DNA of 36,474 bases from Verrucomicrobiota bacterium (GTDB lineage Bacteria; Verrucomicrobiota; Verrucomicrobiia; Opitutales; Opitutaceae), in contig JAPLTN010000071.1 in NCBI GenBank assembly GCA_026398135.1, forward strand, positions 1 through 36,474. The letters run 5' to 3'. Made by a program: the position numbers and the translations under genes. Within the stretch, counting starts at the first letter, position 1. Every line of letters begins with the position of its first letter. The notes under the pieces are model-generated. The model did not search any database, was not told where the DNA came from, and worked only from the letters and a program-made list of their open reading frames with translations. Below, piece by piece: positions 1-36,474 of this stretch.

Positions 1-122
1 GCGTAATCGGCAAGCGTGTGGGCGCGGCCGATGGAAGGGGCCGAGGCGAGCCAATCGTAACGCAGCAGGTCCGGATCCCAGAGGTGAACGTGGGCGTCGG
101 TGAGCAGGCTGATGGGCGGCAT
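1..122 (-). CDS. Amidohydrolase-2 family sugar lactonase, N-terminal 40 residues only
   Basis: The gene starts with ATG at 122 and runs off the left edge of the window. The visible N-terminus contains DAHVHLWDPDLLRYDWL. This matches the opening of COG3618/amidohydrolase_2 proteins such as L-fucono-1,5-lactonase and related sugar lactonases, where the two histidines of HxH are metal or active-site ligands. It lies 36 bp downstream of the symporter gene on the same strand, as the last visible gene of the putative L-fucose operon. Hydrolysis of the lactone made by the operon's SDR dehydrogenase would give the aldonate used by the dehydratase. The substrate is inferred from context, since the family also includes rhamnono-, galactaro- and other lactonases. 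The catalytic C-terminal part lies outside the window. Confidence 0.8.
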   Translation of the reverse strand, partial: MPPISLLTDAHVHLWDPDLLRYDWLASAPSIGRAHTLADY

Positions 123-158
123 CTTGGGGGGATTGACGCGGAAGTTTACGAAGAGCGA

Positions 159-2087
159 TCAGGCGAATCGGTAGTAGAGGGCACCCATTGCCAGAAAGAC
201 GATCGCGGCCAGGAGCTTGTAGTTGCCAAGACCGGGCCAGCCAGGGGAGCGGAGGCCGTCGAGTGGGCGGGGCCAGTAGAGTTTTTGCGCGTCTTCCGTC
301 GCGCGTTTGGGCACGGCCAAGGTGAATGCGACTTGTATGAGCACGCAGACGACGAACATGTAAAAAGCCATGAGCATGAACGCGGTTTCCGTGAAAAAAG
401 GCGGCACCCAGCCGAAGGCGGCGGGTTGCCACGCGTGGAGGGTTTTTAGGGCGAAGACGACCGCACCCATGAGCGAGCCAAGCCACATCGTCCACTTGGC
501 CCCGTGGGCGGAGGCGGCGGGCCAAAACACGCCCAGGACGAACACGCTGGTTATGGGCGGGGCCATGTGGGCGATGATGTCGTTGAGGCTGTTGAAAATG
601 CTCTCGTAGTGGTCCAGCAGCGGGACGAGCGCGATGCCCAGCCCGATGGAGGCGACGGTGGCGATGCGGCCGATCAGGACGAGCTGTCGATCACCCGTGG
701 CGGGGCGGAAGCGCTTGACCACATCGTAACTGACCAGGGTGGCGATGGAGTTGGATGCGCTGGAGAGGTTGCCCATAAGCGCGGCCATGAGCGCGGCGGC
801 CAGCACCCCGAGCACTCCGACGGGGAGCAACTCACGGATCATGACCGCGTACACTTCCTTGGATTGATAAACGCGCACCTCGGCGGGAGCGAGGATGGTG
901 CCGTCGGCGGATTTCGCGACCGGCACGCCGGGGCCGAGGATGAGGGAGATTTTATCGGCCGCAGGAGTGGCGGGAGTCGTGACGAGGGTGCGCAGGTCGA
1001 GGGTTTCGCCTGCCTTGAGGGTAACGGGGGCGAGGGCGGCGAGGCCGGGAAGATCGCCGGTGACGGTGACGATTTTGACCGCGGCACCGTCCACGGTGAG
1101 GTTTTGTGTGACACGGACCTGGGCGACATTGTCCATACGGCCCTGCTTGACGCTGGTGTAGAGCATGACTCCCGGGACGATGAAAATGAAGACGGGGAGT
1201 ATCTTGATCAGTGCGCAGAAAATGGAGCCCACGCGGGCGTGGTTCTCGTCCTTCGCTCCGAGGACGCGCTGGACGATCGTCTGGTCGGCGCACCAATACC
1301 AGATGCCGAGGACTGGATAACCCAGGAGGATGGAATACCAGGGCATGCCGCTGTCGTCCCCGTGGGGGCGGAGCATGCTGAGCATTTTGGCGTCAGTGGA
1401 GCCGGCGAGGGAGCTGCCGGCGGCCAGGGTTTCGGTCATGCCGGACCAGCCGCCGGTCTTCTGCCAGGCAAAGAACGTGATGAAACACGCGCCGATGAGC
1501 AGGACGATGGTTTGGATGGTTTCGGTGACCGCGACGGCGGCCAAACCGCCCGCCACGGTATAGATGCCGGTAAGGGCGCACATCAGAAGGATGCAGGTCC
1601 ATTTCTCGATGCCCAAAATATCGTGCAGGATGAGCCATCCGGTCGCCAGGGGGAAGGCGATGTGAAAAATGATGGCTGCCAGCACGGAGACGACGGCGAG
1701 CCAGTCGCGGCACTCGCGGCAGTAGCGTTGCTCGAGAAAATCGGGCAGTGTGGCCACTTTGGAGCGAAGGTAAAACGGCGCAAAAAAGAAGCCCAGCAGC
1801 ACGAGGGTGAAGGAGGCCATCCACTCGAAGTTTCCGTTGAGCAAACCGCTGTCGTAGCCGGATTGGGCGAGGCTGACGAGGTGTACGCAGGAGATGTTGG
1901 TGGCAAAGAGCGCCATGCCGATGACCGGCCACTTCAGGGTGTGGGCGGCCATGAAGTAGTCACCCGCCGCCGATTCCCCGCGGGCGGCCCCTTTTTTCTT
2001 GGCGTTGAGTCCGGCCCAGCAACCGAGGCCGACGACACCCACCAGGTAAGCCGCGATTACGATCCAATCCAGTAAACTGATGTGCAT
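159..2087 (-). CDS. Sodium:solute symporter (SSS family), probable deoxy-sugar importer with extra loop domain
   Basis: This 642-residue integral membrane protein resembles SGLT/SSS sugar symporters. The first helix covers about residues 7-25, GDYFMAAHTLKW is at 42-53, and an unwound-helix FATNIS motif is near residue 61. TVAGGLAAVAVTE is near 177, WYWCADQTIVQR at 263-274 and GNLSSASNS at 439-447. SSS carriers take up sugars, vitamins or organic acids by Na+ cotransport. Its place between a fuconate-type dehydratase gene (15 bp gap) and a lactonase gene suggests uptake of L-fucose or a similar sugar. The oddity is residues ~315-410: between PGVMLY and EVYAVMIRELLP, a hydrophilic, Thr/Val-rich, probably beta-structured segment replaces the usual short loop. 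The family assignment is firm; the substrate is inferred. Confidence 0.9.
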   Translation of the reverse strand: MHISLLDWIVIAAYLVGVVGLGCWAGLNAKKKGAARGESAAGDYFMAAHTLKWPVIGMALFATNISCVHLVSLAQSGYDSGLLNGNFEWMASFTLVLLGFFFAPFYLRSKVATLPDFLEQRYCRECRDWLAVVSVLAAIIFHIAFPLATGWLILHDILGIEKWTCILLMCALTGIYTVAGGLAAVAVTETIQTIVLLIGACFITFFAWQKTGGWSGMTETLAAGSSLAGSTDAKMLSMLRPHGDDSGMPWYSILLGYPVLGIWYWCADQTIVQRVLGAKDENHARVGSIFCALIKILPVFIFIVPGVMLYTSVKQGRMDNVAQVRVTQNLTVDGAAVKIVTVTGDLPGLAALAPVTLKAGETLDLRTLVTTPATPAADKISLILGPGVPVAKSADGTILAPAEVRVYQSKEVYAVMIRELLPVGVLGVLAAALMAALMGNLSSASNSIATLVSYDVVKRFRPATGDRQLVLIGRIATVASIGLGIALVPLLDHYESIFNSLNDIIAHMAPPITSVFVLGVFWPAASAHGAKWTMWLGSLMGAVVFALKTLHAWQPAAFGWVPPFFTETAFMLMAFYMFVVCVLIQVAFTLAVPKRATEDAQKLYWPRPLDGLRSPGWPGLGNYKLLAAIVFLAMGALYYRFA

Positions 2088-2102
2088 AAACAGAGGTCTG
2101 GG

Positions 2103-3326
2103 TTAGGGGTGAAGATCCGAAGACAGCCCGGGGTCCTGCGGGGTGGCGTAAACGCCGCCCTCGACATGCACGGGGTGGATGAACTGTTTGCGCAGATGCG
2201 GGATGTGCTCAAGAAAGACGGCGGGCAGGTCGATCCCGATGTGATTAAACAGCACAAGGTGCTGATGGATCTGGCCCATGTCCCCGACATGGGGAACCAC
2301 CGGGACGCCGAATTTTTTACTGAGCAGACTGACGACGAGGAACTCGCTGACTCCGGCGACGCGCACCGCGTCCACCTGGATAAAACCGGCGCAGCGCAGC
2401 TGAAGGTAGTTTTTAAATATGACGCGGTTCGGCACGTGTTCGCCCAGGGCGAGCTTCACCGGGGCGATGGCGTCGGCGAGGGTGCGGTGGCCGACGATGT
2501 CGTCGGGGTGGGTGGGCTCCTCAATCCAGAACGGATTGATGGCGGCGAGCCGGGCGCATACGTCGAGCGCCTGCGGAAGGGTCCATTGCTGGTTGGCGTC
2601 CACCATTACGCGGGCCGAGTTGCCGGCCACCTCGCGGACGATGTGGGCGCGGCGGATGTCGCGTTCGGGGTCCTTGGCTCCCACCTTGAGTTTCATGGCG
2701 GTGAAGCCGGCGTCGAGGGCGCGTTTGCAGTTCTCGCGCACCTGGTCATCGGAGTAGTTGAACCAGCCCACGGACGTGTCGTAGCCCGGGTAACCGGCTT
2801 TGAGAACCGGCAGGCGCGACGAGCGAGTCGGTCGTGCGCGGCGCAGAAGCTCGACGGCCTGACTGGCCGTGAGCTCGTCCTCCAGATAGGAGAGGTCGAG
2901 GGTCGCGACGAGTTGCTCGTCCGCAAGATCAAGCAGCAACTGCCAGAGCGGCACGCCGCGGCGCTTGGCCCAAAGGTCCCAGCAAGCATTGGTTACCGAG
3001 GCAAGGGCCAGCTGTACGACGCCCTTGTGCGGGCCCAGCCAGCGGAACTGCTGTTCGTCGGCCATGGCATGTTGAATCCGGCCGAAGTCGGCCATGATTT
3101 GTTCGATGTCGAGGCCCACCAGGCGTTCGGCATAGAAGGCGGCGGCACGGCAAACCAAGTCGTTGCCCTCGCCCAGAGTGAAGGCGAGTCCGTTGCCCGT
3201 GAGCCCGGAGTCGTCGTGGAGCAGGGTGACGGCATAGGAATAGACCGGGTCCTTGTGGATGGCGTCGGAGCCGTGGCCGGAGCCGATGGGGTAGCGCGCG
3301 TCGCGAGTGGAGATTCGAGTAATCAT
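2103..3326 (-). CDS. L-fuconate dehydratase-like enolase-superfamily enzyme
   Basis: This 407-residue protein belongs to the mandelate racemase/enolase superfamily. Visible active-site elements are a KxK motif at K212/K214 (AMKLKVG), metal ligands D243 (VMVDANQQW), E270 (IEEP) and E296 (GEH), and the acid/base pair D319 and H346 (VPHVGD). The stretch GYPGYDTSVGWFNYSDD at about 178-194 and GDMGQIHQH are typical of L-fuconate dehydratases, which convert L-fuconate to 2-keto-3-deoxy-L-fuconate. These enzymes are usually about 430 residues; this one ends slightly earlier. It sits between the SDR gene (51 bp gap, including a run of ten G) and the symporter gene (15 bp gap). A neighbouring acid-sugar specificity cannot be excluded by eye. 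Confidence 0.88.
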   Translation of the reverse strand: MITRISTRDARYPIGSGHGSDAIHKDPVYSYAVTLLHDDSGLTGNGLAFTLGEGNDLVCRAAAFYAERLVGLDIEQIMADFGRIQHAMADEQQFRWLGPHKGVVQLALASVTNACWDLWAKRRGVPLWQLLLDLADEQLVATLDLSYLEDELTASQAVELLRRARPTRSSRLPVLKAGYPGYDTSVGWFNYSDDQVRENCKRALDAGFTAMKLKVGAKDPERDIRRAHIVREVAGNSARVMVDANQQWTLPQALDVCARLAAINPFWIEEPTHPDDIVGHRTLADAIAPVKLALGEHVPNRVIFKNYLQLRCAGFIQVDAVRVAGVSEFLVVSLLSKKFGVPVVPHVGDMGQIHQHLVLFNHIGIDLPAVFLEHIPHLRKQFIHPVHVEGGVYATPQDPGLSSDLHP

Positions 3327-3377
3327 GGTGACAAAGCGGGTGGTTAAACGGGGGGGGGATTCGGCCTGGCTGGCTGC

Positions 3378-4139
3378 TCAGCGGCGGTAGCCGATCTCGG
3401 CGCCGCCCGAGACGTGCATGATGTGCCCGGTGATGAAGCGGGCTTTTTCCGAGACGAGGAAAACGGAGGCGTCCGCGATCACGTCGCCCTCCGGGCAGTA
3501 ACCGAGGGGATGAATCTCATCGAGGTAGCGGTTGATTTTCGCCGGGTCGGGCTGCTCGGCGCTCCACTTGCGCAACATCGGTGTCCAGGTGCCGGCCGGG
3601 CAAACCGCGTTCACCCGCACGCCGTAGGGCGCGTAGTCGAGGGCCATCGACTTGGTGAGGGTGTTCATGGCGCCCTTGGTTGCGGTGTACGCGGCGTGGA
3701 TTTCCTGGCCGATCACCCCCACCAAGCTGGAAGTATTCAGGATATTGCCCTTCGTCGTTTTGAGTGCCTCCAGCCCATGGCGCGTGGTGTGGAGCACGCT
3801 GCGCAGATTGATGTCGAAAAGCGCATCCCACTCGGTGTCCGTGGTTTCATGTAACGGTTTGCTCGGGGTGGCGATACCGGCGTTGTTGTGGATGCAATCC
3901 AGCCGCCCATAAACTGAAAGTACCCGCTCAATGGCGGCTTTGACTTCGGCGTCTTTGGAGACGTCGCAGGCGAAACCGATATGCCCCTCGCCGAGTTCGC
4001 GGGCGGTTTCCGCCGCTGCCTGGCCGTCACGAGCTACCAAGGCTACGCGCGCGCCCTCCTGGGCATAGGCGATGGCGCAATCGCGACCGATGCCGGTGGA
4101 TCCACCGGTGAGAAAAATAACTTTGCCAGTAAGGAGCAT
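3378..4139 (-). CDS. SDR-family dehydrogenase, probable L-fucose dehydrogenase
   Basis: This is a 253-residue classical short-chain dehydrogenase. It has the cofactor motif TGGSTGIG at 11-18, NNAG at 85-88, N111, S137/S138 and the catalytic YxxxK at Y151/K155. ATG 4139 is chosen because it places the first beta strand (KVIFLTGG) at the N-terminus; a longer in-frame extension upstream would run through the operator and lacks family character. In the operon it would oxidise L-fucose (or a similar sugar) to the lactone, the first step of the non-phosphorylating route. It is the promoter-proximal gene, directly opposite the GntR regulator. The enzyme class is firm and the substrate is contextual. 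Confidence 0.85.
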   Translation of the reverse strand: MLLTGKVIFLTGGSTGIGRDCAIAYAQEGARVALVARDGQAAAETARELGEGHIGFACDVSKDAEVKAAIERVLSVYGRLDCIHNNAGIATPSKPLHETTDTEWDALFDINLRSVLHTTRHGLEALKTTKGNILNTSSLVGVIGQEIHAAYTATKGAMNTLTKSMALDYAPYGVRVNAVCPAGTWTPMLRKWSAEQPDPAKINRYLDEIHPLGYCPEGDVIADASVFLVSEKARFITGHIMHVSGGAEIGYRR

Positions 4140-4163
4140 GGAATGGAGGGGGTGTAATAAAAT

Positions 4164-4174
4164 TTGTCGGACAA
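4164..4174. promoter_or_regulatory. Putative GntR operator, perfect inverted repeat
   Basis: TTGTC-G-GACAA is an 11-base perfect palindrome around a central G. It lies in the 82-bp gap between the divergent SDR gene (start 4139) and the GntR gene (start near 4222). FadR-subfamily GntR regulators commonly bind short palindromes of this type, so it is the natural operator for both directions. A half-site-like TTGTC recurs at 4200-4204. Confidence 0.65.
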
Positions 4175-4221
4175 CTACTTTTTCTTCGCAAGAACTATTT
4201 GTCTGGTTTCGAGTGGTGTGC

Positions 4222-4950
4222 GTGAAGAAGACCCGAAAATCGAAAACCCCGCCGGTGGGAGAACGTATCATCGCCGAACTTGAGGCGAAAATCATTGGGG
4301 GAATTTATCAAGCTGGCGATCGTATCCCCACCGAGGAGCGGCTGGTGGCCCTTTATGCGGCCAGTCGGGCCGCCGTCAGGGAAGCGGTGCAAGTGCTGAA
4401 GGCGCGCGGCCTGGTGGTGAGCCGTCGTGGCAGCGGCAGTTATGTGGCGGCGGACGCAGGAGCGCAGCCTCTGGGGGATTCGCTGGAACGTTATGCCGCC
4501 CTCCGCAGTGACGCGCAGACCTATCTGGAGCTGCTTGATTTGCGGTTGATGGTGGAGTCTTTTTGCGTGCGCCAATTGGCGCTCAAGCCCAATCCGGCCG
4601 CCTTGGCGCGGATGCATGCCTGCATGGAGAGGATGAGGGCTGCGAAAGAGGATCTGCGTCGGTTCGGCGAGGAGGATATTTCGTTTCATCAATCGATCGT
4701 CGAAGGGGCTGGTCACCTCTTGTTTGGCACCATTTACCGGGGATTGATGCCTCATATCGGGCGTCGCTTTGCCCAGCTGACCTATACGGACACCGCTTTG
4801 GTTGGGCAAAGAATGGCGGACCATGGTGCTATTTTGCAGGCAATAGCAGACGGAGATGCGGCGGGGGCCGAAGCCTGTTTACGGACACATCTGATCTCGT
4901 CCCGGGAAAACTTTGAAAAAACCCTGGATGCGGTGGATAAGCCTGTATAA
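4222..4950 (+). CDS. GntR/FadR-subfamily transcriptional regulator
   Basis: This regulator has about 242 residues. The N-terminal winged helix-turn-helix is clear: GERIIAELEAKIIGG, TEERLVALYAASRAAVREAVQVL, then the wing GLVVSRRGSGSYV. A helical FCD ligand-binding domain follows, with LLDLRLMVESF and FHQSIVEGAG, and later histidines (about DHGAIL and RTHL) that would coordinate the metal used by FCD regulators. No good ATG is present. GTG 4222 is preferred, with GTG 4213 or 4216 also possible. It is divergent from the sugar operon across the TTGTCGGACAA site, so it probably represses the operon until a pathway intermediate binds. The effector is unknown. Confidence 0.87.
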   Translation: MKKTRKSKTPPVGERIIAELEAKIIGGIYQAGDRIPTEERLVALYAASRAAVREAVQVLKARGLVVSRRGSGSYVAADAGAQPLGDSLERYAALRSDAQTYLELLDLRLMVESFCVRQLALKPNPAALARMHACMERMRAAKEDLRRFGEEDISFHQSIVEGAGHLLFGTIYRGLMPHIGRRFAQLTYTDTALVGQRMADHGAILQAIADGDAAGAEACLRTHLISSRENFEKTLDAVDKPV

Positions 4951-5556
4951 TTTTACAATTCAGATGCTTAAAGGGAGGTCCTGAATTCTCCGGCGGGGTC
5001 TGCGTTGAGGGCCAAACGGCTGGTGTCAAGGCGCGGAGGCGGGGAGTATCCCCGGAGGCTATCCCCCGCTGCCCCAACGCAGCGGATGCCGGAATGGCCC
5101 TCAACCCGCAGGACGGGCGGGAAATACGACTGGGCCGATGTGGATAGTCCTCCCCGCTTTAAATCGAAAACCGATTTTGATCGCCGCACTCTGCCGCACG
5201 TTGCCGGGCCACTGATCCTTCGTTGCGCAAGTCACGGCCCGCATGGCGGGTACCCCGTGCCTTGCGACCCTTGGGGCCATCCGGCAGGCAGGAATGCCAT
5301 CCACGCGCTGCCGCGCTCAGTCACGCTCTTGATGCACTCACGGGGATTCACGAACACCCCTGTTCCCGCAGCTTGCGTCCTCTCATCGTCTGCAAAATCG
5401 GATTCGGGGTTAAAATGCGTAACTGCCTGCCGTTCGCGCGCGAAAAGCCACGTACGGTGGGTGGCGAGGTTTTGCGGTCCGATCGTGAGGTTTTGCAGAC
5501 CTATACCCGGTTTCTGGCATGCGCTTGGTGTGCGCCGCTTGGCTCTCGTCTGCAGA
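4951..5556. other. 606-bp non-coding stretch with several inverted repeats
   Basis: No convincing gene is seen between the GntR gene and tRNA-Glu; the open frames here look like chance frames. The stretch contains a GCGGGG/CCCCGC hairpin near 5039-5076. It also has a longer imperfect inverted repeat of TGCGTTGAGGGCCA (near 5001) with TGGCCCTCAACCCGCA (near 5096). Near 5428-5460 a segment ending GAAAAGCCACGTACGGT resembles the 3' half of a group II intron domain V, but the pairing is poor. It could be a structured RNA or a decayed mobile element. No function is assigned. Confidence 0.4.
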
Positions 5557-5631
5557 TGGTGCCCCCACGGGGAATCGAACCCCGCTTTGAAGAATGAGAA
5601 TCTCCTGTCCTAACCGATAGACGATGGGGGC
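5557..5631 (-). tRNA. tRNA-Glu (CTC)
   Basis: Read on the minus strand, the gene begins GCCCCCATCGTCTATCGG and folds as a cloverleaf. The acceptor GCCCCCA pairs with TGGGGGC. The anticodon stem GGAGA/TCTTC carries loop TTCTCAT with anticodon CTC. The T arm is CGGGG-TTCGATT-CCCCG. The 3' end ACCA is encoded in the genome. No related tRNA cluster is adjacent. Confidence 0.95.
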
Positions 5632-5720
5632 AGAACCAAAAGGAAGGCGGACGATTAAGCTTTGCTCGAATGCGTCAAGCCCTCGTTTTGGAGATTTCGG
5701 TTCGGGGACTCTTTGCCCGT

Positions 5721-5752
5721 AAAAAAGCCCGGCACGTCCTAGCCGTCCGGGC
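5721..5752 (-). terminator. Rho-independent terminator of fabV
   Basis: On the minus strand, GCCCGGACG and CGTGCCGGGC form a roughly 9-bp stem with one bulge, followed by six T residues (A run at 5721-5726 on the plus strand). It lies 13 bp after the fabV stop codon. Confidence 0.85.
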
Positions 5753-5764
5753 TTGTCGTTATCC

Positions 5765-6955
5765 TCAACCGCCGAGTTCAACGTGCGGGTTGACGTCGGC
5801 GTCGTAATCAATGCCCGGCACACCAAAGCCGAAGAGCTTCAGGAACTCCGTGCGGTAGCCGGCGATATCCGTCAAAGCGGAAAGGTTTTCGGTGCACACT
5901 TCGGGCCAGAGTTTGGCCACCGCCTCCTGCACGTCGGGTTGCATCTCCCAGTCGTCGATGCGCACGCGGCCGGCGTCGTCGAACAGGAGGCCGGTGCCAT
6001 CATACATTTGGGTGCGGTAGAGACGGTCGATCTGCTCGATGCAGCCCTCGTGGTTGCCCTTGGCCTTCATGACCTTGTAGAGCATCGAAATGTAGAGCGG
6101 CACCACCGGGATGGCCGAGCTGGCCTGGGTGACGAGCGCTTTGTTGACCGAGATAAAGGCGCGTCCGTAGCCGTTGCACTTGAGGGTGGCGTTGATGGAT
6201 TTGGCGGCGCGTTCGAGGTCGTTTTTGGCCAGGCCGATGGTGCCGTTTTTGTAAACCGGCCAGGTGACCGCCGGCCCGATGTAGGAGTAGGCGACGGAGG
6301 TGGCGCCGGGGGCGAGGAGTTTGGCCTCGTCGAGGGCGTTGATCCACATTTCCCAGTCTTCGCCACCCATGACGGCCTGGGTGTCGGCGATCTCGGTTTC
6401 GCTGGCGGGCTCGATGGTGATCTCGGAGACGATGCCTTTGTCGGTATCGACCGTCTTGTTGGTGTAGGATTGGCCGACGGGCTTCAGGGTGGATTTGTGG
6501 ACGACGCCGGTCTTGGGGTGGGTGCGGCGGGGGGAGGCCAGCGAGTAAACGATGAGGTCAACCTGCCCCAGGTCGGCTTTGATGGCGGCGAGAACCTCGG
6601 TTTTGAGCGCGTCGGAGAAGGCGTCGCCGTTGAAGTTTTTGGCGTAGAGGCCGGCGGCTTTGGCGGCTTTGGTGAAGGCGGCGCTGTTATACCAGCCGGG
6701 AGTGGCGGTTTTGTCGGGTTCGGAGGGACGCTCGAAAAACACGCCGATGGTCGCGGCACCGGAACCAAAGGCGGCGGCGATGCGGGAGGCGAGGCCGTAG
6801 CCGGTGGACGCGCCGATCACGAGGACCTTTTTTGGGCCTTTCGGGAGCGGGCCTTGGGCTTTTACGTAGGCGATCTGCTCGTCGATGTTGGCGGCGCAGC
6901 CGGCGGGATGCGCGGTGATGCAGACGAAGCCTCGGACTTTGGGTTTGATGACCAT
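5765..6955 (-). CDS. fabV: Enoyl-ACP/trans-2-enoyl-CoA reductase FabV
   Basis: This 396-residue protein matches FabV/TER reductases over its length. It opens MVIKPKVRGFVCITAHP and has a Rossmann cofactor segment KKVLVIGASTGYGLASR (42-58) and FFERPSEP. The family's diagnostic Tyr-x8-Lys catalytic pair is Y235...K244 (YKNGTIGLAK). FabV catalyses the NADH-dependent last reduction of fatty-acid elongation and is a triclosan-tolerant alternative to FabI; close relatives act on crotonyl-CoA. The length is typical of the family. It begins 44 bp after a small membrane-protein gene on the same strand and ends at a strong terminator, so it may be the last gene of a four-gene unit. Whether ACP or CoA is the natural substrate cannot be told from sequence. 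Confidence 0.95.
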   Translation of the reverse strand: MVIKPKVRGFVCITAHPAGCAANIDEQIAYVKAQGPLPKGPKKVLVIGASTGYGLASRIAAAFGSGAATIGVFFERPSEPDKTATPGWYNSAAFTKAAKAAGLYAKNFNGDAFSDALKTEVLAAIKADLGQVDLIVYSLASPRRTHPKTGVVHKSTLKPVGQSYTNKTVDTDKGIVSEITIEPASETEIADTQAVMGGEDWEMWINALDEAKLLAPGATSVAYSYIGPAVTWPVYKNGTIGLAKNDLERAAKSINATLKCNGYGRAFISVNKALVTQASSAIPVVPLYISMLYKVMKAKGNHEGCIEQIDRLYRTQMYDGTGLLFDDAGRVRIDDWEMQPDVQEAVAKLWPEVCTENLSALTDIAGYRTEFLKLFGFGVPGIDYDADVNPHVELGG

Positions 6956-6999
6956 AAGGGTTGAACCTTGGAGCCGGAAAAACCGGCGTCCAGAATGTT

Positions 7000-7236
7000 T
7001 TAGGGGTTGGGGGCGGGGGCAGGCGCGGGGGAAGGGTGCAGCAAACCGGCCTGGGCGCGGGCAAGGATGCGCTCGGCTTCGAGTTGCTGACGCAGGGCGC
7101 GCGCTTCTTGTTCCTGGAGGCGGATTTGGTCCGCCTGCGTCGTGATGGTCTGGCGCAGGGCGAAATTCGAAGCGACGAGCAGGAATAACGCGGAGGAAAT
7201 CGCGAGGGCGAGCAGGATGCGGGGCAAAGCGGGCAT
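7000..7236 (-). CDS. Small single-pass membrane protein with coiled coil, unknown function
   Basis: From ATG 7236 the product is 78 residues. It has one N-terminal transmembrane helix (PRILLALAISSALFLLVAS, about 5-23), then a charged heptad-like segment rich in Q, E, L and R (about 26-65), and a Pro/Ala tail PSPAPAPAPNP. The frame is open further upstream, but that extension has no family character and would overlap the spacer to the preceding gene. The topology recalls FtsL/DivIC-like or anti-sigma-like small membrane proteins, but no family is recognised. It lies between a 31-residue membrane-protein gene and fabV, all in one direction. Confidence 0.6.
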   Translation of the reverse strand: MPALPRILLALAISSALFLLVASNFALRQTITTQADQIRLQEQEARALRQQLEAERILARAQAGLLHPSPAPAPAPNP

Positions 7237-7270
7237 GGTCAGCGTGAAGGAAGGTGGATGCGGGGGGACT

Positions 7271-7366
7271 TTACTTGAGCAGCCAGAGGCCGAGCACCCC
7301 GAGGACAAGGAGCGTGGCGACCACGCGGAGCGCGACGAGTTCCTGGCGGGTAAGTTTGTGCAGCAT
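7271..7366 (-). CDS. 31-residue single-helix membrane protein, unknown
   Basis: The frame begins with ATG two bases after the stop codon of the 498-residue upstream gene, which suggests translational coupling. The product is a basic, polar N-terminus (MLHKLTRQELVALR) followed by one hydrophobic helix (VVATLLVLGVLGLWLLK). It has no recognisable family. Support comes from its position, tight spacing and a clean membrane helix rather than from homology. Confidence 0.5.
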   Translation of the reverse strand: MLHKLTRQELVALRVVATLLVLGVLGLWLLK

Positions 7367-7368
7367 GG

Positions 7369-8865
7369 TCAGGGCGCGAACGGTGGTGGCGGGGAAAAGC
7401 GGGAGAAGAGGGCGTAGGTGGTTTCCAAGGGCATGGGCTGAAGAAGGGGGAGGATGGCTTCCAACCGGGTTTCGGCGGGGAAGCGCATAAAGGAGGCCTG
7501 CACGACCGGGAGCAGGCGGTATTCCCGTCCCGTGGCAACGGAGATCCAATCGGCAATGAGGGTCAGGCGCGCCGCGTCGCGATGGGAACCGGCGGCGGCG
7601 TAGAGCGCGAGCAACTGGGGATAACGTGCGTCGCCGGGGGGCAAGGGTTCGCGGGTGAGTTTTTCGATATACAGGGAGAAGAGCTCCGGGTCGGGATGGG
7701 CGGTGAGGTGACTGCTCAGCAGTTCGCAAACGGCGGGCTGGGTGGGTTGCGCGAGCAGGCGGGTAACGAGGCGGGTGCGTTCGATGGTCTGGCCGCTGAG
7801 GGCGAGGGCGGCGAGTTGGAGGGCGACTTTTTCCCGGGTGCCGAGCGGGGAATCGGTGCGTTGGAGCGCAGTGATTACCCGCCCGGCGCCGCCGTCTTCG
7901 CGCAGCAGGTAGCGCGACCAGTGATAACAGAGAAACGCATCGCGCTCCCGTTGGGCGGCGTCGGCCAGTGCAGCGATACGGGAGGCGCGGTCGAGGCGGT
8001 AGAGGTCGCGTTCCAAACGCAGGGGGCCGATCAACGCGGCCGGCAGTGCCGCTTCGGCGAGCAAGGCATCCAGGGCGGCAGGGTCGCCGAGCTGGCGCGT
8101 GGCGTGGAGGTAGGCTTGCAACCAGGCAGGGGAGGGGGCGGTGCCGGAGTGGAGGAGGCGTTCGCCGGCGACGCGCTGGATGGTTTTGAAGTCTCCCCGC
8201 GCGAGCAGGGCGCGAAACCAGGCTTGGGCGGTGTCTTCGCGCAAGGCGGGGTGGTCGGCGAGCAAGCGGGCGTAGGTTTGGTCGGAGAGAGCCGGTTGGG
8301 TGACTTGCCGGAGCTGGGCGAGTTGAATGCCGGTGGCGTAGTTGCGCGGGTTGAGTTCGTAGGCGGTGGAGAGCAGGAGGAGTGCGTCGGCCGGCCGGCC
8401 GCGGGCATTGGCGTTTTGGGCGCGCTTTTGGTAAAACTCCGCTTGCACGACAGGGAACTCGTTCCACGCCGGCGGCCAGATGACTTGGCGAACACTGATT
8501 TCGTAGCCGATGGTGCGGAGCAGGCCGAACCCGGGCACGGCAAGTAATGCAATCAACAGCATACTGGACGTGCCGAGAAATACGGCCGCCCGTCCCCAAA
8601 AAGGCCGCACGGAGTCGCGGTTGACGGAACAGACCCAGTTGCCATCGGCGCGGGTGGTGAGCAGCGGGCAAAGGCGGCGAAACCGGGCCGGTGAACGGTA
8701 GCCGAGGATGGCCTCGCAACCGGTTTCGTAAGCGCGCCCGGAGTCGCTGGCGATGTGGCAGGGGCAGGACTGGCGGCGCCCGCGCAAGATATAGATGGTC
8801 TTGCGAAGATTCCAGTAGAGCGCGCCCCAGCCGAGGCGAAAGGCATCAGTGATTAACCCGGACAC
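7369..8865 (-). CDS. Membrane-anchored helical-repeat protein with Cys-rich N-terminus, unknown function
   Basis: The product has 498 residues. The N-terminal ~90 residues contain C34, C36, H37, C50, C66 and C79 (CPCH, then spaced cysteines), which suggests a zinc- or metal-binding module or a disulfide-rich region. One transmembrane helix follows at about 93-116. The rest is a long Ala/Leu-rich array resembling TPR-like helical repeats (for example ADALLLLSTAYELNPRNYATGIQLAQL at ~160-186, and further pairs to the C-terminus). It heads a same-strand run with two tiny membrane-protein genes and fabV. I do not recognise the family; a scaffold for an envelope complex is a guess. Confidence 0.65.
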   Translation of the reverse strand: MSGLITDAFRLGWGALYWNLRKTIYILRGRRQSCPCHIASDSGRAYETGCEAILGYRSPARFRRLCPLLTTRADGNWVCSVNRDSVRPFWGRAAVFLGTSSMLLIALLAVPGFGLLRTIGYEISVRQVIWPPAWNEFPVVQAEFYQKRAQNANARGRPADALLLLSTAYELNPRNYATGIQLAQLRQVTQPALSDQTYARLLADHPALREDTAQAWFRALLARGDFKTIQRVAGERLLHSGTAPSPAWLQAYLHATRQLGDPAALDALLAEAALPAALIGPLRLERDLYRLDRASRIAALADAAQRERDAFLCYHWSRYLLREDGGAGRVITALQRTDSPLGTREKVALQLAALALSGQTIERTRLVTRLLAQPTQPAVCELLSSHLTAHPDPELFSLYIEKLTREPLPPGDARYPQLLALYAAAGSHRDAARLTLIADWISVATGREYRLLPVVQASFMRFPAETRLEAILPLLQPMPLETTYALFSRFSPPPPFAP

Positions 8866-9034
8866 AGGGCGTGTAACTGACGCAGGTCCTTACCCGGCGC
8901 GAGGGCAAAGCACACGCGCCGCAATCGAGTGTTTCATTTAAGTAAACACGGACGGGTGGGGTGGAAATTCGAGCCGATTCGATAATGGTGAGCCCCGTTA
9001 CCTTCCTCTAACTTGGTGCTCTCCATTCCATCTT

Positions 9035-9655
9035 ATGAAAACACTTCGTCTCGCCCGTCTGTTTCGTCTTTTCTCCGCTTCGCTCGCTCTGCTGGCGGCG
9101 GGCACGCTCAATGCCGCAAAGGTTGGCCAACCGGCTCCGGAGTTCACGCTCACGGATATCTCCGGCACCACCCACCAACTGGCTGATTTCAAGGGCAAGA
9201 CCGTGGTGCTGGAGTGGGTAAATCCCGAGTGTCCGTTCGTGGTGAAACACTACGACCAGAGCGGGAACATTCCGGCGACCCAGAAAGCCGCGACTGCGGA
9301 CGGCGTGGTGTGGTTGCAGATCAATTCGGCTGCGGCCGGCAATCAGGGCGACTTTGCTCCGGCCGCGGTGGCGGCGTGGTCGGCGAAGAACAAGGTAGCG
9401 GCGACGGCCTATCTGCGCGATTCCACGGGTCAGGTGGGCAAGCTTTACGGAGCCAAGACCACGCCGCATCTCTATGTGATCAACGCCGAGGGCGTGCTGG
9501 TTTACAACGGAGCGATCGATAGCATTCGTTCGAGCAATTCCGCCGATATCGCCAAGGCGGAAAACTATGTGACCACGACTTTGGCGGCGCTCAAGGCCGG
9601 CAAGCCGGTGGCCAAGCCCACCACCCAGCCCTATGGTTGCGGCGTGAAGTATTGA
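9035..9655 (+). CDS. Exported redoxin-domain protein (AhpC/TSA-like)
   Basis: This 206-residue protein has a signal peptide (basic MKTLRLARLFRLF, hydrophobic ASLALLAAGTL, probable cleavage after NAA). A thioredoxin-fold redoxin domain follows: VGQPAPEFTLTDISG, FKGKTVVLEWVNPECPFV, then TTPHLYVINAEGVLVYNG with the conserved cis-proline. The only cysteine at the redox position is that of NPECPFV, so it is one-Cys at that site; another Cys lies near the C-terminus (YGCGVKY). It probably acts in the periplasm as a thiol oxidoreductase or peroxidase-like protein. It is monocistronic by spacing, with a terminator about 235 bp downstream after a palindromic repeat. Confidence 0.85.
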   Translation: MKTLRLARLFRLFSASLALLAAGTLNAAKVGQPAPEFTLTDISGTTHQLADFKGKTVVLEWVNPECPFVVKHYDQSGNIPATQKAATADGVVWLQINSAAAGNQGDFAPAAVAAWSAKNKVAATAYLRDSTGQVGKLYGAKTTPHLYVINAEGVLVYNGAIDSIRSSNSADIAKAENYVTTTLAALKAGKPVAKPTTQPYGCGVKY

Positions 9656-9742
9656 GACCGCTGAGCTAGCTGCCGAGAGCGTCGAGCCAATCGGGTCTGC
9701 ATTTAATTCTACCTTATTACGGTTCGCCAAGGTTTTAGGAAA

Positions 9743-9824
9743 TTGGCCGAGGACGGCCAACCCTACACTTTCCAGGGGGGCAAAATAGCCTGATTCTTTT
9801 GTAGTGTTGGCCGTCGCCGGTCAA
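9743..9824. repeat. Dispersed palindromic repeat, copy A
   Basis: This is an 82-bp inverted repeat. The left arm begins TTGGCCGAGGACGGCCAAC and ends CTACAC. The right arm begins GTAG, then TGTTGGCCGTCGCCGG and TCAA. The same arms with small changes occur at 20299-20379 and 32031-32107. A transcript would fold into a long hairpin of about 24 bp. It occupies the gap after the redoxin gene. Confidence 0.8.
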
Positions 9825-9887
9825 AAAAGGCGAAGCGTTCATGCCTTGGGAGTTTCGCCACAAACGTTAACAAAACAGACTTGAGAC

Positions 9888-9918
9888 GGACCGCCGTGCG
9901 TATGCCGGCGGTCCTTTT
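9888..9918 (+). terminator. Rho-independent terminator
   Basis: GGACCGCCG (9888-9896) pairs with CGGCGGTCC (9906-9914) and is followed by TTTT. It lies in the gap between the redoxin gene and the DUF4337 gene and would end redoxin transcription. Confidence 0.8.
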
Positions 9919-9989
9919 CGTTTCGGGATAGTTGCCGCGTTTTGCTCGCGCCGCGCCGGGTTTTCCGCGTGGTTGTGGGGTTTTCCATT

Positions 9990-10814
9990 ATGGCCAAGCC
10001 CACACCCATGCAGCAGCTCCAAGAACAAGCCGACCTTCCGCCGACCCGCCTCGGCAAGGCGCTGACCGCCATGCCGGTGGTGATGACCGTGATCGCGACT
10101 TTGCTCGCCGGGCTGGCGTCCAGTGAAATGACCAAGGCGCAATATGACCGCGCCTTCGGTGCCCAGCTTCAGTCCAAGGCGGGCGATCAATGGGCGTTTT
10201 TCCAAGCCAAGCGCCTGCGCGGCGAGATGCAGCGCAACACCCTCGATTTACTGAGTGCGACGGCTTCGTCCACGACCTTGGGTGCGGCGGCGGAAGGCGA
10301 CGCACTTGCGCCCGCTCCAGAGCCCGCTCCGGCCGCCGCGCCTGAAATTGCGGCGGCGCTACATGCGCTCGAAGCCGAGGAACCGGCGGAGGTGCTGAAT
10401 CCGCTTTTGGTCAAAGTCTCCATCGAGCAGATCGAGGGCGCGCTGCGCGTCGCGCGGGATCGCGCCAAGGCTTATGATGCGCTGACCACCCCGCTGCGTG
10501 CGAAGATCGAGCATACCGAAGGAGGCTTGGCCCGGCGCTTGCGTTTCAATGCGAGCCGTTATGACCACGAGGCGCAGCTCAACGCGGTCATCGCCCGCTT
10601 GTTGGAGTTGGAGGTGCGTCGCATCAATCTGTCGTCGGAGCGCCATCATTTGCGCAGCCAGCGGTTTTTCTTCGGCATGCTGGCGGCGCAGGCGGGCGTG
10701 ATCGTGGCGACCTTCGCCCTGGCGGCGCGGCAGCGGAATCTGCTCTGGATCATCGCGGCGGGCGCCGGTCTGATCGCGGTGGTATTCGCGCTGTACGTTT
10801 ACCTTTACGTCTGA
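9990..10814 (+). CDS. DUF4337-family membrane protein
   Basis: This 274-residue protein starts at ATG 9990, which gives a sensible cytosolic N-terminus. A transmembrane helix lies at about 25-46 (LTAMPVVMTVIATLLAGLAS). Then comes the family-like stretch QYDRAFGAQLQSKAGDQWAFFQAKRLRGE, a long soluble helical region with an Ala/Pro/Glu-rich linker, and two C-terminal helices (FFGMLAAQAGVIVATFALAA and LLWIIAAGAGLIAVVFALYV). The arrangement of one helix, a soluble domain and two helices fits DUF4337, whose function is unknown. It ends 8 bp from the convergent trpE gene. Confidence 0.78.
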   Translation: MAKPTPMQQLQEQADLPPTRLGKALTAMPVVMTVIATLLAGLASSEMTKAQYDRAFGAQLQSKAGDQWAFFQAKRLRGEMQRNTLDLLSATASSTTLGAAAEGDALAPAPEPAPAAAPEIAAALHALEAEEPAEVLNPLLVKVSIEQIEGALRVARDRAKAYDALTTPLRAKIEHTEGGLARRLRFNASRYDHEAQLNAVIARLLELEVRRINLSSERHHLRSQRFFFGMLAAQAGVIVATFALAARQRNLLWIIAAGAGLIAVVFALYVYLYV

Positions 10815-10822
10815 GTCTTTTC

Positions 10823-12310
10823 TTACAGCCGCTCGGCAATGGCGACGGCTTTGAAGAGTGCGGAGGCCTTGTTCACGGTCTCTTGAAATTCGCTCTCGGG
10901 CACGCTGTCGGCGACCACGCCGGCCCCGGCCTGGATGTGAATCCGGCCGTCCTTGATGAGCGAGGTGCGGAGCATGATGCAGGTGTCGCTGTTGCCGTCG
11001 TAGCCGAAGTAGCCGAGTGCGCCGGCGTAGAAACCGCGCGGGGCGGGTTCGGTTTTGGCGATGATCTGCATGGCGCGAATCTTGGGCGCGCCGCTCACCG
11101 TGCCGGCGGGGAAGGTGGCGCGCATGAGGTCGAAGGCGGTCTTGTCGGGCGCGATCTGCCCCTCGACCTGCGAGACGATGTGCATGACGTGCGAGTAGCG
11201 TTCGATGACGAAGCTCTCGGGCACCTTGACCGAACCGTATTGGCAAACCCGGCCGATGTCGTTGCGGGCGAGGTCCACCAGCATGAGGTGCTCGGCGCGC
11301 TCTTTTTGGTCGGCGAGCAGGTCTTTTTCCAGGGCGAGATCCTCGGTGTGGGTGGTGCCGCGTTTCCGGGTGCCGGCGATGGGGCGGATCTCCACCAGGC
11401 CGTCGGTGAGACGCACGTGGACCTCGGGCGAAGCGCCGACGATGGCGAAATCGCCCGCGTCCAGGATGAACATGTAGGGCGAGGGATTTACCGTGCGCAG
11501 GGCGCGGTAGAGCTCGAGCGGGGAACGGGTGAAGGGCTTGGAGAACCGCTGCGAGGGGACGAACTGGATGATGTCGCCCGAGCGCACGAACTCCTGGCCG
11601 GCGACGACGGCTTTTTCAAAGGCGGCCTGGGTGAAGTTGCCCGGCGGCACGGCGACCGGACCGGGTTCAATCAGGGCGGCGGGGGCCAGGGTGCTGGGCG
11701 TGGCGAGCAAGGCGTGGAGCGCGGTCAACTCGGCCACGGCGCGGGCGTAGGCGGCGGCGGGGGCTTCGCCGGGGGCGAGGTGGGCGTTGACGCAGAGGCG
11801 CAGGGTCTGTTTCGCGCGATCAAAGATCAGCAACGAATCCGACATCATGAAGTAGAGCAGGGGAGTGCCGAGGCCGTCGCCGGGGGCGGCTGGGATGGTC
11901 GGCTCGATCCGGGTGGCGTATTCGTAGGCGATGAAGCCCACCGCGCCTCCGGTGAAACGCGGCAGACCGGGCAGCGTGACGGGGCGGTGCCCCTTCATCT
12001 CGGCTTCGATCAAGGTGAGCGGATCCGCCGGGGTCGGGAGTTCCCGGTCGGTCTGGCCGGGTTCGCGGATCGTCGTGGTCACGGGGCCGCAGATGAAGAT
12101 TTTGCGCGGGCGGCAGCCGATGAACGAGTAACGGGAGAGGGTGTCGCCGCCCTCGACGGATTCGAGCAGGTAAGACGGGCCGTGGGCGCGAAGCTTGGCG
12201 TAGGCGGAGACGGGCGTCTCGAAGTCCGCCATCAGGTCGGCGTAAACCGGCACCAAGTTTCCTTGGGTGGCGAGACGGGCGAAGTCGGCAGCGGAGGGAA
12301 GGATGGTCAT
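10823..12310 (-). CDS. trpE: Anthranilate synthase component I (TrpE)
   Basis: This 495-residue TrpE converts chorismate and ammonia (from glutamine via TrpG) to anthranilate, the first committed step of tryptophan synthesis. The N-terminal regulatory motif LLES at 48-51 is where tryptophan binds for feedback inhibition. The chorismate-binding domain shows PYMFILD, IRPIAGTRKRG, ERAEHLMLVDLARNDIGRV, FPAGTVSGAPKIRAMQII, GFYAGALGYF and QAGAGVVADS. TrpG is not adjacent, so trpE is split from other trp genes. It lies 117 bp downstream of glmS on the same strand, with a perfect 19-bp inverted repeat between them. It is convergent with the DUF4337 gene. Confidence 0.95.
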   Translation of the reverse strand: MTILPSAADFARLATQGNLVPVYADLMADFETPVSAYAKLRAHGPSYLLESVEGGDTLSRYSFIGCRPRKIFICGPVTTTIREPGQTDRELPTPADPLTLIEAEMKGHRPVTLPGLPRFTGGAVGFIAYEYATRIEPTIPAAPGDGLGTPLLYFMMSDSLLIFDRAKQTLRLCVNAHLAPGEAPAAAYARAVAELTALHALLATPSTLAPAALIEPGPVAVPPGNFTQAAFEKAVVAGQEFVRSGDIIQFVPSQRFSKPFTRSPLELYRALRTVNPSPYMFILDAGDFAIVGASPEVHVRLTDGLVEIRPIAGTRKRGTTHTEDLALEKDLLADQKERAEHLMLVDLARNDIGRVCQYGSVKVPESFVIERYSHVMHIVSQVEGQIAPDKTAFDLMRATFPAGTVSGAPKIRAMQIIAKTEPAPRGFYAGALGYFGYDGNSDTCIMLRTSLIKDGRIHIQAGAGVVADSVPESEFQETVNKASALFKAVAIAERL

Positions 12311-12332
12311 TGCTGAAAGGTAGCGAGTAGTG

Positions 12333-12419
12333 AGTAGCGGGTAGCGAGTAGGAAGCGAAGCGGGGAATGGCGGCCTGATGTGGCGGGCTCGGTATGCACG
12401 CTACTCGCTACCCGCTACT
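12333..12419. repeat. Perfect 19-bp inverted repeat between glmS and trpE
   Basis: AGTAGCGGGTAGCGAGTAG at 12333-12351 is repeated exactly in reverse complement at 12401-12419, with a 49-bp loop. The left side also carries an extra direct copy of TAGCGAGTAG at 12321-12330. There is no T run on either side, so it is not a classical terminator. It could be a hairpin that protects mRNA or separates glmS from trpE, or a REP-like repeat. Confidence 0.75.
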
Positions 12420-12427
12420 GCCCGAAA

Positions 12428-14287
12428 TCATTCGACGGTGACGGATTTCGCCAGGTTGCGGGGTTTGTCCACGTCGCAGCCGCGGGCGACGGCGATGTAG
12501 TAGCTGAGGAGTTGCACCGGGATGGTGGCCAGGACGGGCAGGGCGGCTTCGTGGCAGTCCGGGATGGTGATGACCTCGTCGGCGAGGCCCTCGGGCAGAT
12601 CGAGGCACTCCGGTACGATGGCGATGATGAGGCCCTTGCGAGCCTTGATCTCCTGCATCGAGGAGAGGACCTTGTTGAAGAGTTCGCCCTTCGGCACGAG
12701 GAAGACGGACGGGCATTGGTCGCTGATGAGCGCGATGGGGCCGTGTTTCATCTCGGCGGCGGGGTAGCCCTCGGCGTGGATGTAGGAGATTTCCTTGAGC
12801 TTGAGCGCGCCTTCCAGGGCGATGGGGAAAAGCGAGAGGCGGCCGAGGAAGAGGAAGTCGTTATACTTGGCGTAGCGCAGGGCGATTTGCTGGATGTGCG
12901 GGGCCTGCTCCAGCACGCGGCGGGCGAGATCGGGCACGGCCTTGAGGCCCGCGACATATTCGACGCCGTCGGCGAAGCTCATGTCGCGCATCCGGGCCAC
13001 GTAGAGGGCAAACATCGCGGCGATGAGCAACTGGCTGGTGAAGGCCTTGGTGGAAGCGACGCCGATCTCGGGGCCGGCGTGTTGGTAGATGCCGCCGTCG
13101 GCTTCGCGGGCGATGGTGGAGCCGACGACGTTGCAAATGGCCATGCACTTGTAGCCTTTGCGCTTGGCTTCGCGCAGGGCGGCGAGGGTGTCGATCGTCT
13201 CGCCGGATTGGGAAATGACGAAGAACAAGGCGTCGCGGTCAAGGGGGGCGTTGCGGTAACGAAACTCCGAAGCGTAATCCACCTCGACCGGGATGCGGGC
13301 GAAGCGTTCGATCAAGTGCTCCGCCACCAGACAGGCGTGCCAGCCGGTGCCGCAGGAAGTGAAGACGAAGCGGTCGATGGTGCGGAAGTCGGCCGGGGTG
13401 AGGTTGAGGCCGCCGAAATTGGCGGAGGAGCCGTCGGCGGAGAAACGACCGCGCATGGCGTTTTCCAAGGCCAGCGGCTGCTCGAAAATCTCTTTCCGCA
13501 TGAAGTGCGGATGTTCGCCGAGCTCGGCTTCGTCCACCGACCACGTGACTTGGTCGATCACCGGCGAGACGTCGGCCAGGTCGAGCGTGCTCAGGGTGAA
13601 GCCGGCCGGGGTGACGTGCACCAGTTCGCCGTCTTTGAGATAGACGACGTTTTGGGTGCGGGAAACGAGGGCCGAGACGTCGGAGGCGATCAGGTGTTCG
13701 TGGTCGCCCACGCCGAGGATGAGCGGAGAGCCTTTGCGGGCGGCGACGAGTTCGCCGGGATGCGCGGGGGATAGCACCGCGATGCCGTAGGTGCCCTCGA
13801 CGTGCAGGAGGGTTTTACGCACGGCTTCGAGGAAACGGGAGCCTTCGCCGTTCACGGCGGGCTCCGGCTGCTTGGCGTAGTGATAGGCGATGAGGTTGGC
13901 CAAAACCTCGGTGTCGGTCTCGGACTTGAAGGTGTAGCCCTTCTCCAAGAGGAAGCGCTTCATGTGCACGTAGTTTTCGATCACGCCGTTGTGCACGAGG
14001 GCGATCTGCCCGTCGCTGGAAACGTGGGGGTGGGCGTTGGCGTCGGTGACTCCGCCGTGGGTGGCCCAACGGGTGTGGGAGATGCCGCAGGTGCCGGTGA
14101 GTTTCTTGCCGGAGGCGAGTTTCGCCAGGGCGGCGACGCGTCCGATGCACTTCACCAGGGTGAGTCCGTTGTTTTGCAGCACGGCAAGCCCGGCGGAATC
14201 ATAGCCGCGATATTCCAGGCGCTTGAGGCCTTCCAGCATAATGGCGGCCGCTTTTTGGCGACCTACGTAACCGACGATTCCACACAT
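12428..14287 (-). CDS. glmS: Glutamine-fructose-6-phosphate aminotransferase (isomerizing)
   Basis: This 619-residue enzyme makes glucosamine-6-phosphate from fructose-6-phosphate and glutamine, feeding UDP-GlcNAc for peptidoglycan and LPS. The start MCGIVGYVG places the nucleophilic Cys at position 2. The class II glutaminase domain contains TCGISHTRWATHG and LVHNGVIEN. The two SIS isomerase domains contain FTSCGTGWHACLVAEHL, SQSGETIDTLAALREAK and HAEGYPAAEMKHGPIALI. The C-terminus DKPRNLAKSVTVE is the strongly conserved tail. Length and motifs are complete. It is divergent from glgC across 75 bp. No glmS ribozyme is apparent in that short leader. Confidence 0.96.
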   Translation of the reverse strand: MCGIVGYVGRQKAAAIMLEGLKRLEYRGYDSAGLAVLQNNGLTLVKCIGRVAALAKLASGKKLTGTCGISHTRWATHGGVTDANAHPHVSSDGQIALVHNGVIENYVHMKRFLLEKGYTFKSETDTEVLANLIAYHYAKQPEPAVNGEGSRFLEAVRKTLLHVEGTYGIAVLSPAHPGELVAARKGSPLILGVGDHEHLIASDVSALVSRTQNVVYLKDGELVHVTPAGFTLSTLDLADVSPVIDQVTWSVDEAELGEHPHFMRKEIFEQPLALENAMRGRFSADGSSANFGGLNLTPADFRTIDRFVFTSCGTGWHACLVAEHLIERFARIPVEVDYASEFRYRNAPLDRDALFFVISQSGETIDTLAALREAKRKGYKCMAICNVVGSTIAREADGGIYQHAGPEIGVASTKAFTSQLLIAAMFALYVARMRDMSFADGVEYVAGLKAVPDLARRVLEQAPHIQQIALRYAKYNDFLFLGRLSLFPIALEGALKLKEISYIHAEGYPAAEMKHGPIALISDQCPSVFLVPKGELFNKVLSSMQEIKARKGLIIAIVPECLDLPEGLADEVITIPDCHEAALPVLATIPVQLLSYYIAVARGCDVDKPRNLAKSVTVE

Positions 14288-14362
14288 GGTTTTTTTGAGG
14301 TTTTGGCTGGCGAAGTTACGGGTCTGTGCAAAGCCTCCGCAAGGCTATAGGCCAATTTAAAA

Positions 14363-15586
14363 ATGACCCCTCAAAAGAATGTTCTCGCAGTGATCATGGG
14401 CGGCGGACGCGGCACGCGTTTGCACCCCCTAACCGCTGAGCGTTGCAAACCGGCGGTGCCCCTCGCCGGTAAGTATCGCCTGGTCGATATTCCGATCAGC
14501 AATTGCATCAACAGCGACATCAACCGGATCTTTTTGCTCACGCAGTTCCACACTGCGTCGTTGCATCGCCATATTCAAAACACCTTCCACTTCGACCCGT
14601 TCGGCGGTGGTTTCGTGGATATCCTTTCCGCCGAGCAGACGGAGAAGAGCCTCGACTGGTATCAGGGCACGGCCGACGCGGTGCGGCGCAACCTCCAGCA
14701 TTTCCGCAACTTCAAGCACGAGTACGTGCTCATCCTTTCGGGCGACCAACTCTACCGGATGGATTTCAACAAGATCGTCGAAGAGCACATCGCGACCGGT
14801 GCGGATGTGTCCATCGCCGCCATTCCCTTCCCGATATCGAAGGTCGAGGGTCTGGGCTTGATGCGCGTGCAGGATGATCTCGCCATCTCCGAATTCGTCG
14901 AAAAACCGAAGGACCCGAAGATCATCGAGAGCCTGGCCATCAGCGACAAACTGCAAGCCAAGCTCAGCAACCCCACCGGTGAGAAACACTGTCTCGCCTC
15001 GATGGGCATCTACGTTTTCAACCGCAAGGCTTTGGCCGATGCCTTGGACAACGACATGAAGGATTTCGGCAAAGAGGTGATTCCCGCGCTTCTCGGCAAA
15101 AAGAAACTCTTCGCTCACGTATTCGAAGGCTACTGGGAAGATATCGGTACGGTTAAGGCGTTTTTCGACGCCAATCTCGCGCTCGCCCAGCCCTTGCCTC
15201 CGTTCAACTTCTTCGACCAATCCGCGCCGATTTACACCCAGGATCGCTACCTGCCGCCGAGCAAAATCAACCGTTGCACCTTCGACTACGTGGTCTTCGG
15301 CGACGGTTCGATCATCGAGGATTCCACCATCACGCACAGCGTGCTGGGCATCCGTTCCATCGTGCACGCGGGTTCGGTGCTCAAGGATGTCGTTATGATG
15401 GGCTCCGATTACTACGAGAGCGACGCCCAGATGAAGGAGAATGCCGCCGCCGGCCGCCCCAATCTGGGCATCGGCCCGAACTCTTCGATCGAGCACTCGA
15501 TCATCGACAAAAACGCCCGCATCGGCTCTGAGGGAAGCCAGTTTTTATTACCGCCCGGTCGCCCGCGCGACCGGGCTTTTTTGTGA
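14363..15586 (+). CDS. glgC: Glucose-1-phosphate adenylyltransferase, C-terminus apparently truncated
   Basis: GlgC makes ADP-glucose for glycogen synthesis. The N-terminal nucleotidyltransferase domain is intact: VIMGGGRGTRLHPLT, RCKPAVPLAGKYRLVDIPISN, WYQGTADAVRRN, LILSGDQLYRMD, EFVEKPKD, HCLASMGIYVFN and GYWEDIGTVKAFFDANL. The left-handed beta-helix then starts normally (IEHSIIDKNARIG), but the frame turns into SEGSQFLLPPGRPRDRAFL and stops. Homologues continue for roughly 30-35 more residues after the NARIG strand (a tail of the type YIRxGxxxIxKxAxIxxGTV). The last 11 or so codons here coincide with a terminator hairpin, as if a deletion had fused the gene to its terminator. Activity may survive, but regulation or tetramer assembly could be affected. 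Confidence 0.9.
   Translation: MTPQKNVLAVIMGGGRGTRLHPLTAERCKPAVPLAGKYRLVDIPISNCINSDINRIFLLTQFHTASLHRHIQNTFHFDPFGGGFVDILSAEQTEKSLDWYQGTADAVRRNLQHFRNFKHEYVLILSGDQLYRMDFNKIVEEHIATGADVSIAAIPFPISKVEGLGLMRVQDDLAISEFVEKPKDPKIIESLAISDKLQAKLSNPTGEKHCLASMGIYVFNRKALADALDNDMKDFGKEVIPALLGKKKLFAHVFEGYWEDIGTVKAFFDANLALAQPLPPFNFFDQSAPIYTQDRYLPPSKINRCTFDYVVFGDGSIIEDSTITHSVLGIRSIVHAGSVLKDVVMMGSDYYESDAQMKENAAAGRPNLGIGPNSSIEHSIIDKNARIGSEGSQFLLPPGRPRDRAFL
15553..15582 (+). terminator. Rho-independent terminator inside the 3' end of glgC
   Basis: GCCCGGTCGC (15553-15562) pairs exactly with GCGACCGGGC (15567-15576) around a CCGC loop and is followed by six T. The glgC reading frame runs through it and stops at 15584-15586. 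It also lies next to the convergent SDR stop, but the T run favours the plus strand. Confidence 0.88.
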
Positions 15587-15587
15587 C

Positions 15588-16337
15588 TCAGGCCTTCGGA
15601 CGCGGGCGAACTGAACCCAGGCCGCCGTCCACCGCCCACACCTGGCCGGTCACCCAGTCTGCGTCGGGTGAAAGCAGATACGCGATGGCGGAGGCTATGT
15701 TGGCCGGAGTGCCGACCCGGCCGAGTGGGTGCAGCTTTTCGGAAAACGCCCGGGCGGCGGGATTGCCCAAAAGCGCGGCGGCGAGCGGAGTGTCCACCAG
15801 GCCCGGCGCGACCGCGTTGATGCGCACATTGCGCGAGGCGTAGCTGGCGGCGGCGGCGCGCACCAGACCCTCGATGCCGCCTTTGGCCGCCGAGATGGCC
15901 TCGTGGCTGGGAAGCCCGGTCGCGGCGGCGACCGAACTTAGCAGCACGATACTGCCCGCACCTTGGGCCTGCATCGGCACCACCGCCGCTTTGAGTCCGT
16001 AAAAGGCCGAGTTCAGATTCAGATCGAGGGTGGCCCGCCATTCGTCGAGCGAAGTCTGGTGCGCCGCCTTTAACAAAATCGAGCCCACGCAGTGCACGTA
16101 GGCGTCGAGCCTTCCGCCGCCACGCGCGGTCAGGTCGGCCACCGCGGCCGCCAGCGCTTGCGCATCCGTGGCATCGACCACCGACGTTTCCAGTCCGGGC
16201 AATTCGGCGGCCAACGCGTTCAAACGCGCCGCATCGCGGGCGAATCCGCCCACCCGCCAGCCGAGGGCGTGCAGACGTCGCGCGAGTTCCGAGCCTATGC
16301 CGCCGGTGATTCCGGCAATGATTACGAAGGAAGCCAT
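15588..16337 (-). CDS. SDR-family oxidoreductase lacking the catalytic tyrosine
   Basis: This 249-residue Rossmann protein has a cofactor loop GITGGIG at 9-15, N-terminal strand SFVIIAG, serines S134/S135 ([10 protein letters not shown]), VDTPLA and a C-terminal [13 protein letters not shown] typical of FabG-like SDRs. At the YxxxK site it reads [10 protein letters not shown]. The lysine is K152, but the tyrosine position (148) is isoleucine, with a histidine three residues earlier (H145). Either a different acid/base residue is used or the protein is not a standard dehydrogenase. It is tail-to-tail with glgC, 1 bp apart. The substrate is unknown. Confidence 0.85.
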
Positions 16338-16412
16338 GGTGGAGATTAGCGGTTTATTCAGAAACGCAAAAGCCCGACGCCGACTGTGAAGCTGCGACGC
16401 TCCGATCTGGCG

Positions 16413-17582
16413 TCAGCGCAAAACTTCCAGCGCGCGGTCGTAGCCGGTAAGTTCCAAGTAGGCGGAGCCGACTTCGCTTTCGTCTTCGGCCAAGAGCCGA
16501 CACGCGCCCTCCCAGTACGTGACGCCACCCAGGCTTCCGCCCAGCTCCTGATCGGGATGCAAAGGCACAACGGTGAAAACGACTTCGCGTCCGCTGGCCG
16601 GATCGGTCGTGACCAGCCGGATGCGCTGCGGGTAACGCGCGCCGGTGCGCGGACTCGTCCAGTAGGTCAGCGGCTCCCAGCGGTAGGGCGCGGTTACGGC
16701 CCGACCCTCGCGGTCGATCCAGGTGAGCGTCGAGGCGGGATCCGTGCCGCCGGTGCGCGTGCGCAAACGGTAAAACATGAGCTCCCGACCGTCCTTGAGC
16801 TGGGCGCTCAGCCAATCCCAGCCGACCTGGTTTTGGTCGAGCTGGCTGCTGCTGTATTCGTGGTCCATCCAGGCCTCGCCTGTCACGGGTAAGGTCTCGC
16901 CATCCAGCGTGAGTTGTCCGGTGGCGGCGAGGCGCGGAAAAGTCAGGTAGTAACTCGCGGCGGTGGGGGCCGCGCCCTTCCGCGAGTAACCGCCCGCGCC
17001 GAAACGCACCAGTGGTTTTTTCGGCACGAGGTTAAGACTGAAGCGGGCCTCGCCCCGGATGCCGCCGGTCAGGAGCAGGGTTTCCTGACCCGGCTGGAGA
17101 AAACGCAGCGCCCAGTCGCCGTTGCGCACGTCCAGCGTCGCGGTGTCGGCGGCGGCGTCCCAACCCGCGCGGTTGAGCCGTTCTTGATGCAGGAAGCGTC
17201 CGGTGCGGGCATCGATCAAGGCCATGTGCGCGAGGTAAATCTGGTCGTGCCCGAAGGCCGCCGGCGCGGGTCTCCTGGCCGTGTCGAGCGGGGAAGCGGA
17301 ACGGAAAAACGTGGCCTGAAAACCGAAGCGGCGCGGCTCGGGGCCGGTGGTGTAGAGGTGGCCGGTCAGATACCACCATTCGATTTTGTAGTCGGGGTGG
17401 GCCCCGTGATCGCGCGGGAAGGTGAAGGTCGGGTTCGGCTGCGGCACGGCGAAGCCCTCGGCGGTGCGCGCGGGGATTTCTTCCGCCCGGAGCGAAAGCC
17501 CGATCCACAAGCACGTCACCAAGCCCCAGCTTAGCACGCGGGAAATCATTATCAGCGGGCGGTGTTCAGGTGCCATTTTCAT
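16413..17582 (-). CDS. Exported AttH/CrtC-family lipocalin-like protein
   Basis: This protein of about 389 residues belongs to the CrtC/AttH family (two lipocalin-like barrels). Diagnostic stretches are PDYKIEWWYLTGHLYT, FGFQATFFR, YLAHMALIDARTGRFLHQER, GEAWMDHEYSSSQLDQNQVGWDWLSAQL and GVTYWEGACRL. A signal peptide is visible from MISRVLSWGLVTCLWIGLSL, so ATG near 17549 is an alternative to ATG 17582. The ABC permease and ATPase genes lie directly upstream on the same strand (permease stop 47 bp before). This is the classic AttEFGH arrangement, in which the AttH protein is the exported partner. The role is probably lipid or hydrophobic-compound handling at the envelope; the carotenoid hydratase function of CrtC itself is not implied. 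Confidence 0.85.
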   Translation of the reverse strand: MKMAPEHRPLIMISRVLSWGLVTCLWIGLSLRAEEIPARTAEGFAVPQPNPTFTFPRDHGAHPDYKIEWWYLTGHLYTTGPEPRRFGFQATFFRSASPLDTARRPAPAAFGHDQIYLAHMALIDARTGRFLHQERLNRAGWDAAADTATLDVRNGDWALRFLQPGQETLLLTGGIRGEARFSLNLVPKKPLVRFGAGGYSRKGAAPTAASYYLTFPRLAATGQLTLDGETLPVTGEAWMDHEYSSSQLDQNQVGWDWLSAQLKDGRELMFYRLRTRTGGTDPASTLTWIDREGRAVTAPYRWEPLTYWTSPRTGARYPQRIRLVTTDPASGREVVFTVVPLHPDQELGGSLGGVTYWEGACRLLAEDESEVGSAYLELTGYDRALEVLR

Positions 17583-17629
17583 TGGTCATTGAGCATGGGT
17601 CATTGGGCATTCCGCGTCGGCGACGCGGC

Positions 17630-20248
17630 TTATTCTTCGCGATCGGCGGGCAGCCGCGCTCCCCAAAGCCCGATGAAGTAACTGACCCCCGCGCCGGTGC
17701 CGACGACCAGAAACGCGAGTGCGCCCAGTTGCCCGCCCGGAATGGCGAAGGCGAGCGTCCACCCGAAGCTCTGTTTGTTGATGACGTAGATGAGCAACCA
17801 CCCCAGCGCGAGACTCAGACCCAGACCGGTGATGGTGGCGCACAGCGCCAGCCCGCCGCCTTCGAGTGCGGTGGCGCGGGCGATCTCGGCGCGGCGGAAA
17901 CCCAGGGCGCGCAGGGTCGTGAGTTCGTCGCGCCGGTCGAGCAGCACGCTCGCCAGGCTGAGTGCCAGCCCGCCCACCGCCACGACAAGACCTATGACCT
18001 GCAATGCGTAGGTGATGGAGAAGGTCTGGCGAAAGATGCGCAGCACCTCCGCCCGCAGCGATACGTTGGTGAAGATGGCCAGGCCCGGATGCGCCGCGAG
18101 CAGCTCGGCGCGCACGGTCTCGGCGGCCGCGCCAGGCACCAGGTCCAGCGCGACGCTGGTTGCGTGATCATCGCCAAACCAGCCCACGGTATGAAAACGA
18201 TCCACCAGCACGGTGCCGCGTTCGTTCCCATAATCGGCGAAAACCGCCGCGACTTTCAGGTGTTGGATACCGGCGGGGGTGGGCACGGTCACGACATCGC
18301 CCCGTCGCAACGAAAAGCGTTCGGCGAAGCTTTCGCTGATCAAGGCCGAGCCGGCGTTTTGGGTTTTATCCAGGGCGGCAGCCGGGGGCGGCGGCCCCAC
18401 CCAAAGAAAGCCCCCGCGACCCGCCTGATTGGCGAGGTCGCCGCCGCCCAGCGTGGTGGGTTTGCCGTCGAGGGTTAGGGGATAAGCGGAAAACACGGAG
18501 GCGCTGGCCACGGCGGGATGGGCGGCCAAGGCCCGCCAGGTGTCGGGTTCCAGTTTGTTGTCCGATGTCGCCGATTGGGCGCCGGAGCTGGAAAGGTAGA
18601 GATCGGCTTGCAGGGCGGTCTGCACCCAGGTGCGGACCGAGAGCTCAAAGCTGGCGACGAGGATGGCCATGCCCGCCGCCATGCCGATGGCGCAGACCAA
18701 GGCGGCGGCGGCGAGGCGATGCCTCCCGGTCGGGCGTTGCAGATGCCCCAGCGCGACCCGCCACGCCGCGCTTCGTTGCGCCAGAGGACGGAAAATCCTT
18801 CCCAACGCGGGAATGGCCAGCGCGGCCAGCACTCCGCCGCCCGCGATGCCGCAAAACGCCGCCAGATGTCCGGCCAGCGGGAAACGCGTGCCGCCGCCCA
18901 GCGCCAAAGGCGGCAGGCTGGCCAGTCCCGCGCCCAGCGCGAGCGTGCCCAGCGCCAGCGGCCAGCTCCGCAGCCAGCGCGCGCCGCTCGCCCCGGGCGC
19001 GCCTCGCACCAGCACCTGCGCGGGCGGGGTGGCCGCCGCCGCGCGGGCGGGAGCCCAGCCGGCGAGCACGCTGGCCAGTGTGCCGGCGGTCAGACTCAAG
19101 ACGGCCTCGGACCACTCGAGTTGTGCCGCCTGCACGCTGGTGGCGTAGTAGAGCGCGTTGACGGTTTGTCCGACCGCGCGCACCGCGATTTGCGCACCGG
19201 CCCAACCCAAAAGCAGCCCGAGCCCGCCGCCGATTAACCCGAGCCCGGCCGCCTCGGCCAGCCACGCCCGCTGGATGATCCGCGCATCGACCCCCAGCGA
19301 GCGCAGGATCGCGATTTCCGCCCGGCGCCGCACCACCGCGCCGTCCAAGGCTTGGAAAACCAAATACAGCCCGACGAGCAGAGCGATCAGGGACAGCACG
19401 GTGAGATTCAGGCGAAACGCCTCCGTCATGGTGGTGGCGGTTTCGCGCCGTGCGCCGGGGGTGGAAACCAGCCAGCGCACCGTTCCGGCATTTTGCGCCG
19501 TGGCCAGCTTCGCGAGTTTTTCGCCAAGGGCGCGGCGGCGTTGGTCGAGCGCCGGGCCCGCCTCCAGGACGAACTCCACCCGGTTGAGCCTCCCTTCGCG
19601 GCCGACCAGGCCTTGCAGCGCGGGCAGATCCAGCACGAGCAGATTGGCCGGGGCGGCCGGACCCTCACGGACGGTGGGAATGGTGCCCGCCACCCGCAGT
19701 CGGACTTGGCGGTCGTTGACCACCAACTCCAGGTATTCTGGAGCAGGCGAGGCGTTGGCCGGGCTGATCCATACCTGCGGCTCGGGGGCGAAAAGATCGA
19801 AGAAGGGACGGTCGGACCCGGAACGAAAAAACGGCGTCTTCGCATCGGCTTGCGAGGCGAGGTTGGCGATGGCGACCAAGTCCACTCCGAGCAGGGTGTA
19901 GGTGCGGCGGCCAAAACGTTTTTCCGTGGTGGCGGCTGGGTCGGACGGTTCGGCGGCGGTGCTTTCGACCACCGGATGAATTTGCACCGCCAAGTCAGTC
20001 AGGGCGGTCCGCAGCTCGGGGAGCACACTCTCGGGCAGCAGGCCGGAGGGCGCTTGCACAATCCAATCCGATTGGCCGGTGAGGGTGTCGGTGAAGTGGG
20101 TGAAGGACGAAACGGCGGCCCGGTTCGCCAGGCGCACGGCGGTAAACACCGCCACCCCCATCGCGAGGATCAGCACCAGCAGCGCGGTCTGCCCCGGCGC
20201 GAGGCGGGCATGGCGCAGACTGAAACGACGCAAAAGCAGGGAAAGCAT
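17630..20248 (-). CDS. ABC transporter permease with two FtsX domains (AttFG/LolCE-like)
   Basis: This 872-residue integral membrane protein has an N-terminal helix (TALLVLILAMGVAVFTAVRL, about 23-42) followed by a large periplasmic domain. A first FtsX bundle (LTVLSLIALLVGLYLVFQALD, RAEIAILRSLGVDARII) is followed by a central hydrophobic segment and a second periplasmic domain. A second FtsX bundle closes the protein (VVAVGGLALSLASVLLDRRDELTTLRALGFRR). Such duplicated permeases are the fused AttF/AttG type and extract or export lipophilic substrates using a LolD/MacB-like ATPase. It lies between the ATPase and AttH genes. The 220-bp gap to the ATPase gene holds a MITE. Length and helix arrangement look intact. 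Confidence 0.9.
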   Translation of the reverse strand: MLSLLLRRFSLRHARLAPGQTALLVLILAMGVAVFTAVRLANRAAVSSFTHFTDTLTGQSDWIVQAPSGLLPESVLPELRTALTDLAVQIHPVVESTAAEPSDPAATTEKRFGRRTYTLLGVDLVAIANLASQADAKTPFFRSGSDRPFFDLFAPEPQVWISPANASPAPEYLELVVNDRQVRLRVAGTIPTVREGPAAPANLLVLDLPALQGLVGREGRLNRVEFVLEAGPALDQRRRALGEKLAKLATAQNAGTVRWLVSTPGARRETATTMTEAFRLNLTVLSLIALLVGLYLVFQALDGAVVRRRAEIAILRSLGVDARIIQRAWLAEAAGLGLIGGGLGLLLGWAGAQIAVRAVGQTVNALYYATSVQAAQLEWSEAVLSLTAGTLASVLAGWAPARAAAATPPAQVLVRGAPGASGARWLRSWPLALGTLALGAGLASLPPLALGGGTRFPLAGHLAAFCGIAGGGVLAALAIPALGRIFRPLAQRSAAWRVALGHLQRPTGRHRLAAAALVCAIGMAAGMAILVASFELSVRTWVQTALQADLYLSSSGAQSATSDNKLEPDTWRALAAHPAVASASVFSAYPLTLDGKPTTLGGGDLANQAGRGGFLWVGPPPPAAALDKTQNAGSALISESFAERFSLRRGDVVTVPTPAGIQHLKVAAVFADYGNERGTVLVDRFHTVGWFGDDHATSVALDLVPGAAAETVRAELLAAHPGLAIFTNVSLRAEVLRIFRQTFSITYALQVIGLVVAVGGLALSLASVLLDRRDELTTLRALGFRRAEIARATALEGGGLALCATITGLGLSLALGWLLIYVINKQSFGWTLAFAIPGGQLGALAFLVVGTGAGVSYFIGLWGARLPADREE

Positions 20249-20259
20249 GAAGGGGAGCC

Positions 20260-20424
20260 AGTTCTACTTTGTTAAAGTGCGCAAAAAGCCCCCGGAAATT
20301 GGCCGGGGACAGCCAACGCTACACTTTTGAACGAGTAAATTGGCCTTGGTCTTTTGTAGGGTTGGCCGTCCCCGGCCAAAAAACGGTGAAATGTCATCAT
20401 TCATAGGCTTAACAAAGTAGAACT
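20260..20424. mobile_element. MITE-like element with 16-bp terminal inverted repeats, contains palindromic repeat copy B
   Basis: AGTTCTACTTTGTTAA at 20260-20275 is matched exactly in reverse complement at 20409-20424 and delimits 165 bp. Inside it, 20299-20379 is a copy of the dispersed palindrome (arms starting TTGGCCGGGGACAGCCAAC and ending CCCCGGCCAA). There is no coding capacity. The element lies between the ABC ATPase gene and its permease gene, so it interrupts the operon without breaking a gene. A lone TIR-like ATTCTACTTTGTTAA also occurs at 29644-29658. Just past the right end, 20424-20467 holds purine-rich tandem copies of CTAGGAGC(A/G)GGGAGC. Confidence 0.75.
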
Positions 20425-20468
20425 AGGAGCAGGGAGCGGGGAGCTAGGAGCGGGGAGCAGGGGGGAGT

Positions 20469-21143
20469 TTATTCCACCACGCGGCCATCGCGCAGGCGGA
20501 CGCGGCGGTGGCAAATGGCGGCGGCTTCCTCGCTGTGGGTTACCAGTACAAGGGCGGTGCGGGTCTCGTCGGTGAGTTCGCGGAGCAGGTCTAGGATGTT
20601 GGCCCCGTTGGCCGAATCGAGATTGCCGGTGGGTTCGTCGGCGAGCAGCAGGGCGGGGCGGTGCACCAGCGCGCGGGCGATGGCCACGCGTTGTTGCTCG
20701 CCGCCCGAAAGCTGGGACGGCAGGGCGTGGGCGCGGGCGGTCAAGCCGACGCGGGCCAGGATCGCGCCGACCCTGGCCTGACGCTCGGCGGCGGGCACGG
20801 ACACCAGTTGCAGCGGCAGTTCGATATTTTCGGCGGCGGTGAGCGTGGGCAGCAGGTGAAAAAACTGAAACACCGTGCCCACCCGTTCGCGGCGCAGGAC
20901 GTTGAGCGCGTCCGCCGAGAGCTGGTCCATACGCTCGCCCAGCAGGCGGATTTCTCCGGAGTCGGGCCGGTCCACGCCGCCGAGGCAGTTGAGCAGGGTG
21001 GTCTTGCCGCTGCCGGAAGGGCCGGTCAGGGCCACGCGTTCGCCGGGTGCGACGGCGAAGGACACGGCGTCGAGCACACGACGCGGGCCATAGCTTTTGC
21101 TTACGGCGCAAACGGCGAGGGCGGGCGGGGTCGGGAGCGACAT
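20469..21143 (-). CDS. ABC transporter ATPase (LolD/MacB type, AttE-like)
   Basis: This 224-residue ATPase starts at ATG 21143 ([11 protein letters not shown]). Walker A GPSGSGKT is at 41-48, the Q-loop region is [19 protein letters not shown], the signature is [15 protein letters not shown], Walker B is [12 protein letters not shown] and the H-loop is VTHS. The LLPTLTA-E-N and EPTGNLDS features are typical of the lipoprotein/macrolide exporter ATPases that pair with FtsX permeases. It is first in the three-gene AttEFGH-like unit and divergent from the sigma-54 response regulator gene (96 bp between starts). The substrate is unknown. Confidence 0.92.
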
Positions 21144-21239
21144 GCGCGAAACCAAATCACGCGGGCGGAGATTGCCAGCGCACGGAGAATGTTTCCGGGA
21201 CGTTGACCAAACCCATGCTTGTGTGCAGGTTGGAATCCC

Positions 21240-22784
21240 ATGTCTGAACCCAAAGCTCCCACCATTCTGGTAATCGACGACGATGCCGAGGTCCGCTACT
21301 CCCTAGGACGCGTTTTATCGTCCAAAAAATATCAAGTGCTCGAAGCCGGAAGCGGCGAAGCCGGTGTGGCGGCGGTGAAAAAAGGGCCGGTTCCGGATTT
21401 GATTTTTCTCGATGTGCGCATGGGCGGCATGAGCGGCCTGGAGGCCTTGCAACACATCCGCTCGGCCAATCCCAAGCAGTTGGTGATTTTGATGACGGCG
21501 TTTGGCACCGCCCAGACCGCGATCGAAGCGATGAAGTACGGCGCTTTCGACTACATCATGAAGCCCTTCGACCCGGCGAAGGTGCTTACGCTGGCGGAAA
21601 ACGCGCTTCAGGCCCACGCCGACATGCGCTCGGCCGGCGACTACAAGCCGACCATCAACGCGGACGACTACCGCGAGGGCATCGTGGGCGCATCCCCCGT
21701 GATGCAGGAAGTGTTCAAGGTCATCGGCCAGGTGACGGCCAGCGACGTGACGGTGATGATCACGGGCGAAAGCGGCACGGGCAAAGAGCTGGTGGCGCGT
21801 TCGATTTGGAAGCACTCGCACCGCGCCAAGGGCAATTTTATCGCGGTTAACTGCGCGGCGATTCCGGATAACTTGATCGAGAGCGAACTCTTCGGGCACG
21901 AGAAGGGCTCGTTTACCGGCGCGACCAACCAACGAATCGGCAAATTCGAGCTTTGCGACCGGGGCACCATTTTCCTCGACGAGATCGGCGACATGGCGCT
22001 GGCCACCCAGACGAAGATCCTGCGGGTTTTGCAGCAGGGTGAGATTCAGCGGGTGGGCGGCACCGATACGATCAAGGTGGATGTGCGCATCATCGCCGCG
22101 ACCAACAAGGACCTCGAAGCGATGGTGAAGGCGAAGACCTTCCGCGAGGATCTGTATTACCGGCTCAACGTGGTGCGCATCAAAATGCCGCCCCTGCGCG
22201 ACCGCCGCGACGACATCCCGCAGATCGTCGATTTTTGTCTCCAGAACCTCGTTAAACAAAAGAAGGCGCGCGTCGCCAAGGTTTCGCCCGAGGCGCTGGC
22301 CGTGCTGGCGCGCTATGACTGGCCGGGTAACGTGCGCGAGCTGGAGAATCTGGTTTATCGCAGCGCGGTGATCGCGCAGGGCGACGCGATTCTGGTGAAG
22401 GACATCCCGGCCGAAGTGCTCGCCAGTGTAGGTGCTTCTCCCTTGCACGCGGTGGCCACCAACGGCGGCTCGACGCCGCCGATCGCGACGGTTTCGGGTT
22501 CCACCGTGCCCAGCGCGGTCGTGCCGGAACCTGTTTTCGCCCCGGCGACGGGCTCGTTGGCGGGGAGTTCAGCCGTCGCCTACACCGTCGCGGGCGCGCT
22601 GGATTTTCTGCAGGTGGAGTTGAGCAAGGAGCCCGAGCCTTTGCTGGAGCGACTGGAGCGCGAGATGATCGTGCGCACCCTGCGGCAACTGGAGGGCAAT
22701 CTGGCCCGCACGGCGGAGCGTCTGGGCATGACCCGGGCGACCTTGCGCAAGCGGGTGGACGAACTCGGGCTGCAACAGAGTTGA
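21240..22784 (+). CDS. NtrC-family sigma-54-dependent response regulator
   Basis: The product has 514 residues. The receiver domain has the acidic pair DDD (near 17-19), phospho-acceptor Asp in IFLDVRMGG, Thr in LMTAFG and Lys in MKPFDP. The AAA+ domain has Walker [22 protein letters not shown] (the sigma-54 contact loop, in the common GSFTGA form), Walker [12 protein letters not shown], the arginine-finger region and [16 protein letters not shown]. After an Ala/Ser/Pro-rich linker (~400-450) comes a Fis-type HTH ([24 protein letters not shown]). It activates sigma-54 promoters after phosphorylation. No histidine kinase is adjacent, so it is an orphan and its targets are unknown. Confidence 0.94.
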
Positions 22785-22829
22785 CCCCAGGCGGGTGCGG
22801 AACCCAGATTCGCGCCCGTTGTAGATTTT

Positions 22830-22919
22830 GGAAAGGTGGCCGAGTGGTTTATGGCTCCAGTCTTGAAAACTGGCGTGGGTGCAAGCTCACCGGGGGTTCG
22901 AATCCCTCCCTTTCCGCCA
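22830..22919 (+). tRNA. tRNA-Ser (TGA)
   Basis: The gene begins GGAAAGGTGGCCGAGTGG and is a 90-nt class II tRNA. The acceptor GGAAAGG pairs with CCTTTCC. The anticodon stem CCAGT/ACTGG encloses anticodon TGA. A long variable arm is present, the T arm is GGGGG-TTCGAAT-CCCTC (one mismatch), and CCA is encoded at 22917-22919. Its 3' end plus six following bases is duplicated at 23037-23061, marking it as an integration site. Confidence 0.95.
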
Positions 22920-23036
22920 TTCGCGCCAAAGGCGCGGGTGAAACTTTGACTGAGGGATGAGAACGAAGTTCGACGAAGCGAAGCGGAGATGGGCCGCGCA
23001 CCGCGCGCTGCGAAGCGGTGAACCGCAGGTTCAGCC

Positions 23037-23061
23037 AATCCCTCCCTTTCCGCCATTCGCG
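23037..23061 (+). repeat. Direct repeat of the tRNA-Ser 3' end (att-like scar)
   Basis: These 25 bases are identical to 22901-22925, which are the last 19 bases of tRNA-Ser plus six beyond. Weaker similarity extends upstream into the T arm (GGTTCAGCC here, GGTTCG in the tRNA). The 111 bp between the copies hold no gene, and a short GCGCC-AAA-GGCGC hairpin follows the tRNA. This is the signature left when an element integrates at a tRNA and restores its 3' end. No integrase is seen in the window, and no third copy is seen downstream. Confidence 0.75.
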
Positions 23062-23194
23062 TAGCGTCGAAGCTGAGGTCGCCTAAAGTGCTTCAGGCGA
23101 ATGGGGTTTCTCAAATGGAGAATCTGTATTTCGCTGCACATCGAGCGCGTGCCGTATCGCCGACACATTTGGCGGTCGGTTCGTTGGTTTTTCA

Positions 23195-23416
23195 GTGACG
23201 AAAAAAAAGGGAGCCGAAATCGCGCAGGGCGAGGATGGTCATGATTTCGCTTTAATAGCCGAACGTTTCATTGTTGATTACTGGGGCGCTTATGCAGCCG
23301 GAGTCATTGATCGTCCTGTTTTTGATCTTTTGGATTCATCAATCCAAGAGATCGTCTCTCGCCTTTACGGCCCGAAAGAATCGTGGCGGATTGTTGCCGT
23401 ATATCTATCCCGGTAA
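23195..23416 (+). CDS. Small acidic protein of unknown function
   Basis: A GTG start at 23195 gives 73 residues: MTKKKGAEIAQGEDGHDFAL, then a mostly helical remainder ending SWRIVAVYLSR. No family is recognised. It ends 5 bp before the HNH endonuclease gene, so the two are probably co-transcribed. Base composition is visibly more AT-rich than the flanking core genes, which fits acquired DNA. A run of eight A follows the start codon. Confidence 0.5.
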   Translation: MTKKKGAEIAQGEDGHDFALIAERFIVDYWGAYAAGVIDRPVFDLLDSSIQEIVSRLYGPKESWRIVAVYLSR

Positions 23417-23421
23417 AATCC

Positions 23422-24195
23422 ATGAGTAAAAATCCCAACTGGACTCGTGAGCAACATCTTCTGGCCTTTAGGCTTTATAATGAAATTCCTTTCGGCTCCA
23501 TCCATACCGGGAATCCTAAGCTCCAAGAGCTGGCTGACCTGATTGGGCGCGGCGTGAACGCTGTGTCGTTGAAATTGGCAAACTTCGCACGTCTCGATCC
23601 GGTGCAGCATAAGCGTAACATCAAGGGTATGTCCCACGGTGCTAAGGGAGAGGCCGAGATTTGGGATGCCTACCTGAAAAACCCCGAAGCGCTCGCATGG
23701 GAGAGTGACGTGGTCTTGGCCAAGTGGAGTGGTAAGTCCCTTGAGGAAATTGCAGAAATAGAAACCTCCGATCTCCCGCCGGAGGGCAAAGAACGTGCTG
23801 CTGTGGTGAAAGTTCGGTCCAATCAAAATTTTTTCCGGCGAAGGGTGTTATCCGTATATGATTTTCGTTGCTGCATTACCGGCCTCGGCTCTCCGGCTCT
23901 TCTGACGGCAAGTCACATTCTCCCGTGGTCCACCGACAGGAGTAACCGATTGAATCCTAAAAATGGTCTTTGCCTGAACGCCCTTCATGACCGCGCTTTT
24001 GATCGGCATCTCATGTGGATAGACGCTTCGGGACTAATACGGTACTCGCCCAGCTTGCGGAGCGCTAAGGGGCAGAGTTTGTCCGCTATCGATTGGTTGT
24101 TTCAACGCGAAGGACAGCCTCTGCTTTTACCCCAGAAATTTGCGCCGGACCCGGAGTTCTTGAGGCAGCACGCGGCGAAATGTACTCAATCGTAA
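23422..24195 (+). CDS. HNH endonuclease, restriction-like
   Basis: From ATG 23422 the product is 257 residues. The N-terminal part (NWTREQHLLAFRLYNEIPFG and LADLIGRGVNAVSLKLANF) looks like a helical DNA-recognition region. The C-terminal part is an HNH_2-type nuclease: FRCCITG, then ASHILPWS, NPKNGLCLNALHDRAFDRHL, where the histidine of ASHI and the N/H pair in the last motif would form the active site. It is followed by a 95-residue gene overlapping by 16 bp and by vsr. A type II restriction or other defence role is likely, but no cognate methyltransferase is present. AT content is higher than in neighbouring core genes. Confidence 0.8.
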   Translation: MSKNPNWTREQHLLAFRLYNEIPFGSIHTGNPKLQELADLIGRGVNAVSLKLANFARLDPVQHKRNIKGMSHGAKGEAEIWDAYLKNPEALAWESDVVLAKWSGKSLEEIAEIETSDLPPEGKERAAVVKVRSNQNFFRRRVLSVYDFRCCITGLGSPALLTASHILPWSTDRSNRLNPKNGLCLNALHDRAFDRHLMWIDASGLIRYSPSLRSAKGQSLSAIDWLFQREGQPLLLPQKFAPDPEFLRQHAAKCTQS

Positions 24196-24467
24196 AAGTA
24201 ACTCGGCAATCGATCGCCTACCTCTACCCCGGCCTGCATCCAGACGGTTACGACGACCCCGACAGCGGCTGGCCCCGAGCTCTTAAAAAATTCGCCGCCG
24301 AGGCGTGGTCGCGTTTCGAATCCGGTGAACTCGCCGAGGACGAAATCTACCCAAGCGAAGCCCAATCGTGCGGCATCTATGATTGCATGGGCCGCGCGCC
24401 GACCGCCGAGGAAACCGAACGCCGTGTTATCTCCGCCGCCATGTACAGCCTGCCGCCCTCCTATTGA
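24180..24467 (+). CDS. 95-residue protein of unknown function
   Basis: It starts at ATG 24180 inside the end of the HNH gene (16-bp overlap) and ends 4 bp before the GTG start of vsr, so the three form one unit. The product (MYSIVKVTRQSIAYLYPGLH, later SGELAEDEIYPSEAQSCGIYD and EETERRVISAAMYSLPPSY) is acidic and probably soluble. No family is recognised. The overlapping arrangement supports a real gene that works with the nuclease, perhaps as an accessory subunit, but that is only positional inference. Confidence 0.5.
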   Translation: MYSIVKVTRQSIAYLYPGLHPDGYDDPDSGWPRALKKFAAEAWSRFESGELAEDEIYPSEAQSCGIYDCMGRAPTAEETERRVISAAMYSLPPSY

Positions 24468-24471
24468 TTTC

Positions 24472-24900
24472 GTGAGCGACATCTTCACCAAGGCCAAGCG
24501 CTCGGAGGTGATGTCGCGCATCAAGGGCACGGGCAACAAGGACACCGAGCTGAGGCTTATCGGTATCTTCAAAACCCACGGTATCACCGGCTGGCGGCGG
24601 CGCTGGCCGCTGGAGGGAAAACCGGACTTCGTTTTTCCGAAGCTTAAACTGGCGGTTTTCGTGGACGGCTGTTTTTGGCACGGCTGCCCAACCCACGCCA
24701 CGCAGCCCAAGACCAATGCGGAATTCTGGCAGACCAAGATCGCCCGCAACCAGGCGCGCGACCGTCTCGTCACCCGCACCCTTCGCGCCCAAGGCTGGCG
24801 CGTCCTTCGTATTTGGGAACACGAACTGGCGAAGAAAAACAACCGTCGTCTGGCGGGCCGCCTCCGCCGCGCCGGATTACTTCCGCGCCTATACGTCTAA
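24472..24900 (+). CDS. vsr: Very-short-patch (Vsr) mismatch endonuclease
   Basis: The product has 142 residues from GTG 24472. Vsr motifs are clear: FTKAKRSEVMSRIKGTGNKDTELRL at the N-terminus, PDFVFPKLKLAVFVDGCFWHGCP with the catalytic Asp and zinc/His-Cys elements, and FWQTKIARNQARD. Vsr nicks T:G mismatches that arise from deamination of 5-methylcytosine at Dcm-type sites. It normally sits next to a C5 cytosine methyltransferase. None is found here, only the HNH endonuclease and a small unknown gene. The unit therefore looks like a restriction-modification locus that has lost its methylase, or one whose methylase is elsewhere. Confidence 0.93.
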   Translation: MSDIFTKAKRSEVMSRIKGTGNKDTELRLIGIFKTHGITGWRRRWPLEGKPDFVFPKLKLAVFVDGCFWHGCPTHATQPKTNAEFWQTKIARNQARDRLVTRTLRAQGWRVLRIWEHELAKKNNRRLAGRLRRAGLLPRLYV

Positions 24901-24951
24901 CATTGCGGAAGTTTATCAACGCTTGGTCGCGATCAAACAGTGAATCCATTA

Positions 24952-24992
24952 TTGACTGTTTTAAACATACTACCGTATGTAAAAAACATACG
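24952..24992 (+). promoter_or_regulatory. Promoter with overlapping operator for the HTH-MNT/HEPN operon
   Basis: TTGACT (24952-24957) and TATGTA (24976-24981) form a -35/-10 pair with an 18-bp spacer. A perfect inverted repeat ACATAC-TACC-GTATGT covers 24965-24980, and a third half-site ACATACG follows at 24986-24992, directly before the start codon at 24995. A repressor bound here would block the promoter, so the HTH protein encoded just downstream is the obvious autoregulator. The transcript would have almost no leader. Confidence 0.65.
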
Positions 24993-24994
24993 AT

Positions 24995-25576
24995 ATGGGT
25001 TTGCTCATGGTTCTCTTTCCCCAGGCACGCGCGGAGACCTTGCGTCTGCTTTTCGCGGATGCGTCGCGTGAATTGCATTTGCGCGAACTCGTGCGGCAGA
25101 GCGGGCTGACGCTCGGGTCTGTTCAGGCCGAGGTGAGCAAATTGCTGGATGCCGGGCTGCTGCTGGATCGGCGCGACGGCAACCGGCGCTACGTGCGCGC
25201 CAACAGCGCGCATCCTGTTTTTGTCGATTTGCACAATCTCGTGCTGAAGACCGCAGGTCTGCGTGACGTGCTGCTCGCGGCATTGAATGGGCTTGAGGAC
25301 ATACGGATTGCCCTGGTGTTCGGCTCGGTCGCCGCCGGTGCGGAGCAGGCCGGCAGTGACATTGATTTGTTGGTGATCGGTGAGGTGGGTTTGCGCGTGT
25401 TGTCGCCACGTTTGCGTATTGCGACGGAGCTCCTCGGTCGTGAGATCAATCCGGTGGTCATGAGTGCGGAGGAATTCTCCCGCCAGCGTGCGACCAAGCC
25501 GCTGCTGGTCGATTTACTCGCCAAGCCGAAGCTCTTTATTCTAGGAGATGAGCGTGAGCTTGAGCGATTGGCATAA
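24995..25576 (+). CDS. HTH-nucleotidyltransferase (MNT) fusion protein, probable antitoxin and autorepressor
   Basis: The product has 193 residues. The N-terminal winged helix (about 8-70: ETLRLLFADASRELHLREL, GLTLGSVQAEVSKLLDAGLL, DRRDGNRRYVRAN) is of the ArsR/MarR type. A minimal nucleotidyltransferase domain follows with GS at 110-111 and DID at 122-124 in the G-S-x10-D-x-D pattern (ALVFGSVAAGAEQAGSDID). MNT proteins pair with HEPN proteins as toxin-antitoxin systems, where the MNT can modify or neutralise the HEPN partner. The downstream HEPN gene overlaps by 29 bp. ATG 25007 is an alternative start. Fusion of the HTH and MNT would let the antitoxin repress its own promoter directly. Confidence 0.85.
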   Translation: MGLLMVLFPQARAETLRLLFADASRELHLRELVRQSGLTLGSVQAEVSKLLDAGLLLDRRDGNRRYVRANSAHPVFVDLHNLVLKTAGLRDVLLAALNGLEDIRIALVFGSVAAGAEQAGSDIDLLVIGEVGLRVLSPRLRIATELLGREINPVVMSAEEFSRQRATKPLLVDLLAKPKLFILGDERELERLA

Positions 25577-26000
25577 GGCGGGGTGGCTGCGTCCACATCA
25601 GACTTCCAAGCGGCAGCTTGCGGACTTGTTTGCGATCGTTGACCGTGACCTTGCGGACGCCGCGCGAGGCTTATCCGCCGACTGGCAGTTTGGCATCGCC
25701 TGCAACGCGGTACTCAAGCTGTGCACAATCCTGCTTTATGCCGAGGGCTGGCGCCCGGAAAAGAATCTCGCCCACTACCGAACGCTTCAGTCCCTGCCGC
25801 TCATCTTTGGCGAGTCGCGCCGCGACGATGCCGACTATCTCGACACCTGTCGTTCCAAACGAAACACCGCCGAATACGACGCGCCGGGGCAGGTGTCCGC
25901 TTCCGAGGCCAGTGAGCTCGCCGCCTTCGCGCCTGAGTTGCGCGAGGAGGTCATCGCATGGCTGGAGAAAAACCATTCCGCTTTGTCGCCTTGGAAGTGA
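25548..26000 (+). CDS. HEPN-domain protein, probable toxin partner of the MNT protein
   Basis: This 150-residue, mostly helical protein contains GIACNAVLKLCTILLYAEG and CRSKRNTAEYDAPG. The latter is the RN-x-x-EY form often seen in HEPN proteins that partner MNT domains, instead of the R-x4-6-H RNase motif. R105, N106, E109 and Y110 are the key residues. Because the classical histidine is missing, ribonuclease activity is not assured. Its gene begins inside the MNT gene, which ensures coupled translation. A 37-bp repeat starts 5 bp after the stop codon. Confidence 0.82.
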   Translation: MSVSLSDWHKAGWLRPHQTSKRQLADLFAIVDRDLADAARGLSADWQFGIACNAVLKLCTILLYAEGWRPEKNLAHYRTLQSLPLIFGESRRDDADYLDTCRSKRNTAEYDAPGQVSASEASELAAFAPELREEVIAWLEKNHSALSPWK

Positions 26001-26005
26001 AGCGG

Positions 26006-26042
26006 GCTCGATCCGAAGGGGGCGTGGCGGGGTTGGTTGGTT
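26006..26042 (+). repeat. 37-bp direct repeat after the HEPN gene
   Basis: It begins GCTCGATCCGAAGGGGGCG and ends in tandem GGTT units. It matches 27170-27206 at 36 of 37 positions. Both copies begin a few bases after the stop codon of a toxin-type gene. The following GGTTGTCCACATGG (26039-26052) recurs as GGTTGTCCACGTGG at 26187-26200, preceded by GCTCGACCC at 26160, so a degenerate third copy lies between. Confidence 0.8.
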
Positions 26043-26389
26043 GTCCACATGGGAGAACACGGCTTTGGCATCGTTCAAATTGACGATCGTTCGCCTGCTT
26101 TTCCGGCATTCCGTGAAAACTCCCGGTCGCATAGCCCAATCCCCGCTACGGTGAACTCCGCTCGACCCTAGCGGCGCACCCCGAGTGGTTGTCCACGTGG
26201 AGCGTGCGCTTCTCCCGTCTTGGTCGAGCCGAGAACTCAACGCTCTCGCCGGACTGGTCCACAAAAACTGATCGAGTTCGTCGAACTGTCACGGTCAAGA
26301 ACGGGCACCGCTGGCGCGATCCATACCTTTATATCCGCAGGATTGCCGACGGGCTTGTCTCCTCGGTGCATCTCTCCACCGTATCTCCC

Positions 26390-26608
26390 ATGCCTACCGT
26401 CGCCACCAAGAAGCCCATCGGCCGAAAGAGGGCCGCCCCCGTCGGGAAGCCCGCCGCGCCCGCCAAGTCCAAGGCGCTTGCCCTGCCCGTGCGGCGCACG
26501 CCTCCCCCGTGTGCGTTCACCGGCGCGGACCTGCTTAAACGCACTGATTTTGGCAAAGGCTTGGATGGAGCGTTCGTGGAGTCGGCCTTGGCGGATCGCT
26601 CTCTTTGA
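26390..26608 (+). CDS. Putative VapB-like antitoxin
   Basis: From ATG 26390 the product is 72 residues. It has a Lys/Ala/Pro-rich basic N-terminus (KKPIGRKRAAPVGKPAAPAK) and a C-terminal toxin-binding-like tail (GADLLKRTDFGKGLDGAFVE). Its stop overlaps the start of the PIN-domain gene by four bases (TTGA), the typical coupling of antitoxin and toxin. No standard DNA-binding fold is recognised, so the assignment rests on position and size. The 389 bp upstream to the HEPN stop contain only repeats and no other gene I can support. Confidence 0.55.
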   Translation: MPTVATKKPIGRKRAAPVGKPAAPAKSKALALPVRRTPPPCAFTGADLLKRTDFGKGLDGAFVESALADRSL

Positions 26609-27168
26609 TCGTGCTGCTGGATACGAATTTTCTGGTTTGCTACTCCGGGCAGAGCAAGCGGCTGCCGCGCTCACGGGCGGTGGATTTCCTTCGCAAGCAC
26701 AAAGACGCCCCCCTTTATGTATCACGGGTAAGCGTCTTGGAGTTTACGGCCGGCATGGATACGGCAGCCCAAGCGGCCAGGCACTTGGCGCTGTCTTCAA
26801 AATACCCCGTTGCTCTGCTTGTGCCCTTCGGGTAAACGGGAAACCAAGCTGGGCCGGCGTTGCCCTAGGCGGTATGGCCCGCTGGGCCACCTCCGCCTCG
26901 GTCGCCTTGGCCGAGCATGGTTTTCCATTCACGAAGCAGCGGTTTATTTTGAAGACAGCGCCTAGCGGGATTTGGCGTTTTACCTGTGGATGAAATCATC
27001 TGGATGGAGGCGACCGGCGCTTTTCGCCATCTCCGTCGGGCTGGGCTAAAAATCGGCGTGGCCGATACTTTGATCGCGGCCACCGCGCTAAATTACGGGT
27101 TGCCCGTGGTTACCGAAAAATCCGGGCACTTCGGGCGCCTGCCCGGATTAACGGTTTTGGCTTATTGA
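26605..27168 (+). pseudogene. PIN-domain (VapC-like) toxin split by a MITE
   Basis: The 5' part (TTG 26605 or GTG 26611) encodes LLDTNFLVCYSGQ with catalytic D6 and VSVLEFTAG with E46, up to AARHL. The reading frame then enters a 176-bp element and stops at TAA 26833. After the element the 3' half resumes as AGFGVLPVDEIIW, GVADTLIAATALNYGLPVVTE and FGRLPGLTVLAY, ending at 27168. Removing 177 bases (26787-26963) rejoins H-L with A-G-F in frame and gives about 129 residues, the usual VapC length with all acidic residues. Thus a VapC RNase toxin was inactivated by insertion. The antitoxin gene upstream is intact. Confidence 0.88.
26787..26962. mobile_element. 176-bp MITE inserted in the PIN gene
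   Basis: Terminal inverted repeats are GGCGCTGTCTTCAAAATA at 26787-26804 and its reverse complement at 26945-26962. Some similarity continues further inward to AAACCG. The interior (about 26845-26925) matches 33638-33719 closely, including GCTGGGCCGGCGTTGCCCT and CCTCCGCCTCGGTCGCCTTG. There is no coding capacity. The insertion point is fixed by the split reading frame of the PIN gene. A target duplication of more than one or two bases is not visible. Confidence 0.85.
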
Positions 27169-27169
27169 A

Positions 27170-27206
27170 GCTCGATCCGAAGGGGGCGTGGCGTGGTTGG
27201 TTGGTT
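27170..27206 (+). repeat. 37-bp direct repeat after the PIN gene
   Basis: This is the second copy of the repeat at 26006-26042 (36/37 identical), beginning 1 bp after the PIN stop codon. Here the GGTT tail is extended by one more unit. The two copies bracket the antitoxin-toxin pair. Confidence 0.8.
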
Positions 27207-27270
27207 GGTTTTCCTTTCAGCAATCTATGGCCGCCGACTTCCGTCTTTGAAAGTCGTCCCAATGGCAAAA

Positions 27271-27345
27271 GTGGAGGCGCGAGCCGGAATCGAACCGGCG
27301 GTAGAGCTTTTGCAGAGCTCGGCCTTACCACTTGGCGATCGCGCC
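27271..27345 (-). tRNA. tRNA-Cys (GCA)
   Basis: On the minus strand the gene begins GGCGCGATCGCCAAGTGG. The acceptor GGCGCGA pairs with TCGCGCC. The anticodon stem GAGCT/AGCTC carries loop CTGCAAA with anticodon GCA. The T arm GCCGG-TTCGATT-CCGGC is complete, the discriminator is T and CCA is encoded (27271-27273). It marks the right side of the accessory region. Confidence 0.95.
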
Positions 27346-27361
27346 GTCTGACTGACGGGAG

Positions 27362-27402
27362 TCGGGAACTTGCGTAGCCGCGCGGGGCGGCGCAAGTCCC
27401 GA
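27362..27402 (-). terminator. Hairpin between the methyltransferase gene and tRNA-Cys
   Basis: TCGGGA-A-CTTGCG-TA-GCCGC (27362-27380 region) pairs with GCGGCGCAAGTCCCGA (27387-27402), giving a 16-bp stem with small bulges. It lies 57 bp after the minus-strand methyltransferase stop. No T run follows, so termination is uncertain. Confidence 0.45.
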
Positions 27403-27459
27403 GTTACGACCATGCGGCGAAAACGAAATTTCGTGCCGGGATGAGGTCCGGGACAGGGG

Positions 27460-28260
27460 TTATCCGCTGCGGCGGGCGGCCCAGAAGCGGCATTCGTCGG
27501 AGAAGGCGCGCACGGCGGCGGATTCCTTGGCCAGTTCGCGACGCAGGTGGTCTTCGTGGTGCTCCCAGCCGGTGGCGGCGAGGTCGGCGAGGATTTCGGC
27601 CCGGTCGGGCAGGTGCATGAACGTGTCGCCGCATTCGTCCTCAAAGCGGCGGTCGCCGTATTCGCGCAGTCGGGGATCCTGTTTCCCCTCGGCCCAGCGG
27701 CGGGCTTCGAGCCGCCAACTGGTCCGCTCCGCCGGTGAGTGGTCGCGGTCGTGGGTGGTGAAAAGCAAGGGCGCGCCGGGCTGGCAAAGGGCGGCAAGCT
27801 GGCGCAGGGCGCGGCGGCGGTTGCGGCGCAGGGGAATCTGCATGAGCCCGTTGAACATAAACAGGCACCCGGAAAAGCGTGGCGACCGGTCGGCCTGCGC
27901 TGTGGGGGCGAAGGCGGGGTGTTCGTCCAGCCGGGTGGCGTCGGCGTGGTGAACGGTGATCGGAGCTTTGCGCTCGGCGGCGAGAAAGACCGCCTGCTCG
28001 ACCAGTTCCTGGGCGAAGTCGAAGGCGGTGAGGTTTTGGTAACCCAGGGCATGGAGCGCGACCGAGATGCGGCCCGCGCCGCAGCCGGCTTCGAGCAGGG
28101 GGACGGTGAAGTCGGTGAAATGGCGCGCGATCATGATCCGCTCGCTGGCCCAGAGGCCGAGCTCGTGCGCGGCCTTGGTGTAGTGCACGACGGCGCGCAG
28201 ATCGTTGAAATCGCGGCGCACTTGCGCGGCGGTGACGGGGCGAAGCACGGGTTTGGCCAC
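27460..28260 (-). CDS. Class I SAM-dependent methyltransferase
   Basis: This 266-residue protein has a Rossmann methyltransferase core: VPLLEAGCGAGRISVALHALG (motif I, about 53-73), LTAFDFAQELVEQA (motif II) and VHHADATRL (motif III). FNGLMQIPLRRNRRRALRQLA and GAPLLFTTHDRDH follow. The substrate is not evident. Similar stand-alone enzymes methylate small molecules or protein side chains. It lies 21 bp after the RNA methyltransferase gene on the same strand, so the two probably form an operon. Confidence 0.85.
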   Translation of the reverse strand: MAKPVLRPVTAAQVRRDFNDLRAVVHYTKAAHELGLWASERIMIARHFTDFTVPLLEAGCGAGRISVALHALGYQNLTAFDFAQELVEQAVFLAAERKAPITVHHADATRLDEHPAFAPTAQADRSPRFSGCLFMFNGLMQIPLRRNRRRALRQLAALCQPGAPLLFTTHDRDHSPAERTSWRLEARRWAEGKQDPRLREYGDRRFEDECGDTFMHLPDRAEILADLAATGWEHHEDHLRRELAKESAAVRAFSDECRFWAARRSG

Positions 28261-28281
28261 GGCGGGAGGGCGGGGCGATGC

Positions 28282-29466
28282 TCAGGCGGATTTCTTGCGC
28301 CAGGCGGCGACGAACATGCCGTTGGCGTCGATTTCGTGCGGCCAGAGGAAGTGTCCGGTGGCGTAGTCGCCGGTCGGGGCGTTCAGGCCGAGGAGGGGCA
28401 CCGGTTCCAGCTCGGGGTGGGCGGCGCTGAAGGCGCGCACGATGTCGGTCGTTTCCTGACGGGTGATGGTGCAGACGGCGAAGACGAGGCGGCCGCCGGG
28501 CTTGAGGGCTTTGTGGGTGTTTTCCAAGAGTTGCAGCTGGATCTCGGCCAGCTCTTTGACGTCGGTCTCGGAGAGGGTCCAGCGGGCGTGGGGGTTGCGC
28601 TGCCAGGTGCCGACCCCAGAGCAGGGGGCGTCCACGAGGATGCCGTCGAACTTGGTCTTGGTGGGCAGGAAGGGACCGCCGTTCCAGGTGACGGCGCGGT
28701 AGTTGAAGGCCTGGGCGCGGCCGGCGCGTTTGCGCAGGGTGGCGAGGCGGCCGGTGTGGCGGTCGGTGGCCCAGATCACCCCTTTGTTTTGCATCAAATC
28801 CGAGAGGTGGAGGGTCTTGCCGCCTTCGCCGCAGCAGGCGTCCCACCAGGTTTCGGAGGGCTCTGGGGCGCAGGCGTGGCCGACGAGCTGGGAGGCGAGA
28901 TCCTGAATCTCGAAGAGGCCTTTTTTGAATTCTTCGGATTTGAACAAGTCGCTCGGGCCGGTGTAGCGCAGGGCGGTGGCGAGGGCGAGGGCGTCGGGGT
29001 GGAGGGCGAGCGGCGAGCGGCTGAAATCGGGCGGAAGGGTGTGGCGCAGGGCGCGGGCGAGGGAGGCGGCGAATTCGCGTTGCGGGCGTATCCAGAGCGC
29101 GGGGGCGGATTGCAGCTGGCGCAGGTAGGCGGTACGGGCCTCGGGGGAGGGGAAGTCGATCGAGGCCAGGGCCCAGGGAGGCAGGGTCAACGAGGCCAGG
29201 GTCTCGGGTTTGGTGGAGGTCGGGTCGGCGTCGAAGCGGTGCTGGAGGTCGAGGGCGGCGAGCACGCGCTGGGGCAGGGCGCGGGTGGTATCGAGCCACT
29301 GGAACCAGCGGTAGTAGGAAAAGACGGCCCCGGTGAGCGCGCGTTTTTCGTGGGCTTCGAGTTCGCGGTCGGAGCCGACCTCGCGACGGAGGACAAAATC
29401 GGCCGGCGATTCCGGCGAGACGAGGGAGACGATGTGGGCGGCGCGCTGGGCGAGGGCGGTGGACAT
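28282..29466 (-). CDS. RsmB/NSUN-type RNA cytosine-C5 methyltransferase, divergent
   Basis: From ATG 29466 the product is 394 residues (ATG 29481 or farther upstream is possible). The catalytic domain has WWDACCGEGGKTLHLSDLM (SAM motif I), GVIWATDR, FDGILVDAPCSGVGTWQRNP with the PCSG cysteine, and RLVFAVCTITRQET carrying the second cysteine at the motif VI position, followed by GHFLWPHE. The N-terminal ~170 residues are helical and probably correspond to a divergent NusB-like or PUA-substitute region. These enzymes make m5C in rRNA or tRNA. A second, more canonical rsmB starts at 35880, so this one may have a different target. Confidence 0.87.
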   Translation of the reverse strand: MSTALAQRAAHIVSLVSPESPADFVLRREVGSDRELEAHEKRALTGAVFSYYRWFQWLDTTRALPQRVLAALDLQHRFDADPTSTKPETLASLTLPPWALASIDFPSPEARTAYLRQLQSAPALWIRPQREFAASLARALRHTLPPDFSRSPLALHPDALALATALRYTGPSDLFKSEEFKKGLFEIQDLASQLVGHACAPEPSETWWDACCGEGGKTLHLSDLMQNKGVIWATDRHTGRLATLRKRAGRAQAFNYRAVTWNGGPFLPTKTKFDGILVDAPCSGVGTWQRNPHARWTLSETDVKELAEIQLQLLENTHKALKPGGRLVFAVCTITRQETTDIVRAFSAAHPELEPVPLLGLNAPTGDYATGHFLWPHEIDANGMFVAAWRKKSA

Positions 29467-29643
29467 GAGGATGCCGCGCATGTTTGAGCGAACCGGCCGG
29501 GGGACGAGTTTTTTATCCGCCAGTGGCGGGTGGGCAGAGCGTATTGACGAAATACGCAAAACGCCGGACTTGGATTGCCACGAAAAACACAAGAAATCCC
29601 AGCGGGAAATCGTTGCCTCCTTCGCGCGCCTATAGGCGGCTTG

Positions 29644-29740
29644 ATTCTACTTTGTTAAATAACGAGAATTGGTCGAAAAAAGTCGCAGAAGTCACAAAAT
29701 AACGAGAATTGGTCGAAAAAAGTCGCAGAAGTCACAAAAA
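29644..29740. repeat. Lone TIR plus 40-bp tandem duplication
   Basis: ATTCTACTTTGTTAA at 29644-29658 equals the TIR of the 20260-20424 element. It is followed by two tandem 40-bp units (29661-29700 and 29701-29740), each beginning AACGAGAATTGGTCGAAAAA; they differ only in the last base. No matching right TIR is seen nearby. The duplication looks recent. Nothing else is recognised between 29741 and 29876. Confidence 0.8.
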
Positions 29741-29876
29741 TGAAGGTTTGGTTTTGCGCGTTTTGAGCCTTTTTTTTCGGCCAATATCTGGTGTTTTCGC
29801 CGTAATGTTTCCGTATCATCACTGGAGCTGACATAAATTGGTTCCTCGTTGTTTCCAGGGGTAAAGCAGAGGGATG

Positions 29877-30104
29877 GACCGCTAATGCCACGGCTTAAGG
29901 AGCGTGGCCAGGGGATGCGGTTTCGCTTCGCGAAAGGGGAGGTCGATGTGACGGCCAATGGCCTCTCTTTGCACCAAACAGGACCTTGTCCCTTGGCTGA
30001 AATAATTTCCACCGAGGCCATTGGCCGAATCATTGACCTCCCCAAGCAGGCTTGGCCTGCTCGCTTTAACCAGCCGCAGCCATTGGCATGCGGCTTTAGC
30101 GGTC
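29877..30104. mobile_element. 228-bp palindromic element
   Basis: The outer ends are GACCGCTAATGCC (29877-29889) and its near reverse complement GGCTTTAGCGGTC (30092-30104). An inner 30-bp inverted repeat (29936-29965 with 30014-30043, 26 of 30 paired) begins GGGGAGGTCGATG and ends GGCCAATGGCCTC. There is no coding capacity of its own. It lies upstream of the metallo-hydrolase gene and may contribute its leader. It is unrelated in sequence to the other palindromes of the window. Confidence 0.6.
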
Positions 30105-30235
30105 AAACCCGGTCTTTATCCTGCCACCGAAAACAGCGAAGAACTCATAACTTTGTGTTACACCGTGCGCTCGAAACTCTGCGGACTTGCGGGCGGGGGG
30201 CTTTGCGGTGTGCTGATTTTCCGCCTCTCTCCCTT

Positions 30236-30859
30236 ATGTCGCTTTATCTTCACGTCCTGCCCGCCGGTCCGATCGAGACCAACGCCTATTTGCTCACCGA
30301 CACCGCGCGCGGTGAAGCGGTGTTGATCGATGCGCCGGGCGAAGTGTGGCGGGATGTGAAGCCGATTCTGGAGCGCGAAGCCTGCGTGTTGAAGGAGCTC
30401 TGGCTTACCCATGGCCACTGGGACCACATGCAAGGGGTGGCGGAAGTCGTCGCGGCGACCGGGGCCCAAGTGAGCGCCCATGCCGACGACAAGATCCTGC
30501 TGGAGACGCCTCTGCCCGGTACGATCCGGCTGGCGCCGGTGAAGGTGGCTCGCTGGGTAAAGCAGGGCGACCGGGTGACGGCGCTCGGGCTGGAGTGGGA
30601 AATCCGGCACGTGCCGGGGCATTGTCCGGGCAGCGTGCTTTTTTGGTGCGCGGCGCAGGGCCTGGCCTTTTCGGGCGATGCGATTTTCCGGCGCAGCGTG
30701 GGTCGTACGGATTTCCCCAACTGCGGTTTTCCTCAGTTGGAAAAGTCGATCCGCACCCAGATTTACACCTTGCCTGCGGAGACGATTCTTTACCCCGGCC
30801 ATGGCGGCCCCACCACGGTGGCGGAGGAGCGGGCGGAAAATCCCCACGTGCGCGGCTGA
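30236..30859 (+). CDS. Metallo-beta-lactamase-fold hydrolase, glyoxalase II-like
   Basis: This 207-residue protein starts at ATG 30236; a longer in-frame extension would run through the palindromic element and is not believed. The fold motifs are present: GPIETNAYLL, the metal site THGHWDH at 58-64, VPGHCPGS with another His, SGDAIFRRSVGRTDFP with the bridging Asp, and YPGHGGPTTV with the last His. The GRTDFP segment is typical of glyoxalase II-like or YcbL-type hydrolases that split thioesters such as S-lactoylglutathione. The true substrate is unknown. ribD follows 50 bp downstream on the same strand. Confidence 0.88.
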   Translation: MSLYLHVLPAGPIETNAYLLTDTARGEAVLIDAPGEVWRDVKPILEREACVLKELWLTHGHWDHMQGVAEVVAATGAQVSAHADDKILLETPLPGTIRLAPVKVARWVKQGDRVTALGLEWEIRHVPGHCPGSVLFWCAAQGLAFSGDAIFRRSVGRTDFPNCGFPQLEKSIRTQIYTLPAETILYPGHGGPTTVAEERAENPHVRG

Positions 30860-30909
30860 ACCGGCGGCGCAGATGCTGAGTGTTTTTAAACGGAGCTTTA
30901 AACGCATCC

Positions 30910-32019
30910 ATGCCGACTGATGACGAATGGATGGACCGGGCTTTGAGTCTGGCGAAGCGGGCCTGGGGCAAGACGCATCCGAACCCCATGGTCGGGGCGC
31001 TGATCGTGGAGGACGGGGAGATGGTGGCCGAGGGCTGGCATGCGCGGGATGGCGGGCCGCACGCGGAGCGGGCTGCGCTGGCCGCGCTGGGGCGTGCGCC
31101 CCGGCCGGGGGCGGTGATGTATGTGACCTTGGAGCCGTGCTCGACGGCGGGGCGCACCGGGGCGTGTTGCGATGCGATTCGCGCGGCGGGCATCGCCCGG
31201 GTGGTGAGCGGCGCGACGGATCCGAATCCGGCCCACGCCGGGCGCGGGTTGGAGGTGCTGCGCGCGGCGAGCATTGCGGTGACCGCTGGGGTACGGGCGG
31301 AGACGTGCACGGAGTTGAATTTTATTTTTAACCACTGGATCACGACGCGACGGCCGCTGGTGGCGGGTAAACTGGCGACGACGCGGGATGGGTTTTCGCG
31401 GCCTCCGGCGGGGGCGAATCGCTGGATCACCGGACCCGAGGCGCGGGCGGATGTGCATCACTGGCGGCGTTTGTTTCCGGCCATCGCGGTGGGTGCGGGC
31501 ACGGTGCGGGCGGACAATCCGGCGCTGACCCGGCGCTGGCGGGACGAGAATGGGTGCGAGCAGGAGGACTGCGGGGTGCGGTTTGTATTTGATGCGACCT
31601 TGGCGACAGCGGCAGGCGATCCGGCCGGGTGGCCGCGGGTTTACACCGATGCGTGGCGGGAGCGCACCGTGGTCGTGACCAGCATGGCGGCGGATGCGGC
31701 GGCGCAGGAGTGGCTGGAAGCGGCGGGCGTGCAGGTGTGGCGGCAGGAGACGACGCGCGGGGCGGCGGGCTGGGGGGAGTTTTTGCAACGCTGCGCGGAG
31801 GAACGCCTGAGCGGCATTTACCTCGAAGGCGGGGCGGAGTTGCTGGCGGATGCGCGCGCCGCCGGGGTGTTGGACTATGGATTTTGGTATCAAAGCCCGC
31901 TGCTTGGCGGGGCGGGGTGGGGCGGGGCGGCTCCGTGGGGTGAGTGGGCGGAGAGCACGACGGAAACCTTCGGGGCGGACACGCTGCGGCGGGGTTCTCT
32001 AAAACCTGTTCGCCTTTAA
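30910..32019 (+). CDS. ribD: Bifunctional riboflavin deaminase/reductase RibD
   Basis: From ATG 30910 the product is 369 residues. It performs the second and third steps of riboflavin synthesis. The deaminase domain shows THPNPMVGALIV, the zinc ligands H51-A-E53 and PC-x8-C (C77, C86 in EPCSTAGRTGAC), and ATDPNPAHAGRG. The reductase domain begins near 150: RPLVAGKLATTRDG, NRWITG, AIAVGAGTVRADNPALT and IYLEGGAELLADA. The usual SHxGRTPPC is changed to STAGRTGAC, with the ligand cysteine kept. A GTG upstream at 30880 is less likely. Other rib genes are not adjacent. Confidence 0.93.
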   Translation: MPTDDEWMDRALSLAKRAWGKTHPNPMVGALIVEDGEMVAEGWHARDGGPHAERAALAALGRAPRPGAVMYVTLEPCSTAGRTGACCDAIRAAGIARVVSGATDPNPAHAGRGLEVLRAASIAVTAGVRAETCTELNFIFNHWITTRRPLVAGKLATTRDGFSRPPAGANRWITGPEARADVHHWRRLFPAIAVGAGTVRADNPALTRRWRDENGCEQEDCGVRFVFDATLATAAGDPAGWPRVYTDAWRERTVVVTSMAADAAAQEWLEAAGVQVWRQETTRGAAGWGEFLQRCAEERLSGIYLEGGAELLADARAAGVLDYGFWYQSPLLGGAGWGGAAPWGEWAESTTETFGADTLRRGSLKPVRL

Positions 32020-32030
32020 GTTTAGCTTAA

Positions 32031-32107
32031 TTGGCCGGGGACGGCCAACTCTACACCCTACCGCATTAAAGCAGGCTTCTTTTGTAGCGTTGGCCGTCCC
32101 CGGCCAA
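32031..32107. repeat. Dispersed palindromic repeat, copy C
   Basis: TTGGCCGGGGACGGCCAAC...CTACAC at the left and GTAGCGTTGGCCGTCCCCGG...CCAA at the right form the same hairpin as copies A and B. It lies in the 144-bp gap between ribD and rdgB. No MITE-type outer TIR is visible at this copy. Confidence 0.8.
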
Positions 32108-32163
32108 TTTCCGCGATAGACTAAAATTGAATGCTACCTGGAATTAAATGACTTTTTGAAATC

Positions 32164-32802
32164 ATGAGCACCGACAAAGCAGCGCGTATTTATCTGGCTT
32201 CGGCCAACACCCACAAGGTGGCCGAGATGGGGGCGCTGGCCGCGCGCGACGGCCTGGGTGTGGAAATCGTGTCGGCCAAGGCGCTGGGCGGGATGCCGCC
32301 GGTGGTGGAGGATACGGGCACCTTTTTGGGCAATGCGCGGAAGAAGGCGCGGGCGCTGTGGGAGATCGCGCCCCGGGGCAGCGTGGTTTTGGCGGATGAT
32401 AGCGGCGTGTGCGTTGATCATCTGGATGGCGGGCCGGGGGTGGAGAGCGCGTATTTCGCCGGGCCGCAGGGCGACGCGAAGGCCAATCTGCAAAAACTGG
32501 TCGAAGTCATGCGCGGCGTGCCGGCGGAGCGACGCGGGGCGAAGTTCTATTGTCTGCTTTTCCTGATCGACGAAACCGGCGCGGAGCAGGTTTTTGAGGG
32601 CGAGTGCGGCGGGCGTTTGCTCGACGAACCGCGCGGAGGCGCGGGTTTTGGCTATGATCCTTTGTTCGTGCCGGAGGGTTACGATCAGAGCTACGCCGAA
32701 CTCGGGGACGAGGTGAAGGCCCGCCTGAGCCACCGCGCGAAGGCCTGGTCGGCGTTGAGCGCGTGGTGGCGGGCGCGGAGTGCCGCTGGCAAGCTTACTT
32801 GA
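32164..32802 (+). CDS. rdgB: Non-canonical purine NTP pyrophosphatase (RdgB/HAM1)
   Basis: This 212-residue protein hydrolyses ITP, dITP and XTP to monophosphates and so keeps inosine and xanthosine out of DNA. Family motifs are LASANTHKVAEM, VEDTGTFLGNARKKA, LADDSGVCVDHLDGGPGVESAYFAG and GFGYDPLFVPEGYDQSYAEL, ending with the conserved LSHRAKA. Length is usual for the family. Its 3' end overlaps the convergent YebC gene by 8 bp. Confidence 0.94.
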   Translation: MSTDKAARIYLASANTHKVAEMGALAARDGLGVEIVSAKALGGMPPVVEDTGTFLGNARKKARALWEIAPRGSVVLADDSGVCVDHLDGGPGVESAYFAGPQGDAKANLQKLVEVMRGVPAERRGAKFYCLLFLIDETGAEQVFEGECGGRLLDEPRGGAGFGYDPLFVPEGYDQSYAELGDEVKARLSHRAKAWSALSAWWRARSAAGKLT

Positions 32803-33529
32803 ACGCGGCCCAGACGCGCTGGACGTCGTCGTTGTCTTCGAGGGCGTGCAGGAATTCGCCGACCTCGGCGCGTTCGGTGTCGGTGAGCTCGGGGAAGGAT
32901 TTGGCGAGGTAGCCCATTTCCGAGGTGATGACGGTCCAGCCGTTGGCCTTGAGCCATTCGGAGACGGCGTGGATGGCGGTGCGCTCGCAGAGGAAACGCG
33001 CGCCGGATGCGCCTTCCTCGGGCACGTCGTCGTTTTCGGCGTGGGTAAGCGGGGCGAAGTCGTTGGCACCGGCTTCGATCGCGGCGGCTTCGAGGTCGGG
33101 CGAGGCGGTGGCGGTGTGGGCTTCGACGATGCCGAGGTGATCGAAGAGAAACTTGTTGGAGCCGGTGGTGCCGAGGATGCCTTTTTTGAAGAGCACGCGC
33201 ATCTCGGGGGCGAGGCGCTGGACGTTGTCGGTGTAGCACTCGACGACGACGGGAATCTTGTGCGGGGCGTAGCCCTCGAAGGTGACGGCCGCGAGGTCGA
33301 TTTTTTCCCCGCCGGTGCCGGCGCCCTTGTGGATGGCGCGCTCGATCACGTCGCGGGTGACGGAGGCTTTTTTGCCCTTTTCGACGGCGGCGAAGAGCCG
33401 GGCGTTGGCGGTGAGATCGCCGCCGCCGAGTTTGGCGGCGACGGTGATTTCTTTGACCAGTTTGCCGACGAGCTGACCCTTGCGGTTGTTAACGACGGCG
33501 CGTTTCGCGTGTAGCCATTGGCGTCCCAT
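32795..33529 (-). CDS. YebC/PmpR-family transcriptional regulator or translation factor
   Basis: The product has 244 residues from ATG 33529, the start giving MGRQWLHAKRAVVNNRKGQL, close to the family N-terminus. Further motifs are KEITVAAKLGGGD, NARLFAAVEKGKKASVTRDVIERAIHKG, VTFEGYAPHKIPVVVECYTDN and MRVLFKKGILGTTGSNKFLFDHLG. YebC-like proteins bind DNA as regulators in some bacteria, and more recent work links some to easing translation at proline stretches. The mode here is unknown. In many genomes it neighbours ruvC; here it lies tail-to-tail with rdgB. Confidence 0.93.
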   Translation of the reverse strand: MGRQWLHAKRAVVNNRKGQLVGKLVKEITVAAKLGGGDLTANARLFAAVEKGKKASVTRDVIERAIHKGAGTGGEKIDLAAVTFEGYAPHKIPVVVECYTDNVQRLAPEMRVLFKKGILGTTGSNKFLFDHLGIVEAHTATASPDLEAAAIEAGANDFAPLTHAENDDVPEEGASGARFLCERTAIHAVSEWLKANGWTVITSEMGYLAKSFPELTDTERAEVGEFLHALEDNDDVQRVWAAFK

Positions 33530-33578
33530 AAGAAGTGTGGATTGGGGTGGTTGGAGGAAAAGTGACGAAGGAAAATTA

Positions 33579-33756
33579 AGGGTGTGTCTCGTAAATAAAT
33601 CGACGTCCTGCCAAGGCCCTTCGGGCGTAGAGGAAATCAAGCTGGGCCGGCGTTGCCCTCGGCGGCACGGCCCGCTGGGCCGCCTCCGCCTCGGTCGCCT
33701 TGGCCGAGCCTGGTTTCCTCTACGCAAAACATCGGTTTATTTACGAAACACACCCT
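33579..33756. mobile_element. 178-bp MITE, same core as the PIN-gene element but different termini
   Basis: Terminal repeats begin AGGGTGTGTCTCGTAAATAA at 33579 and, read inward from 33756, AGGGTGTGTTTCGTAAATAA; 24 of the outer 26 positions agree. The core 33638-33719 matches the element at 26787-26962. An inner inverted repeat GCGTAGAGGAAA/TTTCCTCTACGC encloses the core. It lies 49 bp upstream of the YebC start, so it may affect that promoter. No coding capacity. Confidence 0.85.
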
Positions 33757-33828
33757 AAGCAACGATCAGGCTGACAAGCACGGATAAATATGGGGGAGCT
33801 GCAATCTCTTGGTGGGCAGGCGGGCACG

Positions 33829-33859
33829 AAAAAGCCGCGATCCGGAAGGGACGCGGCTT
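33829..33859 (-). terminator. Rho-independent terminator of greA
   Basis: AAGCCGCG pairs with CGCGGCTT (33852-33859 and 33832-33839) and on the minus strand is followed by TTTTT. It is 23 bp after the greA stop. Confidence 0.88.
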
Positions 33860-33882
33860 GAAGGGCGAGCGAACGGGTTCGC

Positions 33883-35724
33883 TTAGGAAACGTAGCGCTC
33901 GAGGGCGGTGATGGTGTAGGCCTCTTCGGAGGAGCCGATCTTCACCTTCACGGTGTCGCCGACCTTCTTGCCGAGGAGAACCTGGCCGAGGGGCGTTTTG
34001 TAGGAGATGATGTTCTGGTCGGGCACGCTGTCCCAGGCGCCGAGCACGGTGTAGCGGGCGGTCTTGTTGTTGGATCCGATTTTGGTGACGACCACGCTGC
34101 CGACGCCGACGACCTCGTTGGTGCCTTCCTTGAAGTCGGTGATACGGGCGCGGCTGAGATCCTTCTCCAAGGTGCCCTTCTGGGCCATGAGGACCTGCTG
34201 GTCTTGCTTGGCCATCTTGTATTCGGAGTTTTCCTTGAGGTCGCCGTGCTCGCGGGCGGTGGCGATGGCCTTGGAGTTGTCGGGGATTTTCTTGGAGATT
34301 ATGGTTTCCAGTTCCTCGCGCTTGCGCTCGTAGCTGTCGCGGGAGACGAGGAGTTGCTCTTCCTTGGTCTCGTTTTCGCCGGTGAGGACGGTGGAGATGG
34401 AGGGGTAGAGTTTGATGAAGCGTGCGAGGAGGGACTTCTTGGTGAGGTCCTCGAAGCCCTGGTTGAGCAAGAGGGAGTGGGCGAGGTCGCGGGCGGTTTC
34501 GGCGGAGGCGGTGGCGAGCAGGTCGCCGATGAGCTCGGCGTCTTCGGAGAGGGCGTCGCCGAGGGGGATGCGGCGGGTGGAGGCGGCCTGGAGGGCCTCG
34601 TAGTCGATGGCGTAGAAAATGGCGGAGAAGAGGCGGGGGGAGACGAGGTCGCCGAGGAGTTTGGAGAACTTCTTGGAGTTACGGTTCTTGACGATCCAGT
34701 GGAGGACGGGGGCGCGCAGATTTTGCTCGGCCATCCAACGGCGGAAGGTGGCGGCGAGTTCTTCGCTGTGGTCGTTGTCGAGGAGGAAGTTGATGCACTC
34801 GGTGGTGAACTTGCCTTGGGAGACCTTGAGCAGGCTGATGACGATGTCGCGGTATTCGAGGGGGTGGGCCTCTTTCAGGAGATCGAGGAACTCGCTCTGG
34901 AAGCCGACGGGCAGCTTTTCGACGATGGCGGGAAGGTCGCGGACGTTGGCGACGAGGGAAATCTGGGAGGGCTCGAAGGTGGAAGCATCCACACCGGCAA
35001 GTTTGGCGAGGCGGTCGCGGATGGAGGCGGCGTGGAGGCGCTCGGCGGTATCGAACTGGTTGGAGGTTTTGATGGCCTCGGCGACGCCGGCGAGGATGGC
35101 GGGGAGGTCTGCCTTGATGTCTTGTTTGCCTGCGGTGTCGATCAGCTCGTGGGCGAGTTTGACGCGAAGACGGGCGGAGCGGGTGCCGTTAAATTTGGCG
35201 GTGATCTCGTCCTCGGTGGAGATCGGGGTTTCGCGGATGAAGTAGCACTCGGTCTTCTTGGCGGGGACGGAGATGCGGGGGTCTTTGGCGAGGGCCTTCT
35301 TGGCGGTGGACCACCACTTTTTGAATTTTTCTTCGCCGAGCACCTGGGCGAGGACGATCTCGATCTCGATCTGGGTGGCGGCGTTATTGGGGTAAGCGGC
35401 AAGGGCCTCGATGATGAGCTGGGCCGGGTCGTTGGCGATGAGCTTGGCGATGGTGGCGGCGTCGGTCTCGCGGCGGACGAGCAGATGGTTGGCGGGGAGG
35501 ACGTCGAGGGTGGTGACGCAGAAGGCCGGGTCCATGGAGTGGCCGGGCTTGGCTTTGAAATCGATGATGAGCTTTTGCGCGGCCTCGTCGTAAGACTTTA
35601 TCTGACCGAAGCCCCAGCTCTTATGCACGCAGTAGGCACCGGGCTCCATGGCCTCCAGCTTGGCTTTGGCCGTCTTGAGGGACGGGTTTTTGGCGACGAG
35701 CGTGGAGATGGTTTCGGAATTCAT
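33883..35724 (-). CDS. greA: Transcription elongation factor GreA with long N-terminal extension
   Basis: The product has 613 residues from ATG 35724. The last ~158 residues are a complete GreA/GreB: an N-terminal coiled coil (SRDSYERKREELETIISKK and AREHGDLKENSEYKMAKQDQ, including the acidic tip residues) and an FKBP-like C-terminal domain (GSVVVTKI, YTVLGAWDSVPDQNIISYKTPLGQVLLGKKVGDTV). GreA re-starts backtracked RNA polymerase by stimulating transcript cleavage. The extra ~450 residues are mostly helical and start with a small barrel-like region (GAYCVHKSWGFGQIKSYD) resembling the CarD/TRCF RNA-polymerase-interacting module. ATG 35757 is a less likely start. It is divergent from rsmB. Confidence 0.92.
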   Translation of the reverse strand: MNSETISTLVAKNPSLKTAKAKLEAMEPGAYCVHKSWGFGQIKSYDEAAQKLIIDFKAKPGHSMDPAFCVTTLDVLPANHLLVRRETDAATIAKLIANDPAQLIIEALAAYPNNAATQIEIEIVLAQVLGEEKFKKWWSTAKKALAKDPRISVPAKKTECYFIRETPISTEDEITAKFNGTRSARLRVKLAHELIDTAGKQDIKADLPAILAGVAEAIKTSNQFDTAERLHAASIRDRLAKLAGVDASTFEPSQISLVANVRDLPAIVEKLPVGFQSEFLDLLKEAHPLEYRDIVISLLKVSQGKFTTECINFLLDNDHSEELAATFRRWMAEQNLRAPVLHWIVKNRNSKKFSKLLGDLVSPRLFSAIFYAIDYEALQAASTRRIPLGDALSEDAELIGDLLATASAETARDLAHSLLLNQGFEDLTKKSLLARFIKLYPSISTVLTGENETKEEQLLVSRDSYERKREELETIISKKIPDNSKAIATAREHGDLKENSEYKMAKQDQQVLMAQKGTLEKDLSRARITDFKEGTNEVVGVGSVVVTKIGSNNKTARYTVLGAWDSVPDQNIISYKTPLGQVLLGKKVGDTVKVKIGSSEEAYTITALERYVS

Positions 35725-35879
35725 GTCAGAAAGGTTACGGAGAGGGTTGGTCAGCAAAGCGGGTTGAGTGGCGTGCTGTCAATGTCGGCGGCGGGACTGT
35801 TTCGTAGTTGCTTCGGCGGCGGGGGGTGGTGGGGTTCCGCTCCTTTAATTAACCAACCTGTAGAACCTTTCTTTTTCCG

Positions 35880-36474
35880 ATGACCTCTGATGTTCCCGCT
35901 GTTGCTGCTGTGAATTCGCCTGATGCCTGGCCGGTGGCGGCCCGCCTGCTGGTTCGCTGGCTGGATGAGGAAGTGAGGGCGGATGCGTTGCTCGATACGG
36001 TGCAGTTGAGCGGCGGGGCGCGGGCGCGTTGCCAGAATTTATTTTACGGTGCGATCCGGCATTACGGGCGCATCGAAGGCGTGGTGGCCACGCTGGTGCG
36101 GCTGCGTCCGCGCACGCGGGTGATGGCGGTACTGCTGCTGGCCGGGTATGAATTGATCGAGGGCGGTGGCGAAGGCCATGCGGCCAAAGTCGGGCATCAT
36201 GCGGTGACGCAGACGCGCGCGCTGGCGAGCGAGTCGGAAGCGAAGCTGGTCAACGCGGTGGTGCGCAAGCTGGCCGAGGCGCTGGCCCGGCAGGTTGCGC
36301 CGGGGCGGATCGCCACGGCGGCGGCGCTGGCGGAGTATTACTCCATGCCCGAGTGGTTGGTGGAGCGCTGGCTGGCACAGTTCGGGGCCGATGGCCCGCT
36401 GGAGTTTTTGGAGTGGAATTTGAAACCCGCGCCGGTGCATGCCCGATGGCGACTGGCCACGCCGCCGGGCGCGG
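35880..36474 (+). CDS. rsmB: 16S rRNA m5C methyltransferase RsmB, N-terminal part
   Basis: It begins at ATG 35880 (MTSDVPAVAAVNSPDAWPVA) and runs off the right edge after 198 codons. The N-terminal NusB-like domain is visible: AARLLVRWLDEEVRADALLD, ARCQNLFYGAIRHYGRIEGVV, and VGHHAVTQTRALASESEAKLVNAVVRKL. It leads into EYYSMPEWLVERWLAQFG, the segment that typically links to the RsmB methyltransferase domain. RsmB methylates C967 of 16S rRNA in E. coli. It is divergent from greA with 155 bp between the starts. The catalytic domain is not visible. Confidence 0.88.
   Translation, partial: MTSDVPAVAAVNSPDAWPVAARLLVRWLDEEVRADALLDTVQLSGGARARCQNLFYGAIRHYGRIEGVVATLVRLRPRTRVMAVLLLAGYELIEGGGEGHAAKVGHHAVTQTRALASESEAKLVNAVVRKLAEALARQVAPGRIATAAALAEYYSMPEWLVERWLAQFGADGPLEFLEWNLKPAPVHARWRLATPPGA

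Follow-up and report, generated by a model that had tools for sequence, protein, structure and literature searches.

The symporter P0001 carries a predicted beta-rich domain, inserted in extracellular loop 4 (EL4) between core TM7 and TM8, which is restricted to one Verrucomicrobiota clade among the compared homologues. It is a protein of 642 aa from the SSS family (Pfam SSF), recognized by its open reading frame and profile matches, and its gene occupies positions 159–2087 (minus strand, stop codon included) of a window of 36,474 nucleotides, by which we mean the whole stretch of DNA analyzed. Alignments and models place the inserted domain in residues 312–412 (101 aa; positions 852–1154, minus strand). 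We tentatively propose, with a probability of roughly 0.45, that it provides a moving gate loop with an additional lid or a brace.

P0001 scores above the curated thresholds of both Pfam SSF (216.4 bits; cut-off 22.8) and TIGR00813 (278.6 bits; cut-off 184), the best-scoring stretch stopping at residue 312 or 324. A PDB sequence search aligned human SGLT2 (E = 3e-78) and SGLT1 before and after an interruption at approximately residues 309–410, and also found vSGLT; P0001 is homologous to these SSS/SLC5 sugar symporters on either side of the loop. Between the aligned blocks SGLT2 has 28 residues (335–362), whereas P0001 has 101 (309–409). The AlphaFold model of P0001, computed with 40 sequences (mean pLDDT 82.8, pTM 0.84), is predicted to adopt a LeuT-type fold matching SGLT1/2, vSGLT and SiaT, with SGLT2 as the best structural match of the full model (TM 0.75/0.82). 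Residues N64, H69, E88, Y264, W265 and K295, which correspond to substrate or gate positions of SGLTs, are identical in all 15 insert-bearing homologues. As an SSS protein, P0001 is taken to be an importer coupled to a cation.

A preliminary description of this DNA had claimed a hydrophilic insertion of about 95 residues at positions 858–1145 (minus strand; residues 315–410). Such a segment does exist, located between the modelled helices 281–314 and 409–420, and alignments of P0001, and also of a short-loop relative, to SGLT1/2 assign the insertion site to EL4. Its supposed extracytoplasmic placement agrees with the SGLT1/2 alignment, since the TM7–TM8 loop is extracellular and gate-closing in the published excerpts on which we draw; from this loop position we infer that the domain lies over the vestibule. 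Loop length was counted over the stretch equivalent to P0001 residues 312–412 in 113 homologues (116 rows minus three copies; some rows are cut by contig ends). It amounts to 96–103 residues in 15 homologues, 81 and 87 in two, and 11–30 in the remaining 96. The 69 short-loop homologues with at least 50% identity have loops of 23–28 residues (mean 26.7), so the net gain in P0001, with its loop of 101 residues, is about 75 residues rather than 95. The segment is also mildly hydrophobic (GRAVY +0.30) and not hydrophilic; its best 19-residue window scores 1.48 versus 2.19 for TM8. It is indeed rich in Thr and Val, with 13 V and 11 T among 96 residues. The short loop ascribed there to other SSS sugar transporters is true of close relatives only: among 14 distant SSS proteins selected deliberately, 13 have an equally long stretch of unlike sequence at this place.

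The fold of the insert was predicted in two ways. In the model of P0001 the ten-residue mean pLDDT over residues 311–410 is 58–86, and strands are predicted at 321–332, 335–345, 355–358, 380–384 and 404–408. The loop modelled alone, using 13 related sequences, yielded matching strands (mean pLDDT 80.4, pTM 0.68). At moderate confidence, these five strands favor the beta structure proposed earlier.

Outside SSS proteins, and in Pfam and the PDB, no convincing relative of the insert came to light. Pfam gave no match to the insert in any of the 13 insert-bearing sequences searched; Foldseek with the insert model returned a best match at E = 0.21 and VIA-align a best Z of 5.4, inside the noise range stated for that tool, and no Ig-like or carbohydrate-binding fold appears among the matches listed by the two programs. 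Retroviral integrase cores, which make up most of the VIA-align rows shown, were set aside (Z ≤ 5.4), and 2p4g, the sole PDB sequence match of the insert profile A3 (E = 1.4), was taken as chance. Several matches to the insert alone were discarded as well: the non-SSS loci L033–L037 (E from 9e-4 to 0.013, within a longer list reaching E = 1), whose longest frames are unlike an SSS transporter, and the weak matches L046 (E = 1e-3) and L050 (E = 0.009), whose long frames are likewise unlike one. The insert does not behave as a mobile repeat: a DNA search of its own genome with the insert region gave a full-length match only to itself, the other 45 matches spanning at most 84 bases (40 scored of 205 first-look candidates). 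Trp is absent from the insert in all 15 insert-bearing homologues, and each has at most two Phe and two Tyr.

A search with the insert alone found it in two of 252 family genomes, two further matches (E of about 1e-3) being other proteins; a phylum search found it in four of 387 genomes, one further match being another protein. A profile built from 13 rows detected it in five of 384 class genomes, each time in an open frame of 641–679 codons (inspected in all but G834), and two of 15 genus genomes, some of them incomplete, possess the long-loop form. Among the best 80 of 159 relatives, scanned with two peptide patterns taken from the insert-bearing alignment, 12 bear the insert. The lineages represented are Opitutaceae, Verrucomicrobiaceae, Terrimicrobiaceae, Spartobacteria, Akkermansiaceae/Akkermansia and one unplaced Verrucomicrobia bacterium.

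In a tree of 53 of the 113 homologues, calculated with the loop columns left out, all 15 insert-bearing sequences form one clade (support 100/100), and in all 200 bootstrap trees of these 53 rows the insert label switches a single time; the run warned of long branches outside this clade. Together with the genome searches, the tree bears out a restriction of this particular beta-rich domain to one lineage of Verrucomicrobiota. The preliminary description was to be refuted by a segment shared among many SSS transporters; this objection applies only in a weaker form, since long loops do recur at the same place but their sequences are unrelated.

Both forms coexist within the genus and even within one genome. 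A paralogue on contig C84 of the window's own genome has a loop of 23 residues and is 57% identical to P0001 overall (62% over the first half). Transporters of the genomes G002, G004 and G008 also have 23-residue loops; that of G008 follows an SDR gene and an 87%-identical dehydratase gene, an order shared with the window. Within the genus, the transporter in this slot has thus been swapped or unequally retained. A comparison of positions 159–4295 of the window with loci L003, L004 and L005 shows that the slot next to a dehydratase 87–88% identical is occupied either by the long-loop transporter or by a short-loop one with 56–59% identity to it. In the window's genome the short-loop transporter is located elsewhere than the dehydratase slot.

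Several distant SSS proteins aligned with P0001 straight through the loop, and for this reason 14 SSS loci were fetched on purpose. Thirteen of them (L174, located on contig C47 of the window's own genome G000, L175–L179 and L181–L187) have 97–116 residues in the stretch equivalent to 306–419, compared to 114 in P0001; the fourteenth has 36. By eye, the long stretches are of at least three kinds. They share the insertion site and approximate length with P0001, whereas their sequences are unlike its insert and, on visual inspection, contain more charged residues and more Ala. A split SSF match with 81–93 codons between its parts at the loop was observed in six of 62 SSS loci from four genomes: two of six in G000 (one being P0001), two of six in G394, two of 22 in G034 and none of 28 in G059; these counts were taken from the match rows, and an undivided match can mask an expansion.

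Another kind of EL4 insert is represented by the two loops of intermediate length (81 and 87 residues), L070:4963–5202 and L072:6901–7158, belonging to a Planctomycetota and an Akkermansiaceae symporter. They are 26% identical to each other (E = 1e-7) and, while located at the same site as the P0001 insert and approximately of its length, show no resemblance to it, the flank alone aligning. In the tree L070 stands beside two short-loop Planctomycetota sequences and L072 has no firm place; the two do not group. To judge by these sequences, EL4 is a recurrent expansion site in SSS proteins, and the beta-rich kind found in P0001 is clade-specific among the sequences searched. Longer EL3/EL4 loops are reported for yeast APC transporters (PMC7687128, in excerpt); among the papers listed by literature searches, no title or opening of an abstract describes an EL4 domain insertion in SSS proteins.

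Selection on the insert was estimated from eight pairs of insert-bearing genes, which are not independent. The dN/dS ratio is 0.03–0.32 for the insert and 0.03–0.095 for the rest of the gene, and it is higher for the insert in six of the eight pairs. The insert evolves faster than the rest of the protein yet is kept under purifying selection. Twenty positions are invariant in the 13 aligned insert-bearing sequences, and the flank S-K-E-V-Y is unchanged in all of them; L049, not included in this alignment, lacks the D of a T-G-D motif, one of the 20 positions.

The gene neighborhood of P0001 is that of L-fucose catabolism, as is that of some relatives. The gene P0002 (positions 2103–3326, minus strand) encodes an L-fuconate dehydratase-like protein of the enolase superfamily, identified by Pfam and a PDB sequence search; it matches L-fuconate dehydratase 1yey over its full length (residues 3–407; E = 2e-106) and ENOSF1 4a35 (E = 2e-110). 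P0004 (positions 3378–4295, minus strand) is an SDR dehydrogenase according to Pfam, and its true start may lie near position 4139, since the SDR domain begins near residue 53; the NCBIfam L-fucose dehydrogenase model matches it with a score under the cut-off. A gene at positions 1–122 (minus strand) is cut by the window edge after its first 40 codons; its product, assigned by eye, is probably an Amidohydro_2 protein, with Pfam support coming only from genes adjoining the relatives L062 and L063.

Some relatives are flanked by genes for SDR, dehydratase, Amidohydro_2, FAA_hydrolase, Alpha_L_fucos and rhaM proteins and an AraC-type regulator. Eight queries were used to count neighbors at 13 insert-bearing loci, several of which end early with their contig, and at 66 short-loop loci. 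An SDR gene is present at 10/13 versus 61/66 of them, a dehydratase at 8/13 versus 60/66, a fucosidase at 5/13 versus 40/66 and an AraC regulator at 9/13 versus 0/66. The query L060 ADH matched 8/13 versus 1/66 loci; however, seven of those eight matches cover only its first part, and in L066 and L067 the partial matches lie out of frame over a Pfam-called rhaM mutarotase gene, for which reason the query was not counted as a dehydrogenase. In the query itself (L060:8017–9357) the Pfam match to zinc alcohol dehydrogenase starts no earlier than residue 131; as its first part matches rhaM in another frame, the annotated start is probably wrong and rhaM may underlie it.

From this neighborhood, the substrate of P0001 is probably L-fucose or a close methyl-pentose. 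Both long- and short-loop forms sit in fucose loci, and L-fucose uptake is therefore likely for both; the domain is thus not needed for the pathway and represents an addition within one substrate class. Against an L-fucose importer of the SSS type, fucose uptake in marine Verrucomicrobiota has been assigned to fucP proton symporters and not to SSS proteins (PMC8857213, in excerpt).

We favor a lid or brace because the core TM7–TM8 loop is reported to help close the outer pathway in related transporters: in PutP it contributes to the closing (PMC7918813), and in SiaT the loop helices collapse into the vestibule upon closing (PMC5931594). This is the same loop that harbors the insert in P0001, and the excerpts of these two papers used here describe no added EL4 domain. 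We hypothesize that the enlarged EL4, bearing a lineage-specific, beta-rich periplasmic domain that adds about 75 residues net, would fold over the outer vestibule as the transporter closes; the domain could then alter the ease of outer-gate opening and what reaches the gate, or else stabilize EL4. A separate sugar-binding module appears less likely. Against a lid, short-loop relatives occupy the same kind of fucose locus, the domain model is built on 13 related sequences, and a nearly neutral loop that is merely tolerated could likewise show the faster evolution of the insert and its length range of 96–103 residues.

In the main rival reading, the beta-rich insert is a passenger of a tolerated EL4 expansion that folds stably and otherwise hardly affects transport. 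The multiple unrelated ways in which EL4 became long (the L070/L072 kind, the 13 of 14 distant SSS proteins and the six of 62 split loci) and the elevated dN/dS in most pairs speak for this reading, which we consider somewhat less likely than a lid. Against it, every sampled member of a clade drawn from several Verrucomicrobiota families has the insert, which retains the 20 invariant positions (apart from the single departure in L049) and is under purifying selection. It is unlikely that the domain instead docks a periplasmic partner, such as a fucosidase, a binding protein or an outer-membrane component, which would deliver sugar to the symporter. Its periplasmic position, its rapid evolution relative to the rest of the protein and the fucosidase gene adjoining some insert-bearing loci would suit such a role, but fucosidase genes are also frequent beside short-loop transporters. 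The neighbors that do favor insert-bearing loci, the AraC regulator and the L060 ADH query, separate Verrucomicrobiota from mostly Bacteroidota at the same time; neither product looks periplasmic, and the query matches are largely partial as described above. A docking partner is presumably absent. The sugar-sensing or carbohydrate-binding domain of the preliminary description is the least probable of these readings. Its presumed location above the vestibule and the predicted beta-rich structure would suit such a module, but the structural matches stay at noise level, Pfam recognizes nothing in the insert and aromatic residues are few, so this role finds no support.

In LeuT-fold transporters EL4 moves as part of the outer gate. 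P0001 and its relatives form a natural family in which the hinge either has or lacks an added domain; the matched forms serve one kind of pathway, occur side by side even within a single genome, and so offer a ready test of how far the loop governs affinity, rate and access. Given the altered sodium sites of the clade, the same set could help to find out which ion site is required for sugar coupling.

The sodium sites themselves differ from those of SGLT2, where the Na2 site is formed by the backbone of A73, I76 and A389 and the side chains of S392 and S393, and the Na3 region comprises D201, A395 and S396 (PMC10803289, in excerpt). Residues 439–443 of P0001 (G-N-L-S-S; positions 759–773, minus strand) in core TM8 align with SGLT2 S392 and S393 and with residues 394–396 of the Na3 region: S392/S393 are replaced by G439/N440 and A395/S396 by S442/S443. 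The acidic residue of the Na3 region, D201, corresponds to E189 (positions 1521–1523, minus strand). E189, G439, N440, S442 and S443 occur in all 15 insert-bearing homologues, while the 69 close short-loop and both mid-loop homologues have E, S, Q or T, S or A, and G at the same positions. The Na2 pair of Ser/Thr hydroxyls, usual but not essential for SSS proteins, is therefore absent from the insert-bearing sequences, in which a Na3-like set (E189, S442 and S443) is complete; in the 69 close short-loop homologues the first Na2 Ser persists and the second Na3 Ser is missing. In SiaT, Ser342Ala and Ser343Ala lose transport; a conserved Na2 site is found in 54.2% of 39,612 family sequences, and 45 of the 39,612 "curiously" have Na3 without Na2 (PMC5931594, in excerpt). 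N440 might still coordinate sodium, and the change in the insert-bearing clade is a lead and not a result.

One could speculate that this clade re-engineered its coupling, which would then depend solely on Na3 or on a different ion, while the EL4 domain partly replaces the Na2 sodium in the outer gate, but we find this improbable. Seven short-loop SSS proteins (L152, L153, L155, L156, L158, L021 and L024) have Gly at the first Na2 position, so this Gly is not tied to the insert, and the insert as a cause of Na2 loss is weakened accordingly. The insert-bearing clade is, moreover, a single evolutionary event, which argues against a tight link between insert and Na2. A similar alteration is known from the SSS domain of CbrA, in which the PutP Na2 residues are likewise not conserved and which is reportedly stimulated by a proton gradient (PMC7918813, in excerpt); unlike P0001, that domain is fused to a sensor kinase.

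Elsewhere in the window (positions 5765–35757), Pfam recognizes a trans-2-enoyl-CoA reductase, anthranilate synthase I, an SIS/GATase protein, a GlgC-like nucleotidyltransferase, a sigma-54 response regulator, RibD, a 624-aa GreA/GreB-domain protein and RsmB/F, as well as a CrtC lipocalin protein adjoining an FtsX/MacB permease.
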